Source: Pseudonocardia sp. N23
GTDB lineage: Bacteria > Actinomycetota > Actinomycetes > Mycobacteriales > Pseudonocardiaceae
Length of the DNA stretch: 64,000 nt
Direction: 5' to 3'
Assembly (NCBI RefSeq): GCF_002583555.1
Contig: NZ_BEGX01000052.1
Span: 266,068 to 330,067 of the forward strand
In this document: positions 1-64,000 of the stretch, in pieces
Position numbering within the stretch: the first letter of the stretch is position 1
How the letters are laid out: each line of letters opens with the position of its first letter
Program-made: the position numbers and the translations under genes
The notes under the pieces: model-generated
Databases searched by the model: none
The model's input: the letters and a program-made list of their open reading frames with translations, nothing else
What the model was told of the DNA's origin: nothing

Positions 1-1
1 C

Positions 2-370
2 GCACTGCGCGACCGCGAGGCCGCCAGTGTCGACCACTACCGGCGGCTCTTCGGGCGACGGCTGCGCGAACGCCTCGCCGACCGGCCCGACGGCGAGCTC
101 GCGGCGGCCGTCACCGCCGCCGCGGTCGTCGCCGCGCACAACCACGCGCTGCGGACCTGGCTCGTCGACGGCGCCCGCCCCGGGGCCCGCGACGCCTGCC
201 GGGCCGCGTTCCGCCGCGTCGAGACGATGCTGCCCGTCGCCCCCGACCGCTCCGCCGACGACCTTGCCGACGGCCTCACCGCGATCGCGACCCGCCTCGA
301 ACGCGCGGCCGCCCGCCTGGAACGGGCCGGCCCGCCGGACCGTTCCGGAACTGTCGGCCCGCCGTCGTAG
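2..370 (+). CDS. TetR-family transcriptional regulator, C-terminal part (5' end outside window)
   Basis: The frame is open from the window edge to TAG at 368-370, giving 122 residues with no start. It is helical and rich in Arg and Ala, with a segment reading RRLFGRRLRERLADRPDGEL followed by an AAHNHALRTWL stretch. That pattern is common in the ligand-binding C-terminal half of TetR/MftR-type regulators. The DNA-binding helix-turn-helix would lie upstream of the window. The assignment rests on overall character, not on a diagnostic motif, so the family is moderately sure and the target is unknown. Confidence 0.5.
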   Translation, partial: ALRDREAASVDHYRRLFGRRLRERLADRPDGELAAAVTAAAVVAAHNHALRTWLVDGARPGARDACRAAFRRVETMLPVAPDRSADDLADGLTAIATRLERAAARLERAGPPDRSGTVGPPS

Positions 371-380
371 GGTGCCCGGT

Positions 381-551
381 ATGTCGGAACTGGGCACTTC
401 TTCTGAACTCAGCGGCCCCGCCGAGTACAGCGGCCCTTCTGCCTACATCGCCGCTCTCGACGAGCCCGGCCGCGGCGACGTCGCGGCGCTCGACGCACTG
501 ATCCGTGAGGCGCGCCCGACCTCGATCCGGTGATGGCCGGGCGGATGCTGG
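381..551 (+). pseudogene. DUF1801-like (YdhG fold) gene remnant, frameshifted and truncated
   Basis: An ATG at 381 opens a 50-codon frame ending at TGA 531-533. Its segment YIAALDEPGRGDVAALDALI is typical of the N-terminus of DUF1801 proteins. The expected continuation (APDLDPVM..ML G) is present but in the next frame, from about position 512. A single missing base in GAGGCGCGCCC near 508-514 explains this. After the MLG motif (about 551) the family similarity stops and GC-rich repeats of GGCCC follow. I read this as a dead gene fragment, since the normal protein is over 100 residues. Confidence 0.55.
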
Positions 552-612
552 GCCCGGCCCGGCCCGGCCCGGGCAGTGCCGTGAGCGGGAGCCGACCGGC
601 CCCGGACATACA

Positions 613-672
613 TGATCCCCGGGCCGCACCGGAGTGCGTGATCGGGCTGGACGGGCCCGAACCCGGGGATCA
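613..672. repeat. 11-bp inverted repeat with 38-bp spacer
   Basis: TGATCCCCGGG at 613-623 is matched by its perfect complement CCCGGGGATCA at 662-672. It lies in the noncoding stretch between the DUF1801 remnant and the convergent sigma factor gene. It could act as a long-loop terminator or be the trace of a mobile element. There is no T-run after the second arm, so its role is undecided. Apart from this and the remnant I see nothing in 534-866. Confidence 0.5.
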
Positions 673-866
673 CGGGTGACTGCCTGGAATTCGCCGGTAC
701 CACATTCCGGCTTCCATCGGCCGTCGGAGATCGTCCCGTGGTACTAGCGGACAGCCACCTCACATGAAGTCCAGTAGCTATTCAACGTTGGACCACCTCC
801 TCTCCTGTGTGCCGCCACGCTACGTCCGGATCCGGCGCCTCTGCAACGACAATTCCGGGAGTCGTC

Positions 867-2051
867 TCAGAGGGTGCGAGGACGCTCCGGGGAGGTACGC
901 GCGGCCTGCCGCAGCCGGGCGGCCTCGCGGGTCAGGTGGTCGCGTTCGGCGACGCTCGTCGCGGCACCGGCGGCCTCGACGTACCCGGTGGCGGCGCCCT
1001 CGAGATCACCGGCGCGTTCGAGGAGGTACGCCCGGGCCGCGGCGTACCGGGGCAGGCCGGGATCGACGTCGGCGAGCGCCGCGAGACCGGCCCGCGCACC
1101 GTCCGCCTCGCCGACGGCGACGGCCCTGTTGAGTGCCACGACGGGCGAGCCCGTGAGGGCCAGCAGCTCGTCGTACCACTCGACGATCTGCGTCCAGTCC
1201 GTCTCCGCCGCGGTGGTGGCGTCGGCATGCAGCGCGGCGATCGCGGCCTGCGCCTGATACTCCCCCAGCCGGTCACGGGCCAGGGCCGTCTGCAGCAGCG
1301 TCACGCCCTCCGCGATCATGCCCGTGTCCCAGCGCGACCGGTCCTGCGCGGCCAGCGGCACCAGCCGCCCACCCGGACCGGTGCGCGACGCCCGCCGCGC
1401 GTGGTGCAGCAGCATCAGCGCGAGCAGACCTGCGGCCTCGGGTTCGTCGGTGAGCGCGACGAGGCGCCGGGCCAGCCGCACCGCCTCGGCCGCCAGGTCG
1501 ACGTCACCGCCGTACCCCTCGTTGAACACCAGGTAGAGCACGCGCACGACCGTCGACAGGTCACCGGGCGCGTCGAGCGGCACGCCCTCCAGCTTGCGTT
1601 TGGCCCGGCTGATCCGCTGAGCCATGGTCGCCTCGGGCACCAGGTGGGCGGTGGCGATCTGACGTGTCGTCAGGCCGCCGACGGCCCGCAGCGTCAGCGC
1701 GACCGCAGCCGCCTGAGGCAGGGACGGGTGGGCGCACAGGAAGTACAGCTGCAGCGTGTCGTCGGTGGCGGGCACCGGCCCGTCGGGCGGCTCGGCGTCG
1801 ACGGCCAGCTCACGTCCACGGCGCGCCGACTCGGACCGGACGGCGTCGAGGAACTTGCGCCACGCGGCCGCGATCAGCCATGCCTTCGGATCCCGCGGCG
1901 GGTCCTGCGGCCAGATCTCGTACGCCCGGATCAGCGCCTCCTGCACGGCGTCCTCGGCCGACGCGAAGTCGGCACCGCGGCGGACGAGGACACCGATGAC
2001 CGCGGGCACGAACTCCCTGACCAGCTCTCCGTTCAGCCCGAGGGTGTCCAC
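867..2051 (-). CDS. ECF42-type RNA polymerase sigma factor with C-terminal extension
   Basis: This 394-residue protein has a sigma region 2 (about residues 5-70, with FASAEDAVQEALIRAYEIW) and a region 4 helix-turn-helix (about 110-165, LTTRQIATAHLVPEATMAQR). About 220 further residues of helical, TPR-like character follow. That long tail, and the adjacent YciI/DGPF gene, define the ECF42 group. The reading frame is open far upstream, but that part overlaps the neighbour. I chose the GTG at 2051, which begins 7 bases after the upstream stop. The pair is co-transcribed. Partner DGPF proteins are thought to act with ECF42, while the C-terminal extension is thought to control activity. No anti-sigma factor is visible. 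Confidence 0.85.
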   Translation of the reverse strand: MDTLGLNGELVREFVPAVIGVLVRRGADFASAEDAVQEALIRAYEIWPQDPPRDPKAWLIAAAWRKFLDAVRSESARRGRELAVDAEPPDGPVPATDDTLQLYFLCAHPSLPQAAAVALTLRAVGGLTTRQIATAHLVPEATMAQRISRAKRKLEGVPLDAPGDLSTVVRVLYLVFNEGYGGDVDLAAEAVRLARRLVALTDEPEAAGLLALMLLHHARRASRTGPGGRLVPLAAQDRSRWDTGMIAEGVTLLQTALARDRLGEYQAQAAIAALHADATTAAETDWTQIVEWYDELLALTGSPVVALNRAVAVGEADGARAGLAALADVDPGLPRYAAARAYLLERAGDLEGAATGYVEAAGAATSVAERDHLTREAARLRQAARTSPERPRTL

Positions 2052-2058
2052 CGACGGG

Positions 2059-2466
2059 TCACTCGCCGCCGGACGGGGCGTGGTTGAGGAACGGCCGCAC
2101 CTCGAGCCACTCGTGGATGGGCTCACCGTCGGGGCCGGGCGCCGACGACAGCTCGCCCGCCAGCTCGACCGCCCGCTCCCACGACTCCACGTCGATGACC
2201 ATCCAGCCCGCCACCAGGTCCTTCGTCTCGGCGAACGGGCCGTCGGTGACCGGCGGGCGCCCCTCGCCGTCGAACCGGACGAACGCGCCCTCCTGCGCGA
2301 CGGCCTGCGCATCGACGAACTCCCCGGTCTCGACGAGCTTGTCGGCGAAGTCCCGCATGAACTGGATGTGCGCGTCGACCTTCTCGGGCGCCCACTGGTC
2401 GAGCGGCGCGAAGTCGACGACGGGGGCCGGTCCGCCGCGGTAGTGCTTGAGCAGCAGGTACTTCAT
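2059..2466 (-). CDS. YciI/YCII-related DGPF-domain protein
   Basis: This 135-residue protein starts at ATG 2466 and has the YCII fold. The signature VTDGPFAETKDLVAGWMVID (about residues 78-97) contains the DGPF tetrapeptide that names the family. It lies immediately upstream of the ECF42 sigma gene with a 7-base gap, the standard arrangement for this sigma group. No enzymatic activity is established for DGPF proteins. A role as a stress-response output or sensor paired with the sigma factor is inferred from context. Confidence 0.88.
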   Translation of the reverse strand: MKYLLLKHYRGGPAPVVDFAPLDQWAPEKVDAHIQFMRDFADKLVETGEFVDAQAVAQEGAFVRFDGEGRPPVTDGPFAETKDLVAGWMVIDVESWERAVELAGELSSAPGPDGEPIHEWLEVRPFLNHAPSGGE

Positions 2467-2574
2467 GGTGTTCTCCCTCTCCTCCGACGACCCGGCAGGC
2501 CGATCGTGTACCAGGGACGGAGCCGGCGCCGGGTTCTCGACACCTCTCCCGGACTTCTTCGGGAGATTTTTCCG

Positions 2575-3093
2575 CTACTCGCCGCGGGCCGCGCGCAACG
2601 CCGCGTCCTTGGCCAGGACGGAGTCGGCGAGGTCACGCTGGAAGCGCACCATCCGGGCGCGCAGCGCGTCGTCGGACGCCGCGAGGATGCGCACCGCGAG
2701 CAGGCCCGCGTTGCGGGCGCCCCCGACCGCGACGGTGGCGACCGGCACACCCGCCGGCATCTGCACGATCGACAGCAGCGAGTCGAGCCCGTCGAGACGC
2801 GCCAGCGGGACCGGGACGCCGATGACCGGCAGCGGCGTCGCCGACGCGACCATGCCCGGCAGGTGCGCCGCGCCGCCCGCCCCGGCGATGATCACCCGCA
2901 GCCCGCGCGACTCGGCCTCGACGGCGTAGTCGAGCATCCGCTGCGGCGTGCGGTGCGCGGAGTAGACGCCCACCTCGCAGGCGATGTCGAACTCCGCGAG
3001 CGCCTCGGCGGCGGCCTCCATCACCGGCCAGTCCGAGTCGCTGCCCATGATGACGCCGACCTGCGGCTCCTCGGTGCTCGTCGCGGCGGCCAT
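2575..3093 (-). CDS. purE: N5-carboxyaminoimidazole ribonucleotide mutase (PurE)
   Basis: This 172-residue PurE class I converts N5-CAIR to CAIR in purine biosynthesis. The substrate-binding signature [13 protein letters not shown] is at about residues 13-25, followed by SAHRTP and [10 protein letters not shown]. It follows purK directly. The purK stop overlaps the purE ATG (TGATG at 3095-3091), so the two are translationally coupled and PurK product can pass straight to PurE. The start is fixed by this overlap. The frame is open further upstream but only as a shadow of purK. Confidence 0.97.
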
Positions 3094-4319
3094 CAGGCAC
3101 GCTCCGTTCCGGTCCGGGCGCCCGTCGCGGGGCCGTCGTGGACCGACCAGCCGTCGGCCCAGGTCGCGGTGGACAGCCAACGCGCCGCCAGCGCCGCTCG
3201 CTCGCGCACCGCCGCCGGGTCGTCGCCCAGCGCCGTCACGTGCCCGACCTTGCGCTGCGGCCGCTCGTCCTTGCCGTACAGGTGGACCTTGACGTCCGGG
3301 AAACGCGCCATCAGGTGGTGCAGGCGCTCGTCGGTCGACATCTCCGGCGCCTCCGCCGCGCCCAGCACGTTGGCCATGACCACCGCGGGCGCCGTCATCG
3401 CGACCGCGCCGAGCGGGTAGTCGAGCACCGCGCGCAGGTGCTGCTCGAACTGCGACGTCCGCGCGCCCTCGATCGTCCAGTGGCCCGAGTTGTGGGGGCG
3501 CATCGCCAGCTCGTTGACGACGAGCCCGTCCGCGGTGTCGAACAGCTCCACCGCGAGCAGGCCGACGACGTCGAGCTCGTGCGCCAGCCGCAGCGCGAGC
3601 TGCTGCGCGGCGATCGCGTCGGCCTCGGCGAGCCCCGGCGCGGGCGCGAGGACCTGCACGCACTGGCCGTCCTCCTGCACCGTCTCCACGACCGGCCATC
3701 CCGCGGCCTGGCCGAACGGTGACCGGGCGACCTGCACCGCCAGCTCCCGGCGCATCACGACGGCCTCCTCGACCATCAGCGGCGTCCCCGCGGCCAGCAG
3801 CTCGCCGACGAGCTCCGGGTCGGCGGCCGGCAGCATCCAGACACCACGGCCGTCGTAGCCGCCGCGCACCGCCTTGAGGACGACCGGCCAGCCGTGCTCG
3901 GCGCCGAACGCCTCCACCTGCGCGGGCTCGGTGATCTCGGCGTAGGCCGGGACGGGCGCGCCCATCGTCTCCAGCCGGCGGCGCATGACGAGCTTGTCCT
4001 GCGCGAACAACAGCGCGTCCGGCCCGGGACGCACCGCAGCACCCGCGGCCGCCAGCTCGCGCAGCCGCTCCTGCGGCACCTGCTCGTGGTCGAAGGTGAC
4101 GACGTCGCAGCCGACGGCGAACGCCTTCATCGCCGCGGCGTCGTCGGCACCGCCGAGGTGCACGTCCGGCGTGACCAGCGGGGCAGGCTCGTCGGGGCGC
4201 ACCGCCAGCACCCGCAACGACTGTCCCAGCGCGATCGCGGCCTGGTGGGTCATCCGGGCGAGCTGCCCGCCCCCGACCATCCCGACGACCGGCATCCGCG
4301 GTGTCCCGTCGCGCCCCAC
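3093..4319 (-). CDS. purK: N5-carboxyaminoimidazole ribonucleotide synthase (PurK)
   Basis: This 408-residue ATP-grasp enzyme makes N5-CAIR from AIR, bicarbonate and ATP. It has the N-terminal [12 protein letters not shown] motif (about 12-23), the [11 protein letters not shown] segment, the ATP-grasp core ([15 protein letters not shown]) and the C-terminal [14 protein letters not shown] motif. It is the first gene of the purKE pair. The divergent gtrA gene begins 143 bases upstream, so that gap should hold promoters for both. In related actinobacteria purKE and gtrA are likewise neighbours. Confidence 0.97.
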
Positions 4320-4461
4320 GCAGGCACCTCTCCCTCACCCGGGCGTCCTCCGAACGGCCACCCCGTCAAGCGCGTCAGCCTAGTTCGGACACACCGCACG
4401 GTTCCGGACCGGGGCAGGCCCCGGCGTCCGCGCTGCCGGCCGCTCTGGCACGATCGTCGAG

Positions 4462-4983
4462 GTGTCAGTGGTCGAGTCCGTCCTGCTGAGCATTCCTCAG
4501 CCCTACCGCGCTCTCGCGATCAAGCATCGCGAGCTGGTGAAGTTCGCCGTCGTCGGGGGCACCACCTGGGTGATCGACACCGCGGTCTTCCTGGTCCTCA
4601 AGGCCGGCGTGCTCGAGTCGAAGCCCATCACCGCCAAGGTCATCGCGGTCCTGGTCGCGACGATCGTGTCCTACGTCCTCAACCGCGAGTGGTCGTTCCG
4701 GACCCGCGGCGGCCGTGAGCGTCACCACGAGGCGGCGCTGTTCTTCGTCATCAGCGGTCTCGGCGTCGCCGTGTACACCGCGCCGCTGGCGATCTCGCGC
4801 TACCTGCTCGACCTGCAGGTGCCCGACGTCTCGATGTTCACCCAGGAGGTCGCCGACTTCGTGTCCGGGCAGATCCTGGGCGTGCTGGCCGGCATGGCGT
4901 TCCGCTGGTGGGCGTTCCGCCGCTTCGTGTTCCCCGACACCGATGTCCGCCGCCAGGTCGAGGAGCCGACGGGCCGCGACTGA
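4462..4983 (+). CDS. GtrA-family membrane protein
   Basis: This 173-residue protein has the GtrA pattern of four membrane helices, including LVKFAVVGGTTWVIDTAVF (about 24-42), AVLVATIVSYVLNREWSF (about 63-80) and a C-terminal GQILGVLAGMAFRWWAFRRF. GtrA proteins are thought to flip lipid-linked sugars or help modify cell-wall polysaccharides. In mycobacteria the homologue sits between purK and the PH-domain gene. Here it still neighbours purK but the PH gene is now 21 kb away. The start is GTG 4462. Confidence 0.9.
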   Translation: MSVVESVLLSIPQPYRALAIKHRELVKFAVVGGTTWVIDTAVFLVLKAGVLESKPITAKVIAVLVATIVSYVLNREWSFRTRGGRERHHEAALFFVISGLGVAVYTAPLAISRYLLDLQVPDVSMFTQEVADFVSGQILGVLAGMAFRWWAFRRFVFPDTDVRRQVEEPTGRD

Positions 4984-4994
4984 GGGCCTCGCGC

Positions 4995-6266
4995 TCAGCG
5001 CGGGATCGCCGAGGGACGCGCCTTCCCGACGACGTCCTCTGCCCGCGCCACCGGCAGGAAGATCGTGAACAGCGGGGGCCGCGCCCGTGACAGCTCCAGC
5101 CGGCCGCCGTCGGCCTCCACGAGCGCACGCGCCAGCGCGAGGCCGATACCCGTCGACGAGTTCCCGGAGACACCCCGGTCGAACACGTGCGGGACCAGCT
5201 CTTCCGGGATGCCCTGACCGCTGTCGCTGACGTCGATGATCAGCAGGTCGTCGCGGGCGCGGGCACTGATCGTCACCGGCCCGGCGCCGTGGTGCATCGC
5301 GTTCTCCACCAGCGCGCCCACCGCCTCCCGCAGCCGCGCCGGCGTGACCCGGGCCATCAGGCCGTCGGGCACCCGGAACTTGAGCTGCCGGTTCTCGGCG
5401 CGCAAGGTCGGCCGCCACTCGTCCGCGACGTCGCCGAGGCCCTCCTTCAGGTCCAGCGGCTCGGCACCGGCGGCTCGCGCGAGCCTCGCCGCGTCCAGCA
5501 GCTCGTCGAGGACCGCGGTCAGCTTCTCCGTCTGCTCCAGCGCGGCCAGGGCCTCCCGGCGCGCGCTGGGGTCCGGGTGGGTGGACAGCTCGTCCAGGCG
5601 CAGCTGCAGCGCCGTCAGCCGGCTGCGCAGCTGGTGCGACACGTCACCGACCAGGGATCGTTCCCGCTGGACCAGCTCGGCCAGCGCGGTCGCCGACGCG
5701 TCGAGGACGTCGGACACCCGGTCGAGCTCAGGGATGCCGTGCCGGTGCGGCGCCGAGCGGAAGTCACCCGCGCCGAGCCGCGCGGCCCGGTCGGCGACGT
5801 CGGAGAGCGGATTGGCCAGCCGGCGCGCGGTGACCGTCGCGACGAACGCCCCCACCCCCACCGACAGCAGTACCAGCAGCAGCACGATGACCGTCACCTG
5901 TATCTGCTGGGTGCGCATCGTCGACAACGGCTCGGCCAGCGTCAGCGACGCGCCCGACCCGAACGGCAACGTCTCCGAGACGGTCGCGGCCTCGATCTCC
6001 GGGCCCACCGTGCCCACCGGCCGGCCGGGGATGCGGATCGTCAGCTGGCCGCCCGCGGGCACCGCCAGGCTGACCGCGGCCTGGTCGGCCTGGTCGAGCA
6101 TCTGGTCGTCGTCGACGCGCGCGACGATCCGTTCCAGCGCCGACGTCAGCTCCGCGCGCGTGATGTCCTCGACGAGCCGCCACGTCGTGAACGCGAGCGG
6201 GCCACCGAGGACGAGCGCCGTGATCATCACGACGAGCAGCGTCGACTGGAGGATGCGGCGGCGCAC
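4995..6266 (-). CDS. Sensor histidine kinase (two-component system)
   Basis: This 423-residue membrane kinase has TM1 at about residues 8-30, an extracytoplasmic sensor of about 90 residues, TM2 near 128-148, and a HAMP linker (TARRLANPLSDVADRAARL). The dimerisation/phosphoacceptor helix carries DVSHQLRSRLTALQLRLD, where the His is the phosphorylation site. The ATPase domain has N, G1 and G2 boxes (LVENAMHHG, DSGQGIPEE, STGIGLALARAL). It starts at GTG 6266, downstream of the response regulator in one operon. The stimulus is unknown. It ends 11 bases from the convergent gtrA stop. Confidence 0.93.
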   Translation of the reverse strand: MRRRILQSTLLVVMITALVLGGPLAFTTWRLVEDITRAELTSALERIVARVDDDQMLDQADQAAVSLAVPAGGQLTIRIPGRPVGTVGPEIEAATVSETLPFGSGASLTLAEPLSTMRTQQIQVTVIVLLLVLLSVGVGAFVATVTARRLANPLSDVADRAARLGAGDFRSAPHRHGIPELDRVSDVLDASATALAELVQRERSLVGDVSHQLRSRLTALQLRLDELSTHPDPSARREALAALEQTEKLTAVLDELLDAARLARAAGAEPLDLKEGLGDVADEWRPTLRAENRQLKFRVPDGLMARVTPARLREAVGALVENAMHHGAGPVTISARARDDLLIIDVSDSGQGIPEELVPHVFDRGVSGNSSTGIGLALARALVEADGGRLELSRARPPLFTIFLPVARAEDVVGKARPSAIPR

Positions 6267-6329
6267 GGGTCAGGCTGTCCTGGCCGGTCGCGGCCGGAGA
6301 GTCGTGCACTGGCGGGTCATGCTGCGACG

Positions 6330-6986
6330 CTAGTCGTGGTTGAAGCGGAACCCGACGCCCCGCACCGTGGCGATGCGCTGCTCACCGCCGATCTTGCGGC
6401 GCAGCCAGGACATGTGCATGTCGAGTGTCTTCGACGTCTTCAGATCCGGGTCGTTCCACACCTCGCGCAGGATCTCCTCGCGGGTCACGACCTGGCCCGC
6501 GCGCAGCAGCAGCACACGCAGCAGCTCGAACTCCTTGTTGGCCAGCCCGACCTCGACCCCGTCGACCAGCACCCGACGCCCCGACAGCTCCATCCGCACC
6601 CCCCCGACCTCGACGGTCTCCGGGGTGAGCCGCCGCAGCAGCGCCCGCACCCGGGCCAGCAGCTCGGCGAGCCGGAACGGCTTGCCGACGTAGTCGTCGG
6701 CCCCCGCGTCCAGCCCCACCACGAAGTCGACCTCGTCGGTGCGGGCCGTGAGCATCAGGACGGGCAGGTCCGGGAAGTCGATCCGCAGCCGCCTGCAGAC
6801 CTCCAACCCGTCCATCCCCGGCAGCCCGAGGTCGAGGACGAGAAGATCGACCCCACCCTCACGGACATGGTCGAGCGCCGACGCACCGTCGCCGGCCACA
6901 TCGACGTGGTACCCCTCACGTTGCAAGGCACGGGACAGCGGCTCGGCGATCGCCGTGTCGTCCTCGGCCAGCAGGACGGTCGTCAC
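6330..6986 (-). CDS. OmpR-family response regulator
   Basis: This 218-residue protein has a receiver domain (1-115) with the acidic pocket AEDD, the phosphoacceptor Asp in LVLDLGLPGMDG (about residue 53) and the conserved Lys in VGKPF. A winged-helix DNA-binding domain follows (about 125-217; LANKEFELLRVLL and RRKIGG..TVRGVGFRF). It is transcribed first in the operon with the histidine kinase. Its own start lies next to an IS3 fragment, so its upstream region is close to the left border of the carboxysome island. Confidence 0.95.
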   Translation of the reverse strand: MTTVLLAEDDTAIAEPLSRALQREGYHVDVAGDGASALDHVREGGVDLLVLDLGLPGMDGLEVCRRLRIDFPDLPVLMLTARTDEVDFVVGLDAGADDYVGKPFRLAELLARVRALLRRLTPETVEVGGVRMELSGRRVLVDGVEVGLANKEFELLRVLLLRAGQVVTREEILREVWNDPDLKTSKTLDMHMSWLRRKIGGEQRIATVRGVGFRFNHD

Positions 6987-7075
6987 CAGCGCAGCTTATG
7001 CCCGTCCTCTGCCGGAGTGCGCGGACCCGCACAGCGACACCGGCCCGGAGCGCACCGGCCCTGGGCGTCGGGCCC

Positions 7076-7204
7076 TGGCGCAGCGTCGAGCAGGTCGGGA
7101 TCGCCACCCTCGAGCACGTCGACCGGGCCAACCACCGCCGCCCACACCGCGCCGCCGCGGACATCCCGCCCGCCGAACCGGCGACCGCCCAGTACCGCCG
7201 ACGA
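7076..7204 (+). pseudogene. IS3-family transposase (OrfB) C-terminal fragment
   Basis: In the + frame, WRSVEQVGIATLEHVDRANH (7076-7135) continues into HRAAADIPPAE..AQYRRR. This closely follows the conserved end of IS3-family OrfB proteins (E.ATLEWVDWFNHRRLH..LG..PPAEFE..YYR). Only about 43 residues remain, with no start and no catalytic DDE region, so it is an inactive relic. It fills the gap between the response regulator and the LysR gene, and marks the left edge of the carboxysome locus. The rest of 6987-7262 shows nothing else. Confidence 0.7.
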
Positions 7205-7262
7205 GTACCCGAACCGAGCCACGGGGCTCACACCGACAGCTCGCCGGACACACCGGGGCGGT

Positions 7263-8156
7263 TCAGTGGGCCCCTGACCGCCGCTGGAGACTGAACGCCG
7301 CGGCTGCGAGATCCTCGCTCGTGCAACTGGAGATGAACAGCGCCGCCACAGCGGTCGGCCTCGATCCGGTCACCAGGTGCCAGGGTCGGGCGATCGGCGT
7401 CCGCGCGACGCGGACCTGGACGAGCCGCCCCTCGGCGAGGTCGTCGGCGACCGCGTCGGCATGCACCAGGGTCACGCCGAGGCCCGCCTTCGCGCCGGCG
7501 ATGACGGCACCCAGCGACCCCAGTGTCAGGGTGTGGGGATCGGCGTTGGCCTGGTCGAACAAGGACAGCGTGGTCTCGAGCGTTCCCGAACCCGGACCAC
7601 GCATCAACCAGGTGGACTCGAACGGAGCACCCTGGTGCCCGGGCGCGGCGACGACGATCAGCCGGTTCGCGCGGGTGGCCCCGATCAAGAGTCCGGAGCC
7701 GCGCGGCGGGCGACCGGCGAAGACGACGTCCAGCTCGTGGCTGCGGATGGCGGTGAAGAGGTCGTCGCGGGGACTCACGGCGAGCGACACCTGCACGTCC
7801 GGATAGTGCGCGCGAAAGCGACCCAGCAGAGTCGGCACCAGGTACTCGCTCGCGGTGCCGACCGCTCCGAGACGGAGCTGACCCAGCCCCGCCCGCCGCA
7901 CCGCCATCGCCGACTCCTCGAGCAGGCCCAGGATCTGTCGGCAGTAGTCGACGTACACCCGGCCCGCTTCGGTCATGACGATCCCGCGTCCCGACTTCGC
8001 TGTGAGCTGGGTGTGGAGCTGTCGCTCCATGCTCGTGATCGCGGCCGACACCGCCGGTTCCGACACATGCAGCTGCGCGGCTGCCGCCCGGACGCTGCCG
8101 GCGTCCGCCACTGCCACGAACGTCCGCATCCGTGACCAGGTGACCGGCTGCTCCAT
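7263..8156 (-). CDS. LysR-family transcriptional regulator, CbbR-like candidate
   Basis: This 297-residue protein has an N-terminal winged helix-turn-helix (about 8-66; MRTFVAVADAGSVRAAAAQL, then SEPAVSAAITSMERQL) and a LysR effector-binding domain (about 90-290). It is the last gene in the same direction as the carboxysome genes, after a 143-base gap, and may have its own promoter. CbbR regulators control RuBisCO operons and often sense Calvin-cycle metabolites, but they are usually divergent from cbbL. I infer a CbbR role from position and general similarity. Another LysR target cannot be excluded. Confidence 0.7.
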   Translation of the reverse strand: MEQPVTWSRMRTFVAVADAGSVRAAAAQLHVSEPAVSAAITSMERQLHTQLTAKSGRGIVMTEAGRVYVDYCRQILGLLEESAMAVRRAGLGQLRLGAVGTASEYLVPTLLGRFRAHYPDVQVSLAVSPRDDLFTAIRSHELDVVFAGRPPRGSGLLIGATRANRLIVVAAPGHQGAPFESTWLMRGPGSGTLETTLSLFDQANADPHTLTLGSLGAVIAGAKAGLGVTLVHADAVADDLAEGRLVQVRVARTPIARPWHLVTGSRPTAVAALFISSCTSEDLAAAAFSLQRRSGAH

Positions 8157-8299
8157 GGCGGGAGCATAACTGGCGTGTGGAGAGTACGACCGGATGGTTC
8201 ACTGTCAGGTTCATCGTTGTCCCCGCCGATGTTCACGGGTTGTCACGCGCGAGGACACCACTCAGCGACGGGCTCGCACTCCGACCCGGGAAGCGCCGG

Positions 8300-9292
8300 T
8301 CACGTACGTGCGACTGCCGGGATCGAGACGCGGTCGATGTCGACCGCCACTCCCGTCGCCCCCGCCGCGATCGCGGGCCCGAGATCGTCGGGCCCCAGGC
8401 CGCCTCGGGCGAAGACCTGCAGCGGGCCGGCCTCGACGAGCCTTCGCAGCCCGTCCCAACCCAGCGGCTCATGAGCAGGACGTGCAGGAGTCGGCAGCAC
8501 CGGCGATACGAGCGCCGCGTCGGCACCCAGCGCAGTGGCCCGAGCGAGGTCGCCGGAGTGGTGGACCGAGACCACCCACAGCGGGATGGGGGGACGCTCC
8601 GTCGCAGCCGACAGGGCCGTCGCGCCGGTGTGCAACCCGTCGGCCCCGGACTGCAGAGCCTCCAGGGGCGTTCCCGAGAGCACCAGCCTCAGCCCCGTTC
8701 CTCGGCTCACCCGCATCAGCCGACGACCGAGTTGCACCCGCTGCGCCGACGCGAGATCAGGCGCGCGCACGATCAGGAGGCGCACACCCCGAGTTGCCAG
8801 GGTGGGGATCTGATCCATGAGGTTCCCGGGACCGTCGGGGCCGCGGTCCACGCGGGCGACAGCCATCAGGTCGGGCAGGCCCAGGGCCGTCATGGCCAGT
8901 TCGTTGCTGGGCAGCAGCGGACCCACCGCAGGTTGCCGCGGATCCACCCATGCCAGCCGCTGCCCCTCCCGACCGGTGGGGTCGCCGGACCAGGAGCGCA
9001 CGTGGAAGAGGTGGATGCGCAGACGCGCGGACGCGAAGTCGTGCGTGTGGACCCGCCAGGGTTCGAGCTCCTGGACGCGGACACCGAGCTCCTCCCAGAG
9101 CTCTCGCACCGCGGCCTGGGCAGGCGTCTCCCCGGGATCGATCTTCCCGCCGGGGAGCTCCCAGTAGCCGGCGCCGACCGTGCCGGGCCGACGTTCCGCG
9201 AGCAGAACCCTGCCATCGGAGGAACGGACGACTCCGACCGCGACATCGACCTCGGGACGCCCTACCGGGGCGCGACGACGACCGGGCAGCAC
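8300..9292 (-). CDS. MutT (Nudix)-TenI/thiamine-phosphate-synthase-like fusion protein
   Basis: This 330-residue protein has two domains. Residues about 14-140 form a Nudix hydrolase with a complete Nudix box, starting GGKIDPGETPAQAAVRELW and ending EELGV. Residues about 145-325 resemble the TIM-barrel of TenI/ThiE (motifs SVHHSGDLARATALGADAAL, SPVLPT, FARGGLGPDDL). The same fusion is known from proteobacteria, where the MutT part cleans oxidised nucleotides. Its GTG start overlaps the upstream stop by one base, so it belongs to the carboxysome operon. A role in removing damaged nucleotides or sugar-phosphate inhibitors near RuBisCO is speculation. Confidence 0.8.
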   Translation of the reverse strand: MLPGRRRAPVGRPEVDVAVGVVRSSDGRVLLAERRPGTVGAGYWELPGGKIDPGETPAQAAVRELWEELGVRVQELEPWRVHTHDFASARLRIHLFHVRSWSGDPTGREGQRLAWVDPRQPAVGPLLPSNELAMTALGLPDLMAVARVDRGPDGPGNLMDQIPTLATRGVRLLIVRAPDLASAQRVQLGRRLMRVSRGTGLRLVLSGTPLEALQSGADGLHTGATALSAATERPPIPLWVVSVHHSGDLARATALGADAALVSPVLPTPARPAHEPLGWDGLRRLVEAGPLQVFARGGLGPDDLGPAIAAGATGVAVDIDRVSIPAVART

Positions 9293-9549
9293 TAGTCCGG
9301 CCAGACCCGCTCTGAATGCAGGATTCCGGGACGGCGCGGCGGCACCGCCTGTTCGGGCGACTCCGGCTCGGCCACCTCCTGCTCGGCCACCGGCTCAACT
9401 ACCTCCGGCTCGCCGGGCGCGGCGTCCGTCGAAGCCGTGTCGTCCGCCGGTGTCGAACCGGTCGATGTGCTGTCGGCGTCCGCGGCAGCCGTTCGGCGCC
9501 GCCTCGGCCGGCCGGCGGCAGCTCCTGCCGAGCGTGCTCGGGGTGGCAT
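9292..9549 (-). CDS. Small disordered acidic/Pro-rich protein of the carboxysome operon; McdB-like candidate
   Basis: This is an 85-residue protein with no recognisable domain. The N-terminus is basic (RPRRRR at about 14-19). The middle is low-complexity and acidic (Ser, Thr, Glu, Pro, Val). The last 14 residues, RRPGILHSERVWPD, include the only Trp, three residues from the end. It starts one base after the acRAF stop and its own stop overlaps the next gene. Alpha-carboxysome positioning proteins (McdB) are small and disordered and, as I recall, carry a conserved Trp near the C-terminus, often close to acRAF. The McdB reading is an inference. No ParA-type McdA is in the window. Confidence 0.5.
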   Translation of the reverse strand: MPPRARSAGAAAGRPRRRRTAAADADSTSTGSTPADDTASTDAAPGEPEVVEPVAEQEVAEPESPEQAVPPRRPGILHSERVWPD

Positions 9550-9550
9550 C

Positions 9551-9826
9551 TCAGACAGCTTCCTTCGCAGAATAGGCCCCGGCGCGGACGGCGAACTCCC
9601 GCTCTTCCGCGCCGACTGCTCCTCCGTCGGGCCCGTTCACCGTCACGCGGACGTGGGTGCGGGCGAAAGCGAGATCCGGGTACAGTCCCAATTCCTTCGA
9701 CAGCTCCTCGAGAAATGTGAGGAATCGACGCGTCTCGTCGTAGGTGTCGAACTCGAATCGGCGGTGCAACAACGATGGCCGCTCGGACTCAGTCCAGCCC
9801 GCGGGCACCGGGGACTCCGTCGTCAT
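9551..9826 (-). CDS. acRAF, pterin-dehydratase-like RuBisCO assembly factor
   Basis: This 91-residue protein has the pterin-4a-carbinolamine dehydratase fold. In true dehydratases the catalytic centre carries a His-His-Pro motif. Here the equivalent place reads ELGLYPDLAFARTHVRVTV, so both His are gone. That loss is the hallmark of the alpha-carboxysome RuBisCO assembly factor, which helps assemble CbbL8S8. It lies downstream of the shell genes, as in proteobacterial cso loci. I chose ATG 9826 with a GAGGG ribosome site, although the frame is open upstream. The gene is separated from csoS1 by a strong hairpin. Confidence 0.8.
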   Translation of the reverse strand: MTTESPVPAGWTESERPSLLHRRFEFDTYDETRRFLTFLEELSKELGLYPDLAFARTHVRVTVNGPDGGAVGAEEREFAVRAGAYSAKEAV

Positions 9827-9856
9827 CACGTCCCTCTCTGTTGGGTGAAAATGGTC

Positions 9857-9890
9857 GCCGGCGCCAGCCGAGAATACGGCTGGCGCCGGC
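9857..9890 (-). terminator. Strong GC hairpin between csoS1 and acRAF (terminator or processing stem)
   Basis: A perfect 14-bp stem, GCCGGCGCCAGCCG at 9857-9870 pairing with 9877-9890, surrounds a 6-base loop. Reading on the minus strand, the stem is followed by GACCATTTTC with a short T-run. It lies in the only sizeable gap (9827-9954) inside the carboxysome operon. It could terminate most transcripts after the shell genes or stabilise the upstream mRNA, so that acRAF and later genes are made in smaller amounts. Confidence 0.75.
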
Positions 9891-9954
9891 CGCACTGGAG
9901 AGCCTCTGCTCAGCCGACGGGAGCGCTGGGCTGGTTCGGCACAGGCGTGAAGAA

Positions 9955-10287
9955 CTACCGCGCGGGGGTCTGACCGGCGGCGGGGTCGTTCTCGCCGGCG
10001 GGCAGGATCTGCTCCACCTCACTGTGCGGGCGGGCGATGATGTGTGCGGCAGCGAGGCCGTCACCAACCCGCTCGCAGGCGTCGGCGCCGGCGCGGACCG
10101 CAGCGTTGACCGCACCGGTCTCACCGCGGACCAGGATGGTGACGTACCCGCCACCGACGAACTGGCGCCCGATGAGCCGCACCTCAGAAGCCTTGGTCAT
10201 GGCGTCGGCCGCCTCGATGGCCGGCACGAGCCCCCGGGTCTCGATCATCCCGAGTGCGATGCCGAACCTCTCGTCGCTGCGCGTCAT
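9955..10287 (-). CDS. csoS1: Carboxysome shell protein CsoS1 (BMC-H hexamer)
   Basis: This 110-residue single BMC domain has the canonical N-terminus GIALGMIETRGLVPAIEAAD and the pore-facing VRLIGRQFVGGGYVTILVRG. The AAHIIARPHSEVE segment near the end is the usual CsoS1 finish, followed by an acidic, Gln-rich tail of about 15 residues. Such hexamers tile the carboxysome facets. The ATG at 10287 has a strong GGAAGG ribosome site; in-frame codons further upstream lack one. This is the only BMC-H gene seen; proteobacterial cso loci usually carry two or three paralogues. Confidence 0.95.
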   Translation of the reverse strand: MTRSDERFGIALGMIETRGLVPAIEAADAMTKASEVRLIGRQFVGGGYVTILVRGETGAVNAAVRAGADACERVGDGLAAAHIIARPHSEVEQILPAGENDPAAGQTPAR

Positions 10288-10354
10288 TACTTTCCTTCCT
10301 TCGGACATTCGAGATGTGAACTCTGGTATTGGTCGTACGGAGTGGAGCCGAGAC

Positions 10355-10615
10355 TCATGAGCGCCAACGCTCTTCACTCCAGTGGTCGATGATTCCGCCG
10401 ATCGTCAGATCGGTCGTGATCGCTGCGTTGCCGGCCGCGTAACGCGCCGCCGACGTCGCAATGGTGAAGACGAAGTCTCCGGGCTTGGTTCCGACCGGGT
10501 CGGTGGCCACCTCGACATTGCCGCGGTCGTCCTCGACCACCTGCAACGACGTGAAGCCCAGTCCCGCGACCTGCTCGGTGGCGACGAGGTCGCGGGCGAC
10601 CCGCTGGATCCTCAT
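10355..10615 (-). CDS. csoS4B: Carboxysome vertex protein CsoS4B (BMC-P pentamer)
   Basis: This 86-residue EutN/CcmL/CsoS4 fold protein caps the twelve vertices of the icosahedral shell. The features are the MRIQRVARDLVAT start, the VDPVG-like ATDPVGTKPGDFVF segment and the SAARYA motif followed by LTIGGIIDHW. Its ATG overlaps the upstream csoS4A stop (ATGA), so translation is coupled. It differs clearly from CsoS4A, and the two adjacent genes match the usual cso order. Confidence 0.93.
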   Translation of the reverse strand: MRIQRVARDLVATEQVAGLGFTSLQVVEDDRGNVEVATDPVGTKPGDFVFTIATSAARYAAGNAAITTDLTIGGIIDHWSEERWRS

Positions 10616-10914
10616 CCCTTCGCTCCGCCGCCGGACCCGCGGGCCGACGCCTGACCGGAGGGATGCTCGTCGTCCCAGTAGTCGATGATGCCGACGATCG
10701 TCAGGTCACTCGGGTACTCCTTGCTGCCGGCGGCATCACGCGCCGCAGAGCTGCCGACCGCGATCACCCAGTCACCCGGCTTGCAGCCCACCGGGTCGAC
10801 CGCGACCTGCTTGCTGCTCGACCCGCGCTCCTGGACCACGAGCAGCCGGTGCCGGTCGAGGTTGCCGATGCGGGCGGTCGCGACGAGCGTCCCTTCGACT
10901 CTGAAGACCTTCAT
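10612..10914 (-). CDS. csoS4A: Carboxysome vertex protein CsoS4A (BMC-P pentamer)
   Basis: This 100-residue BMC-P protein begins MKVFRVEGTLVATARIG and contains AVDPVGCKPGDWVIAVGSSA and LTIVGIIDYW, the signature of vertex pentamers. Compared with CsoS4B it has a Gly/Ser-rich C-terminal tail of about 20 residues. It follows csoS2 after a gap of about 60 bases. In proteobacterial operons the carbonic anhydrase gene csoSCA sits exactly between csoS2 and csoS4A, and here it is missing. Confidence 0.93.
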   Translation of the reverse strand: MKVFRVEGTLVATARIGNLDRHRLLVVQERGSSSKQVAVDPVGCKPGDWVIAVGSSAARDAAGSKEYPSDLTIVGIIDYWDDEHPSGQASARGSGGGAKG

Positions 10915-10975
10915 GCGTGCGCTGCCTCCTTCGGTCGTCCGAGGGTCGAGGTGCTGATCGCCGGTGCGACGGACG

Positions 10976-13231
10976 TCATGCCGACGCACCACCGGACAGG
11001 GTGATCCGGCTGGTCGTGTTGGTGGTCTGGCCCGACTGCCCGGTGATGTTCTGGCGCCGCTCCGACGGCGTGGACTTCTCACGGAAGCGGGTCGCGCCGG
11101 CCCAGGCGTGCGACTCACCACGGGCCTCGGTCGGGTTGCGCCCGGCCGAGATGTAGCCCTCGGTACCGGTGACCAGCTTGTTCGACGTCCACGCCGACCC
11201 GGTCACCTCGCGACCCTCGGTGCTTCCCTCGCCGGTGATCGACGTCGGCGGGGCGTCGCGACGCCGCCGGGGCCGGAAGACGAACTCGTTGTTGCCGGTG
11301 ACCTTGCCCTCGGCGACAGCGAACGAACCCGTGACGCGATCCTGGTCCGACGCACCGTCCGGCACCTCGCCGGGGCCGCCGCGGCGGGCCAACGCGATCG
11401 GGAACGAGGAATCGGCCGACCATGGCCCCGGCACCGGCTCGGCAGCCCGCATGTCGTGGTGGTAGGACGTCCCGGTCACTGCTTGCGACCGACCGCGCTC
11501 GGTTCCCGTCACCGCCTCGGCGTGCATCGGCACGTCGCCGGTCACGGCCACACCTCCGGCGCGTGCGTCCAGTCGTTGCCCGGCCGCGTCACCTTCCGCG
11601 GTCTCACACCAGCCGATCGCGGTCCCCGGGCCCTGGTAAGGGGTACCGGTCACCGGTCGGCACGAGCCGGGCTCGTCCCCGGTGACGTTCGGGCTGTGCT
11701 CCACGTTCGGGCCGGTCACACGCTGTCCACGCCAGGTCAGCGCCTCCGTCACCTTGCCCCCGGTCACCGGGTCCAGCCGCGACCCGCCATGACCGGCTGC
11801 CGGAGCGGTGACACCGTCGGTGCCGGACCATTCGGTGGCGGACGACGGCCGCTGGTACTGGTCACCGGTCAGCGCACGTGATTCGCCGGCCTCGTTGCCG
11901 GTGACGCGCCCGCTGCGCCCCACCGCTGTGCCGGTCACATCCCGACCACCGTCGGAGGTCTCCAACGCCGAACCGGAACGAGGGCTCGGCGCCGGTCGCG
12001 GATCGTTCTTCCGCGGGAACTGCGCCTTCCGCGGGAACTGCCCCGAGCGATGACCGGCCGCCCCACTGCGCGGCGTGAGGTCGTCGTCGACCTTCTGGTC
12101 CGCCTCCCCGGTGATGGCGATGTGCTCGCCGAACTCGTCACCGGTGATCGCCACCTGGCTCCGCACCGCCGTACCCGACACGACCAGGCCCTTCGCGGTG
12201 CGCACCAGGCCGACCTTCGGCTTACCGGACACCGACTCCGCGGAACCGTCGGGGACGTACTGCGACCCCGACACCGCCATCCCGCGCCCGGGCTCGTCAC
12301 CGGTCACCCGGACACCCGGACCGATTCGCACCCCGGTCACGCGCAGCCCGCCCTGGGTCGGCGACTCGAGCACCTTCGGCGCGTTGCCGAGCTGTCCCCC
12401 ACGTTCTGGGCGGACCCGGCCGGAACCGGTCGCCTGCGCCGATGCCTCGGCGCCGGCGTTCAGACCACGCTTGCCCTGCGTCAGCTGCCGGCGCCGCTGC
12501 CGTGCCGAGGCCCGGCCCAGCTGCGCGTCGGCCACTGCACCGGACCCGGCCGGAGCCGGAGCAGGCGCCGGGGAGGCGGGCACCGGCGCCACGACGGCAC
12601 CGTTCAGACCACGCTTGCCCTGCGACAGCTGCCGACGACGCTGCAGCGAGGACGCCCGGCCCAGCTGCGCGTCAGCGACCGCACCCGACCCCGAGGCGCC
12701 GGAAAGGGGCGCGGCGACCGGCGCCACGACGGCACCGTTCAGACCACGCTTGCCCTGCGACAGCTGTCGACGACGCTGCAGCGAGGACGCCCGGCCCAGC
12801 TGCGCGTCGGCCACCGCACCCGACGCGGCCCGGATCGGAGCCGGGCTCGGCGACGACACGACGGCGTGCACCCGCATCGGAGCCGAGTCGCTGAGCGACA
12901 ACACATGACGCCGCGCCTTGGCCGCCGTGCGGCGGCCGGCTGTGGATTCCGGCGCGGCCGGAGCAGCCGACGCGGCGGGAGAGGGACTACCCGCCGACGC
13001 CAGGTGCCGCCGCGCCTTGGCCGAAATACGGCCGCCACCTGCGGTACGCGAGCCGGCCCCAGCCGGGGACACAACGCTGGGCGAAGGCACGCGAGCCGCC
13101 GGTCCCAGCGCCGCACGACCCGCCGACAACGCACGACGCCGCGCCTTGGCTGCGTCGCGGCCACCGGCTGCCGAACCCCTCGCGGCAGCCAACTCATCCG
13201 GGTCTGCGGTCTGCACCGCGTACATGCCCAT
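10976..13231 (-). CDS. csoS2: Carboxysome scaffold protein CsoS2
   Basis: This 751-residue disordered scaffold links RuBisCO to the shell. The N-terminal region (about 1-275) has six basic RuBisCO-binding-type motifs: three looser ones (such as AKARRRALSAGRAAL) and three nearly identical ones around QRRRQLSQGKRGLN. The middle and C-terminal regions carry many VTG repeats (RVTGNEAGES, AVTGTERGRSQAVTGTSY). It ends in the encapsulation peptide SRITLSGGASA. Unlike most CsoS2 proteins it has almost no Cys (one each in DEPGSCRPVTG and GWCETAEG). It starts 4 bases after cbbS. There is no sign of the internal frameshift known from some CsoS2 genes. Confidence 0.95.
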   Translation of the reverse strand: MGMYAVQTADPDELAAARGSAAGGRDAAKARRRALSAGRAALGPAARVPSPSVVSPAGAGSRTAGGGRISAKARRHLASAGSPSPAASAAPAAPESTAGRRTAAKARRHVLSLSDSAPMRVHAVVSSPSPAPIRAASGAVADAQLGRASSLQRRRQLSQGKRGLNGAVVAPVAAPLSGASGSGAVADAQLGRASSLQRRRQLSQGKRGLNGAVVAPVPASPAPAPAPAGSGAVADAQLGRASARQRRRQLTQGKRGLNAGAEASAQATGSGRVRPERGGQLGNAPKVLESPTQGGLRVTGVRIGPGVRVTGDEPGRGMAVSGSQYVPDGSAESVSGKPKVGLVRTAKGLVVSGTAVRSQVAITGDEFGEHIAITGEADQKVDDDLTPRSGAAGHRSGQFPRKAQFPRKNDPRPAPSPRSGSALETSDGGRDVTGTAVGRSGRVTGNEAGESRALTGDQYQRPSSATEWSGTDGVTAPAAGHGGSRLDPVTGGKVTEALTWRGQRVTGPNVEHSPNVTGDEPGSCRPVTGTPYQGPGTAIGWCETAEGDAAGQRLDARAGGVAVTGDVPMHAEAVTGTERGRSQAVTGTSYHHDMRAAEPVPGPWSADSSFPIALARRGGPGEVPDGASDQDRVTGSFAVAEGKVTGNNEFVFRPRRRRDAPPTSITGEGSTEGREVTGSAWTSNKLVTGTEGYISAGRNPTEARGESHAWAGATRFREKSTPSERRQNITGQSGQTTNTTSRITLSGGASA
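12458..12824 (-). repeat. Three tandem copies of a csoS2 RuBisCO-binding module
   Basis: Near-identical stretches of about 88 bases start at 12458, 12602 and 12737 (periods 144 and 135 bases). Each encodes SGAVADAQLGRAS followed by QRRRQL(S/T)QGKRGLN. The second and third are almost identical even at silent positions, which points to recent duplication or gene conversion. Alanine/proline linkers of differing length separate them. Confidence 0.9.
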
Positions 13232-13234
13232 GGG

Positions 13235-13573
13235 TCAGCGAGCCCCGTAGACGACGAAGGCCGTGCCCTGCGACTGCGTGAAGTTGTCGTACGCGATCAG
13301 GCGCACGAGGTGACCGGGATTGGCCCGGTGGCACGCCTCGAGCTCGCTCAGGACCCGGTCCACCGACTTCTCACCGAAGAACGGCAGCTTCCACAGGTAC
13401 CAGAAGTTCGAGCCGGCCTTCTCGGGCTCGGTGTGCTCGACCGCCGGGTTCCATCCCTGCTGGAGCAGATAGGTGATCTGCGCACGCATGCGCTCGGGCG
13501 TCATCGGCGGAAGGTAGGAGAACGTTTCGACGCGCCCCGTCGTGGGCCCGTAGGCTTCCATGGTCATGTCCAT
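13235..13573 (-). CDS. cbbS: RuBisCO small subunit, Form IA (carboxysomal)
   Basis: This 112-residue small subunit includes [20 protein letters not shown], the [14 protein letters not shown] segment and a C-terminal [17 protein letters not shown]. These are typical of green-type Form IA small subunits from alpha-carboxysomes. It lies 44 bases downstream of cbbL and 4 bases before csoS2. ATG 13573 has an AGAGAG ribosome site; a second in-frame ATG at 13567 is possible. It assembles with CbbL as L8S8. Confidence 0.96.
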
Positions 13574-13617
13574 CTCTCTGTGAGGGCTCGGGGGCCGGAT
13601 CGGGCAGCCGGGTCACG

Positions 13618-15030
13618 TCAGGCGTCGAGCTTGTCCACCGTGTCGAACTCGAACTTGATTTCCTTCCAGGTGTCCAGAGCGACGGCCAGCTCCGGGCTGT
13701 GCCGGGCCGCCTCGGTGAGGATCTCCCGACCCTCACGCTCCACCGCGCGGCCCTGGTTGCGTGCTTCCACGCATGCCTCGAGCGCGACCCGGTTCGCGTG
13801 CGCCCCCGCCGCGTTGCCCCACGGGTGACCCAGCGTGCCGCCACCGAACTGCAGGCAGGAGTCGTCACCGAAGATCGCCACCAGCGCGGGCATGTGCCAG
13901 ACGTGGATACCGCCCGAAGCGACCGGCATCACCCCCGGCATCGAACCCCAGTCCTGGTCGAAGAAGATGCCGCGCGAGCGGTTCTCCGGCACGAACGACT
14001 CACGCATGAGGTCGATCCACCCCAGCGTGGCCTGCCGGTCACCCTCGAGCTTGCCCACCACCGTGCCCGAGTGGAAGTGGTCGCCCCCGGACAACCGCAG
14101 ACACTTGGTCAGGACCCGGAAGTGGATGCCGTGCATCGGGTTGCGGTCGACCACCGCGTGCATCGCCCGGTGGATGTGCAGCAGCATGCCGTTCTCGCGG
14201 CACCAGTTCGCCAACCCGGTGTTGGCCGTGAAGCCTGCGGTGAAGAAGTCGTGCATGATGATCGGCGCGCCGAGCGACTTCGCGTACTCGGCCCGCTTGT
14301 ACATCTCTTCCGGCGTCGCCGCCGTGACGTTCAGGTAGTGGCCCTTCTTCTCACCGGTCTCGGCCTCGGCCTTCTGCACGGCCTCCATCACGAAGTCGAA
14401 CCGGTGGTTCCAGCGCATGAACGGCTGGCTGCCGATGTTCTCGTCGTCCTTGGTGAAGTCCAGACCACCACGCAGGCACTCGTAGACCGCCCGGCCGTAG
14501 TTCTTGGCCGACAGACCGAGCTTCGGCTTGATCGTGCAGCCCAGCAGCGGACGCCCGTACTTGTTGAGCCGGTCGCGCTCGACCTGAATTCCCTGCGGCG
14601 GACCACCACAGGTCTTCACGTACGCCAGGGGGAACCGGATGTCCTCCAGTCGCAGGCTGCGGATCGCCTTGAACCCGAACACGTTGCCGACCAGCGAGGT
14701 CAGCACGTTGACGACCGAGCCCTCCTCGAAGAGGTCGATCGGGTAGGCGATGAACGCGAAGAACGCGGTGTCGTCGCCCGGAACGTTCTCGATCCGGTAG
14801 CACCGACCCTTGTAGTAGTCCAGGTCGGTCAGCAGGTCGGTCCACACCGTGGTCCACGTCCCGGTGGAGGACTCCGCCGCCACCGCCGCCGCGGCCTCCT
14901 CACGAGGCACACCCTCCTGCGCAACGACCTTGAACACCGCGAGCAGATCCGTGTCCAACGGCTCGTAGTCCGGCGTCCAGTAGGTAGCGGCGTAGTCCTT
15001 CACGCCGGCCTTGTAGGTCTTGTCTGACAC
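13618..15030 (-). CDS. cbbL: RuBisCO large subunit, Form IA (carboxysomal)
   Basis: This 470-residue large subunit fixes CO2 onto ribulose-1,5-bisphosphate. All key sites are intact: the [16 protein letters not shown] motif, the carbamylated Lys and Mg ligands in [11 protein letters not shown], the HIHRAMHAV His, and loop 6 [11 protein letters not shown]. The N-terminus [19 protein letters not shown] marks Form IA, distinct from the red-type Form IC usual in actinobacteria. It starts at GTG 15030 after GAGGAGAG. It is the first gene of the carboxysome operon. No activase (CbbX or CbbQO) is nearby. Confidence 0.97.
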
Positions 15031-15084
15031 GCTTCTCTCCTCGGCTTACGCCCGCTGCTGGGGACGGTCCCTTGCTCCCGCTGC

Positions 15085-15205
15085 GGGGCCCGCACGCTGG
15101 ACTGTCTCAACCACCTGATCATCACACTAGGGTCTGGGAACCCTCATGAACAGTGAATCTTCGGTGCTAACACTTCAGTCATCGATTAACTGTTTGAGCG
15201 CACTC
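15085..15205 (-). promoter_or_regulatory. Putative cbbL promoter/leader region, locally AT-rich, with inverted repeat
   Basis: The stretch upstream of cbbL is clearly lower in GC than its surroundings, as expected for a promoter. It holds a short inverted repeat, AGGGT at 15129-15133 with ACCCT at 15140-15144, and TGA/TCA elements of the kind LysR (CbbR) proteins bind. No convincing -35/-10 pair could be fixed by eye. The far edge overlaps the tail of the decayed Form IC small-subunit gene. Confidence 0.4.
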
Positions 15206-15594
15206 TGCCCCCTGGACCGACAACACGGATCTGCCGTCAGGGTCGCGAACGTCAGCGTTCGCACGACGTCGATGGACGACGAGGCAGCGCCGACATAGTC
15301 GTCGCCATCCCGACCACACCACACCCCCCGGACAGGGGATATCGGTGGGCGCCGTCCCCCACCGGCAAGAGGCCGACCGGTCGGCGTCGACGGCGGCCAT
15401 GGTCAAGACGATCCGTCCTCGACGTCGACCATCTTCGGCCCCCACACCTCCCAGTAGGTGTCGCGGGGGTGCGGGTCGTCGGTGAACTCGACCGAGACCG
15501 GCCAACCGTTTCGCCGGCAGTAGTCGATCTGCAGCGCGATCTCGGCGCCGGTGAGGTCTGGCAGGCAGGAGAAGGCCCCCTGGGCGATGCGCAC
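15179..15594 (-). pseudogene. RuBisCO small subunit, red-type Form IC, frameshifted remnant
   Basis: ATG 15594 opens a frame with [20 protein letters not shown], then [19 protein letters not shown] and [15 protein letters not shown]. This is a classic Form IC small-subunit N-terminus. The frame stops after 63 codons at about 15403. Homology seems to continue in another frame, with MAAVDADRSA and later LVVHRRRANADVRD, ending at 15179. The normal length is about 135-140 residues. It begins 10 bases after the end of the matching broken large-subunit gene, so the original cbbL-cbbS pair decayed together. Confidence 0.8.
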
Positions 15595-15604
15595 GTCGGG
15601 CTCC

Positions 15605-16392
<788 letters not shown>

Positions 16393-16446
16393 TCAGATCC
16401 TTGCGGAGGGTTTTTCACCTGTCCATCGGCCCCTTACCGACTCCGA

Positions 16447-16484
16447 CGTCAACCTGTGGCAAACGGCTTCGTCAACCTGTGTCA
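16447..16484. repeat. Pair of 15-bp direct repeats at the edge of an IS3 remnant
   Basis: CGTCAACCTGTGGCA at 16447-16461 and CGTCAACCTGTGTCA at 16470-16484 differ at one base and start 23 bases apart. They lie between the Form IC pseudogene and the IS3-type remnant and overlap its last codons. They could be terminal repeats of the element or regulatory repeats of the old cbb promoter. The sequence alone does not decide. Confidence 0.5.
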
Positions 16485-17230
16485 TGCAACGTCGGACCCC
16501 CGACAGATCCTCCGGATGAGGGATGCCCACACGACCCCACGCCCCCAGCTCCTTCCTCCTTGTTCCTTGCTCCTCGACAACGAGTGAAGGGAGCCTGCTC
16601 GTGAGTGCGTGCCGGCATTCCGCCGCGCGGATGGTGGCGCCCGGTGAGGCTCCCCCACCGGCTCGACGTGCTGGTCGGCTGACCGGGGCGGGCCGGTCGG
16701 GCTCGCCAGGTGGCTTCGTACCGATCCGGTGAGAGCCAGCCGGGGCGGTCCTGGATGCGCTCTCGCGCACCCAGTCACCGATGTTGACGAACAGCGCGTT
16801 CTCCGTTTCCTTGCGACTGTCCGGGACGCGCGGTGGACGAACCCGGTCCTGAGCGGAGAGAACAATTCTCTACAAGCGCGTTGTCGTAAGGAATCGCCGA
16901 GCGACCCCATCGACGATGGACGAATCCCGTGATCCGCTGAGCGCTGCCGAATCGCAGCGAGTTGCAGTTTCGGGCCCGATCCGAATAAGCCACCCCGAAG
17001 CCGTCTTGGGCTCGGCGACGGATTTCACGACCTCTTCCTTGCCGGGTCCACCTCCTGGGCGAAAAGGGCGCTCGCCGCCTCGAGGATTTCGTTTGCCCGG
17101 CGGAGCTCGGCGTTCTCCTCGCGGAGCCGACGCGGTTCCTCGGCCTCGGCGGCGGCCGGCCGGTCGTGGCGCCCGCCGTGGTCGGCCCGGTCCCGGCGTC
17201 CCCGTTCCGCAACGCCTCGTGGTGCGCCCA
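16472..17230 (-). pseudogene. IS3-family insertion sequence remnant (OrfA and OrfB pieces)
   Basis: Reading on the minus strand, an OrfA end is clear near 17025-17160: EEPRRLREENAELRRANEIL, then EAASALFAQEVDPARKR and stop. A frameshifted earlier part (about 17160-17230) resembles the TGPTTAGATT linker region. OrfB pieces follow in several frames: a GSLGDS/YDNALVEN motif near 16870-16910, KETENALFVNIGDWVRE near 16780-16830, and QDRPGWLSPDRYEATW near 16690-16750, ending at TGA 16472. Most of OrfB, including part of the DDE domain, is deleted. The element is dead. It lies upstream of the Form IC pseudogene. Confidence 0.75.
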
Positions 17231-17420
17231 GCTGCGCGGCCGGCCGGCGGGTCACGGGAAGGTGAAACGCTCCGTCGCCGACCATCGTCAGTCGTACATC
17301 CAGCCAGGCGTGGTCGTGGTCGAAGCGGACGCCGACCTGCCTGCCGCCGACCCACCGGGCCGGGGTCGGCGCGGCCACCTGCCGGGCCGCGCACGCGCGG
17401 TGGCTGGCAGAGTGCCCGCC

Positions 17421-18218
17421 GTGGACGAGTCACTGCCCGCCGACGACGATCTCACCCTCGCGCTGCGCCTGGCCGACATCGCCGACGCGATCACGCTCCC
17501 CCGCTTCCGCGCCGCGGACCTGCGGGTCGAGCGCAAGCCCGACCGCACCCCGGTGACCGACGCCGACACCGCCGCCGAGGACGCGCTCCGCACAGAGCTG
17601 GGCACAGCCGTTCCTGCCGATGCAGTGCTCGGTGAGGAACGCGGCGGGGAGGTCCCCGCCGGCGGGCGCGGCTGGGTGCTCGACCCGATCGACGGCACCA
17701 AGAACTTCTCCCGCGGCAACCCGGTGTGGGCGTCGCTGATCGCGCTGACCGTCCACGGCGCGCCTGTCGTCGGCGTCGTCAGCGCCCCGGCGCTCGGCCG
17801 CCGCTGGTGGGCCGCCACGGGGTCCGGGGCCTGGACCTCCGATGCCCCCGGCGCGGTCCCGCGACGCATCTCCGTGTCCGGGGTGGCCGATCTGGGCGAC
17901 TCCTATGTCTCGACCACCAACCTCAACACCTTCCGCGAGCACGACATCCTCGACAGCTGGCTCGCCCTGACCGACCGCTGCTGGGAGACCCGCGCATTCG
18001 GCGACTTCTGGCAGCACTGCCTCGTCGCCGAGGGCACCATCGACCTGGCCGTCGAGCCCGAGGCCAACGCCTGGGACCTCGCCGCGGTGCAGGTCCTCGT
18101 CGAGGAGGCGGGTGGGCGGCTGACCGACCTCGGCGGTGTCACCACCTTCGCGGGCGGCAACTCCGTGACCTCCAACGGCGCCCTGCACGACGCCGCGCTC
18201 GGCTTCTTCCGCGGCTGA
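17421..18218 (+). CDS. hisN: Histidinol-phosphatase, inositol-monophosphatase family (HisN)
   Basis: This ~265-residue Mg-dependent phosphatase has the metal-binding motifs in order: PVTDADTAAEDALR (about 45-58), GEERGG, WVLDPIDGTKNFSRG (about 90-104), and the C-terminal EANAWDLAAVQVLVEEAGG. HisN removes phosphate from histidinol-phosphate in histidine synthesis. The overall pattern fits the HisN subgroup better than inositol monophosphatase. I chose GTG 17421; GTG 17412 is equally possible. Upstream frame extension runs into the IS3 remnant and is not real. Confidence 0.9.
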   Translation: MDESLPADDDLTLALRLADIADAITLPRFRAADLRVERKPDRTPVTDADTAAEDALRTELGTAVPADAVLGEERGGEVPAGGRGWVLDPIDGTKNFSRGNPVWASLIALTVHGAPVVGVVSAPALGRRWWAATGSGAWTSDAPGAVPRRISVSGVADLGDSYVSTTNLNTFREHDILDSWLALTDRCWETRAFGDFWQHCLVAEGTIDLAVEPEANAWDLAAVQVLVEEAGGRLTDLGGVTTFAGGNSVTSNGALHDAALGFFRG

Positions 18219-18462
18219 GTCCCCGCGAGGCGCGGGATCCGAGACAGCAGGCCGGTCCGAGGCAGCAGCGTGACACTGCCGCGGGTCAGCGGGCACGGTC
18301 CCGCTCCGGGTCGGTGGCGCCGCGCGATCCGAACAGGGAATGCGCTCCGGCTCCGGCCGCGAGCAGCGCGGCCCGGCGCACCGGCGCCGTGCCGTCGGGC
18401 AGCGCGGTGTGATCCGAGCCGGGCCCGCGGCGCAGACGGGACCGGCGACGTAGGGTCCGCCC

Positions 18463-18909
18463 ATGCCGGAGCTCGCCTTCGAGGACCTCACCCCGGGCCG
18501 TGTGTTCGACCTCGGAACGATCACCGTCGACCGCGACGAGATGATCGCGTTCGCCCGCAGGTTCGACCCACAGCCGTTCCACTACGACGACGAGGCCGGA
18601 AAGAACTCGGTCTTCGGCGACGTCGCCGCGTCGGGCTGGTTCACCGCGTCGCTCTGGATGCGCGCCTACGCCGACGCCGTCCTGTTGCGCGCGACCAGCA
18701 TCGCGTCGCCGGGCGGCGAGGAGATCCGCTGGCCTGCACCGGTGTTCGGCGGTGACGTACTCACCCCGACCCTGGAGATTCTCGACGCTCGGCGTTCCCG
18801 CAGCCGTCCCGAGATGGGCCTGGTGACCCTGGGCGCGCGGATGCACCGCGGTGACACCCTCGTCTACAGCGCCCGCTTCACCGGCATGTTCGGCCTCCGC
18901 GAGCCCTGA
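18463..18909 (+). CDS. MaoC-like hot-dog-fold dehydratase/hydratase
   Basis: This 148-residue single hot-dog domain has the R-specific hydratase motif as FDPQPFHYDDEAGKNSVFGD, followed by VAASGWFTASLWM (about residues 34-66). MaoC-like proteins hydrate enoyl-CoA or related thioesters. It starts at ATG 18463 and stands alone on the + strand. The 244 bases before it (18219-18462) show no supported gene. The substrate is unknown. Confidence 0.85.
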   Translation: MPELAFEDLTPGRVFDLGTITVDRDEMIAFARRFDPQPFHYDDEAGKNSVFGDVAASGWFTASLWMRAYADAVLLRATSIASPGGEEIRWPAPVFGGDVLTPTLEILDARRSRSRPEMGLVTLGARMHRGDTLVYSARFTGMFGLREP

Positions 18910-19140
18910 CGAGATCCGGCGCCTCCGCCGAGGAGCGTGCCGGCCGGGCCCGTGCGAGACGGCACGTACGACACAGGCGCAGCCGGAGGACAGGCCAGAA
19001 CCACCAGGCCCCCGGTCAGCGCCTCACGAGGAATGAAGTCCTGGTTCCGTACGCCCGGGTGTCGAGATCGGCGCGACGGCTCCGTCCCACGGACAGGGAG
19101 CGAGCACGGTTCGCTGGAAAGAGCTGAAAGGACCTCGGAC

Positions 19141-19434
19141 ATGGCCGTCGCCGATGATCTCGACCGCGCCACCGACTCGCAGTGGGACCGGGTCGCCGAG
19201 CAGACCAGGCGCTACCTCGCCTCGGACGGAACCGAGGGACACGAGACGGACGGGGTGCGCACACTCGTCCTCGTCACGACCGGACGCGTCTCGGGCAGGC
19301 CGCGGCGCACCTGCCTGGCCTACGGGCCGCCGGACGCCTCGGAGGGCGGCGCGGACGCCCGCAGGAGCGAGCGCCCGATCCCGGTCGTCCTGTCGGCACC
19401 TCGGGCCTGGCCCGTTCGACCGACCCAGCCGTGA
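19141..19434 (+). pseudogene. Truncated deazaflavin (F420)-dependent nitroreductase-like gene
   Basis: ATG 19141 opens a 97-residue frame. Residues about 20-55, ASDGTEGHETDGVRTLVLVT and GRVSGRPRRT, match the N-terminal part of Ddn/nitroreductase-family proteins (GTEG...LTT.G..SG..R.T). The expected continuation (VVASKGGAP..P.WY..) is absent and the tail is unrelated and Arg/Pro-rich, ending at TGA 19432. Intact proteins are about 140-150 residues. I read it as a truncated gene; a short functional version cannot be excluded. Confidence 0.55.
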
Positions 19435-19453
19435 CACACGAGGAGCAGAGCTG

Positions 19454-19891
19454 ATGCCCATCACGTTCGAGAACGTCGCCATCGCCGTCCGCGATCTCGA
19501 GGAGACGATCGCCTTCTTCACCGACCTCGGGCTGACCGTTCTCGGTCGCGACACGGTCAGCGGGGAGTGGACCGACACCGCCGTCGGGCTCGACGGCAAC
19601 CACGCCAAGATCGCCATGCTGCAGACCCCGGACGGCAAGGGCCGCATCGAGCTCTTCGAGTACATCCATCCCGACGCGATCGAGACGAGCCCGACCCTGC
19701 CCAACGAGATCGGGATGCACCGCATCGCGTTCTCGGTCGACGACATCGAGGAGTCCCTGGCGATCGCGGCACGGCACGGCTGCCACCCGTTGCGCGGTGT
19801 CGCGACGTACGGGGACGTCTACAAGCTCACCTACGTCCGCGGCCCGAGCGGCATCATCGTGATGCTCGCCGAAGAGCTGAACAAGGGCTGA
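19454..19891 (+). CDS. VOC-superfamily (glyoxalase-fold) protein
   Basis: This 145-residue protein has two beta-alpha-beta-beta-beta modules: FENVAIAVRDLEETIAFFTD at 4-23 and IGMHRIAFSVDDIEESLAIA at about 86-105. A conserved Glu is in GRIELFEY and YGDVYKLTYVRGPSGIIVML is at the end. Such proteins bind a metal and act as lyases, isomerases or dioxygenases. The ATG at 19454 has an AGGAG ribosome site and is 19 bases after the truncated nitroreductase gene. The substrate is unknown. Confidence 0.88.
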   Translation: MPITFENVAIAVRDLEETIAFFTDLGLTVLGRDTVSGEWTDTAVGLDGNHAKIAMLQTPDGKGRIELFEYIHPDAIETSPTLPNEIGMHRIAFSVDDIEESLAIAARHGCHPLRGVATYGDVYKLTYVRGPSGIIVMLAEELNKG

Positions 19892-19959
19892 CCACAGGTC
19901 GACGATCCGCTGCCGGTCGCCCGCCCCGCACGGGCGACCACAGTGGACGGCCGGCGGGC

Positions 19960-20556
19960 CTACATCTCCTCGACCGCCGTCAGCCGTCCCACGTCCGGGA
20001 TCTGGGCCCGGGAGATGACGAGCAGCGCCTCGGCGGTGCCGTCCTCGGCACGGTACATGTGGGGGCCGTCGGCGGTGAAGCGGATGTAGTCGCCCGCGTG
20101 CAGGGTGACGGGGTCGGCGGTGGGCCCGGCGAGGATGGTGCCGGAGAGCACGTAGAGGCTCTCGACGGCGTTGGCCTCGTGCCCGTCGTCGGAGTAGCCC
20201 TCCTCGCTGATGATCGCGACGAAGACGTAGACGAGGTCGGCCCCGTACATCGTGCCGAGCGGCCGGATCCGCAGCGTGCCGAGCGGGTGCCACTCGGCGT
20301 CGGCCATGCGGCGCACGGTGGTGGCGACGCCGCTGGTGGCGTCGGTGAGCAGGTCGGTGATGGTCACGCCGAGGGCGGTGGCGAGCGCCTGCAGGGTGTC
20401 GACTGTCGGATTGGCCTTCCCCAGCTCGATCGAGAGCACGGTGGCCTTGGAGATCCCGGCCTTGCGGGCGAGCTCGGAGGCCGACATCTTGCGCTCGATC
20501 CGCAGGCCGCCGACGTTGCGGCCGACGACGGCGTTCGCGCTGGACATGACGTCCAT
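19960..20556 (-). CDS. XRE-family regulator with C-terminal cupin domain
   Basis: This 198-residue protein has an HTH_3 domain at about 10-65 (ERKMSASELARKAGISKATV, then LGKANPTVDTLQALATALGV) joined to a cupin_2 barrel (about 110-195; ESLYVLSGTI, VTLHAGDYIRFTADGPHMY). This HXRE-cupin layout binds a small effector in the cupin and controls nearby catabolic genes. It is divergent from the CMD/alcohol dehydrogenase operon at 20691 and is the likely regulator. The start is ATG 20556, with ATG 20547 as an alternative. Confidence 0.9.
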   Translation of the reverse strand: MDVMSSANAVVGRNVGGLRIERKMSASELARKAGISKATVLSIELGKANPTVDTLQALATALGVTITDLLTDATSGVATTVRRMADAEWHPLGTLRIRPLGTMYGADLVYVFVAIISEEGYSDDGHEANAVESLYVLSGTILAGPTADPVTLHAGDYIRFTADGPHMYRAEDGTAEALLVISRAQIPDVGRLTAVEEM

Positions 20557-20639
20557 CGTCGCAGGTCCGCGACGCCGTCGAGCCGCGGGCCCGCCGTGGG
20601 CGGAACCGGTGCGGCCTTGCCGAGTCGACGTCACGATGG

Positions 20640-20666
20640 TTACTGTACCGACCGCACGATCAGTAA
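20640..20666. promoter_or_regulatory. Inverted repeat, candidate operator in divergent promoter
   Basis: TTACTG at 20640-20645 and CAGTAA at 20661-20666 are inverted copies 15 bases apart. They lie in the 134-base gap between the XRE-cupin regulator and the CMD gene that starts at 20691. The position, 24 bases before the + strand start, suits an operator for the regulator. A GGAGG-type ribosome site follows at about 20680. Confidence 0.45.
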
Positions 20667-20690
20667 AACGACCACCCGGAGGACTCGACG

Positions 20691-21308
20691 ATGAGCGACG
20701 ACCGAAGCGGCCCCGAGACGAGCTGGTTCCCGGTACCGCGGGTGTCCGACCTGCCGTCGCCCCTGCAGTCGTTGTGCGGCAAGGCCGAGGAGCAGCTCGG
20801 TTTCGTCCCGAACGTCTTCCGCGGCTACTCGCACCGCCCTGAACGGTTCTCCGCGTGGTTCGCGCACTACTCACAACTGCACGTCCCGACCGACAACCTC
20901 TCGGCGGCCGACCGCGAGATGATCGCGGTCGTGGTGTCGGCGATCCACAGCTGCACCTACTGCCTGACCTCGCACCTGTACGCGCTGCGGGAGGAGCTCG
21001 GTGACGTCGTCAAGGCCGATCTGATCATGCACAACTGGCGCCACGCCGGTCTCGACGAGCGCGAGCTGGCGATCTGCCGCTACGCGGACAAGCTCACCCG
21101 GGAGCCGGCGACGATCTCCCGCGAGGACCTGGAGACACTGGCGAAGGTCGGCCTGACCGAGGACGAGGTCTGGGACGTCGCCGAGCTGACGGCGATGTAC
21201 TCGTTCACGAACCGGCTCGCGCTGGCGATGGGCTTCGTCCCGAACACCGAGTACCACCACCTGGCCCGCGCGACCCCGGCGGACGCCGCGGGCGCGGTCG
21301 CGGGCTGA
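20691..21308 (+). CDS. Carboxymuconolactone-decarboxylase/AhpD-like peroxidase-related enzyme (copy 1)
   Basis: This 205-residue all-helical AhpD/CMD-fold protein has the redox CxxC motif with flanks as AIHSCTYCLTSH (about 84-95), the proton-relay pattern of AhpD-like disulphide reductases. It opens a five-gene + strand operon: CMD, NDMA-dependent dehydrogenase, CMD, SCO6745-like, acyl-CoA ligase. A second CMD is encoded at 22508. The pair may form a heteromer or act on an organic peroxide arising from the pathway. The exact substrate is unknown. Confidence 0.85.
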   Translation: MSDDRSGPETSWFPVPRVSDLPSPLQSLCGKAEEQLGFVPNVFRGYSHRPERFSAWFAHYSQLHVPTDNLSAADREMIAVVVSAIHSCTYCLTSHLYALREELGDVVKADLIMHNWRHAGLDERELAICRYADKLTREPATISREDLETLAKVGLTEDEVWDVAELTAMYSFTNRLALAMGFVPNTEYHHLARATPADAAGAVAG

Positions 21309-21325
21309 CGGCCGGGAGGCACAGC

Positions 21326-22441
21326 ATGCAGTCGCAGGCAGCGGTCCTCTTCTCCGCACCCGGCAAGTTCGAGATGACGACGATCGAGCTCGACTCCCCG
21401 CGCCAGGACGAGCTCGTGGTGAAGATGGTCGCGTCCGGCATCTGCCATTCCGACGATCACATCGCGGTCGGCGACCTCGAGGTCAACCTGCCGATGGCGG
21501 GCGGTCACGAGGGCGCGGGGATCGTCGTCGAGGTCGGCCCGAACACGCGCGGCTACGAGGTCGGTGACCACGTCGTGCTGGCGTGGATCCCGTCGTGCGG
21601 CCGGTGCCGCTGGTGCGCACAGGGCAAGCAGAACCTGTGCGACCTCGGTGCACAGACCCTGGCCGGTGCCCGCGCCGACGATCCGGACAGCTACCGGTTG
21701 CGGCTCGACGGCGAGAACCTCGCGCAGGCCGCGGGCGTGGCGAGCTTCTCCGAGTACACCCTGGTGTCGACGAGCTCCGCGATCCGCATCCCGAAGCACC
21801 TCCCGCTGGACGCGGCGTGCCTGGCGGCGTGCAGCGTCGGTACGGGGTGGGGCTCGGCGGTGAAGGTCGGCAAGGTCTCCGCCGGTCAGGTCGCGATCGT
21901 GATGGGCGTGGGTGGTGTCGGCATCCACGCCGTCCAGGGCGCGGCGATGGCGGGCGCGGCACACGTGCTGGCCGTCGACCCCGTCGAGCTCAAGCGGACC
22001 GCCGCGCTCGGCGCCGGCGCCACCGCGGCGTACGCCGACATCGTCGAGGCCACCGAGGCCGCGAAGGACCTGACGAACGGGCAGGGCGCCGACGTCGCGA
22101 TCGTGTGCGTCGGGGTCACGACCCCCGACCACATCGCGGCGGCGTTCGCGGCGATCCGCAAGGGCGGCACGACGGTCGTGACGGGCCTGGGCAAGGGCTC
22201 GACCGTGGGTATCCCGGTGTCGCCGATCGAGCTGGCCCTGTTCGAGAAGAAGCTGGTCGGGTCGCTGTACGGATCGTGCGTGCCGACCTGGGACATCCCG
22301 ATGCTGCTGGACCTCTACGACCAGGGCCGTCTCAAGATCGACGAGTTCATCACCCGCCGCTACCCGCTGGAGCGGGTCAACGACGGCTTCGCGGGCATGC
22401 ACGCCGGCGAGAGCGTGAAGGCGATCGTCGAGTTCACCTGA
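21326..22441 (+). CDS. Zinc-dependent alcohol dehydrogenase, NDMA-dependent (MDR) type
   Basis: This 371-residue medium-chain dehydrogenase has the catalytic Zn ligands in SGICHSDDH and GGHEGAGIV, the structural Zn cysteines in CGRCRWCAQGKQNLC, and the nucleotide-binding GVGGVGIHAVQGAAMAGA. The length and motif set suit the actinobacterial NDMA-dependent (nicotinoprotein) group, which keeps NAD bound and needs a special electron acceptor. Flanked by two CMD genes and an acyl-CoA ligase, it probably oxidises an alcohol toward an acid for CoA activation. Confidence 0.9.
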   Translation: MQSQAAVLFSAPGKFEMTTIELDSPRQDELVVKMVASGICHSDDHIAVGDLEVNLPMAGGHEGAGIVVEVGPNTRGYEVGDHVVLAWIPSCGRCRWCAQGKQNLCDLGAQTLAGARADDPDSYRLRLDGENLAQAAGVASFSEYTLVSTSSAIRIPKHLPLDAACLAACSVGTGWGSAVKVGKVSAGQVAIVMGVGGVGIHAVQGAAMAGAAHVLAVDPVELKRTAALGAGATAAYADIVEATEAAKDLTNGQGADVAIVCVGVTTPDHIAAAFAAIRKGGTTVVTGLGKGSTVGIPVSPIELALFEKKLVGSLYGSCVPTWDIPMLLDLYDQGRLKIDEFITRRYPLERVNDGFAGMHAGESVKAIVEFT

Positions 22442-22507
22442 CGGACGCAGCGGAGTACCCGACACACGTACGGCGAACGACCGGAACCGACGACAACGGA
22501 GTTGATC

Positions 22508-23101
22508 ATGACCGAGACCGCAGTGCGCGCCACCGAGCGCATCTCCCGCCTGGGCATCGCCGACGAGGACAACCTGCCCCCGCGGGTGGCCGCCCTCTAC
22601 AAGAACTTCGAGGGCGCTCCCGGCGGCGTGCCGAACTGGATCAAGGCCCTCGCCGTCCACCCGGATGTGCTGCGCCGGTTCCTCGGCTACTACGAGGCAC
22701 TGTTCACCCCGACCAACGGCACGATCCCGATGCTGGAGCGCGAGATGATCGCCGCGGTCGTCTCCGGCATCAACGGCTGCACCTACTGCACGATGCACCA
22801 CACCGGCGGCATGGCGGGGCACCTGGGCAGCAGCGAGCGCGCCCAGCGCATCGCGCACAACTACCGCGAGGTCCAGCTGTCCGACCGCGAGCGCGCGATC
22901 TGTGACTTCTCGGTCAAGGTCACCGAGGCACCGGACCGCATGCACGACAGCGACTTCGAGGAGCTGCGCACCGCCGGCCTCACCGACGAGGAGATCTTCG
23001 AGGTCCTGGAGGTCGCGGCGTTCTTCTCGTTCTCCAACCGGCTGGCGACGCCGCTGGCGATCCTGCCCGACTCGGCGCTCTACGACTTCCAGCGTTCCTG
23101 A
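22508..23101 (+). CDS. Carboxymuconolactone-decarboxylase/AhpD-like peroxidase-related enzyme (copy 2)
   Basis: This 197-residue paralogue of the 20691 gene has the CxxC motif as INGCTYCTMHH (about 91-101). The two align through the whole CMD fold, including ERE(M/L)IA..VV and the EIFEVLEVAAFFSFSNRLA segment. GGAG at 22498-22501 sits at the right distance for ATG 22508. A TTG at 22502 is less likely. It lies in the middle of the alcohol/acyl-CoA operon. Confidence 0.85.
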   Translation: MTETAVRATERISRLGIADEDNLPPRVAALYKNFEGAPGGVPNWIKALAVHPDVLRRFLGYYEALFTPTNGTIPMLEREMIAAVVSGINGCTYCTMHHTGGMAGHLGSSERAQRIAHNYREVQLSDRERAICDFSVKVTEAPDRMHDSDFEELRTAGLTDEEIFEVLEVAAFFSFSNRLATPLAILPDSALYDFQRS

Positions 23102-23129
23102 GCCCGCACCGACGTCGACAAGGACTGCG

Positions 23130-23870
23130 ATGACCACTCACGGAACACCGACCGCCCACGAGCTGGGCGCTGCGATCTACGACACGGCCGCCTCGTTCAT
23201 GCTGGCCCCGCCGACGGCGGCGAAGGCCACCGAGCTGGGCTTCCCCGACCCGCTGCAGCTCTACATCGCGGGGCGGCTCGGGGTCCTCGGCGACACCACG
23301 CCCGAGGTCGCGGCGGCGGCGCACGGGTTCCTCTCGCCCGCGGCGGCGGCGCAGGCGTGGCCGGGCGTCGCCAAGGTGTGCAGCCGCGAGACCGCGACGC
23401 GTGTCTTCGCCGAGGCCTGCGCGGAGTACGGCGAGGACAAGCTGGCGTCGCTGCCCGAGGACGAGGCCTCCCGGCTGGCGGACCTCGCGGAGAAGATCGT
23501 CGACGATGCGCCCGCGACGGCCCTGTTCGCCGCGTGGCGGGCGCACCCACGCCCGTCGAGCCCCCGGGCCCGCGCCGCGCACCAGCTGAACCTGCTGCGC
23601 GAGTGGCGCGGCGGCGTCCACGTGGCGGCGGTGTCGGCGGCGGGGCTGCGGCCGCTGGAGGCGATCATGTCCGACGGCGGCGAGTTCTACGCCGGAGCGT
23701 TCGGCTGGGCGAAGCCGTGGCCGGCGGAGGGATCGCAGTCCGAGGAGATGGCCGCGATCCATGCGCGCGTCGACGAGGCGTGCGGCCGCGTCATCGGCGA
23801 GGTCCTCACCGCGGACGAGGCGCAGGAGCTGGTCACGTTGGCGCGCAAGGCCTGCGCCCTGCTGCCCTGA
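23130..23870 (+). CDS. SCO6745-like family protein
   Basis: This 246-residue, mostly helical protein is a type common in actinobacteria (SCO6745 family), with AIYDTAASFMLAPPTAAKAT near the start, LGFPDPLQLYIAGRLGVLG, and ALFAAWRAHPRP. The family has no settled biochemical function. Homologues often sit beside metabolic or redox genes. Here it is between the second CMD gene and the acyl-CoA ligase, 7 bases before the latter. AAGGA before ATG 23130 supports the start. Confidence 0.75.
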   Translation: MTTHGTPTAHELGAAIYDTAASFMLAPPTAAKATELGFPDPLQLYIAGRLGVLGDTTPEVAAAAHGFLSPAAAAQAWPGVAKVCSRETATRVFAEACAEYGEDKLASLPEDEASRLADLAEKIVDDAPATALFAAWRAHPRPSSPRARAAHQLNLLREWRGGVHVAAVSAAGLRPLEAIMSDGGEFYAGAFGWAKPWPAEGSQSEEMAAIHARVDEACGRVIGEVLTADEAQELVTLARKACALLP

Positions 23871-23877
23871 GGTCGCG

Positions 23878-25422
23878 ATGCAGATGAACATCGGTGCCTG
23901 GCCCGGCGCTCAGGCCCACCGGAACCCGCACCGCACCGCGCTCGTCGACGGGGACAGCGGCGCCCGCACGACCTACCGGGAGCTCGACGACCGGGTCCTG
24001 CGGGTCGCCGCAGCGCTACGCGGGGCCGGGGTGGGCCGGGGCGACCGGATCGCGCTGCTGTCGACCAACCATCCGGACATGCTCGTCGTCATCTTCGCGG
24101 TGGCCGCGGTGGGCGGGGTGTGCGTGCCCGCGAACTTCCGGCTCACCGCCGAGGAGATCGCGTTCGTGTTCGACGACGCGGGGGCGTCGCTGCTCGTCGT
24201 GTCCGCCGACCTGGTGGGCTCCGGGCGCGACGTGGCCGAGCGCGTCGCGGCGATCGGCCGGACCGTCGTGCTCGGCGGCGAGCCCGCCGCGCCCGACTCG
24301 CTCGACACCTTCGTCAACGGAGTGACGCCGCTCGCCGAGCCGGAGCCCGCGACGGCCGACGACCTCGTGTTGATCATGTACACGTCCGGGACGACGGGCC
24401 GGCCCAAGGGCGCCATGCTGACCCACGGCAACATCACGTGGAACGCGGTGAACATGCTGTCGGCGGGCGAGGGCCTGCTGTGCAGCGACGTCACGCTCTC
24501 GGTGGCGCCGCTGTTCCACATCGGGGCGCTCGGCATCTTCACGTTCCCGCTGCTGTACCTGGGCGGGACCGTCGTCACCGTCTCGAGGTTCGACCCTGCG
24601 CAGACCGCGGCGCTGATGGCCCGCGAGCGCGTCACCGTGCAGTTCCTCGTCCCCGCGATGTGGACGATGCTCATGCGCTGCGACGACCTCGACCGTGTCG
24701 ACGACGCCCGGGTCCGCTGGGTGCTGTCCGGCGGGGCACCGTGCCCGTTGCCGGTGATCCGCTTCTTCGCCGACCGCGGCTGGGCGTTCCTGGAGGGTTT
24801 CGGGCTCACCGAGACCAGCCCGACGTGCACGGTCATGGACGCGGCCGCGCTGCCCGACAAGGCGGGATCGGTGGGTCGGGCGCTGCGTCACGTCGACTGC
24901 CGGATCGTCGCCGACGACGGCACCCCCGTCCCCGACGGCACCCCCGGCGAGCTGACCGTGTGCGGCCCCAACGTCTTCGCCGGCTACTGGAGGCTGCCGG
25001 AGGCGTCGGCGGAGGTACTCGTCGACGGCTGGTTCCACACCGGCGACGTCGCCGTCCGCGACGCCGAGGGCTACGTGACGATCGTCGACCGCAAGAAGGA
25101 CATGGTGATCACGGGCGGCGAGAACGTGTACCCGGTGGAGGTCGAGCGGGTCCTCACACAGATGCCGGGCGTCGCCGACGCCGCGGTCATCGGGGTGCCC
25201 GACGAGAAGTGGGGCGAGCGCGTCACCGCTGTGGTCGTGCCCGCGCCCGGGTCCGGCCTCGGCGCCGACGACGTCGTCGCGTACTGCCGGGAGCGGCTCG
25301 CCGGCTACAAGTGCCCGCGCGCGGTCGAGATCGTCGACGAGATCCCCCGCAACGCCACCGGCAAGATCCTCAAGAGGACCCTGCGCGGCCGGTACGGGTC
25401 CGAGGCGTCGGTCAGCCGCTGA
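23878..25422 (+). CDS. Acyl-CoA synthetase (AMP-forming, ANL superfamily)
   Basis: This 514-residue ligase has the P-loop A3 motif as MYTSGTTGRPKGAMLTHGN (about 167-185), followed by SVAPLFHIG, EGFGLTET, the A7 motif GWFHTGDVAVRD, and the A10 Lys in PRNATGKILKRTL. It activates a carboxylic acid to acyl-AMP and then acyl-CoA. It closes the operon with the dehydrogenase and CMD genes and probably handles the acid they produce. The 3' end overlaps the convergent lyase gene by 11 bases. Confidence 0.95.
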   Translation: MQMNIGAWPGAQAHRNPHRTALVDGDSGARTTYRELDDRVLRVAAALRGAGVGRGDRIALLSTNHPDMLVVIFAVAAVGGVCVPANFRLTAEEIAFVFDDAGASLLVVSADLVGSGRDVAERVAAIGRTVVLGGEPAAPDSLDTFVNGVTPLAEPEPATADDLVLIMYTSGTTGRPKGAMLTHGNITWNAVNMLSAGEGLLCSDVTLSVAPLFHIGALGIFTFPLLYLGGTVVTVSRFDPAQTAALMARERVTVQFLVPAMWTMLMRCDDLDRVDDARVRWVLSGGAPCPLPVIRFFADRGWAFLEGFGLTETSPTCTVMDAAALPDKAGSVGRALRHVDCRIVADDGTPVPDGTPGELTVCGPNVFAGYWRLPEASAEVLVDGWFHTGDVAVRDAEGYVTIVDRKKDMVITGGENVYPVEVERVLTQMPGVADAAVIGVPDEKWGERVTAVVVPAPGSGLGADDVVAYCRERLAGYKCPRAVEIVDEIPRNATGKILKRTLRGRYGSEASVSR

Positions 25423-26347
25423 GCGCGCGCACGACCCGCGACGGCGAGGGCCGGCCCAGCGCCGCCGCCATCCACACGCTGGTGTCGACCAGTCTTCCCA
25501 GGTCGGCGCCGTGCGCGATGCCCAGTCCGTCGAGCATCCAGACGAGGTCCTCGGTGGCGAGGTTGCCGGTCGCGGACTCCGCGTACGGGCAGCCGCCGAG
25601 CCCGCCCGCGCTGGCGTCGACCGTGGTCACCCCGCGCCGGAGGGCCGCGAGCGTGTTGGACAGCGCCTGGCCGTAGGTGTCGTGGAAGTGCACCGCCAGG
25701 GTGTCGACGCCGACACCGGCCGCGGCGCAGGCGTCGATCACCGCGTCGACGTGCCCGGGGGTGCCGGTGCCGATCGTGTCGCCCAGCGACAGCTGCCCGC
25801 AGCCCATCTCGACCAGGCGCCGCCCGACCCCGGCGACCTGTGCGGGGTCGACCGTGCCCTCCCACGGGTCGCCGAACGCCATGCTGACGTAGCCGCGCAC
25901 CCGCAGGCCCTCGGCGCGCGCCCGTGCGACGACGGGGGCGAACATGGAGAACTGCTCGTCGAGGGTGCGGTTGAGGTTCTTGCCCGCGAACGTCTCCGTG
26001 GCGCTCGCGAAGATCGCGACGTGCTCCACCCCGGCCTCGAGCGCGCGGTCGAGACCGCGCTCGTTGGGGACCAGGACCGGGTAGTCGACGTCCGCGCGGC
26101 GGTCGAGGCGTTCCAGCAGGTCGGCGGCGTCGGCGAGCTGCGGCACCCATTTCGGGTGCACGAAGCTGGTGGTCTCCAACGTCGTCAGGCCGGCATCGGC
26201 GAGGCGTTCGACGAACTCCGCCTTCACCTCGACGGGCACGATCCCCGACTCGTTCTGCAGCCCGTCGCGCGGCCCGACCTCGTAGATCGTCACCCGCGAC
26301 GGCAACCCGTCGGCGGGGACGAGCTGCGGCAACCCGTTCACGCTCAC
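25412..26347 (-). CDS. Hydroxymethylglutaryl-CoA lyase family protein
   Basis: This 311-residue DRE-TIM metallolyase has the substrate/metal motif VTIYEVGPRDGLQNE (about 17-31), SFVHPKWVPQLADA, the metal HxH in VHFHDTYGQAL, and the C-terminal GLGGCPYAESATGN with the catalytic Cys. It cleaves HMG-CoA to acetoacetate and acetyl-CoA (leucine breakdown) or a related acyl-CoA. Its GTG 26347 overlaps the upstream PH-domain stop (GTGA), so the two are co-translated. GTG 26341 is an alternative. Confidence 0.92.
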   Translation of the reverse strand: MSVNGLPQLVPADGLPSRVTIYEVGPRDGLQNESGIVPVEVKAEFVERLADAGLTTLETTSFVHPKWVPQLADAADLLERLDRRADVDYPVLVPNERGLDRALEAGVEHVAIFASATETFAGKNLNRTLDEQFSMFAPVVARARAEGLRVRGYVSMAFGDPWEGTVDPAQVAGVGRRLVEMGCGQLSLGDTIGTGTPGHVDAVIDACAAAGVGVDTLAVHFHDTYGQALSNTLAALRRGVTTVDASAGGLGGCPYAESATGNLATEDLVWMLDGLGIAHGADLGRLVDTSVWMAAALGRPSPSRVVRALSG

Positions 26348-26889
26348 CAGCGGTCCCCGTCCCGGCGTTCGTCGTAGCGGTCGTAGGAGCGGCGCTCGCG
26401 GCGCTCGTCGACCTCGGCCATCTGCGAGTAGAGCAGCGAGTGGACCGACTCGACGCCCGGCACGTCGTCGAACTCCAGCGGCTCGTCGGACGCCGACTCG
26501 ATCACCAGCGTGCCACAACCCAGCATCCGCTCGACGATCGTGTGCCGGAACTGCACGGAGTTGATGCGCCCCATGGGGATGTCGATGCCCTGGCGCGACA
26601 GCACGCCCTCGCGGACCAGCACCCGGCGGCTGGTGACGACGAAGTGCGTCGTCCGCCAGCGGATCAGCGGGACGAGGGTGAACCAGGCGACGACCACGAC
26701 CGCCACGACGGCGATCACGATCCAGGCGACGGGCGCCCAGCTCAGATTGCGCGCCAACGCCGCCAGGTAGGCCGCGAGGCCGACCGTCACCAGGAAGACG
26801 AGCACCGGCAGCGCCAGCATCTTCGGGTGCGGATGCTTGTGGACGAGGACCTCCTCGTCCTCGACGAGGAGCTCGTCGGGGTAGGCCAT
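26344..26889 (-). CDS. PH-domain (bPH2/YdbS-like) membrane protein
   Basis: This 181-residue protein has two membrane helices (about 24-45 and 50-75) followed by a bacterial PH domain (about 80-145; HFVVTSRRVLVREGVLSRQG, GRINSVQFRHTIVERMLGCG). The tail is highly charged. It is the counterpart of mycobacterial Rv3278c and lies next to birA in the same order. The function is unknown; a membrane-stress or lipid-binding role is possible. Confidence 0.9.
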   Translation of the reverse strand: MAYPDELLVEDEEVLVHKHPHPKMLALPVLVFLVTVGLAAYLAALARNLSWAPVAWIVIAVVAVVVVAWFTLVPLIRWRTTHFVVTSRRVLVREGVLSRQGIDIPMGRINSVQFRHTIVERMLGCGTLVIESASDEPLEFDDVPGVESVHSLLYSQMAEVDERRERRSYDRYDERRDGDRW

Positions 26890-26924
26890 CGGGCCAATCT
26901 AACGGTGCCGGGGTCTCCTACCGG

Positions 26925-27752
26925 TCAGGTGACGGGCCTCAGGTGCACCACGTCGCCCGCCGCCACCGGCCGTCGCGCCCCGGCTGCGCCCAGGACCAGC
27001 AGCCGGCCGTGCGCGTCGACGTCCTCGGCCATCCCGATGATCGCGTCGCCGCCCGGCAGCTCGACGCGCACCTGCGCGCCCAGGCTCAGGCAGCCCGACC
27101 GGTAGTCCGACCGCAGGCCGACGGCCTCGGCGTCGCCCCGAGCATCGCGCCAGCGCAACTCCCGCTCGGCGAGCCTGCGCAGCAGTGCGACCAACAGCTC
27201 CGCCCGGTCGATCCCGGCGGCACCCTCCTCGGCCAGCGACGTCGCCCCCGCGGGCAGCTGCGGGATCGTGGCGTTCACGTTGAGCCCGATGCCGAGTACG
27301 ACCCCCGGCCCGCCCCCGGTCACCGCGGTCATCTCCGCGAGGATGCCGGCCGCCTTGCGACCTTCCGAGCCGAGCAGCAGGTCGTTGGGCCACTTCAGCC
27401 CGGACGGCGCCGCGCACACCTCGCGGACCGTGTCGAGCAGCGCGAGGCCCGCGAGCATCGGCAGCCAGCCGAAGCGGTCGGCCGGGACGCCCTCCGGACG
27501 CCACAGCACGCTCACCGTGAGCCCGGCCCCGGGCGGCGACTCCCAGCTGCGGGCCAGCCGGCCGCGCCCGGACGTCTGCCGTTCCGCGACGAGGACCGAT
27601 CGGTCCGGCGCGCCCGCCGCCGCGGCAACCAGCAGGTCGGCGTTGGTCGACCCGGTCTCGGCGACCAGCTCGACCCTGTTCCACGGCCCGACCGGAGCCA
27701 CGAGGGCTGGACGCAGCACGTCGATGTCGAGCGGTGCGGCCTGCCTGGTCAT
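26925..27752 (-). CDS. birA: Biotin--[acetyl-CoA-carboxylase] ligase (BirA)
   Basis: This 275-residue monofunctional ligase has no N-terminal DNA-binding domain. The motifs are SGRGRLARSWESPPGAGLTV (biotinoyl-AMP loop, about 61-80), LKWPNDLLLG with the catalytic Lys, and GIGLNVNATIP. It attaches biotin to the carrier domain of acyl-CoA carboxylase alpha subunits such as those at 51990 and 60887. It is divergent from accD5, a position conserved in mycobacteria. Confidence 0.95.
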   Translation of the reverse strand: MTRQAAPLDIDVLRPALVAPVGPWNRVELVAETGSTNADLLVAAAAGAPDRSVLVAERQTSGRGRLARSWESPPGAGLTVSVLWRPEGVPADRFGWLPMLAGLALLDTVREVCAAPSGLKWPNDLLLGSEGRKAAGILAEMTAVTGGGPGVVLGIGLNVNATIPQLPAGATSLAEEGAAGIDRAELLVALLRRLAERELRWRDARGDAEAVGLRSDYRSGCLSLGAQVRVELPGGDAIIGMAEDVDAHGRLLVLGAAGARRPVAAGDVVHLRPVT

Positions 27753-27930
27753 GGGCGGACGCTAACCGCTCACCGACGGCCTGCCGCCACGCCGCGAGCG
27801 GGCACGCGACGGACGGTGCGCCCCCGTCGCCGAACATGCGCGCGACCCGGCCCGACGTGCGACCGGCGTGACGGAGACCGCTCCCCGACACCCACCTGAC
27901 GGGGGAATCGTCGGGTTAGGCTCCGAGCCC

Positions 27931-29592
27931 ATGAGCGCCGCGAGCGAACCGACGGGGGTTGCGCCGCACGCCGAGGTCGGCGACGAGGCCCCCGATAACG
28001 ACATCGACATCCACACCACGGCCGGCAAGCTGGCCGACCTGCACCGACGTTACGACGAGGCCGTGCACGCGGGTGCGGAGGCCGCGGCCGAACGCCAGCA
28101 CGCGAAGGGCCGCCAGACCGCCCGGGAGCGCATCGAGCAGCTGCTCGACCCCGGGTCGTTCGTCGAGCTCGACGCCCTGGTCCGGCACCGCTCCACGAAC
28201 TTCGGGATGCAGGACAAGCGACCGTTCGGCGACGGTGTCGTCACGGGCACCGGCACGATCGACGGCCGGCCGGTCGCCGTGTTCAGCCAGGACGCCACGG
28301 TGTTCGGCGGCTCGCTCGGCGAGGTCTACGGCGAGAAGATCGTCAAGGTCATGGACGTCGCGGCCAAGGTCGGCTGCCCTGTCATCGGCATCAACGACGG
28401 CGGCGGCGCGCGCATCCAGGAGGGTGTCGTCGCGCTCGGCCTCTACGGCGAGATCTTCCTGCGAAACGTCCGCAGCTCCGGGGTCATCCCGCAGATCTCG
28501 CTGATCCTCGGCCCGTCGGCCGGTGGCGCGGTGTACTCCCCCGCGCTGACCGACTTCGTCGTCATGGCCGACGAGACCAGCCACATGTTCATCACCGGCC
28601 CCGACGTCATCAAGACCGTCACCGGTGAGGACGTGGACATGGAGGAGCTCGGCGGCGGCCGGGCCCACAACACCCGTTCCGGCGTGGCCCACTACCTCGC
28701 CGACGACGAGGCCGACGCCCTGTCCTACGTGCGGGACCTGCTGAGCTACCTGCCGTCGAACAACCTGTCCGAGCCACCGTCGTTCGCCGCGCCCGAGCCC
28801 GTGGCCGGCTCCATCGAGGACTCGGTCACCGACACCGACCGCGAGCTCGACACGCTGGTCCCCGACTCCCCCAACACCCCCTACGACATCCGCGAGGTCA
28901 TCTCCCGGGTCGTGGACGAGGGCGAGTTCCTCGAGGTCCAGGAGCTGTTCGCGGCCAACATCGTGTGCGGCTTCGCCCGCATCGAGGGCAACAGCGTCGG
29001 CATCGTGGCCAACCAGCCCACCCAGTTCGCGGGCTGCCTCGACATCCACGCCTCCGAGAAGGCCGCCCGCTTCGTCCGCACCTGCGACGCGTTCAACGTG
29101 CCCGTGGTGACCTTCGTCGACGTACCCGGTTTCCTCCCCGGCACCGAGCAGGAGTGGAACGGCATCATCCGCCGCGGCGCGAAGCTGATCTACGCCTACG
29201 CCGAGGCGACCGTCCCCAAGGTCACGGTCATCACGCGCAAGGCCTACGGCGGCGCCTACGACGTCATGGGCTCCAAGCACCTGGGTGCCGACGTCAACAT
29301 CGCGTGGCCGACGGCCCAGATCGCCGTCACCGGGGCCTCCGGGGCGGTGGGCATCCTGTACCGCAAGCAGCTCAAGGGCCTGGAGGGCGACGAGCTCGCC
29401 GTCAGGCGCGCGGAGCTGCAGACCGAGTACGAGGACACCCTCGCCAACCCCTACATCGCCGCCGACCGCGGGTACATCGACGCCGTCGTCCCGCCCTCGC
29501 ACACCCGCGGCTACGTGGGCCGGGCGCTGCGGATGCTCTCCACCAAGCGTGGAGAGGTCCCGACGCGCAAGCACGGGAACATCCCGCTGTGA
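27931..29592 (+). CDS. accD5: Acyl-CoA carboxylase beta subunit (AccD5/PccB-like carboxyltransferase)
   Basis: This 553-residue carboxyltransferase has paired crotonase-fold halves. Oxyanion-hole regions include [20 protein letters not shown] with [14 protein letters not shown] in the N half, and [20 protein letters not shown] with [13 protein letters not shown] in the C half. It transfers carboxyl from biotin to propionyl- or acetyl-CoA to make (methyl)malonyl-CoA. It is overlapped by accE and matches mycobacterial AccD5 by position. I chose ATG 27931; the upstream in-frame codons lack support. Confidence 0.96.
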
Positions 29593-29816
29593 GCACGCCC
29601 GAAGAGCGTCGGGCCTTGTTCAGGGTGGTCCGCGGCGAGCCGTCCGACGAGGAGGTCGCCGCGCTGACGGCGGTCCTGCTCGCGGCGGCGGCGGCGTCGG
29701 CAGGATCGGGCGACGTCCCGCGCCAGCGCGACCGCTGGTCCGACCCCGCCCGCCGGATGCGCGGGACCCTGCGCCCGGGCCCCGGCGCCTGGCGTGGTTC
29801 CGCGCTGCCCCGCTGA
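29589..29816 (+). CDS. accE: Acyl-CoA carboxylase epsilon subunit
   Basis: This 75-residue protein carries the epsilon-subunit pattern: [20 protein letters not shown] near the start and [12 protein letters not shown] with a Pro/Gly-rich, Trp-containing end ([10 protein letters not shown]). It stabilises the alpha/beta acyl-CoA carboxylase complex in actinobacteria. GTG 29589 overlaps the accD5 stop (GTGA), so translation is coupled. In mycobacteria the next gene is maf; here maf is 17.6 kb further on. Confidence 0.9.
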
Positions 29817-29868
29817 GGCCCCGACAGGGTCCCGGCGAGGCACGGGCCGCCGGGTCGGCGGCCGGACG

Positions 29869-31317
29869 TCAGAGGCCGCGCTCCGCCTCGACCCGGCCGT
29901 CGGCGACGGCCGTCACCAGCGCCTGGTGGTCACGCTCGTTCTGGTCCGCGTACGACCGGGCGAAGGTGCCGACAGCCCGGTCGAAGGAGTCCCCCGACCC
30001 GAGATACGCCGCGATGGCCACGCGGTCGCCCGAACGCGCGTGCGCCTTCGCCAGGGTCCACCCGCACAGCTCGCCGTAGATGCCCATCCCCGTCGCCACC
30101 ATCGACCCGACCTCGGCCGACCCCTTCCAGTCCCGCAGCTGCCGCAGGTAGAAGTCCCGCTCCCGTCCGTCGAGTCCCCGCACCCGCACCCAGCCGAGGA
30201 AGATGTCACCGGCGCTCTGCATCAGGCGTTGGCCGACCACGACCCGCTGGCCGTGGTTCGGCAACGGGCTCGGCGCGAGGAACTCCTGCAGCACGGAGGG
30301 GCCTGCCTCCTTCGCCTGCAGAACCAACGGATCGCGCAGGTCGTCGCCGATGAGCAGCATCATGTACGCGCGCGTCCCGACACTGCCGACGCCGACGACC
30401 TTGCGGGCGATGTCCACGAGTCGGTACTGGTCGAACAGCGCCTGGCGTTCCGGGCCGAGACTCGACCGGTACGAGGCCAGGACACCGCGTAGTTCCTCCT
30501 CCACACCGCCCTCGTAGATGTCGTCCCCGACGAGATCACGTAGGGGCGTGACCAGCGGAGGGTCCGCGACGAACCGCGGCGCGCCGTCGTGGACGCCGAC
30601 GAAGCGGTCGAGCGCGCCCAGGTTGTCCTTCGTGTACGCCTTCGCGACCGTGCGGGCGATGTTCTTGCGGTGCCGACGTTCGAGCCGTGGCGCCAGGCGC
30701 GTCCGCTCGGCCTCGATGTCGGCGGTCGCGTACCAGACGTCCAGCGTGGGCATCTCCGCGAACTCGCGCATCGCCCGCCGGTAGCCGGCGACCGACGACT
30801 CGACGATCTCGCGTCGTGCGTCCCGCGGGTACCCGTTGTCCCGACCTGCGATCTCCAGGCTCGCCGCCAGCCGCTTCACGTCCCACTCCCACGGCCCGGC
30901 AAGGGTCTCGTCGAAGTCGTTGATGTCGAACACCAGACGACGTTCCGGGCTGCCGAACAGGCCGAAGTTGGCCAGGTGCGCGTCGCCGCAGGCCTGCACG
31001 ACGAGGCCGGTCCGGGGCGTGTCGGCGAGGTCGGCCGCCATGGGCAGCGCAGCCCCCCGGAAGTAGGTGAAGGCGGACACCGCCATCCGGCCGTAGCGGA
31101 CCGGGAGCAGCTCCGGGACGCGCATCGCGTCCTGTCGTCGCAGGAGGGTCAGCGGGTCCGGCCCGTCGGGGCGTCGGCTGAACCCGGAGTGGTCGGCGCG
31201 CCTGGCGACGTGTCGGGCGGCCCTGCCCCGTGCCACCCGCTCCTCTCGGCCAGGACGCGGCGGCGTCTCGGTGGTCGGCGGGGTTCGGCGGCGCCGGGTC
31301 GCGGAGCGTGGGGGCAT
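29869..31317 (-). CDS. DUF2252-domain protein (kinase-like fold)
   Basis: This ~482-residue protein has the DUF2252 features: QACGDAHLANFGLFGSPERR (about 117-136), FDINDFDETLAGPWEWDVKR, and a C-terminal CGWTLAKAHARSGD. The HxN and DxD-like residues recall aminoglycoside phosphotransferase/choline kinase folds, but no substrate is known. I chose ATG 31317 because an Arg/Pro-rich tail precedes the domain; an open start further up at 31422 is possible. It begins the second insertion in the conserved acc synteny. Confidence 0.85.
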   Translation of the reverse strand: MPPRSATRRRRTPPTTETPPRPGREERVARGRAARHVARRADHSGFSRRPDGPDPLTLLRRQDAMRVPELLPVRYGRMAVSAFTYFRGAALPMAADLADTPRTGLVVQACGDAHLANFGLFGSPERRLVFDINDFDETLAGPWEWDVKRLAASLEIAGRDNGYPRDARREIVESSVAGYRRAMREFAEMPTLDVWYATADIEAERTRLAPRLERRHRKNIARTVAKAYTKDNLGALDRFVGVHDGAPRFVADPPLVTPLRDLVGDDIYEGGVEEELRGVLASYRSSLGPERQALFDQYRLVDIARKVVGVGSVGTRAYMMLLIGDDLRDPLVLQAKEAGPSVLQEFLAPSPLPNHGQRVVVGQRLMQSAGDIFLGWVRVRGLDGRERDFYLRQLRDWKGSAEVGSMVATGMGIYGELCGWTLAKAHARSGDRVAIAAYLGSGDSFDRAVGTFARSYADQNERDHQALVTAVADGRVEAERGL

Positions 31318-31687
31318 CGAAGTCCTTCCGTTCGGTTCGGCCCCGGTCCGGCTCACCTCGAGGTCCGACACCGGGCCGCTCCGTTCGACGATGTGCGGAC
31401 ATGTCGTGCCGAGCGTCCGCACCTACGCGCACCGTGGCATCACCCGGTGAGGGCGATCGGGCGGTACCGCCGGGCGCGACGTTGCGAGCTCGCCCGCCAC
31501 GGGTGACGCCGCGGCGCCGTCCCCCGACGATGGTTGCGCCGACAGCGGAGGCCGTGGCCCGCGTGAGGCGTGCGGCACGGGAGAGGACTCGTCGCATGGC
31601 TGCAGGAGTGCTCCGCAGGCAGGAGCCGGTGCCGGGCCGCGGGACGCGGACACCCGCCGGGCCGCGTCTCGACCCGTTCGCGCCGCA
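31318..31687. other. Intergenic region, no gene supported
   Basis: This stretch separates the divergent DUF2252 and membrane-protein genes and should contain both promoters. Open frames here are Arg/Pro-rich shadows with no start context or family resemblance. I see no clear repeats. Confidence 0.5.
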
Positions 31688-32227
31688 GTGACCGCCGCGT
31701 CGCACTCCCCGCAGGAAGGAGCGGACCCCCGTCCCCCGTGGCACGAGCGCGTCGGCCGGCGTTGGTCCGAGGAGGGCGAGCTCTCCCATGCCATCCACGG
31801 CATCGTGGTCGGGTCCGCGGTGATGATGGCCGCGAGCCTGCACGGGACCCTCGGTCAGGTCGTCGTCAGCGTCGCCGCCACCCTGCTCGTCTACTGGGCG
31901 ACCGAGCGCTACGCCGACCTCCTCGCGGCCGGCGCGCGAGGGAAGGGGCTCGACCGGCGCCGTGTCGTGACGGCGCTCGGGCGGGGATGGCCGATGCTGC
32001 AGTCCTCCTACGCCCCCGTGGTCGTGCTGCTCGTCGCGTCCGCGCTGGGCGCGGAGCTCCGGTCGGCGGTGCTGACGGCGCTGGGCCTGTCCACCGTCAT
32101 GCTCGCCGGCCTCGGGTACGACGCCGCCCGCCGACGCGCCCTCGCCCCGGCACGCGCACTCGGCTGGGCCGGGCTGAGCGCGCTGCTCGGTGTCGCGGTG
32201 ATCGCCCTCAAACTCGTCCTGCACTGA
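31688..32227 (+). CDS. Hypothetical integral membrane protein
   Basis: This 179-residue protein starts at GTG 31688. It has a polar N-terminus of about 35 residues and then four hydrophobic segments near 36-55, 58-72, 103-123 and 152-178. No conserved catalytic motif is evident. It resembles uncharacterised actinobacterial membrane proteins often found near stress genes. The function is unknown. Confidence 0.7.
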   Translation: MTAASHSPQEGADPRPPWHERVGRRWSEEGELSHAIHGIVVGSAVMMAASLHGTLGQVVVSVAATLLVYWATERYADLLAAGARGKGLDRRRVVTALGRGWPMLQSSYAPVVVLLVASALGAELRSAVLTALGLSTVMLAGLGYDAARRRALAPARALGWAGLSALLGVAVIALKLVLH

Positions 32228-32305
32228 GTCCCGCATCGTCCTGCACCGGGTCCCACCGGGTCCCGCTGGGGGTTCCGCCCCGCCCCTGCGCCGGGGCCGG
32301 CCCGC

Positions 32306-32509
32306 TCAGGGGACCGGGAGCACCGACACGACCGTGATGCCCAGCGCGTGGAACTGGGCGATGATGCCGTGCAGATGCGACTCGTCCAGCACCTCGCCGT
32401 CGATCACCACCTGCGGCGGTTCCTCGGTGATCCGCATGTCGGAGAACGCTGCCCGCGCCTCGTCCGTCAGCCGACCGTCGACCCGGAACTCGTAGCGCCT
32501 CGTTCCCAT
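32306..32509 (-). CDS. Small conserved hypothetical protein, paralogue of 34185-34403
   Basis: This 67-residue protein runs RYEFRVDGRLTDEARAAFSD, then ITEEPPQVVIDGEVLDE, then LHGIIAQFHALGITVVSV. It shares pattern and length with the protein at 34185: a basic start, a (F/I)RVDG..S..AFR strand-helix, a central PP/PRQ..(I/V)..GE(V/L), and a final LG(I/L)(T/E)VVSV. It looks like a small alpha/beta domain. The two copies bracket the lipid-kinase gene. I chose ATG 32509. The role is unknown. Confidence 0.7.
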   Translation of the reverse strand: MGTRRYEFRVDGRLTDEARAAFSDMRITEEPPQVVIDGEVLDESHLHGIIAQFHALGITVVSVLPVP

Positions 32510-32722
32510 CCGGCCACCTCTCGTCGGTGAGCACGGAGCCTGTTCCCCGGACCTCCGTGCCGGCACCCTGCACCGGCGCCTCCCACGGTGGCATCGCCCG
32601 GGCCGGATGAGGTGGGCGACGGCCGGTCCCCGGCGCCGGTCTCATCCCGGCCGGGTGACGACATGCCCGGTCGGCATCCGCAGGGTGGGGATCTCGTCAG
32701 CCGCTCTGGGAGGTACAGGACC

Positions 32723-34111
32723 ATGAACGTTCCGGAGGACGGTCCGGGCGACGCGCCGGCAGCCGCCGCGGCGCCCTCACCGGCACCGTCGACGCTGCGC
32801 CGGGTGGCGGCAGCCGGTTCGTTGCTGGCGTTCGCAGCCGCGATCGCGATCGCCGTCTCCGGCTTCCTGCAGGAGCCCGTCCGGTTGGTCGGGGCGCTGC
32901 TGCTGCTCCTCGCGAGCCTGACAGCGGGGTGGACGGCATTGGTGCACCGCGGCGCGGTCCGGGTCGTCACGTCCGTCGTCACGGTCGCGGCCCTGGCCGG
33001 GCTCGTCGTGCTGCTCGTCTCCGGCTCACCGGTGCGGCTCGCCCTGCTCGTGGTGCTGGTCCTGCTCTCGTTGGCCGCCGCGCGGGTGGCGGTCGGGCAC
33101 GACATGGCCGACGCGCCGCCGGGGATACGGGAGGTCGGACCGGCGGCCCACGGCGTCCTCGTCATGAACCGCTGGTCCGGTGGTGGGAAGGTCCACCGGT
33201 TCGGGCTCGAGGCGCAGGCGCGTCTCCGCGGGGTCACTCCCGTCCTCCTGGAGCGCGGGGACGACCTGCGGGCGCTCGCCGAGGCCGCGGTGGCCGGCGG
33301 CGCCGACGTCATCGGGATGGCCGGCGGGGACGGCTCGCAGGCCCTCGTCGCCGACGTGGCGCGACGCCACGACGTGGCCTTCGTGTGCGTACCGGCGGGG
33401 ACGCGCAACCACTTCGCACTCGACCTCGGTCTCGACCGCGCCGACGTCGCTGCCGCGCTCGACGCCTTCAGCGACGCCGTCGAGCGACGCGTCGACCTGG
33501 CGCTGCTCGGCGAGCGGGTCTTCGTCAACAACGCCTCCCTCGGCGTCTACGCCACCGTCGTCCAGTCCGACGCCTACCGCGACGCGAAACTCGCGACCAC
33601 CGCGCAGGTCCTACCGGACATGCTCGGCCCGGGTGGGCGCCGCTCGCCGCTGCGCTTCACCGGTGGGGACGGCGAACCCGCGTCGCCCGCCGACGTCCTC
33701 CTCGTCTCCAACGGCGCCTACCGGCTCGACTCCCTCAACGGGTTCGGGACCCGGGAGCGGATCGATGCGGGTGTCCTCGGTGTCGTCACCGTGACCGTCG
33801 ACGGGGCGCGCGACCTTCCCGTCCTGCTCGCCGCGGAGAGCAGCGGGAACCTCGGACGCTTCCGCGGCTACCGGTCGTGGACCACGCCGGAGTTCGAGGT
33901 CGACTCGTCGGAGGAGCTGATCGACGTCGGCGTCGACGGTGAGGCGCTGCGGCTGCCCCCGCCGCTGCGGTTCCGCTCGCTGCCCGGCGCGCTGCGCGTC
34001 CGGATACCGCGGCACGCCCCCGGGCTCGCGCCGGCCGCGGTCGCTCCCCACGGCATCGGGACTGCGGTCCTCGCCCTGTCCCGGGTCCTCGTCGGACGTT
34101 CGGCGCGCTGA
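32723..34111 (+). CDS. Diacylglycerol/sphingosine-kinase-family protein with N-terminal membrane domain
   Basis: This 462-residue protein has hydrophobic helices at about 30-50, 55-72, 78-102 and 105-125. They are followed by a DAGK catalytic domain: MNRWSGGGKVHRFGLE (about 147-162), the ATP-binding VIGMAGGDGSQALVADVA, and VCVPAGTRNHFALDLG. Such enzymes phosphorylate membrane lipids such as diacylglycerol. The membrane segment before the kinase is unusual beside the soluble YegS type. Flanking small genes at 32306 and 34185 are on the opposite strand. ATG 32723 follows a GGGAGG-type ribosome site. Confidence 0.88.
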   Translation: MNVPEDGPGDAPAAAAAPSPAPSTLRRVAAAGSLLAFAAAIAIAVSGFLQEPVRLVGALLLLLASLTAGWTALVHRGAVRVVTSVVTVAALAGLVVLLVSGSPVRLALLVVLVLLSLAAARVAVGHDMADAPPGIREVGPAAHGVLVMNRWSGGGKVHRFGLEAQARLRGVTPVLLERGDDLRALAEAAVAGGADVIGMAGGDGSQALVADVARRHDVAFVCVPAGTRNHFALDLGLDRADVAAALDAFSDAVERRVDLALLGERVFVNNASLGVYATVVQSDAYRDAKLATTAQVLPDMLGPGGRRSPLRFTGGDGEPASPADVLLVSNGAYRLDSLNGFGTRERIDAGVLGVVTVTVDGARDLPVLLAAESSGNLGRFRGYRSWTTPEFEVDSSEELIDVGVDGEALRLPPPLRFRSLPGALRVRIPRHAPGLAPAAVAPHGIGTAVLALSRVLVGRSAR

Positions 34112-34184
34112 TGTTCGGCGCGCTGACGTCGGGGCCCGCCGGCTCGGGCGCGGTCCCGGCGCGCCGGGCCAGGCAGCGCAGCGG

Positions 34185-34403
34185 TCAGGCCGGTCCGGGC
34201 AGCCGCCGGACCGACACGACCTCCAGCCCCATCGCCCTGCACAGCGCCAGGAGGCCGGGGAGATCGGCGACCTCGGCCAGCGCGAGCTCCCCGGAGACGA
34301 TCGTCTGCCGCGGGACCGCAGTGACGTCGAGGGTGCGGAACGCGCTGCGCACCCGCTCGGACACCGCTCCGTCGATCCGGATCTCGTATCGCGTTGAGAC
34401 CAT
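34185..34403 (-). CDS. Small conserved hypothetical protein, paralogue of 32306-32509
   Basis: This 72-residue protein runs RYEIRIDGAVSERVRSAFRT, then VTAVPRQTIVSGELALAE, then LPGLLALCRAMGLEVVSVRR. It aligns end to end with the protein at 32306. The pair surrounds the lipid-kinase gene, which suggests a shared function or a local duplication. I chose ATG 34403, where the family pattern begins. No function is known to me. Confidence 0.7.
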   Translation of the reverse strand: MVSTRYEIRIDGAVSERVRSAFRTLDVTAVPRQTIVSGELALAEVADLPGLLALCRAMGLEVVSVRRLPGPA

Positions 34404-34533
34404 CGCGCCCGACTCCTCCGACGTGGACCTGGGGCAGCCGACCCTGCCCCCGGGTGGGCCCGCCGGCATCGCCCGCCGAGGATGAACCGGGCGTCGCGTG
34501 ATCGCCGTCGCCCGCCACCCGGTGGAGCGGACG

Positions 34534-34755
34534 TCAGACACGCGTGGCGTCCCTGTGCCGGGCCACGACCCAGATCACCGCGACGCAGACGAGCATGATC
34601 AGAACGGCGCCGACGGGGAAGGTGATCAGGCGCCCCGACGCGAGGGCCGCCGGCCCGTCGGCGACGTTCCACACGCCGAGCACGACCAGCAGGACGGCGA
34701 CCGCGACGACCGCCGCGGACCAGCGGTTCCTGCGCTCCCCGGGTGCTGTGCTCAT
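34534..34755 (-). CDS. Small two-helix membrane protein
   Basis: This 73-residue protein has two hydrophobic helices, about 14-33 (AAVVAVAVLLVVLGVWNVA) and 44-65 (FPVGAVLIMLVCVAVIWVVA), with a charged C-terminus. It is in line with another membrane gene at 34799 on the same strand, 43 bases upstream, and is probably in one operon. The function is unknown. Confidence 0.65.
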   Translation of the reverse strand: MSTAPGERRNRWSAAVVAVAVLLVVLGVWNVADGPAALASGRLITFPVGAVLIMLVCVAVIWVVARHRDATRV

Positions 34756-34798
34756 CCGCCTGCCCGACGTCCGCCCGGGCTCTGCCCGGCAGCGCCGG

Positions 34799-35245
34799 TC
34801 ACGACGCCGCGTCCCGGTCGTACACGCACAGTGCCCAGATCACGACGATGTCCAGTGCGATCACGAGGAGCGACCACACCGGGTAGTACGGGATGAACGC
34901 GAAGTTCGCGAGGGCGCTCAGGGTGGCGAGTGCGATGCCGACGGCCCGTCCCCAGAGCCGCCCCGCGAGGACGCCCGCGCCGGCTGCCGTCAGGAGAATC
35001 CCGATCAGCAGGTGGACCCATCCCCAGGTCGTCAGGTCGAAGGTGAACACGTACTCGCGGGCCGCGACGTACACCTCGTTGCGGAAGAGCGCGACGATCC
35101 CCTCCACCGCACCGAAGACCCCGATGATGATCATGAGGATGCCGGCGAACCTGCTGGCCCCGACGACCCAGCCGGCGGGGTGGGCCGGACGGTGTGGAGC
35201 CGCGGGGGCGCCGGCATCACGCGTCGGCTGCTGGGATGACGACAT
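34799..35245 (-). CDS. DUF7144-like four-helix membrane protein
   Basis: This 148-residue protein has four membrane helices (about 30-52, 72-96, 99-118, 121-140). The segments GILMIIIGVFGAVEGIVALF, TWGWVHLLIGILLTAAGAGV and ALANFAFIPYYPVWSLLVIA are the recurrent pattern of an actinobacterial membrane family (DUF7144). The function is unknown; such proteins often occur with stress genes. The start is ATG 35245. Confidence 0.75.
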   Translation of the reverse strand: MSSSQQPTRDAGAPAAPHRPAHPAGWVVGASRFAGILMIIIGVFGAVEGIVALFRNEVYVAAREYVFTFDLTTWGWVHLLIGILLTAAGAGVLAGRLWGRAVGIALATLSALANFAFIPYYPVWSLLVIALDIVVIWALCVYDRDAAS

Positions 35246-35595
35246 CCGGACCTCCTGGACGAGACGGCACGTGCGCTGCGCAGGATGGTGTCGCCCGGGC
35301 CTCGTCGTCCCCTCATCCGTGGCGGGTGAGCCGGCGGGCGGCGGCGGGAGCCGGGACGTGGCGCCGGCCTCCTTCGAACAGCGGTGTCCGGTACCGACGA
35401 ATGGCCCTGTCGGGACCCGGTAGGTGCCGAGTTGACTGGATCGGGAGCAGCCGAGGCGCCGGTCACGAACGACCTGTCGGTCCCAGTCACTCAGCACGAC
35501 CGCGGCCCGCGCACCATCTGCCCTCGACTCGAGGGGAGGACGCAGGTGCATCCCGACGCCGGGCCTGCGTGCGCGGACACGACCGAGGGGCCGGG
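35246..35595. other. Intergenic region, no gene supported
   Basis: This 350-base divergent region separates the DUF7144 gene from the first LAL regulator. Open frames pass through it, but none has a convincing start or resemblance. It should hold promoters for both genes. No clear repeat was seen. Confidence 0.5.
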
Positions 35596-38268
35596 ATGAC
35601 GGCCGTCCCTGCACGCATCCCGACAGCGGACCGCGCCCCCGCGGTCGACCGTGCCCCCGCGGTGGACCCGGCCGATCCCCGCTTCGCCGTCCCGGTCGTG
35701 ACGAACGTGGCCGTCCGGCCACGTCTGCACGATCGGATGTCGGCGGCGAACTCGGCACCGTGCACGTTGATCTCGGCACCCGCAGGGTGGGGCAAGACCG
35801 TCCTCGCGGGCTCGTGGCTCGTCGGCACGACGGGCGACAGGATCGCGTGGATCGCACTCGATCCGGCGGACGACGACCTGCGCCGCTTCTGGTCCTCCGT
35901 CGTCCACGCGCTGTTGCCACACCTCGACGCGGGGGCTGCGGTGACGCTGCGCGCGACCGGCGGTGACGACGACCTGGAACGGATGCCCGGCCAGATCGCC
36001 AGGGCTCTCGCCCTGCACGAGGGCACCGTCATCCTCGTGCTCGACAACCTGCACGAGATCGCCGAGCCGGCGGTGCACGAGAGCCTGCTCCGGCTGGTCC
36101 GTCGGCCGCCGGCGGGTCTACGACTGGTCGTGACGACGCGCCGGGACCCGCCGTGGCCCCTGAACCAGCTCCGCCTCGCCGGCCTGCTCCTCGAGCTGCG
36201 CACCTCGGACCTGGCGTTCCGCCGCGACGAGGCGGGCGCGCTGCTCGCCGGGCTCGGTGTCCACCTCGACCCGGCCGACCTGGAACGGCTGGTCACCCGG
36301 ACCGACGGCTGGGCCGCCGGCCTGCGGCTGGCCGCCGTCGAGCTGCAGCGCTCGAGGAACCCTGCCGACGTCGTTGCGGAGTTCTCCGGGAACGACCATT
36401 CGATGGCGTCCTACCTCCTGGAGGACGTCCTCGGGGGGCTCGCCCCCGAGCTGCTCGGGTTCCTCGTACGCGTCAGCATCCTCGACGTGGTCTGCGCCGA
36501 GCTGGCCGATGCGATCACCGGCCGCAGGGACGGTGCCGTCACCCTGGCCGAGCTGGCCGCCGAGAACCTCTTCGTACAGGCGGTCGGCGGCGGGCGGTGG
36601 TACCGGCTGCACCGGCTCATCGCGGACGTCCTGCGGCCGCGGCTCGTCCGGCCCAGGACGGTGCGGGAGCTCCATCGCCGGGCGGCCGTCTGGTACCTGC
36701 AGCAGGGGATGCCCTACGAGGCCATCCGGTACGCGCTGCGCGGGCGGCTGTGGCCGTTCGCCGCGGAGATGCTCGGGGTTCACGTCCTCTCCCTCGGGGT
36801 CCGGGGCGGTTTCAGGGACATCGACGTGCTCCTGACATCGGCCCCGCGTGCCGTGCTGCTCAGCCATCCGGAGCTCGCAGCCGCCCTCGCCACCACGCGG
36901 ATCCTGCAGGGTTCACCGGCCGAGCTCGGGGTGCTGACCGCTGCCACCCGCGCGGGCCTCGACAGTCTCTCCGCGCCCCGGGCGAGGCGACTGCGCGTCG
37001 TCCTGGACCTCATGGAGATCGGGAACGGCCGGGCCGACGGCGATCTCGCGCGGGTCGCAGCCGCGTGCCGTCGCGTGCCGGGCGACCCCACCACCCTCGC
37101 CGGCCTCGGGCTCGCCGGCTGGGACGTGATACCGATGCTGGTGCTGGGCAATGCGGGGACGGCCGAGTTCTGGACCGGCGACCTGGTCGGCGCCGAGGAG
37201 CACCTGCGGGCCGCCGTTGACGTCGACCGGGCCGGCGGCATGCTCCGCCCCCGGCTCAACGCCGCGGCCCATCTCGCCCTGCTCCACTGCGAACACGGGG
37301 AGCTGGACGTGGCGGCCACGCAGGCGCAGGCGGTGGTCGACCAGGCGGCGGCGACCGGTTGGACGGTCTCGGCCCAGGTCGTGGCCGCGTACCTGGCGCT
37401 GGCTCAGCTGGCGTTGGACCGTGACGACCCGCAGGGCGCGGACAGCTGGCTGGTCCGCGTCGCCGAGGTCGAGGCGCTGGTACCCGAGCCTCATGTCCAG
37501 CTCGCCGCAGCGGTGCTCGGTGCGCTGCGGCGCGCCGACTCCGGCGACCTCCCCGGAGCACTGTCCGGCCTCAGGCTGGCCGTCGCCTCCGCGGGTGTGC
37601 ACGTGCCCGCCCCACTCACGGACCGGGCGTCGCAGGTCGAGGCCGCGCTGCTGTGCCGGACAGGTCACCTGGCGACGGCGCGGCAGGTGCTGGCGGGGCT
37701 GCGGGGTGGCGTCACCGCGTGCTCGGCGAGGGCTGCCGCCCGCGTCGCGTTGTCCGCGAAGGACCACGTCGCCGCGGGCGAGTCGCTCGCGTCGGTCCCG
37801 GGCGACGGGGGGACGGTGCGCGGCCAGGTGGAGGGTGCCCTCCTGCGCAGTGCCGTCGCGGCGCCCTCCGACGGGGCCGCCGCGCTCGCGCAGCTCGACC
37901 TGGCCCTGCGGATCGCGGCGCCGCTGGGGTTCCGCCGCCCGTTCCTCGACCTGGCGACCGAGCTGCGGCCCCTGCTCGGTGAGCGGATCGAAGCCGGAAC
38001 CGCCTCCGCGGGTTTCGCCGAGGACCTGCTCCTGCGGATGTCGGATCGGGTCCTCGAACCGAGGCCCGCACGAGGCGTCACTCTGACCGACCGGGAGCAG
38101 CTCGTCCTGCGCTATCTCTCGGGAACGCTGTCCAACGCCGAGATGGCCGCGGAGATGTACCTGTCGGTCAACACGATCAAGACGCACCAGCGGATGATCT
38201 ACCGCAAACTCGGCGCGGCCGGGCGGCGCGATGCCGTCCGGCGGGCGAAGCGGTCAGGGCTCCTGTGA
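35596..38268 (+). CDS. LuxR-type large ATP-binding regulator (LAL/MalT-like), copy 1
   Basis: This ~890-residue protein has a Walker A motif ISAPAGWGKTVLAGSWL (about 57-73), an AAA/STAND ATPase region (DNLHEIAEPAVHESLLRLVR is near Walker B), and a long TPR-like middle. The C-terminal LuxR helix-turn-helix reads LTDREQLVLRYLSG, then AEMYLSVNTIKTHQRMIYRK. LAL proteins act as ATP-dependent activators that bind a small inducer. A second member follows at 38945. I chose ATG 35596; frame extension upstream is unsupported. Confidence 0.9.
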   Translation: MTAVPARIPTADRAPAVDRAPAVDPADPRFAVPVVTNVAVRPRLHDRMSAANSAPCTLISAPAGWGKTVLAGSWLVGTTGDRIAWIALDPADDDLRRFWSSVVHALLPHLDAGAAVTLRATGGDDDLERMPGQIARALALHEGTVILVLDNLHEIAEPAVHESLLRLVRRPPAGLRLVVTTRRDPPWPLNQLRLAGLLLELRTSDLAFRRDEAGALLAGLGVHLDPADLERLVTRTDGWAAGLRLAAVELQRSRNPADVVAEFSGNDHSMASYLLEDVLGGLAPELLGFLVRVSILDVVCAELADAITGRRDGAVTLAELAAENLFVQAVGGGRWYRLHRLIADVLRPRLVRPRTVRELHRRAAVWYLQQGMPYEAIRYALRGRLWPFAAEMLGVHVLSLGVRGGFRDIDVLLTSAPRAVLLSHPELAAALATTRILQGSPAELGVLTAATRAGLDSLSAPRARRLRVVLDLMEIGNGRADGDLARVAAACRRVPGDPTTLAGLGLAGWDVIPMLVLGNAGTAEFWTGDLVGAEEHLRAAVDVDRAGGMLRPRLNAAAHLALLHCEHGELDVAATQAQAVVDQAAATGWTVSAQVVAAYLALAQLALDRDDPQGADSWLVRVAEVEALVPEPHVQLAAAVLGALRRADSGDLPGALSGLRLAVASAGVHVPAPLTDRASQVEAALLCRTGHLATARQVLAGLRGGVTACSARAAARVALSAKDHVAAGESLASVPGDGGTVRGQVEGALLRSAVAAPSDGAAALAQLDLALRIAAPLGFRRPFLDLATELRPLLGERIEAGTASAGFAEDLLLRMSDRVLEPRPARGVTLTDREQLVLRYLSGTLSNAEMAAEMYLSVNTIKTHQRMIYRKLGAAGRRDAVRRAKRSGLL

Positions 38269-38562
38269 GCGTGTCCCCTTCATTCCGTGAGGATGACCCG
38301 CACTCACCCCCGGTGGCGACAGGATGTATGCCCTCGCGGACTCCCCGGAGGGGACGCGCGTACCGCCGGACCGACCGCCTGCCCGGCAATTCCTGCATTC
38401 CGGAAACAATTCCGACCCCCGTTTCGCGCCGCAGCGGTCCCGCATATCGGCTTCACCATTCGCCGGTCGCATTTCCAGCCACCCCGGGCGGGTGATGCCA
38501 CCCCTGCCGTCCACCGGAACACTCCGGACGGCTTCACGGCCGACTCGTGACGGAGGCGAACA

Positions 38563-38757
38563 ATGGCATTCCCAGGTCTTGCACCTGCGTCCGGACGACG
38601 CCGGGCCGAGGCGTGGACCCACTCCTTGACCCGCATCCTGACCATTGAGATCCGCGAGGCGATCCACACCGGGACGATCACCGTGGCGGAGGCGGAGGAA
38701 CTCCTCCCGCGCCTCGTCCTGGTGATCGACCAGGCAATCGGTGACGCCGGATCCTGA
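38563..38757 (+). CDS. Small hypothetical protein between two LAL regulators
   Basis: This 64-residue protein starts at ATG 38563 behind a GGAGG ribosome site. The sequence is amphipathic-helical (LTRILTIEIREAIHTGTITV, then AEAEELLPRLVLVIDQAIG). It lies between the LAL genes. A function is not evident; a small accessory or effector role is a guess. The 294 bases before it (38269-38562) show no other gene. Confidence 0.5.
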   Translation: MAFPGLAPASGRRRAEAWTHSLTRILTIEIREAIHTGTITVAEAEELLPRLVLVIDQAIGDAGS

Positions 38758-38944
38758 CCCGGCCGACGCCATTCCATCGATCCTCGATCGACCATTCAGC
38801 GCCGCCGACCGGCGCAATCGGAGGTAAAATCGAGCACATCGTTTGGTCATTGCCACCCCCGCGCCTATCGTGGACCGACAGCATCGCCCGGCGACGTCGA
38901 TCAGCCGGATTCTCGGGACGTACGGCCAACAGGAGCTGATCGTC

Positions 38945-41536
38945 ATGCCGATCGTTCCGGGCGCGAAGATCTCGGTTCCGGCCCTGCCGCCCGAATTCGT
39001 GGGGCGTCCGCATCTCTCGGCGGCGCTGGACGCCCCGGGCGGGCCCGACGTGGCCCTCGTCTGTGCGCCCGCGGGCTACGGGAAGTCGCTGCTGCTCGCG
39101 GACCGGGCGCTGGCCGACTCGGCGACGGAGACCGTGTGGGTCACCCTCGACGCCGACGACAACGCACCCGGGCGTCTGTGGGCCGCGGTCCTGGCAGCCC
39201 TCACCCAGTGCCCGTCGGTGTGCTCGCTGGAGCCCCTGCACGAACGGAGCACGACGCGGCCGGAGTTCGTCGCCGAGCTCGCCGAGGCGCTCCAGGACCT
39301 CCCGAGCCGGGTCCGCGTCATCCTCGACGACGTCCACGAGCTGGTGGATCCGCAGGTCCTCCGGCAGGTGCAGAGCTTCGTCAGGGCGAAGCCGGTCACC
39401 GTCCAGCTCGTCCTCGCGAGCCGGCTGGACCCGCCGTTGTCACTCCCGCGGCTCCGGCTGACCGGACGCCTCTGGGAGCTGCGCGCCGCCGAGATGGCCC
39501 TCACCCGGGAGCAGGCCGCCGCGATGCTCGAACGGTCGGGACTGTGCCTGTCCCCCACCGAGATCGAGGTGCTGCACCGGCGTACCGGCGGGTGGGCGGC
39601 CGGGCTTCGGCTCGCCGCGCTCGGGTTGCGGGAGTCGTCGAGTCCGGACGAGTTCCTCGCCCAGTTCTCGGGGGACGACCGCTCCGTCGCGGACTACCTG
39701 ATCGGGGAGATCCTCTCCGGCCTGCCCTCGGACATCCGAGGTTTCCTCCGGGTGATCAGCATCAGCGATCCCGTCCCCGTCGGGCTCGCCGCCGAGCTCA
39801 CCGCCAGGGACGAGGCCGGCAGCGTGCTGCACGGTCTGGAGCGCCGGACGTCGCTCGTCACGGCTCTGGACCCGCTGCACGAGGTGTACCGCGTCCAGGA
39901 GCTCCTGCGTACCCACCTGACGGCAGACCTCCATCGACAAGGCGCCAAGCGGCTGGAGAGCCTGCACCGTGACGCGGCGCGATGGTGGGCGGGGCAGGAC
40001 CAGCCCCTGCGCGCACTCGACCATGCCGCGCGCAGCCGCGACCCGGAGCTGCTGCTGGAGGTCCTGCGTCGGTCCGCCATCCGGCTCGTCCTCACCGGGG
40101 AGCACGCGGCACTGCGCCGGGCGCTCACCGGTGCCCATTCCTCCTTGTCCACGGACGACCCGTGGCTCCTGCTCGCCTCGGCGCTGGCGAACCTGGAGGC
40201 GGGCGACCTGTCGGCCGCGCACGAGGATCTGAACCGGGTGTCGACCTCATGGGACTCCCGACCGGACACGGCGGAGCTCGCCGTCCTGCACGTGGTCGCC
40301 GAGCAGTTCGAGACCGACCGCACGACCGTCGCGGCGAGGACGTCCGAGCCGGTCCGCGCGATCCCGACGGAGCCGGAGTTGGAGGCCCTCGCGCGGCTGA
40401 GCCGGGGTGGTGTCCAGCTGGAGCAGAACGATCTCGTGGCGGCCCGGTCCAACCTGGACGCGGCGCTGGCCCTGAGTCGCCGCCACGACTTCGACTTCCT
40501 CGAGCTCCAGTGTCTCGTCCTGCTCGGTGTCGCCGCGAGCGGCACGGGTGATCTCCGCACGATGCGGTCCGTGAGCACAGAGGCGCTGGCCGTCGCTGAC
40601 GGGCACGCCTGGGAGGGGTCGACCTGGTCGGGCGCGGCTGCCGCCATGCTCGGGTACTCCGACCTCCTCCGCGCCGATCCCGTCGCCGCCGCGCGCCGGA
40701 CCGAGCGCCGCCCGGAGACGGACGCGGCGGAGTCGGTGCCCTTGTTGCGCTACGTCCTGCGCGCGGTCCACGGTGCCGCGCTCTTCGATCTGGGCGAACG
40801 GGCAGCAGGGTTGGCCGAGCTCCAGCAGTCGCGCTCGGACTTCGGCGACCACGAGGCGGCGGTCGAGCGTGTCGCCGCGATGGCGGTCCTGGAGTTCTGC
40901 GCGGCGCGGACGCTCGGTCACTCCGTCGCGGCCCGCACCGTTCTCACGTGGTTGACCGAGCAGGCGGACGGCAGCGGCGAGGTGTCGGTGATGCAGGCGT
41001 GGTCCGACAGCGCCGCCGGTCGCCACGAGCGCGCGCGCTCGCTGGTGCGTTCCGTGCTGGACGGCGATGCCCCACCGCTGCTCCCCGCCACGATGGTCGA
41101 CGCCTGGTTGCTGGAGACGTCGATCGCGCTGGCCGCGGGCGAACGGCACACGGCGCGCCACGCACTGCGCAGCGCGTTGGCCGTCGGCGACCTCCTCGAC
41201 GCGGTCCGGCCGTTCGCCCAGGCCGATCCGATCGTCCGCGAGCTGTTGGTGGCGCAACGCGGCAGCTTCGGTCCGTCCGGCGGGTTCGCGGACCGCGTGC
41301 TCGCCGCCCGGGCGGGCGAACCGCAGGAGACGATGTTGAGCGAGCGGGAGATCACGGTCCTCGGTCTGCTGCCGTCCATGTTGTCACTCGACGAGATCGC
41401 CACCGATCTGACGGTGTCGGTCAACACCGTGAAGACCCATGTCCGGTCGATCTACACGAAGCTCGGTGTGAGCAGCCGTCGGCTCGCGGTTCTCGCCGCC
41501 CACCAGCGGGGCCTCATCGCCACGGGCGTGCGCTGA
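38945..41536 (+). CDS. LuxR-type large ATP-binding regulator (LAL/MalT-like), copy 2
   Basis: This ~863-residue LAL protein has Walker A CAPAGYGKSLLLADRAL (about 40-56), Walker B-like RVRVILDDVHELVDPQVLRQ, TPR-like repeats, and a C-terminal LuxR helix-turn-helix with LSEREITVLGLLP and IATDLTVSVNTVKTHVRSIY. It is parallel to copy 1 and shares its layout, so they probably arose by duplication but have diverged. ATG 38945 has AGGAG at 38931; a TTG at 38843 is less likely. Confidence 0.9.
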   Translation: MPIVPGAKISVPALPPEFVGRPHLSAALDAPGGPDVALVCAPAGYGKSLLLADRALADSATETVWVTLDADDNAPGRLWAAVLAALTQCPSVCSLEPLHERSTTRPEFVAELAEALQDLPSRVRVILDDVHELVDPQVLRQVQSFVRAKPVTVQLVLASRLDPPLSLPRLRLTGRLWELRAAEMALTREQAAAMLERSGLCLSPTEIEVLHRRTGGWAAGLRLAALGLRESSSPDEFLAQFSGDDRSVADYLIGEILSGLPSDIRGFLRVISISDPVPVGLAAELTARDEAGSVLHGLERRTSLVTALDPLHEVYRVQELLRTHLTADLHRQGAKRLESLHRDAARWWAGQDQPLRALDHAARSRDPELLLEVLRRSAIRLVLTGEHAALRRALTGAHSSLSTDDPWLLLASALANLEAGDLSAAHEDLNRVSTSWDSRPDTAELAVLHVVAEQFETDRTTVAARTSEPVRAIPTEPELEALARLSRGGVQLEQNDLVAARSNLDAALALSRRHDFDFLELQCLVLLGVAASGTGDLRTMRSVSTEALAVADGHAWEGSTWSGAAAAMLGYSDLLRADPVAAARRTERRPETDAAESVPLLRYVLRAVHGAALFDLGERAAGLAELQQSRSDFGDHEAAVERVAAMAVLEFCAARTLGHSVAARTVLTWLTEQADGSGEVSVMQAWSDSAAGRHERARSLVRSVLDGDAPPLLPATMVDAWLLETSIALAAGERHTARHALRSALAVGDLLDAVRPFAQADPIVRELLVAQRGSFGPSGGFADRVLAARAGEPQETMLSEREITVLGLLPSMLSLDEIATDLTVSVNTVKTHVRSIYTKLGVSSRRLAVLAAHQRGLIATGVR

Positions 41537-41566
41537 CCCCGGCTTCGGACCCACCCGGGGCGCAGG

Positions 41567-42778
41567 TCAGCGCGACGCCGCGGGTGAGGGCCCCGCCGGC
41601 GGCGGACCCTGCGGCTCCGCGACGGGCCGCCCGCGGCCGGTTCGACGGCGCCGCCGCGGGCGGTCCGGGGCCTCCCCCGGTTCCGGCACCTTCGCCGATG
41701 CGCGCAGCAGGGCGTCGGCCCACGCGGCCTTGGGGTCCACGTCCACCAGCACCGCCTTCGCCAGGAGCGTCAGCGGGATGGCGAGGATCGCACCGAGCGG
41801 ACCGAGCAGCCACGCCCAGAACACGAGCGCGACGAAGGTGACGGTCACGGACAACCCGACCGCGTCGCCGATGAAACGCGGCTGGATGATCGACTGCACG
41901 ACGAAGTTGAGTACCCCGTAGACCGCGATGACGATCAGCATCCGGCTCGGTCCGCCCGAGAGCAGTGCGAGCAGGGCCGGTGGCACCACCCCGATGATGA
42001 AACCGACGTTCGGGATGTAGTTGGTGACGAACGCCAGCAGCCCCCAGGTCACCGCGAGAGGGATTCCCAGCAGCGCCAGGGCGACCGAGTCCAGCACCGC
42101 GACCACGAACCCGAACACGGTCGTCACGACGAGGTACTGACGTGTGCCCCGGGCGAAGCTCCCGAGCGCCTCGGTGATCCTCGGCCGGTCGACCGCGATC
42201 GACGCGAGCCTGTCCCGCGCCCCGCCCGCCTCGATGCTGAGGAACAGCAGCAGCGACAGCAGGAACACGAAGTTCGAGGCGAGTCCCGCGACGCTGCTGA
42301 GGAGGACACCCAGGATCCCCGCCAACCTGCCGAGGTTCAGCGAGCCCGCCACCTGCTGGAGCTGCTCCGGCCCGACGCCGAGCTGCAGCAGCCACGAGGA
42401 CAGGGACGTGACGAGCTCGTCCGCCGACGTGGCGTACTGGGGCAGCTCGGCCGCGAGTCGGGCCACCGAGACGATGACGCCCAGCGCGAGGCCGAACAGG
42501 ATCGCGTAGACGAGCACGACGACCACGAGGCTCGTGGCCCAGGCCGGCCACCCGCGGCGGATCAGCCATCCCTGCACGGGTGACACCGCGATCACCACGA
42601 CCAGCGCCATGAACGCGGGGCCGATCAGCCAGGCCACGGCATGGACACCCGCGATCACCACCACGACCGCCGCGGCCCCGAGCAGGACCACCAGTGCGCG
42701 CGGGATGGCTCCCGGCCGGCGCCCGGCCGGCACCGCGACGGCTTCGGACGTGGGGTGCTCGGGCCGCTGAATGGTCAC
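41567..42778 (-). CDS. AI-2E (PerM/YdiK)-family transporter
   Basis: This 403-residue membrane protein has about seven to eight helices. Features are an N-terminal hairpin (about 28-75), the central soluble part, and the C-terminal block with LALLGIPLAVTWGLLAFVTN, YIPNVGFIIGVVPPALLAL and FIGDAVGLSVTVTFVALVFW, typical of the family. Some members export small molecules or ions. No substrate can be assigned here. It is convergent with the second LAL gene. Confidence 0.9.
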   Translation of the reverse strand: MTIQRPEHPTSEAVAVPAGRRPGAIPRALVVLLGAAAVVVVIAGVHAVAWLIGPAFMALVVVIAVSPVQGWLIRRGWPAWATSLVVVVLVYAILFGLALGVIVSVARLAAELPQYATSADELVTSLSSWLLQLGVGPEQLQQVAGSLNLGRLAGILGVLLSSVAGLASNFVFLLSLLLFLSIEAGGARDRLASIAVDRPRITEALGSFARGTRQYLVVTTVFGFVVAVLDSVALALLGIPLAVTWGLLAFVTNYIPNVGFIIGVVPPALLALLSGGPSRMLIVIAVYGVLNFVVQSIIQPRFIGDAVGLSVTVTFVALVFWAWLLGPLGAILAIPLTLLAKAVLVDVDPKAAWADALLRASAKVPEPGEAPDRPRRRRRTGRGRPVAEPQGPPPAGPSPAASR

Positions 42779-42959
42779 CGGGGAACGCTATGGCGGCCCG
42801 CGGCCCGGGTCCTCACCCGTCGCGGGCGAAAGACCTGGACAGCCCGCGGCCCGGGTCGCCCTTCGAGGGTGATGCCGGGGTCCGACGCGGGGACCACGGT
42901 GTGGGGCGTCGGCAGCGGCATCGCGCCGGGAGTGCGCACGTCCGGATGAAGGAGTTCTC

Positions 42960-43406
42960 GTGTCGTTCTGGGACATCGTGCTGTCCATCGGATGGTTCAT
43001 GATCTTGTTCACGTGGGTCTGGATGCTCATCGCCATCTTCGGCGACATCCTCCGCGACCACGAGCTGTCGGGGTGGGCGAAGGCACTGTGGACCCTGTTC
43101 CTCGTCGTGCTGCCGTGGGTCGGTGCCCTGGCCTACCTGATCGCCCGGGGCCGGTCGATGAACGAGCGGGCGAGAGCCCGCGCGCGGCACCAGGAGGAGG
43201 CATTCGACCAGTACGTCCGGCAGACCGTCGCGACGTCGGGGGCGTCGAGCACCGCCGAGGAGATCGCCAAGCTGGCCGATCTGCGCGACCGGGGAGCGAT
43301 CACGGCCGAGGAGTTCCAACAGGCGAAGACGAAGGCGCTCGAGGGGCCGGCCGGCCGCACGGACCGGGCCCGGCGCGACGAGCACCCGGTCCGTACCGGC
43401 TCCTGA
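42960..43406 (+). CDS. SHOCT-domain membrane protein with PLDc_N-type N-terminus
   Basis: This 148-residue protein starts at GTG 42960. It has two hydrophobic helices (about 3-28 and 43-60), with ELSGWAKALWTLFLVVLPWV between and inside them, the pattern of the PLDc_N segment. A C-terminal SHOCT motif (about 95-125, AEEIAKLADLRDRGAITAEE) follows. SHOCT is a short oligomerisation or binding motif. The function is unknown but it fits a membrane-stress context. Confidence 0.85.
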   Translation: MSFWDIVLSIGWFMILFTWVWMLIAIFGDILRDHELSGWAKALWTLFLVVLPWVGALAYLIARGRSMNERARARARHQEEAFDQYVRQTVATSGASSTAEEIAKLADLRDRGAITAEEFQQAKTKALEGPAGRTDRARRDEHPVRTGS

Positions 43407-43548
43407 ACCGCGCCGGTCCGGTAGTCCGCCGTCGTGATCAGGTGTTCGCCCGCTGAGGGTGATCCCGCCGGTCCGGGGCCGACCGACGATGGCCGCGACA
43501 GCCGCGGCCTGGTGCACAGGTCGCTCCCCCGACCGATCCGGAGCAGCG

Positions 43549-45192
43549 ATGAGCGACGGCGCGACGGCGCGACGAGCGGGAGCGGCGGTGGGCGGGGTCC
43601 TGCTGACCCTTGCCGCCGGCCAGTTCCTCATGACCCTCGACAGCTCGGTCATGAACGTCGCGATCGCGACCGTGGCGCGGGACGTCGGCACCACCGTGAC
43701 CGGGGTCCAGGCCGCCATCACCTTCTACACGCTGGTGATGGCGATGTTCATGGTGGCGGGCGGGAAGATCGGCACGATGATCGGCAGGCGGCGTGCCTTC
43801 GCCGTCGGATGCGTCATCTACGGCCTGGGCTCGCTCACGACGGCGCTCGCCCCCAACCTCACCGTTCTGGTGCTGGGCTGGTCCGTGCTCGAAGGCCTCG
43901 GCGCCGCGCTGATCCTGCCCGCGATCGTCGCGCTCGTCGCCGGGAACTTCCCCGCGGAGGGCAGGCCGCGCGCCTACGGCCTGGTGATGGGGGCCGGTGC
44001 CGTCGCGGTCGCGGTCGGACCTCTGATCGGCGGCGTCGCGGCCACGTACTTCTCGTGGCGCTGGGTGTTCGTCGGCGAGGTCCTCGTCGTCGTCGCGATC
44101 CTGGCTCTCGCCCGCCGGATGCAGGACACCCCGGCCGAGAACACGCGGACCTTCGACGCGCTCGGCGCCGCGCTGGCCGCCGTCGGTCTCGGCGCGGTGG
44201 TGCTGGGGATCCTGCGGTCGGCCGAGTGGGGCTGGGTGGCGCCCAAGCCCGGGGCGCCGTCGCTGTTCGGGGTGTCGCCCACCCTCTGGCTGGTCCTCGT
44301 GGGAGCACTGGTGACCTGGGCGTTCTTCGAGCACGAGTCCCGGCTCGAGGCGGCCGGCGCCGAGCCACTGGTGGCGCCGTCACTGTTCGGCAACCGGCAG
44401 ATGGCCGGTGGTCTGGTGATGTTCTTCGTGCTCTACCTCGTGCAGGCCGGGGTCTTCTTCACCATCCCGCTGTTCCTGTCGGTGTCGCTCGGGCTGTCGG
44501 CGATCGACACCGGCGTGCGCATCCTGCCGCTCTCGGTGACCCTGCTGATCGCGGCGGTCGGCATCCCCCGGTTCCTCCCCGACGCATCGCCCCGTCGCGT
44601 CGTCCGGCTCGGGCTCCTCGCGATGTTCCTGGGCATCGTGGTCCTGCTCGTCGCCATCGACCCGGACGCCGACGCCCGCATCGTGACCGTCCCGCTGCTG
44701 CTGCTCGGGCTCGGGATCGGGGCCCTCGCCTCGCAGCTCGGCGCCGTCACGGTCTCCGCCGTTCCCGACGAGCAGAGCCCTCAGGTGGGCGGCCTGCAGA
44801 ACACTGCCACGAACCTGGGGGCCGCCGTCGGTACCGCGCTGGCGGGTTCGCTGCTCATCACCGCGCTCACGACCTCGTTCCTCCAGGGCGTCCAGGACAA
44901 CCCGGCCGTCCCCGAGCAGGTCACCACCGCGGCAACGGTGCAGCTCGCCGGCGGAGTTCCGTTCCTCTCCGACCTCGACCTGCAGGACGCGCTGACGACG
45001 GCGCAGGCCGCCCCGGAGGTCACCCGGGCCGTGCTGGAGGCCAACCGGCAGGCCCGCGTCGACGGACTCAGGACGGCACTGGCCGTCCTCTCCCTGATCG
45101 CACTGCTCGGGGTGGTCGTCGCCCGCCGGGTGCCCGAGCGGCCGCCGCGCTCCACCGTCGGGACCTCGCCGCCGGTCGCGGAGGAGAGCTGA
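43549..45192 (+). CDS. MFS drug-efflux-type transporter (DHA2, 14-helix)
   Basis: This 547-residue protein has the DHA2 signature: FLMTLDSSVMNVAIATVARD (motif D1, about 25-44), GGKIGTMIGRRRAF (motif A), and WSVLEGLGAALILPAIVALV. It has about 14 helices, longer than 12-helix MFS proteins. It exports hydrophobic compounds with proton exchange; the substrate is unknown. The start is ATG 43549. It is the only gene in its direction here and ends 4 bases before the convergent membrane gene. Confidence 0.92.
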   Translation: MSDGATARRAGAAVGGVLLTLAAGQFLMTLDSSVMNVAIATVARDVGTTVTGVQAAITFYTLVMAMFMVAGGKIGTMIGRRRAFAVGCVIYGLGSLTTALAPNLTVLVLGWSVLEGLGAALILPAIVALVAGNFPAEGRPRAYGLVMGAGAVAVAVGPLIGGVAATYFSWRWVFVGEVLVVVAILALARRMQDTPAENTRTFDALGAALAAVGLGAVVLGILRSAEWGWVAPKPGAPSLFGVSPTLWLVLVGALVTWAFFEHESRLEAAGAEPLVAPSLFGNRQMAGGLVMFFVLYLVQAGVFFTIPLFLSVSLGLSAIDTGVRILPLSVTLLIAAVGIPRFLPDASPRRVVRLGLLAMFLGIVVLLVAIDPDADARIVTVPLLLLGLGIGALASQLGAVTVSAVPDEQSPQVGGLQNTATNLGAAVGTALAGSLLITALTTSFLQGVQDNPAVPEQVTTAATVQLAGGVPFLSDLDLQDALTTAQAAPEVTRAVLEANRQARVDGLRTALAVLSLIALLGVVVARRVPERPPRSTVGTSPPVAEES

Positions 45193-45195
45193 CGG

Positions 45196-46524
45196 TCAGG
45201 TCGTCGGCGGCGGTGCCACCGCTGCTGACGCTGCCGCGGGGCGCGCCAGGAACTCGATCACCGCGAGCACGACGAGCAGCACCGTCACGATGACGAGGAT
45301 CGCCGCTCCCGTGGGCTGCGGCAGGAACACGAACACCAGCGCGGCGACCGCGACCGCAGCGACCCGCAGGCCCCGCACGTGGGAACCGACCCACGTGCCC
45401 ACCGGACCCCCTGTCGACCGACCTGCGCGGACCCGGCCCAGGACGCCGCTCGCGCGCCTGCGCACACCGGTCGCCGTCGCCGACGGTCCGGCCAGGAACG
45501 CACCGAGCGCGACCACCAGTGCGAGGACGAGCAGCACCCGCCCCGACGCCCGCAGGGAGCCGACCAGGATGTCGAAGCCGGACGCGGCGGCGGCCGCACC
45601 CGTCACCGGGACCGCGCCCACCAGCAGGCCACGCACCACGAGCAGCCCGCCCGCGAGCACGACCAGGCCGAGACCGGCCCCGAGGGCAGCCACCGTCAGC
45701 GCCCGGGACCGGCGCCGAGCGAGATACACGCCGACGGCCAGCGACAGCAGCGCCACCCAGGGCAGGACGGTGGACACGGAGTCCAGCGCGTCGTAGGCAG
45801 ACCGGGCCCGGACCAGCTGATCGGCAGGTGCGAGCTCGATGGTCGGGTGCACCTCCGGGATCGCGCCCGCCGCGGTCAGGCCCTCGGCGACGAGGCGCTG
45901 CTTCGCCGCCTCGACCAGCGGCGCGAGGTCGAGGTACACCGTGCCGCCCTGCACGACGACCCCCCGGCCATCGCCCGCGAGCACTCCGACCATCTGCTGG
46001 TGGGCGATCCGCAGCGCCTGGTTCCACGCGTCGGAGAACTGAGGGCCGGCGACCAGGCGGCCCACCTTGTCGCGCACGAACCTGGTCGCCGCGGTGGCCA
46101 GCGTCGGTGTGAACGCCGTCAGCCGCTCGACGAGCCGGGGTGGCAGACCCTGGGTCGCGAGCGCCGCGATCGACTGCTCGGCCAGGTCCTGCACGTCGAC
46201 GTACTCGAACACCGTGGTCGTGATCCGGTTCGTCAGGGTCTCCTGCACCGACGGGTCGTCGATCAGCGGCCCGACGGACGCGACGAACCGATCGGTGTCC
46301 GAGACCTGGTCGTGGGTCCAGACGGACAGCAACGACACCGGTACCGACACGCAGCCGATCACGATCAGCACGGCGGCGACGATCGACCGCCCCCGGAGCC
46401 GCCTGCGTCGCGGCGATCCGGCGCGCAGCGCGGAGTTCTCCTCCCGCAGCCGTTCGAGCTCCGCGCGCTCGTCAACGCGCAGGGGGTCCGCCACGTCGAG
46501 CGGTGCGTCCTGTGCCTGGGTCAT
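45196..46524 (-). CDS. Hypothetical integral membrane protein with coiled-coil start
   Basis: This 442-residue protein has a charged, coiled-coil-like N-terminus (ERAELERLREENSAL, about 19-33), TM1 near 48-68, and an extracytoplasmic region of about 170 residues. A cluster of helices follows (about 238-262, 270-293, 320-345, 385-402, 408-428). The pattern resembles actinobacterial hypothetical membrane proteins annotated as putative integral membrane proteins. No function is known. It faces the MFS gene. Confidence 0.75.
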   Translation of the reverse strand: MTQAQDAPLDVADPLRVDERAELERLREENSALRAGSPRRRRLRGRSIVAAVLIVIGCVSVPVSLLSVWTHDQVSDTDRFVASVGPLIDDPSVQETLTNRITTTVFEYVDVQDLAEQSIAALATQGLPPRLVERLTAFTPTLATAATRFVRDKVGRLVAGPQFSDAWNQALRIAHQQMVGVLAGDGRGVVVQGGTVYLDLAPLVEAAKQRLVAEGLTAAGAIPEVHPTIELAPADQLVRARSAYDALDSVSTVLPWVALLSLAVGVYLARRRSRALTVAALGAGLGLVVLAGGLLVVRGLLVGAVPVTGAAAAASGFDILVGSLRASGRVLLVLALVVALGAFLAGPSATATGVRRRASGVLGRVRAGRSTGGPVGTWVGSHVRGLRVAAVAVAALVFVFLPQPTGAAILVIVTVLLVVLAVIEFLARPAAASAAVAPPPTT

Positions 46525-46727
46525 CTCGGCCTCCCACTCGTCGGCGGCGCGGGTGCAGACTCCTGCCTTCGCGGCGCGCCCGCGTCACCCCCGCGGGATG
46601 ACCCGGGCGCAGGGACATCCACGCCCGCTGTGGCGGGGTGGGGGTCACCCGGCCCGGGTGACGACGTCGCCGACGCTCCCGGTGTTCGCTCGCAGCCGGG
46701 GTGTCCGGCGGGCGGAGGGGGACGGCT

Positions 46728-47384
46728 GTGGCGAAGCTGGCTCCGGCCGCCGGGTACGGACCGACGAGCTACACGGACCTCCCTGCCGGCGCCCGCCGGC
46801 GTCTGCTGGCCGGGTCCGTCCTGCGGTCCGCGCTCACCGTCGCGCTCCTGCTTGTCGTCTACTACGGGGTGCCGCTCGACCGGCAGCTCGACGGCGGCAC
46901 CTGGCTCCGGTTCGGGCTCGGGCTGGTCGTCTTCGCCGTGGTCGTCGCATGGCAGGTGCGGTCGATCACCCGGTCGATCGTCCCTCGGCTCCGCGCGATC
47001 CAGGCCATCACCTCGGGGCTCACGCTCCTGATCGTGCTCTACGCCGCCACCTACTGCGTGATCTCGATCAACCTGCCGGACAGCTTCTCCGAGGTGCTGA
47101 GCCGGACCGGCGCCCTCTACTTCACGGTCACGGTCTTCGCCACGGTCGGGTTCGGCGACATCGCGCCACGGACCGACGTCGCGCGGGTCGTCACGATGAG
47201 CCAGATGCTCTGCGGGCTGGTCGCGCTCGGGTTGGTGGCGAAGGTCCTGTGGGGCGCGGTGGAGCTGGCCGTCCGGCGTCGCGAGGTCGCGGGCTCCACG
47301 GCTCCCCCCGGCGTCGGCGGGGCGACGAGGGCTGACCCGCGAGGGCGCGACGAACGATCACCTCGAGCCGCCGACGTCGAGTAG
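46728..47384 (+). CDS. Two-helix potassium channel family protein
   Basis: This 218-residue protein has hydrophobic helices near 33-48, 60-77 and 96-115. A pore loop with the K+ selectivity filter TVGFGD (139-144) comes next, then a final helix (about 155-175) and a charged C-terminus with no RCK domain. GTG 46728 has a GGAGGGG ribosome site; GTG 46701 is less likely. It lies at the end of the second insertion, just before maf. Confidence 0.88.
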
Positions 47385-47449
47385 TTGTTCCCGCACGCAG
47401 CCCGGGAGAGTGGACGGTGCGACGGATGGGGCGTCCGTAGGCTCACGGG

Positions 47450-48079
47450 GTGCGTCTCGTCCTCGCCTCCGCGTCCCCCGCCCGGCTCTCGGTCCTGCGC
47501 GCCGCCGGGCTCGACCCCGTCGTGTCGGTCTCCGACGTCGACGAGGACGCCCTCCTCGCCATGATCCCGGACGCCTCGGCAGCCGAGAAGGTCACCGCGC
47601 TGGCCGGCGCCAAGGCCACCACCGTCGCCCGTCGCGTCGCGGGCCCGCACCCGGACGCGGTCGTCGTCGGCTGCGACTCGATGCTGCTGATCGACGACGA
47701 GCTGGTCGGGAAGCCGCACGACGTCGACACCGCCCGCCGGCGCTGGAAGGCGATGGCCGGCCGCACCGGGGAGCTGGTCACCGGCCACGCCGTGCTGCGT
47801 CTCGACGACGGCGACATCGACCGGGTCGCGGAGGGCCACTCGGTCACGACCGTGCGCTTCGGCGAGCCCACCGACGCCGAGCTCGAGGCCTACCTGGCGA
47901 CGGGCGAGCCGCTCGCGGTGGCGGGCGCGTTCACCCTCGACGGGCTGGGTGGCTGGTTCGTCGAGGGGATCGACGGCGACCCGTCCAACGTCATCGGGAT
48001 CAGCCTGCCGCTGGTACGACGACTGCTCGGCGCGGTCGGCCTCTCGCCCGCGGGCCTGTGGGCCGACCGGACCGGGTGA
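47450..48079 (+). CDS. maf: Maf-family nucleotide pyrophosphatase
   Basis: This 209-residue nucleoside-triphosphate pyrophosphatase (house-cleaning, dTTP/UTP or m5UTP type) has the Maf motif [17 protein letters not shown] near the start, plus [18 protein letters not shown] and [17 protein letters not shown]. It starts at GTG 47450. It is followed by sseA and sufE as in mycobacteria (Rv3282-Rv3284). Its former neighbour accE is 17.6 kb upstream. Confidence 0.93.
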
Positions 48080-48120
48080 CGGCGCTCCGGGTGTCGGTGC
48101 CGCGGACTATCGTCGGAGCC

Positions 48121-49023
48121 ATGGCGCTGCCCGCAGACACCGACCCGAAACTGGCCGACTACGCCCACCCGGAGCGGTTGGTCACCACCGAGTGGCTCGC
48201 CGCGAACCTCGGCACCGAGGGCCTCGTGGTCGTGGAGTCCGACGAGGACGTCCTGCTCTACGACACCGGGCACATCCCGGGCGCGGTGAAGGTCGACTGG
48301 CACACCGAGCTGAACGACCCGGTCACGCGCGACTACGTCGACGGCACCCGTTTCGCCGAGATCTGCGGCGAGCGTGGCATCGGCCGTGACACCACCGTCG
48401 TGTTCTACGGCGACCGCAACAACTGGTGGGCCACCTACGCGCTGTGGGTGTTCGCCCTGTTCGGCCATGCCGACGTGCGCATCCTCGACGGCGGCCGCGC
48501 CAAGTGGGTCGCCGAGGGCCGCGAGATGACCACCGAGCAGCCGACGCCGGCGACGGTCGAGTACCCGGTCGTCGAGCGTGACGACGTGACGCTGCGCGCG
48601 TTCAAGGACGACGTGCTCGCGCACCTGCCGAAGGTGCGGTCGGGCGACGGCGCCCTGGTCGACGTCCGCTCGCCCGGCGAGTACTCCGGCGAGCTGCTGC
48701 ACATGCCCGACTACCCCCAGGAGGGGGCGGTCCGCGGCGGCCACATCCCCGGCGCGGCGAGCGTGCCGTGGGCGCGGGCGGCGGCCGAGGACGCGACCTT
48801 CAGGTCCCGCGCCGAGCTCGAGGCGATCTACCTGCAGGAGCAGGGCCTGTCGGCCGACGACGACGTCGTCGCCTACTGCCGGATCGGGGAGCGTTCCAGC
48901 CACACCTGGTTCGTGCTCACCCACCTGCTGGGCTTCGCCCACGTCCGCAACTACGACGGCAGCTGGACCGAGTGGGGCAACGCCGTCCGCGTGCCCGTCG
49001 CCCAGGGGTCCGAGCGTGGCTGA
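48121..49023 (+). CDS. sseA: Thiosulfate sulfurtransferase (tandem rhodanese, SseA-like)
   Basis: This 300-residue protein has two rhodanese domains: an inactive N-domain (about 15-145) and a catalytic C-domain (about 165-290) with the active-site loop [10 protein letters not shown] holding the catalytic Cys. It moves sulfane sulfur from thiosulfate to an acceptor. The adjacent SufE gene overlaps its end by 8 bases, suggesting SufE accepts the sulfur. The order is the same in mycobacteria. Confidence 0.95.
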
Positions 49024-49447
49024 ACTCCCCGAAGCGCTCGCGGAGCTGGTCGACGACTTCTCGGCCGTCGGGCCCAAGGACCGGTTGCAGCTGCTGCTCG
49101 AGCTGTCGCAGGAGCTGCCCGGTCTCCCCGAGCGCTACGCCGACGCGGCCGACTCGATGGAGCAGGTGCACGAGTGCCAGTCGCCGCTGTTCCTGGCGGT
49201 CGAGGTCGACGACGCGGAACGTGTGCACCTGTTCTTCTCGGCACCGCCCGAGGCCCCGACCACGCGGGGCTTCGCGTCGATCATGCACACGGGTCTCGAC
49301 GGTGAGCCCGCCGCCGACGTCCTGGCCGTGCCCGACGACTTCTACATCGCGCTCGGGCTCGGCGAGGCGGTGAGCCCGCTGCGGCTGCGCGGGATGGCGG
49401 CGATGCTCTCCCGGATCAAGAAGCAGGTCCGGGCGCACACGGCCTGA
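49016..49447 (+). CDS. SufE-family sulfur acceptor protein
   Basis: This 143-residue protein has the SufE fold with [20 protein letters not shown] and the Cys loop [14 protein letters not shown] (catalytic Cys about residue 58). The C-terminal [20 protein letters not shown] is usual. SufE takes sulfur from a desulfurase or, here, probably the rhodanese. GTG 49016 overlaps sseA by 8 bases, so translation is coupled. Confidence 0.93.
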
Positions 49448-49570
49448 GCACGACGGAGCGCGGCGACGATCTCGAACCTCAAGTCTTGGTGAGGAACGTT
49501 CCGTCCGGTCCATGACGGCCGACACACTGTGCCTCGTCCCACGAGGACGAGTCACAGGGGGTGCGTTGAC

Positions 49571-50488
49571 ATGAGGCCACTCGCCGCCGCAGGGGACACC
49601 TGGGGCATCAGCAGCCAGACGTTCATCATCTTCTACCTGCTCCTGGCCGTCGCCGTCTGGATCGCCGCGGTCCGCACGCGCAAGGCCGCCACGGGCCGGC
49701 GCCGCGGGGACCGGCCGTCGGTGGACCTCACCGCCCAGCCGTACGACATCGCCTATCTCAACGGCGGCGCCGACCTGGCCGTCTTCGCCGCGTTGTCGTC
49801 GATGCGCGTCGCGCAGACGATCGCGACGGCCGGGCGCGGCACCGTCGTGGCCGCGGGCACCCTGCCCGCGGGCGCCGACGACCTGGAGAGGGCGGTCCAC
49901 CAGACCGCGTCGTCGCCGGTCGCGCGGACCCGGCTGCGGCTGCACACGCCGATGCGTGACGCCCTCGACCGGATCGAGCGCCGCCTCGTCGACGACGGGC
50001 TGCTCCTCGACGCCGACGAGCGGCGCGCCGTCCGGACCTCGGGCGCCTGGATGCTGGCCGTCGCCGCCCTCGGCCTCCTGCGCCTGATCGCCGGGATCGC
50101 CAACGGCAAGCCGGTCGGTTTCCTGGTCGCGGCGTTCCTCGGGGTGACCGTCGTCGGCCTCGTGCTGACCCTGCGTGTGCCGCGGCGCACCCCGCTGGGC
50201 GACGACACCGTCTCGATGCTGCGGGCCCGGCACCACCGGCTGTCCCCGGCCAACCGGCCCGACTGGATCACCTACGGCGCGGCGGGGGCCGCGCTGGGGG
50301 TCGGGGTCTACGGGATGAGCGCCCTGTGGGCGTCCGACCCTGCGTTCGCCTCCGAGCTCGAGGCGCAGCGCGCGGCGGCCGCCGGCGGCGGCAGCTCCGG
50401 GGGCGACTCCGGCAGCAGCTGTGGCGGGGGCGGCAGCGACGGCGGAGGGGGTGGCTGCGGCGGGGGTGGTGGTGGCTGCGGTGGCTGA
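49571..50488 (+). CDS. TIGR04222-type membrane protein with Gly/Cys-rich C-terminal tail
   Basis: This 305-residue protein has TM1 at about 17-34, a soluble middle (YDIAYLNGGADLAVFAALSS, the TIGR04222 pattern), two helices near 160-195, and a last helix near 236-255. From residue 272 the tail is almost only Gly, Ser and Asp with three Cys at 284, 296 and 303 (C-x11-C-x6-C). The stop at 50486-50488 lies inside the DUF692 gene that starts at GTG 50481. I infer that the tail may be a substrate of that enzyme. The start is ATG 49571. Confidence 0.85.
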   Translation: MRPLAAAGDTWGISSQTFIIFYLLLAVAVWIAAVRTRKAATGRRRGDRPSVDLTAQPYDIAYLNGGADLAVFAALSSMRVAQTIATAGRGTVVAAGTLPAGADDLERAVHQTASSPVARTRLRLHTPMRDALDRIERRLVDDGLLLDADERRAVRTSGAWMLAVAALGLLRLIAGIANGKPVGFLVAAFLGVTVVGLVLTLRVPRRTPLGDDTVSMLRARHHRLSPANRPDWITYGAAGAALGVGVYGMSALWASDPAFASELEAQRAAAAGGGSSGGDSGSSCGGGGSDGGGGGCGGGGGGCGG

Positions 50489-51362
50489 TCCTGCACGCGA
50501 CCCCGCGCGCCGCGTGCAGGGGACGGGCGTCGGCTGGCGCCCCGAGATCGCCGGTGTGGTCGCCGACCTGCCGGGGCTGGGCTTCTGCGAGGTCATCGCA
50601 GAGTCGGTCGATCCCGCAGCTCCACCTCGAGGGGTGGTGGAGCTGCGGGATCGCGGAGTCCCGGTGGTCCCGCACGGCGTGCGGCTGTCGCTGGGCAGCG
50701 CCGACGGGCTCGACCGGCGCCGCGCCGAGCACCTCGCCGCGTGCGCCGCCGCGGTCGGCGCGCCTCTGGTCAGCGAGCACGTGTCGTTCACCCGGGTCGC
50801 GGGCCGCGACGCCGGGCACCTGCTGCCGGTGCCGCGCACCCGCGAAGCGCTCGACGTCCTCGTCGCCAACGTGACCACCACCCAGGCCGAGCTGGACGTG
50901 CCGCTCGCCCTGGAACCGATCGCCGCGCTGGTCGACTGGCCGGGCGAGGAGTTCACCGAGGCCGAGTTCCTGACCCGGCTGCTCGACCGGACGGGTGCGC
51001 TGCTGCTGCTCGACGTCGCCAACGTGCACGCCAACGCGCTCAACCGCGGCGCCGACCCGCGTGCGGTGCTCGACGCGCTGCCGCTCGACCGGATCGCGTA
51101 CGTGCACGTCGCGGGCGGGTCCGAGCACGACGGCGACGCCGCCGCGGGCGACCCCGGCGTCTACCACGACACCCACACCGACGCGGTGCCCGACGAGGTC
51201 CTGGCGCTGCTCGGGGAGCTGTGCGACCGGGCGCGGCCGGCCGCGGTGATGCTGGAGCGCGACGGCCACTACCCACCCGCGGCGCAGCTCGCCGCGGAGG
51301 TCACGTCGATCGCACGCACCGCCGGGTTCCGGGACCCGCGACCGACGAGCCCTGCCGTATGA
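50481..51362 (+). CDS. DUF692 multinuclear non-haem iron enzyme (MNIO-like, MbnB/TglH fold)
   Basis: This 293-residue TIM-barrel protein has metal-binding motifs: VVPHGVRLSLG, LVSEHVSFT, LALEPIA, LLLDVANVHANALN, YVHVAGG, HDTHTDAVPDEV and VMLERDGHYPP. The family oxidises or rearranges Cys side chains of peptides. This gene overlaps the Cys-tailed TIGR04222 gene by 8 bases and is followed by a partner gene (ATGA overlap), the usual three-part arrangement of substrate, MNIO and accessory. The target, product and metal state are not known here. Confidence 0.85.
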   Translation: MADPARDPARRVQGTGVGWRPEIAGVVADLPGLGFCEVIAESVDPAAPPRGVVELRDRGVPVVPHGVRLSLGSADGLDRRRAEHLAACAAAVGAPLVSEHVSFTRVAGRDAGHLLPVPRTREALDVLVANVTTTQAELDVPLALEPIAALVDWPGEEFTEAEFLTRLLDRTGALLLLDVANVHANALNRGADPRAVLDALPLDRIAYVHVAGGSEHDGDAAAGDPGVYHDTHTDAVPDEVLALLGELCDRARPAAVMLERDGHYPPAAQLAAEVTSIARTAGFRDPRPTSPAV

Positions 51363-51805
51363 GCGAGCAGCTGGCCGCGGCGCAGGCCGCGCTGGTCGAC
51401 GCCCTCGTCGGCGAGGCCGCGGTGCCCGACGGGTTCGACGCCGTCCGGCTGGCGACGGTCCGCCGGGCGTTGCTGCGCAAGCGCGCGGGGGAGGCGGCCC
51501 GGGCCTGGCCGCTGCTCGCCGCGGCCCTCGGACGGCGCTGGCCCGCCGCCGTCGCCGAGCACCTCGACGGGGTGGCCCCGGGCGGGTCGCTGCGCGACGG
51601 CTGGGACGTCGCCCGCGCCCTGCGTGCCAGGGGCGCGCTGCCCTCGTCCGCCGCCGGCGAGCTCGCCGAGCGCGAGGCCGGGTGGCGCCACGACGGCACG
51701 TCCGCGCCCACGCGGCGCCGGTTGCCCGCGGTCCGTCGCGGCGGCGGGCATCTGTTCGTGCAGGTCGGGGGCCGTACCCACCGTCTCGGCGGCCGCGGCG
51801 CCTGA
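51359..51805 (+). CDS. MNIO partner protein (SCO6045-like/DUF2063-type)
   Basis: This 148-residue, Arg/Ala-rich protein includes LAAAQAALVDALVGEAAVPD, RRALLRKRAGEAARAWPLLA and LRDGWDVARALRA. The pattern resembles SCO6045-type proteins and the N-terminal DUF2063-like partners of MNIO enzymes, which bind and present the substrate. The ATG overlaps the DUF692 stop (ATGA). The assignment as a substrate-recognition partner comes from gene order as well as from sequence character. Confidence 0.65.
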   Translation: MSEQLAAAQAALVDALVGEAAVPDGFDAVRLATVRRALLRKRAGEAARAWPLLAAALGRRWPAAVAEHLDGVAPGGSLRDGWDVARALRARGALPSSAAGELAEREAGWRHDGTSAPTRRRLPAVRRGGGHLFVQVGGRTHRLGGRGA

Positions 51806-51989
51806 TCCGGCCACGAATTGCGACCTGCGCCACACCGCTGACACGATCAAGACGTCGTGGACACCGTGATGCGGCCCGCAGAGTCGGAAACGCCACAGAA
51901 CTCCGCCCCCGGACCGGGCCGCCGGTCCTCTTAGACTCGCGGGACCACTGCGCCGGCGCAACGGGTCGGCCGACCATGGAGGAGCGGAC

Positions 51990-53762
51990 GTGCCCGAGCT
52001 GACCAAGGTCCTCGTCGCCAACCGGGGAGAGATCGCGGTCCGCGTGATCCGCGCCGCGAAGGACGCGGGTCTGACCTCCGTGGCGGTCTACGCCGACCCC
52101 GACCGTGACGCCCCCTTCGTCCGGCTCGCCGACGAGGCCTTCGCGCTGGGCGGCAGCACCGCCGGCGAGACCTACCTCGACATCGACAAGGTCATCGGCG
52201 CCGCGAAGCAGGCCGGGGCCGACGGCATCCACCCCGGCTACGGCTTCCTGTCGGAGAACGCCGACTTCGCCCAGGCCGTCATCGACGCGGGCATCACCTG
52301 GATCGGGCCGTCCCCGCAGTCGATCCGCGACCTCGGTGACAAGGTCACCGCCCGGCACATCGCGATGCGCGCCGGCGCCCCCCTCGTGCCCGGCACGTCC
52401 GACCCGGTGTCGGGCGCCGACGAGGTGATCGCGTTCGCCAAGGAGCACGGCCTGCCCGTCGCGATCAAGGCGGCGTTCGGGGGTGGCGGGCGCGGCATGA
52501 AGGTGGCGCGCGAGGAGAAGGACATCGCCGAGCTCTACGAGTCGGCGGTCCGCGAGGCCACCGCGGCGTTCGGCCGTGGCGAGTGCTTCGTCGAGCGCTA
52601 CCTCGACAAGCCGCGCCACGTCGAGACCCAGGTCGTCGCGGACCAGCACGGCAACGTGATAGTAGTCGGCACCCGCGACTGCTCGCTGCAGCGCCGCTTC
52701 CAGAAGCTGGTCGAGGAGGCCCCCGCGCCGTTCCTCACCGACGAGCAGCGCGCCACCCTCTACGAGTCGTCCAAGGCGATCTGCAAGGAAGCCGGGTACT
52801 ACGGCGCCGGGACCGTCGAGTTCCTCGTCGGCCAGGACGGGCTGATCACGTTCCTCGAGGTCAACACCCGGCTGCAGGTCGAGCACCCGGTCTCCGAGGA
52901 GACCTCCGGGCTCGACCTCGTCCGCGAGATGTTCCGCATCGCGGAGGGCAAAAAGCTCGACCTCACCGAGGACCCGGCTCCCCGCGGGCACTCCATCGAG
53001 TTCCGCATCAACGGCGAGGACGCAGGCCGCGGCTTCCTGCCCGCGCCCGGCACCGTGTCGTCGATCAGCTACCCGGCGGGCCCCGGCGTGCGGGTCGACG
53101 CGGGCGTCGAGGCCGGTTCGGTGGTCGGGGGCAACTTCGACTCACTGCTGGCCAAGCTGATCGTCACCGGCTCCGACCGGGCGCAGGCCCTCGAGCGGTC
53201 CCGGCGCGCGCTCGCCGAGTTCCAGGTCGACGGCATGGCCACGGTGCTGCCGTTCCACCGGCTCGTCGTCGCCGACCCGGCGTTCACCGCCGGCACCGAG
53301 GAGGACTTCACCGTCCACACCCGCTGGATCGAGACGGAGTGGGACAACACCGTCGAGCCCTTCACCGGTGCCGGCGACGAGGAGTCCGACGAGGCGCCCC
53401 GCCAGTCGGTCGTCGTCGAGGTCGGCGGGCGACGCCTGGAGGTGTCGCTGCCCGGCGACCTCGCGATCGGCAACGGCGGGGGCGGCGCGGCGAAGCCCGC
53501 TCCGCGCAAGCGCGGGAAGTCCGGGGGCGGCGGCACGAAGGCGTCCGGCGACTCGGTCACCGCGCCCATGCAGGGCACGATCATCAAGGTGGCGGTGTCC
53601 GACGGCGACACCGTCTCCGCCGGCGACCTCGTCGTCGTCCTCGAGGCGATGAAGATGGAGAACCCCGTCACCGCGCACAAGGACGGCACCGTCACCGGCC
53701 TGTCCGCCGAGCCCGGCGCGTCGATCACCCAGGGCTCGGTCATCTGCGAGATCAAGGACTGA
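51990..53762 (+). CDS. accA3: Acyl-CoA carboxylase alpha subunit (biotin carboxylase + BCCP), AccA3-like
   Basis: This 590-residue protein has the biotin carboxylase N-domain ([20 protein letters not shown]), the ATP-grasp glycine loop [19 protein letters not shown], and the catalytic [20 protein letters not shown]. The C-terminal biotinyl domain has the biotin site EAMKMEN (about 553-559). It carboxylates biotin for AccD5. It is the last member of the conserved birA-accD5-accE-maf-sseA-sufE-accA3 order, here split by two insertions. Confidence 0.97.
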
Positions 53763-53766
53763 CCCA

Positions 53767-54186
53767 CTGGAACCCGTCGAGATCAACGCGGGCGCCTGGT
53801 ACCTGCGGGCGCCGCGCTCCGACGACCGTGTCGACGACCGGCCCGCCTACACCGACCTCGGTGTCGACGACGGAGCCGGCGTCGCGGCCGCCGCGGCGGG
53901 CTGGGCGGACGACACGACGTGCACCTGGGCCGTCTGCGAGCCGACGACCGGGGAGATGGTCGGCGAGATCGCGCTGGTCGGGGCGCTCGCGGACACCTCG
54001 GCCGACCTGCGGGTCCGCGAGCGGCCGGCATGGCCCGGTGCGGTCGGCGACTGCCTGCCCCCGGTGCTGAGGTTCGCCGCGGGCGCGCTCGGGGTCGACC
54101 GGGTCCGGTGGTCGGCCGACAACACCGCGCCCGCAGCGGACTTCGGCCTGGTCACGGGCCCAGGAGCGATCGTAGGCGCCGCTTGA
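53767..54186 (+). CDS. GNAT-like protein with a probable CTG start
   Basis: The open frame follows accA3. It reads VEINAGAWYLRAPRSDDRVD and later EIALVGALADTSADLRVRER, VLRFAAGALGVDRVRWSADN, a GNAT-type pattern (alpha/beta with an AAG-containing helix). No ATG or GTG lies in frame until 53956. CTG 53767 lies 8 bases after AAGGA and gives 139 residues. The acetyl-CoA P-loop is not clear, so the protein may be degenerate. Confidence 0.5.
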   Translation: MEPVEINAGAWYLRAPRSDDRVDDRPAYTDLGVDDGAGVAAAAAGWADDTTCTWAVCEPTTGEMVGEIALVGALADTSADLRVRERPAWPGAVGDCLPPVLRFAAGALGVDRVRWSADNTAPAADFGLVTGPGAIVGAA

Positions 54187-54417
54187 CCCGATGATCGACT
54201 GCTGGCTACCGTGACCGGCACGTCGTCCGTCACGCAGGTGACGGCGGCCGGGCGTCCCGCCGCACGGCAGCGCGCCTGACAACTCCACACCCGTGTGACC
54301 ATCCACGGGGCCGGTACTTCCGCCACGCGGAGTGACCGCGCCGCGGATCCCGTTCACCGCGTCGGCCGAGCCACGCCACGAACGCGTCCATCGACACTCC
54401 GGACTCCAGGATCCGTC

Positions 54418-54888
54418 ATGCCCCACGAGAACGTGTTCGTCAGCAACCACATCCACGTCGAAGGTCCGATCCCCGGCCCGTACTCGCTGCTCACCGTGGC
54501 GTCGGCCGCGCACCGCGCGGACGGCACCCTGGTGTCGACGTTCACCGTCAACCTGCGAGAGCTGCCCGGGGCCACGATCCACCCGATCGCGCTGAGGTCC
54601 TGGCGCGGCCGGGCCGACGACTGGCTCACCACCCGGCGGGCACCCCGTCCGCCGGCCGCCGCGACCAGTGCGTATGTGCGCTGGGTCGATGCGCTCCCGG
54701 CGCCGGCGGTGTTCGTCGCCGGCCCGGAGGCACAGGACCACGTGTTCCTGTACTGGTACGTGCAACGCTTCGTCGGCCACTGGCCGTTCGTCGCGACCAG
54801 CACGGACCCCGCGGTCAGGGACACGCTGCCCGACGCCGCGGTCTGCCCGTTGCCGGGCTGCCGCCGCGGCGTCGCCCGCTCCGCGTAG
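54418..54888 (+). CDS. DEDDh-exonuclease-fold protein lacking the first catalytic acids
   Basis: This 156-residue protein recalls DnaQ-type 3'-5' exonucleases: HVEGPIPGPYSLLTVASAAH (family: D.EADGP.PG.YS), FTVNLRELPGATIHPIALRS, and DHVFLYWYVQRFVGHWPF (family: FD..FV.WY..RF.G..PF). The first motif has His where the family has Asp and Glu, while the Asp in the later motif remains. It is therefore probably inactive as a nuclease and may bind nucleic acid or a protein. The start is ATG 54418. Confidence 0.6.
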   Translation: MPHENVFVSNHIHVEGPIPGPYSLLTVASAAHRADGTLVSTFTVNLRELPGATIHPIALRSWRGRADDWLTTRRAPRPPAAATSAYVRWVDALPAPAVFVAGPEAQDHVFLYWYVQRFVGHWPFVATSTDPAVRDTLPDAAVCPLPGCRRGVARSA

Positions 54889-54894
54889 TACCCA

Positions 54895-54931
54895 CGAGAC
54901 CCCCGCCCGGTTCGCCGGTGCGGGGGTCTCG
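54895..54931. terminator. Strong bidirectional terminator hairpin
   Basis: A 12-bp perfect stem, CGAGACCCCCGC at 54895-54906 with GCGGGGGTCTCG at 54920-54931, has a 13-base loop. It lies between the + strand exonuclease-like gene and the convergent minus-strand gene at 54958, so it can end both transcripts. No long T-run follows, as is common in high-GC actinobacteria. Confidence 0.8.
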
Positions 54932-54957
54932 TCGGTTCGGGTCGGTCCTGGAGCAGG

Positions 54958-55317
54958 TCAGTCCGTGAGCGCCTGGTTCTTGCGGCCGATCACCGCACCC
55001 GCCACACCCGCGACGAGCGTCGCCGTCGCGAGGATCATGCCCAGCCAGCCGAAGCCGCCGACCAGGAGCCCGATGCCCGCCGACACGGCGCCGACCGCGA
55101 GACCGGTGCGCGCCACCGACGGCCCGGTCAGCTTCCGGGTGACGACGCGGGCGCCGACCGCCGTCAGCAGCACCGCGAGGAAGGCCGACACCGGCGCGAT
55201 GATCGCGACGGGCGGCAGGACGAAGTAGGCGAGGTCGTCGACGAACTGCGACGCGACGGCCGCGGCCACGACGGGGACGACCGGCACCCGGGTCATGGCG
55301 TTCTGCAGTGTGGTCAT
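54958..55317 (-). CDS. Small hypothetical membrane protein
   Basis: This ~119-residue protein starts at ATG 55317 (alternative ATG 55329). It has a polar N-terminus and hydrophobic segments near 13-27, 32-55 and 76-110, the last Gly-rich (VGAVSAGIGLLVGGFGWLGM). The end is basic (GRKNQALTD). No family function is known to me. It lies downstream of the LpdA-like gene but is separated by a gap of about 100 bases. Confidence 0.65.
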   Translation of the reverse strand: MTTLQNAMTRVPVVPVVAAAVASQFVDDLAYFVLPPVAIIAPVSAFLAVLLTAVGARVVTRKLTGPSVARTGLAVGAVSAGIGLLVGGFGWLGMILATATLVAGVAGAVIGRKNQALTD

Positions 55318-55421
55318 GCCGTCGAGCATCGCCCCGGCGCCGGGCCCGGGAATCGGGGTTGTCCCCGATCCGCCCCCGGGATCCGCGCCACGATCCTCAC
55401 ATCCCGGCCGCAGATGTGTCG

Positions 55422-56822
55422 TCAGTCGAGGTCGTCGTGCTGCATGAGCTGGCGGCCCGCCTCGGTGATCGACCCCGACAGCGAGGGGTAGACGGAGAAG
55501 GTGTGGGCGAGGTCGTCGACGGTGAGACCGTTCTGCACCGCGAGCGCGATGGGCAGGATCAGCTCGCTCGCCACCGGCGCCACCACGACGCCGCCGATGA
55601 CCGCGCCCGTCGCAGGCCGGCAGAACAGCTTCACGAAGCCCCGGCGCAGGCCGCGCATCTTGGCGCGCGGGTTGGTGGCAAGCGGCAGCATGACGGTGCG
55701 GGCCGCGACCTCCCCGGCGTCGATCACACGCTGGCTGATGCCGACCGTCGCGATCTCGGGGCGGGTGAACACGTTGGCGGCCACGGTGCGCAGCTTGATG
55801 GGGGCGACGCCCTCGCCGAGGGCGTGCCACATCGCGATGCGGCCCTGCATGGCGGCGACCGAGGCCAGCATGAGCATGCCGGTGCAGTCTCCCGCGGCGT
55901 AGACGCCCGGCACGGACGTGCGCGACACCCGGTCGACGGTGACGAACCCGCCGCCGTCGGTGTGGACGCCGACCTTCTCGAGCCCCAGCCCCGCGGTGTT
56001 GGGGACGGAGCCGACGGTCATGAGTGCGTGCGAGCCGCGGACCTCGGTCCCGTCGGTGAGGATGACGACGACGCCGTCGCCCTCGCGCGTGACCGACTCG
56101 GCACGGGCGTTGGCGAGGATCTCGACGCCGCGCTCGGTGAAGACCTCCTGCAGCACCGCGGCGGCGTCGGCGTCCTCGCCGGGCAGCACGCGGTCGCGGC
56201 TGGAGACGAGCGTGACACGGCAGCCGAGCTCGACGTAGGCGGACACGAACTCCGCGCCCGTCACCCCGGACCCGACGACGATCAGGTGCTCCGGCAGCGC
56301 CGGCAGGTCGTAGAGCTGGCGCCAGGTCAGGACACGCTCGCCGTCGGGGACGGCGGAGTCGAGGATGCGCGGGGTCGCGCCGGTGGCGACGAGGACGATG
56401 TCGGCAGGCAGCGACTCCTCGATGCCGTCGGCGGTGGTGACGTCGACGACCTGCGGGGACCCGGGGATGGGCTCGCCGAAGCAGGCGGTGCCGTCGATGA
56501 TCCGGACGCCCTCGCCCGCGACGCGGTCACGGATGTCGGCGGACTGGGCGCGGGCCAGGCTGAGCACGCGGCCGTGGACCTTGGGCAGGTCGACGCCGGC
56601 GGTGTTGCGGTCGAGCAGGACGCCGAGGTCCTCGGCCCGGTGCAGGTCGACGCGGACGGCGGCGGTGGAGATGAAGGTCTTGGACGGGACGCAGTCGTCG
56701 AGGACGCACGCGCCGCCCATGCCGTCACGTTCGACGACGGTGACCTCGCTCCCGTGCTGCGCGGCGACGAGTGCCGCCTCGTAGCCGGCAGGTCCGCCGC
56801 CCATGATCACGATCCGGGTCAC
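55422..56822 (-). CDS. lpdA: Flavoprotein disulfide reductase/NAD(P)H quinone reductase, LpdA-like
   Basis: This 466-residue protein has the FAD GxGxxG motif as MGGGPAGYEAALVAA, the redox CxxxxC as GGACVLDDCVPSKTF, the NAD-binding VVGSGVTGAEF, and YAAGDCTG. The dimer domain reads FSVYPSLSGSITEA where classical dihydrolipoyl dehydrogenases have the His-Glu pair, so it resembles mycobacterial Rv3303c (LpdA), which acts as a quinone reductase rather than a classical Lpd. The start is ATG 56822. Confidence 0.9.
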   Translation of the reverse strand: MTRIVIMGGGPAGYEAALVAAQHGSEVTVVERDGMGGACVLDDCVPSKTFISTAAVRVDLHRAEDLGVLLDRNTAGVDLPKVHGRVLSLARAQSADIRDRVAGEGVRIIDGTACFGEPIPGSPQVVDVTTADGIEESLPADIVLVATGATPRILDSAVPDGERVLTWRQLYDLPALPEHLIVVGSGVTGAEFVSAYVELGCRVTLVSSRDRVLPGEDADAAAVLQEVFTERGVEILANARAESVTREGDGVVVILTDGTEVRGSHALMTVGSVPNTAGLGLEKVGVHTDGGGFVTVDRVSRTSVPGVYAAGDCTGMLMLASVAAMQGRIAMWHALGEGVAPIKLRTVAANVFTRPEIATVGISQRVIDAGEVAARTVMLPLATNPRAKMRGLRRGFVKLFCRPATGAVIGGVVVAPVASELILPIALAVQNGLTVDDLAHTFSVYPSLSGSITEAGRQLMQHDDLD

Positions 56823-56940
56823 GCAGGTTCGCCCTCCTCGGCGTCGAACGGGACGCCGCAGACAGTACGCCCGTCCTGTGAACGGGGTGTGGCCCCCGGG
56901 TGAGGTCGTCGATCGTGGCCCGGGGGCACATGACTAGTCT

Positions 56941-57396
56941 GTGCGGGTGCCGCTCTACGCCGCGTACGGGTCGAACATGGACCCCGCCCAGATGAAGGAG
57001 CGCGCCCCGTACTCGCCCATGGCGGGATCGGGGTGGCTGCAGGGCTGGCGGCTGACCTTCGGCGGTGAGGACTTCGCCTGGGAGGGCGCCCTCGCGACGG
57101 TCGTCGAACACCCGGGTTCGCAGGTCTTCGTCGTGCTCTACGACGTGCCCGACCAGGATGCGGCCACTCTCGACCGTTGGGAGGGTGGCGAGCTGGGGCT
57201 GCACAAGAAGCTCCGGCTGCGCGTGCACACCCTCGAGGGCGATGTCCTGGCCTGGATCTACGTGCTCGACGCCTACGAGGGCGGGATGCCCTCGGCGCGC
57301 TACCTCGGTGTCATCGCCGACGCGGCGGAGCTGGCCGGCGCCCCGGACGACTACGTCGCCGCCCTGCGCAGCCGGCCGTCGAGCAAGTCCGTCTGA
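56941..57396 (+). CDS. Gamma-glutamylcyclotransferase-like (AIG2/BtrG) protein
   Basis: This ~151-residue protein has the YGSNM motif in LYAAYGSNMDPAQMKERAPY, FVVLYDVPDQDAATLDRWEG, and the YVLDAYEGGMPSARYL end. Such folds cyclise gamma-glutamyl amines, releasing 5-oxoproline. It is a single gene, divergent from lpdA, with 118 bases between them. The start may be GTG 56941 or GTG 56947. The substrate is unknown. Confidence 0.85.
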   Translation: MRVPLYAAYGSNMDPAQMKERAPYSPMAGSGWLQGWRLTFGGEDFAWEGALATVVEHPGSQVFVVLYDVPDQDAATLDRWEGGELGLHKKLRLRVHTLEGDVLAWIYVLDAYEGGMPSARYLGVIADAAELAGAPDDYVAALRSRPSSKSV

Positions 57397-57433
57397 CCGT
57401 TCCGGCCGGGCTCGCCACGCCGAGCGACCGATA

Positions 57434-57450
57434 GTTGTCAGACATCTGAC
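57434..57450. promoter_or_regulatory. Palindromic candidate operator for the FadR/GntR regulator
   Basis: GTTGTCAGACATCTGAC (57434-57450) contains the core TCAGACATCTGA at 57438-57449. The same 12-base core recurs at 60016-60027, by the GntR gene. The site ends 21 bases before the ATG of the small gene at 57471. TGTC/GACA half-sites suit FadR-subfamily operators, but the pairing to this regulator is an inference. Confidence 0.55.
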
Positions 57451-57470
57451 TGCTCGCCTAGGCTCGCGGG

Positions 57471-57773
57471 ATGGGCCTTCCCTGCGACCAGCCACTGCTC
57501 GAACGGCTGGCCCGCTCCTTGTTCCCGCCGGGCAGCTTTCCCGAGGTCGTCTACGCGCGCGCCGCCGACGAGGTCGCACACCACAGCTGGGTGCGTCAGG
57601 TCCTGTGCCGCGAGGTCCCCGAGGAGCCCGGCACGGATCCCGTCGCCCGGCTCGTCGACTCCCCGCACGGGACGGCATTGCTGGACGTCATCTCCGACGC
57701 CGCGGTGCGGGCGGCCCTCGAGGCCGCCCGCACCGAACACGTCGCCGCGGGCCCCTTCACCGCGCCTGCCTGA
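57471..57773 (+). CDS. Hypothetical protein, about 100 residues
   Basis: This 100-residue helical protein starts at ATG 57471 and includes LERLARSLFPPGSFPEVVYA, VAHHSWVRQVLCREVPEEPG and DVISDAAVRAALEAARTEHV. No family is recognised. It has a candidate GntR operator just upstream and ends 11 bases from the convergent GMC gene, so it may belong to the same regulatory unit. Confidence 0.55.
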   Translation: MGLPCDQPLLERLARSLFPPGSFPEVVYARAADEVAHHSWVRQVLCREVPEEPGTDPVARLVDSPHGTALLDVISDAAVRAALEAARTEHVAAGPFTAPA

Positions 57774-57784
57774 CCCGGCGGACC

Positions 57785-59353
57785 TCAGGCCACCGAGGCG
57801 CGGTACTCCCCCGCGATGTACTCGGCCTGCCGGATCGCCAGCGCCACGATCGTCAGCGTCGGGTTGGCACCGGCGCCCGTGGTGAACTGGCTCCCGTCGG
57901 AGACGAACAGGTTGGGCACGTCGTGCGCCCGGCCGAACCGGTCGACGACGCCGTCCTCCGGCCGCTCGCTCATCCGCGACGTGCCGAGGTTGTGCGTCGA
58001 CGGGTACGGCGGCGTCTGGATGATCCGCTTCGCGCCGACGGCCTCGTAGACCGCAGCGCCCTGCCGCTGACCGTGCTCACGCATCGCGACGTCGTTGGCG
58101 TGGTCGTCGAAGTGCACGTCGGCGACGGGCAGCCCGTGGGCGTCGGTGACCGCGGGGTTCAGGGTGATCCGGTTGCCCTCCTGCGGCATGTCCTCCCCGA
58201 TCACCCACATCCCCGCGGTGTTGCGATAGTCGTCGAGGTACATCGCGAGGTCGGGACCCCACGACCCGGGTGCGACGAACGAGGAGAAGAACGCCGGTCC
58301 GAGCGAGATCGTCTCCATGTAGTACCCACCGACGAACCCGCGGTCGGTGTCGAGCCGCGACTCGTCGGCGATCACCCCGGCCATCGTCTCGCCGCGGTGC
58401 ATGTTGACCGGCTTGTCGTACTGCCCCCACACCGTCGCGGTGGTGTGGCGCATGTAGTTGCGGCCCACCTGACCCGACGAGTTGGCGAGACCGTCGGGGA
58501 ACAGCGCGGACGCGGACAGCAGCAGCAGCCGCGGGGTCTCGATCGAGTTCCCGGCGACGCACACCACCGACGCGCGCTGCCGGCGCAGCACACCCTCCCC
58601 GTCGACGTAGAGCACACCGTCGGCGCGACCGCGGCCGTCGTGGAGGATCTGCACGACGTGGCTGTCGGGGCGCAGGTCGAGGTTGCCGGTCTTCTCGGCC
58701 TTCGGCAGTTCGGCGACCAGCGTCGACCACTTCGAGCCGTTCTTGTCGCCCTGGAAGTTGAACCCGTCCTGGACCGACGCGGGACGACCGTCGTACGGCT
58801 CGGCGTTGGTGGCATAGGGCCCGGTGGAGACCCGGCTGTACCCGACCTTGCGGGCACCGTTGGCGAAGACCTTGTAGTTGTTGTTGGCGGGCAGCGGCGG
58901 CCGGCCGTGGACGTGGGTGACGCCCATCTTGATCTCGGCCCGGTCATAGTAGGGCGCGAGATCGTCGAGGCCGATCGGCCAGTCGAGGAGGTTCGCGCCG
59001 GCGAGGTCGCCGTAGACCGACCGGGTGGTGAACTCGTGCGGTTTGAACCGCGGGCAGGCACCGGCCCAGTGGGTGCTGGTGCCGCCGACGGCCTTGACGA
59101 TCCACGCAGGCAGCCCGGGGAAGTCCGTCGCGACCTGCCAGCTACCCGACGCCGTCCGCGGGTCGGTCCAGGCCATCTGCGCGAAGGCCTTCCACTCGTC
59201 GTTCTCGTAGTCGGCGCCGGTGAGGTGCGGGCCGGCCTCCAGCACGACGGTGCGGATCCCCTGCTGACACAGCTCGTTGGCGAGGGTGCCGCCGCCGGCG
59301 CCGGAGCCTACGATGACGACGACGTCGGAGTCGTCGTGGTCGAAACGGCTCAT
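57785..59353 (-). CDS. GMC-family FAD-dependent oxidoreductase
   Basis: This 522-residue protein has the N-terminal FAD motif VIVGSGAGGGTLANELCQQG, the substrate/FAD block AVGGTSTHWAGACPRFKPHE, the GNSIETPRLLLLSASALF motif and the C-terminal NLGTSRMS..GANPTLTIVALA. It oxidises alcohols or sugars. Its ATG overlaps the stop of the small subunit gene (ATGA), the usual layout of membrane-bound gluconate 2-dehydrogenase-like enzymes. No cytochrome subunit is present here. Confidence 0.92.
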   Translation of the reverse strand: MSRFDHDDSDVVVIVGSGAGGGTLANELCQQGIRTVVLEAGPHLTGADYENDEWKAFAQMAWTDPRTASGSWQVATDFPGLPAWIVKAVGGTSTHWAGACPRFKPHEFTTRSVYGDLAGANLLDWPIGLDDLAPYYDRAEIKMGVTHVHGRPPLPANNNYKVFANGARKVGYSRVSTGPYATNAEPYDGRPASVQDGFNFQGDKNGSKWSTLVAELPKAEKTGNLDLRPDSHVVQILHDGRGRADGVLYVDGEGVLRRQRASVVCVAGNSIETPRLLLLSASALFPDGLANSSGQVGRNYMRHTTATVWGQYDKPVNMHRGETMAGVIADESRLDTDRGFVGGYYMETISLGPAFFSSFVAPGSWGPDLAMYLDDYRNTAGMWVIGEDMPQEGNRITLNPAVTDAHGLPVADVHFDDHANDVAMREHGQRQGAAVYEAVGAKRIIQTPPYPSTHNLGTSRMSERPEDGVVDRFGRAHDVPNLFVSDGSQFTTGAGANPTLTIVALAIRQAEYIAGEYRASVA

Positions 59354-59772
59354 GCCGATTCCTCCTCGTACTCGATCTGGGGGTCGGGCAGCCAGTCGAG
59401 GTCGTCGAACCCCCGGTTCACGTAGCCACCCTGGTCGAACGACGGACCCTCGTAGCCGAGCAGGTCCCAGACCTCGTGGTCGTCGTAGAACCTCACGAGG
59501 GCGGTCGCCTTCACCGCGCCGAAGAAGGCGGTGGTCTCGATCTCGCGGAGCAGGGCGAGGGCCGCGGCGTCGTCGAGGTCGGCGAAGGGGCGGTCACGGA
59601 GCCGGTCGAGATCGGTGAGGCCCTGACAGACCTGGGCGCGCGTACGGGCGTCGCCGCCGACGACCGCCTCGGCGGTCCGTTCGTAGGGGCCGTCGGGGAA
59701 CGTGGGGTGCGGGAACATCACCCGGAGCATCCGGACCAGCGTGGCGTGGTCCGCGGGGGCGACAAGTGACAT
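59350..59772 (-). CDS. Gluconate 2-dehydrogenase subunit 3-like small subunit
   Basis: This 140-residue protein includes LVRMLRVMFPHPTFPDGPYE, LLREIETTAFFGAVKATALV and VWDLLGYEGPSFDQGGYVNR, the pattern of the small subunit that pairs with GMC oxidoreductases. No Tat or Sec leader is visible at the N-terminus, so export may depend on other signals or not occur. It is upstream of the GMC gene with an overlap. The promoter likely lies in the gap 59773-60072. Confidence 0.85.
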   Translation of the reverse strand: MSLVAPADHATLVRMLRVMFPHPTFPDGPYERTAEAVVGGDARTRAQVCQGLTDLDRLRDRPFADLDDAAALALLREIETTAFFGAVKATALVRFYDDHEVWDLLGYEGPSFDQGGYVNRGFDDLDWLPDPQIEYEEESA

Positions 59773-60007
59773 GGATACCTCTCCGCGTCGAGAAGACTTC
59801 GAGCCCGGATCACAGCCCCTCGGTGGCCCCGGTCACAAGCCCCGGCTGATTCTCGCTGATCGAGACAACGGACCTTTCGGGCGCCGGTGGTGTCGCCCCG
59901 ACGAGGACCCCGCGCGACCCCAGACGGACCGGGGACCAGCACGTCAGAGCCCCGTCGGCCGGGTCCGTCCAGCCCTGTCACCCTCCGCCGTCGTCTCCGG
60001 TCGGGTG

Positions 60008-60045
60008 GCAAGAGTTCAGACATCTGATGCCTGAACTTCCACCCG
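60008..60045. promoter_or_regulatory. Nested palindrome with the repeated GntR core, upstream of the GMC operon
   Basis: GTTCAG at 60014-60019 and CTGAAC at 60031-60036 are inverted around the core TCAGACATCTGA (60016-60027). An outer pair of CGGGTGG (60002-60008) and CCACCCG (60039-60045) extends the symmetry. The site is in the 300-base gap (59773-60072) between gntR and the small-subunit gene. Nothing else is recognised in that gap. Confidence 0.55.
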
Positions 60046-60072
60046 ATCGGCGCAACGCCCGAGAAGAGGAGC

Positions 60073-60795
60073 TCAGGTCGTCCGGAACATCTCGAAGATC
60101 ACGTCGAAGTTCGCGACCGTCGCCGCCGTCGCCGCCGCCGGGTCGCCGGACCGGATCGCGTCGAGGAGCGCCGCGTGCTCGTCGGCGGTGTCGGGCAGCG
60201 GCTCCTGGTCGACGAGCGCGGCCAGCGCGTGGGCCAGCGACTCCCGGAACCGGTCGAACAGGTCGAGCAGCAGGCCGTTGCCGGTCATGGCCACCACCCC
60301 ACGGTGGAAGGCGGTGTCGGCCTCCACGAACGCGGCGGTGTCGCCCCCGACCAACGACTGACGCCGGGCCAGCACCTCTTCGAGGGCGTCGATGTCATCG
60401 GGCGAGGCCACCTCGGCCGCGATGCGTGCCGCCTCGACCTCCAGGGCCCGGCGCACCTGGTAGACCTCCAGGATCCGGGCCCGGCGGAGCAGCTGCGACG
60501 TGCCCGCGTCGGCGTCGGCGGTCAGCCCGACGGCCATCGGAACCGGCAGCCGGTCGGCGACGAACGTGCCGTTGCCGTGCTGCACGACGAGCAGGCCCTC
60601 GCGGGTCAGGAGCTTGATCGCCTCGCGCAGCGACGACCGCCCCACCCCCATCTCGCGAGCCAGGGCGGGTTCGGCCGGGAGCTTGTCCCCCGCCGCCCAC
60701 CGGCCGTACGCGAGGTCGTCGCGCAGGGCGTTCTCGACCCGTGTGACGACGCTCGAGCTCCCGAGATGCCGCTGCTGCGGACCACCCGTCTGCAT
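60073..60795 (-). CDS. FadR-subfamily GntR transcriptional regulator
   Basis: This 240-residue protein has an N-terminal GntR winged helix (about 18-80; LAYGRWAAGDKLPAEPALAR, GRSSLREAIKLLTREGLLVV, HGNGTFVADR) and a C-terminal FCD effector domain (about 100-230; ILEVYQVRRALEVEAARIAA, FHRGVVAMTGN, EHAALLDAIRSGD). The metal-binding His/Asp residues of FCD domains appear kept. It probably binds the two matching palindromes at 57434 and 60008. The inducer is unknown. The start is ATG 60795. Confidence 0.92.
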   Translation of the reverse strand: MQTGGPQQRHLGSSSVVTRVENALRDDLAYGRWAAGDKLPAEPALAREMGVGRSSLREAIKLLTREGLLVVQHGNGTFVADRLPVPMAVGLTADADAGTSQLLRRARILEVYQVRRALEVEAARIAAEVASPDDIDALEEVLARRQSLVGGDTAAFVEADTAFHRGVVAMTGNGLLLDLFDRFRESLAHALAALVDQEPLPDTADEHAALLDAIRSGDPAAATAATVANFDVIFEMFRTT

Positions 60796-60886
60796 AGGAC
60801 TCCTCGCGTCGGCGGAGCCGCAGTGTACGGCCGACGCGAGGAGTCCGAGACCTCCGCGCACGACCTGACGGTCGTCGCCCGGCCCG

Positions 60887-62626
60887 TCAGGCAGGGGCCG
60901 GGTCTGCGGCGGACACTTCCAGGCGGCACAGCAGCGCGTCCTGCGCGACGCTGTCGCCGATCTTCACCGGCAGCTCCGTCACCGTTCCGGACACCGTGGC
61001 GCGCACGGCGTTCTCCATCTTCATCGCCTCGACGACGGCGACGACGTCGCCGGCAGCCACCTGCTGACCCTCGCTCACCGCGAGCTGGACGACGGTGCCC
61101 TGCATGGGCGAGACGAGCTGCTCCGGCGACGCTGCGGCGCTGCCGCCGCGGTCGGCGCCCGCGAGCAGCCCCGCCCGGACGGCCTCGGCCGACGCCCCCG
61201 TCAGCTCGGCCATGCCCGGCAACGACACCCGCAGCGTGCGCCGGCCCAGCCGCAGCAGTCCGACGGTCGGGTCGGGCACGGGCGGCTCGCGGCGCGGGAG
61301 GTACTCCTCCTCGACCCAGCGCGTGTACACGCCGAGCGAGTCGGTGCCGGTGAAGGCCGGGTCGGCGAGGACGTCGCGGTGCACGTCGAGCACCGTGCGC
61401 ACCCCCTCGACCCGGATCTCGGCGAGCACGCGCCGCGCCCGCGCGAGCGCCTGCGCCCGGTCGCGGCCGCTGACGATCACCTTGGCCAGCAACGAGTCGT
61501 ACTCGGCACCGACCCGTCCGCCCGGCGCGATGCCGGAGTCGACGCGCACCCCGGGACCCGACGGCACGTCGAACCGGGTGACGGTGCCGGGTGCGGGCGC
61601 GAAGCCGCGGTCGGCGTCCTCGGCGTTGATCCGGAACTCGATCGCGTGCCCGCGGACGGGGACGTCGGCGGGCAGGTCCAGCGGTTCACCTGCGGCGATC
61701 CGCAGCTGCGCGCCGACGACGTCGACACCCGTGACCTCCTCGGTCGCCGGGTGCTCGACCTGCAGCCGGGTGTTGACCTCGAGGAACGTCGTGGTGCCGT
61801 CGTCGGCGACGAGGAACTCGACGGTGCCCGCGTTGGTGTAGCCGGCCTCCCGGCAGATCGCCGTCGCCGACTCGTGCAGCGTCGTGCGGAGGTCGTCGGA
61901 CAGGAACGGCGCGGGCGCCTCCTCGATCAGCTTCTGGTTGCGGCGCTGCACCGTGCAGTCGCGGGTGCCCAGCACGGAGACGGCGCCGTGGCTGTCGGCG
62001 AGGATCTGCACCTCGACGTGGCGCGCCCGCGGCAGGAACCGTTCGACGAAGCACTCGCCGCGGCCGAACGCCGCGGTCGCCTCGCGGACGGCGGACTCGA
62101 ACGCGCCCGCGATCTCCCCCGCCTCGTGGACCACCTTCAGCCCGCGGCCCCCACCCCCGAACGCCGCCTTGATCGCGACGGGGAAGCCGTGCTCGGCGGC
62201 GAAGGCCTCGACCTCGGCCGCCCCCTCGACCGGTCGCGTCGTGCCGGGCGCCATCGGGGCGCCCACGCGCCGGGCGATCGAGCGGGCGGACACCTTGTCC
62301 CCCAAGGCTCGCATCGACTCGGGCGACGGACCGACCCACACCAGTCCGGCGTCGATCACCGCCTGCGCGAACCCGGCATCCTCGGACAGGAAGCCGTAGC
62401 CGGGGTGGACCGCGTCGGCTCCGGCGAACGCGGCGGCGTCGAGGATAGCGGCGGCCGACAGGTAGCCACCCCCCGACAGCGCGACGGCCTCGTCCGCCAG
62501 CAGTGTGTGCGGCGCACCGGCATCGACGTCGGAGTACACGCCGACGGCGCGCAGCCCCGCGTCGTGACAGGCCCGCACGATGCGGACGGCGATCTCCCCG
62601 CGGTTGGCGACGAGAACGGTTCTCAT
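60887..62626 (-). CDS. Acyl-CoA carboxylase alpha subunit (biotin carboxylase + BCCP), second copy
   Basis: This 579-residue protein has an N-terminal [20 protein letters not shown], the ATP-grasp [39 protein letters not shown], and the biotin site VEAMKMEN. It is a paralogue of the 51990 gene, with which it aligns throughout. It sits in an operon with a carboxyltransferase and a CoA-ester lyase on the minus strand. This suggests a catabolic carboxylase (for example methylcrotonyl- or propionyl-CoA), but the substrate cannot be fixed. ATG 62626 overlaps the upstream stop. Confidence 0.95.
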
Positions 62627-63414
62627 GAGCTCTCCCCCGCGCGCGCCAGCACCTGGCGCGCGAGCTTCAGGTGCACGGCATCGACCATCTCCCCGTCGAC
62701 GACGGCCACCCCGGCCGACTCGGCCTCCAGCACCCGCCTCGCGCGCGCGATCTCGTCCGGCGACGGTGTGAACACCTCGTGCGCCAGCGCCACCTGCGAC
62801 GGATGGATGCAGATCTTCCCGGCGAACCCGAGGTCGCGGCCGGCAGCGGCGTCGGCGAGGAAGGCCTCGGCGTCGTCGATCGCGGTGACGACCTGGTCGA
62901 GCAGCGGGATGCCCGCGAGCCGCCCCGCGAGCACGGTCTGGCTGCGCGCGTAGAGCACCTCCAGGCTCCCGGGGCTGCGGCGCCCGCCGATGTCGGCGAT
63001 GTAGTCCTCGGCGCCGAAGAACCCGGTGTCGGCGTGGGCGAACAGCTCCCGGGAGTTGACGACGCCGAGCGCGGACTCGATGCCCGCCATCAGGATCCGG
63101 CCCCGGGTGCGCTCCCGGACGTCGGCGAGCACCGCGGGGTCCTCCGCCTTGGGGACGATCACCCCGGCCGCGCCGCTGCTCAGCGCCGCGTCGAGGTCGT
63201 CGTCGAACCACGGGGTTCCGGGCGGGTTGACGCGCACCAGGACGGTGGCGCCCCCGGCGTCGAGCGGCGCGTCGCACAGACCGGCGCGCGCGGCGTCCTT
63301 GCCCGCGACGGCGACGGCATCCTCCAGGTCGACGGCGACCGCGTCGGGAGACCACCGGGGGACCTTGGCGAGCAGGTCGAGCTTGTCGGCCGGGACGAAC
63401 AGCAGGCTTCTCAT
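62623..63414 (-). CDS. HpcH/HpaI-type CoA-ester lyase (CitE-like)
   Basis: This 263-residue TIM-barrel lyase starts [20 protein letters not shown], with [61 protein letters not shown] and [14 protein letters not shown]. These match CitE/malyl-CoA lyase-like proteins that cleave C-C bonds in acyl-CoA thioesters. It lies between carboxyltransferase and biotin carboxylase genes with overlaps on both sides (ATGA each), so the three work together. The substrate is unknown. Confidence 0.92.
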
Positions 63415-64000
63415 ACCGGGCTCACGACGTGATGGCGCTGGTCGTGGGTCCGCTGCCAACCGTCGGCGGCGGCGACGCGGGCGATCAGCTCGGCCCGCAG
63501 GTCGCCGGGCTGGACGACGGCGTCGACGACCAGGTCGCTGCCCATCCGCAGCAGGTTGACCTCCGCCTCCTGCTCGGCGACCCGGCGGGCCACGAACGCA
63601 GCCCGCTCCCCCTCGTCCTCGATCTGGGCGATCCTGTTGGCGTACATGGCGTTCGCCGACGCCTCGGGAGCCATGGTGCCGATCGTCGCCGTCGGCAGGG
63701 CGAGAGTGGCGCGCGGCTCGAACCCGGGCGCGCACATCGCGTAGTAGCCCGCGGCGTAGGCCTTGCGCAGCACGACGGTGAACCGCGGCACCTCGGCCGA
63801 GGCCATCGCGACCAGCATCTTCGCCCCGTGCCGGATGATCCCCTGCCGCTCGACGGCGACCCCCACCATGAACCCGGGGACGTCCTGCAGGAACAGGATC
63901 GGGACGTTGAAGGCGTCGCACAGCGAGATGAAGCGGGCGGCCTTGTCGGCGGAGTCGACGAAGATCGCGCCGCTGCGCACCGACGGCTGGTTGGCGACGA
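63411..64000 (-). CDS. Acyl-CoA carboxylase beta subunit (carboxyltransferase), C-terminal part; start beyond window
   Basis: 196 residues are visible. The segments are [80 protein letters not shown] and [20 protein letters not shown]. This is the C-half of a PccB/MccB-type carboxyltransferase. It is the first visible gene of the operon and runs off the window end. The usual length is 510-540 residues. Confidence 0.93.

Follow-up and report, generated by a model that had tools for sequence, protein, structure and literature searches.

Loss of csoSCA from an alpha-carboxysome operon of Pseudonocardia, with a shell that may be fed by CO2

In the current model of the carboxysome, a CO2-tight shell requires a carbonic anhydrase inside it. 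The canonical alpha-carboxysome operon, as found on a plasmid of Nitrobacter hamburgensis, has the gene order cbbL-cbbS-csoS2-(csoSCA)-csoS4A-csoS4B-csoS1-acRAF, and is adjoined by genes for ParA, CbbQ, a NorD/CbbO-type protein and DUF2309 (DabA). Loci from which csoSCA is missing have been listed before, with Pseudonocardia sp. N23 named among them, and two alternatives were discussed, recruitment of another enzyme or a compartment that works differently (PMC9164163). In Thiomicrospira, which has no csoSCA, the carboxysomes contain a carbonic anhydrase of the iota class (PMC12628692). Loci of this kind that are kept by selection are a test of the inner-carbonic-anhydrase rule.

The window analysed here, a stretch of 64,000 nucleotides from Pseudonocardia sp. 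N23, shares the gene order of the N. hamburgensis operon (L009): cbbL, cbbS, csoS2, csoS4A, csoS4B, csoS1 and acRAF are all complete and lie on the minus strand in cso order (Table 1). An earlier sequence-only reading had placed these seven genes where we find them, in agreement with the family-profile scores, and had correctly called them an alpha-type carboxysome operon in an actinobacterium, the operon proteins matching their Pfam and NCBIfam families. Unlike in L009, neither csoSCA nor the adjoining ParA, CbbQ, NorD/CbbO-type and DabA genes were found in the window's locus. CbbL is 82.5% identical to CbbL of the N. hamburgensis cso operon and 58.7% identical to the second form I CbbL of its own genome, and it clusters with the CbbLs of cso operons. 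The CsoS2 scaffold has both its N-terminal repeats (six R-rich stretches of the RuBisCO-binding type, counted by eye with the motif of PMC9164163) and its middle repeats (alignment to PF12288), and the shell hexamer and the CsoS4A and CsoS4B pentamers all score above their NCBIfam equivalog cut-offs. The acRAF protein scores just below the Pfam cut-off, yet it lies in the expected place, and its position is conserved in relatives. The starts of csoS1 and acRAF are ATG codons chosen within the longer open frame 9955-10377 and the open frame 9551-9895, respectively.

Table 1. Features of the cso locus and its flanks in the window
Feature	Position	Strand	Basis
LysR-family regulator, CbbR-like	7263..8156	-	Pfam LysR_substrate, E 7.9e-36
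Nudix hydrolase - ThiE-like fusion	8300..9292	-	NCBIfam NF006530, 268.8 bits (cut-off 245)
Orphan alpha-McdB-like protein, 85 aa, C-terminal SERVWPD	9292..9549	-	Position; C-terminal [VI]WPD common to relatives
acRAF-type (pterin-4a-carbinolamine-dehydratase-like) RuBisCO assembly factor	9551..9826	-	Pfam PF01329 (Pterin_4a), 25.5 bits (cut-off 26)
csoS1, shell hexamer, FVGGGY pore stretch	9955..10287	-	NCBIfam NF053791 (BMC_CsoS1), 185 bits (cut-off 166)
csoS4B, shell vertex protein	10355..10615	-	NCBIfam TIGR02704, 108.7 bits (cut-off 88.9)
csoS4A, shell vertex protein	10612..10914	-	NCBIfam TIGR02703, 141.2 bits (cut-off 120)
Proposed csoSCA relic, 22-codon ORF	10911..10979	-	Junction sequences in window, SCN 73-27 and L012
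csoS2, carboxysome scaffold, 751 aa	10976..13231	-	Pfam CsoS2_M (PF12288), 147.6 bits, E 9.3e-43, 4 stretches
cbbS, RuBisCO small subunit, 112 aa	13235..13573	-	Pfam, E 2.9e-35
cbbL, carboxysomal form I RuBisCO large subunit, 470 aa	13618..15030	-	Pfam RuBisCO_large, E 4.8e-139
Decayed second cbbL and cbbS, noncarboxysomal form I type	15415..16389	-	tblastn with CbbL and CbbS of contig C28

With all other cso genes collocated and csoSCA absent, the window fits the 'No csoSCA' atypical alpha-carboxysome type of PMC9164163, whose N23 locus likewise belongs to this genus, holds the cso parts minus csoSCA with none elsewhere, and lies in a genome with a second, actinobacterial-type RuBisCO. A csoSCA-less cso locus is not new in kind, one in this genus being already in print, and the puzzle raised by the sequence-only reading had accordingly been stated before, while both of its alternatives, a recruited enzyme or a different way of working, are still live. 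What is new here is the six-locus actinobacterial clade, the polarisation of the csoSCA loss to the Pseudonocardia branch, the selection, the possible stub and the inventory of carbonic anhydrases. CsoS1 positions 36 and 37 (Halothiobacillus numbering) are I and G in the window (by eye). Unlike residues are reported there for N23 in PMC9164163.

Between csoS2 and csoS4A lie 61 bases, matching the slot of about 60 bases described earlier. Profile searches found no csoSCA in this slot and none in the genome: a CsoSCA profile built from ten loci had no match in the window's genome or in that of Pseudonocardia sp. SCN 73-27 (0/2), and it recovered csoSCA in 3/3 control genomes (E 2.9e-240 or better), these controls being members of the profile. 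In a stricter detection test, a profile from two proteobacterial sequences only detected csoSCA in 72/83 cso loci, including the four actinobacterial loci that carry the gene (E no worse than 2.2e-116), and had no match in any frame of the window. Its misses were exactly the eleven loci flagged before, one of which does not span the slot; L078, flagged as csoSCA-less on a contig that starts just before csoS4A, was excluded from all counts. PF08936 also gave no match in the genome, but was silent in the controls too and was replaced by our own profiles. The earlier claim that csoSCA is missing stands genome-wide, with detection checked on 83 loci. It is very improbable that the absence is an assembly gap or a contamination artefact, as the 173 contigs and the estimated 3.3% contamination might suggest (completeness 99.98%; both are a tool's estimates), since the slot lies in gapless sequence midway along a 573-kb contig, the separate, metagenome-derived assembly of SCN 73-27 repeats the arrangement and its flanks match, and the profile search was negative across both Pseudonocardia genomes.

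Among 62 genomes of the genus, csoS2 occurs only in these two. Our collection of cso loci comprised 80 kept of 106 confirmed; the tree set had 79 rows, ten near-identical Thioalkalivibrio rows were removed, and the careful tree had 45 rows. Six cso loci from actinobacteria group as a single clade (support 100/100), which as a whole is placed among proteobacterial loci. In PMC9164163 the N23 locus is placed with those of Alpha- and Betaproteobacteria, whereas with more genomes it falls into this actinobacterial clade, and the comparison with other actinobacteria that had been proposed as a check shows the four other members to be csoSCA-bearing. The nearest of them is L012 (Actinomycetota bacterium 0711_bin10, a metagenome-assembled genome), sister to the Pseudonocardia pair (support 98/93), with an open csoSCA of ~515 codons between csoS2 and csoS4A. 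Because the pair is nested beside L012 within the clade, the absence of csoSCA is a loss, which the tree shows to lie on the Pseudonocardia branch. The gene order of L012 is the same, McdB-like and Nudix-ThiE genes included, its LysR gene being on the other strand. Every one of the ten genes, from cbbL to LysR, has a counterpart in L012, so the locus has gained no substitute enzyme, and in both Pseudonocardia species the ten reading frames are all open. With the loss polarised and the other genes matched, the pair and L012 offer a good comparison for a carboxysome without the enzyme. Eight loci of a Nitrosomonadaceae-type clade have likewise persisted without csoSCA. A CsoS2 module (D-Q-x-x-x-D-D-L ... 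Q-F-x-R) common to the scaffolds of this clade and of Pseudonocardia was considered as a mark of csoSCA-less loci and rejected as a lineage feature, because six of its carriers (15/80 CsoS2 proteins) are csoSCA-bearing (L012, L023, L034, L035, L038 and L041).

The 61-base spacer may, on moderate evidence, be a 22-codon leftover of csoSCA, and the Pseudonocardia lineage would then probably have lost the gene through a deletion of its interior, with a short in-frame stub remaining between csoS2 and csoS4A. The ATG of this ORF overlaps the csoS2 stop and its TGA the csoS4A start (ATGA in both cases), and its last bases align with the 3' end of csoSCA in L012 and L031. The window stub scored 25 against the csoSCA ends of these two loci (1 and 5 of 2000 letter shuffles scored as high), 20 against those of L034 and L039 (70 and 65 shuffles) and 14-16 against three proteobacterial ends (401 to 1019 shuffles). 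For the SCN 73-27 stub, scores were 24 and 29 against L012 and L031 (12 and 0 shuffles as high), and 22 and 20 against L034 and L039 (42 and 112). None of thirty further upstream regions in the window scored above 23. Part of the match is due to the csoS4A ribosome-binding site, which the ORF holds. A working peptide was considered and rejected: nine codons differ between the two species, all changing the amino acid and none silent, and the predicted peptide shows no sign of conservation.

For one species pair, the window's Pseudonocardia and SCN 73-27, dN/dS was 0.05 for csoS1, 0.07 for csoS4A, 0.14 for cbbL, 0.16 for acRAF and 0.24 for cbbS, with looser constraint on csoS2 (0.36) and csoS4B (0.32); the LysR regulator was strongly constrained, as were csoS1, csoS4A and cbbL. 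In this pair, purifying selection acts on the shell hexamer, on one vertex protein and on RuBisCO. The FVGGGY stretch of CsoS1 is unchanged. Changes shared by the two csoSCA-less clades, a candidate sign of altered permeability, occurred in 0 columns of CbbL, CbbS, CsoS4A, CsoS4B and CsoS1, other clade pairs sharing 0 to 10. Of the 17 residues specific to Pseudonocardia, 8 fall in CsoS4B, among them one where an arginine kept in 39/39 others is lost; this excess is not clearly unusual (5/11 for L017, 9/32 for L012).

The genome encodes three proteins of carbonic anhydrase type, one beta (169 aa) and two gamma-class (174 aa each), the latter beside ung on contig C6 and, PaaY/CaiE-like, on C29. 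All three are matched by counterparts in SCN 73-27, and all lie outside the cso locus. The shell-tagged beta or gamma enzyme that the sequence-only reading proposed to look for did not turn up, as no extension or R-rich CsoS2-type stretch was seen by eye on any of the three. Both gamma-class proteins are distant relatives of beta-carboxysome CcmM (53 and 46 bits); they came from 16 hexapeptide matches, which lie in nine frames, all of them checked, the remaining seven being GlmU, mannose-1-phosphate guanylyltransferase, a peptide-synthetase terminal domain, DapD, GlgC and two other acyltransferase-like proteins. Family searches found no alpha-class enzyme in the genome. PF08332, taken here as the family of iota carbonic anhydrases, had no match in the window's genome or in SCN 73-27, and matched 3/14 controls, Thiomicrospira not being among them. 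DabA was likewise not found in either Pseudonocardia genome. It is present in 1/10 csoSCA-less versus 23/42 csoSCA-bearing genomes, and we do not rely on a linked loss: the link is weak because 19/42 csoSCA-bearing genomes, L012 included, lack DabA and csoSCA-less L028 has it. The csoSCA-less count divides into 1/8 Nitrosomonadaceae-type genomes, which are one clade, and 0/2 Pseudonocardia, and the seven genomes of that clade without DabA are of 1.0-2.0 Mb and probably incomplete. A second form I RuBisCO, of the noncarboxysomal type, is intact in this genome, and genes for phosphoribulokinase, transketolase and aldolase lie close to it.

We tentatively explain the locus, at a little under an even chance, as an alpha-carboxysome that lost csoSCA and whose selected shell is fed by CO2. 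Given the selection on the hexamer, one vertex protein and RuBisCO, the cell probably still assembles a shell filled with RuBisCO. Carboxysomes of a csoSCA-null mutant were reportedly studied by Dou in 2008; like these, the compartment would most likely take cytoplasmic CO2 directly, as suggested by the searches, which found neither a dedicated carbonic anhydrase nor a DabA-type pump, and would work where CO2 is not scarce. That the bicarbonate half of the concentrating mechanism has been abandoned, with inner carbonic anhydrase and DabA gone and the shell selected as a CO2-fed container, perhaps packing or shielding RuBisCO instead of concentrating CO2, is quite possible, if doubtful. Against CO2 feeding, a CO2-excluding shell that lacks carbonic anhydrase inside should burden the cell, and the second form I RuBisCO could serve at high CO2; moreover, the pore stretch is unchanged, no residue is common to both csoSCA-less clades in the five proteins, csoS2 and csoS4B are less constrained, and the csoSCA-DabA link is weak. 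By analogy, Thiomicrospira, which resembles the window in having lost csoSCA function from an alpha-carboxysome locus, proved to have replaced the enzyme by another (PMC12628692), of which no gene was seen here.

Recruitment of an untagged housekeeping carbonic anhydrase into the shell, either a 174-aa gamma-class protein or the 169-aa beta enzyme, is a doubtful possibility, over which we slightly favour the CO2-fed shell. All three candidate genes are present, the gamma-class pair is related to CcmM, such enzymes serve in beta-carboxysomes (PMC9164163), and a section heading in PMC12646314 refers to nonspecific shell-protein interactions as mediating CsoSCA, but the candidates appear untagged and lie outside the locus, each with its SCN 73-27 counterpart. 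With only three candidates in the families searched, recruitment can be decided by few experiments. A packaged enzyme of unrecognised type, encoded outside those families, would parallel the iota enzyme that replaces CsoSCA in Thiomicrospira carboxysomes (PMC12628692), and new classes are still turning up; with no extra gene in the locus and PF08332 absent from both genomes, we consider it unlikely. It seems equally improbable that the locus is a leftover heading for decay with no useful compartment: csoSCA is gone, the neighbouring second cbbLS has already decayed, and csoS4B and csoS2 are loosely constrained, csoS4B with its share of Pseudonocardia-specific residues and its lost arginine, but the ten frames are open in both species, csoS1, csoS4A, cbbL and the regulator are strongly constrained, and csoSCA-less loci persist in the Nitrosomonadaceae-type clade.

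Three further genes belong to the same cluster, the LysR gene (within the span of the sequence-only reading), the Nudix-ThiE fusion and the McdB-like gene, all of which that reading had omitted. The top NCBIfam match of the LysR gene is CbbR, under that model's cut-off, and the fusion occupies the same place in csoSCA-bearing L012, L031, L034 and L039. The 85-aa protein has the alpha-McdB features of being short, disordered (by eye only) and ending with a C-terminal tryptophan (hallmarks from PMC8262871); no McdA (ParA) match was found within the cso locus, and in relatives genes with the same C-terminus adjoin McdA. The decayed cbbLS directly upstream is outside the working operon, and consists of cbbL pieces at 16389-16030 (74%), 16004-15954, 15954-15880 and 15874-15611, with frame shifts between them, followed by a cbbS piece at 15594-15415.

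The window carries a ten-gene cso locus that lacks csoSCA, the carboxysomal carbonic anhydrase gene usually found between csoS2 and csoS4A, which confirms the sequence-only reading of a cso operon without this gene. That reading had placed the end of csoS2 at 10976 and the start of csoS4A at 10914; both positions are correct, and no csoSCA lies in the slot between them. The remaining parts are present, as had been claimed: the shell proteins exceed their curated cut-offs, CbbL, CbbS and CsoS2 strongly match their Pfam families, and the acRAF-type protein falls half a bit under its cut-off.

Positions of the features discussed
Feature	Sequence	Position	Strand	Content
cso locus	window	15030 down to 7263	minus	cbbL, cbbS, csoS2, csoS4A, csoS4B, csoS1, acRAF-type, small protein, Nudix-ThiE fusion, LysR-type regulator
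22-codon open frame	window	10979 to 10911		
CsoS4B	window	10355-10615	minus	
85-aa protein	window	9292-9549	minus	C-terminus SERVWPD
Nudix-ThiE fusion	window	8300-9292	minus	
Decayed RuBisCO genes	window	15415-16389	minus	noncarboxysomal cbbL and cbbS piece, directly upstream of cso operon
Second microcompartment locus	G000:C114 (window genome)	82594-99932		BMC-domain, EutN/CcmL and aldehyde-dehydrogenase genes
Duplicated vertex/hexamer genes	L028	10001-11617		csoS4A-csoS1-csoS1-csoS4A-csoS4B
RidA-like-repeat gene	L069	11495-12895		
RidA-like-repeat gene	L028	13368-14606		

Nor was csoSCA found elsewhere in the genome, where the sequence-only reading had suggested looking: a profile of ten CsoSCA proteins (A3) detected it neither there nor in Pseudonocardia sp. 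SCN 73-27. The same profile recovered csoSCA in 3/3 control genomes, which are weak controls, all three having supplied rows to it; PF08936 had no match in the genome, but its controls were likewise silent. In a fairer test, a profile built from two plasmid CsoSCA only (Nitrobacter and Thiodictyon) was used to search 83 cso loci in all six frames, including the entire window. It found csoSCA in 72 of them (lowest score 271 bits) and had no match in exactly the eleven loci flagged earlier, the window among them. A csoSCA as divergent as the other actinobacterial copies would be detected.

Within the genus csoS2 occurs in 2/62 genomes, and within the family in 2/390, the window's own counted: these are that genome and the metagenome-derived SCN 73-27, which holds the same locus with common flanking genes (87% DNA identity across 8.2 kb). 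A wider scan with CsoS4A, covering one genome per species, gave 329 pattern matches, of which 106 were confirmed and 80 kept, making 83 annotated loci with two plasmid loci and the window. csoSCA is missing from 10/82 (the window, SCN 73-27 and eight others), the eleventh flagged locus, L078, being left out as its sequence does not span the slot. These ten sit in two places in a tree of 69 loci built from five concatenated proteins. In a careful tree of 45 loci the eight others group as one clade, made up of Nitrosomonadaceae and relatives (100/99). All six loci from actinobacteria group as another (100/100), in which the Pseudonocardia pair is sister to L012, from Actinomycetota bacterium 0711_bin10 (98/93). 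In the comparison with other actinobacteria, also proposed from the sequence alone, four of the six (L012, L031, L034 and L039, all metagenome bins) bear long open csoSCA frames. Because these clade-mates keep the gene, the ancestor had csoSCA, and its loss falls on the Pseudonocardia branch. The entire actinobacterial clade is nested among proteobacterial loci, a placement that fits an older transfer of the locus into the phylum, with csoSCA loss later.

The slot itself may record how the gene went. In L012, csoSCA is joined to each neighbour by an ATGA, its start overlapping the stop of csoS2 and its stop the start of csoS4A. Both Pseudonocardia loci show these two overlaps on either side of an open frame of 22 codons. 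Around the ribosome-binding site of csoS4A, the end of that frame is similar to the 3' ends of csoSCA in L012 and L031. Moderate evidence thus fits an in-frame internal deletion that likely left this stub. The match spans ~15 bases, ribosome-binding site included; in 2000 letter shuffles the score against L012 was reached once and that against L031 five times, compared with 70 and 65 times for L034 and L039, and the highest score among 30 control regions is 23 vs 25 for the stub. All nine codon differences between the two stubs change the amino acid, and the peptide is therefore not visibly conserved.

Selection has kept the core of the csoSCA-less operon. dN/dS counts from a single species pair (the window and SCN 73-27) show clear constraint on the hexamer of the shell (csoS1 0.05), on one of its vertex proteins (csoS4A 0.07) and on RuBisCO (cbbL 0.14, cbbS 0.24), and less on csoS4B (0.32) and csoS2 (0.36); values for the other genes were 0.14 (LysR), 0.16 (acRAF), 0.40 (small gene) and 0.53 (Nudix-ThiE). 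CsoS4B of both Pseudonocardia loci has lost the arginine at position 15 that is kept in 39/39 relatives compared.

No tagged carbonic anhydrase occurs among the families searched. The genome encodes one beta enzyme (169 aa) and, among all nine frames behind 16 hexapeptide matches, two gamma-class proteins of 174 aa, each with a near-identical counterpart in SCN 73-27; the beta or gamma enzyme with a tail envisaged by the sequence-only reading is not among them, all three being without extension. One gamma-class gene (contig C6) adjoins ung and antiporter genes and its product best matches the gamma carbonic anhydrase model (145 bits, cut-off 250); the other (C29) best matches CaiE/PaaY (126 bits), with 118 bits for the gamma model, all under cut-offs. 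There is no alpha enzyme in the genome and no match to PF08332, which we take to be the iota family (3/14 controls positive, no Thiomicrospira among them). L012 holds counterparts of all ten Pseudonocardia locus genes, so no replacement enzyme was gained at the locus. DabA is absent from both Pseudonocardia genomes and L012; it occurs in 24/50 cso-bearing genomes (L012 included in the count), one of these 24 belonging to the eight csoSCA-less ones, a count clouded by genome incompleteness. An intact second form I cbbLS on contig C28, near phosphoribulokinase, transketolase and fructose-bisphosphate aldolase genes, makes carbon fixation by the organism plausible. The decayed cbbL beside the cso operon is 74% identical to the C28 copy over its first 118 aa, with a large internal loss and frame changes (cbbS piece, 63%); SCN 73-27 has only a short cbbL scrap there.

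Shells are presumably made, and two accounts of their working come close. In the one we tentatively hold slightly ahead, CO2 would enter the shell directly, as it reportedly does in carboxysomes of csoSCA-null mutants, and the compartment would be used where CO2 is not scarce. The strongest point against it is that an enzyme-less shell should hinder RuBisCO, and free RuBisCO is also encoded. Somewhat less probably, the beta or a gamma-class enzyme is taken into the shell untagged; the genome supplies three such proteins, but their lack of any extension speaks against this, and the second gamma-class gene shifts the weight of neither account. The directly CO2-fed compartment stays our provisional choice.

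Loci without csoSCA are described in PMC9164163 for Beta- and Gammaproteobacteria and for a single actinobacterium, Pseudonocardia sp. N23; CO2-permeable shells and recruited enzymes are discussed there as explanations. The present locus is a further member of this described class, possibly even from the same strain. Genomes with >100 scaffolds were left out there (the window's assembly has 173 contigs). PMC9164163 places the N23 locus among proteobacterial loci, whereas here it falls inside an actinobacterial clade, itself among them; it also gives unlike residues for N23 at CsoS1 positions 36/37, which in the window read I and G on visual inspection (Halothiobacillus numbering). The contig number and these residues weigh slightly against the N23 locus described there being the present one. 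PMC12628692 reports an iota carbonic anhydrase in Thiomicrospira carboxysomes. What this analysis adds is an actinobacterial clade in which some members bear csoSCA, a likely stub, dN/dS values for the locus and a small set of candidate enzymes; no published treatment of these points was found in literature represented mostly by titles or excerpts.

The best reading of the 85-aa protein is an already known one, an orphan alpha-McdB-like protein. According to PMC8262871, alpha-McdB proteins are disordered and share an invariant C-terminal tryptophan, and orphan copies occur in cso operons. Frames ending [VIL]WP[DE] occur in 62/83 loci, 34 with a ParA (McdA) match and 28 without, and the [VI]WPD terminus is strikingly constant, whether McdA lies alongside or, as in many Nudix-ThiE-group loci, is missing. 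The Nudix-ThiE fusion is a frequent neighbour in this group (>120 bits in 33/83). The second microcompartment locus of the genome is perhaps of the ARO type, which PMC8217296 places in Pseudonocardiales; BMC matches also occur on SCN 73-27 contig 28. In L028, a csoSCA-less bin labelled gammaproteobacterial, duplication has affected both the vertex and the hexamer genes. Two Nitrosomonadaceae-type cso loci that lack csoSCA (L069 and L028) contain or adjoin a gene with several RidA-like repeats, judged by eye.
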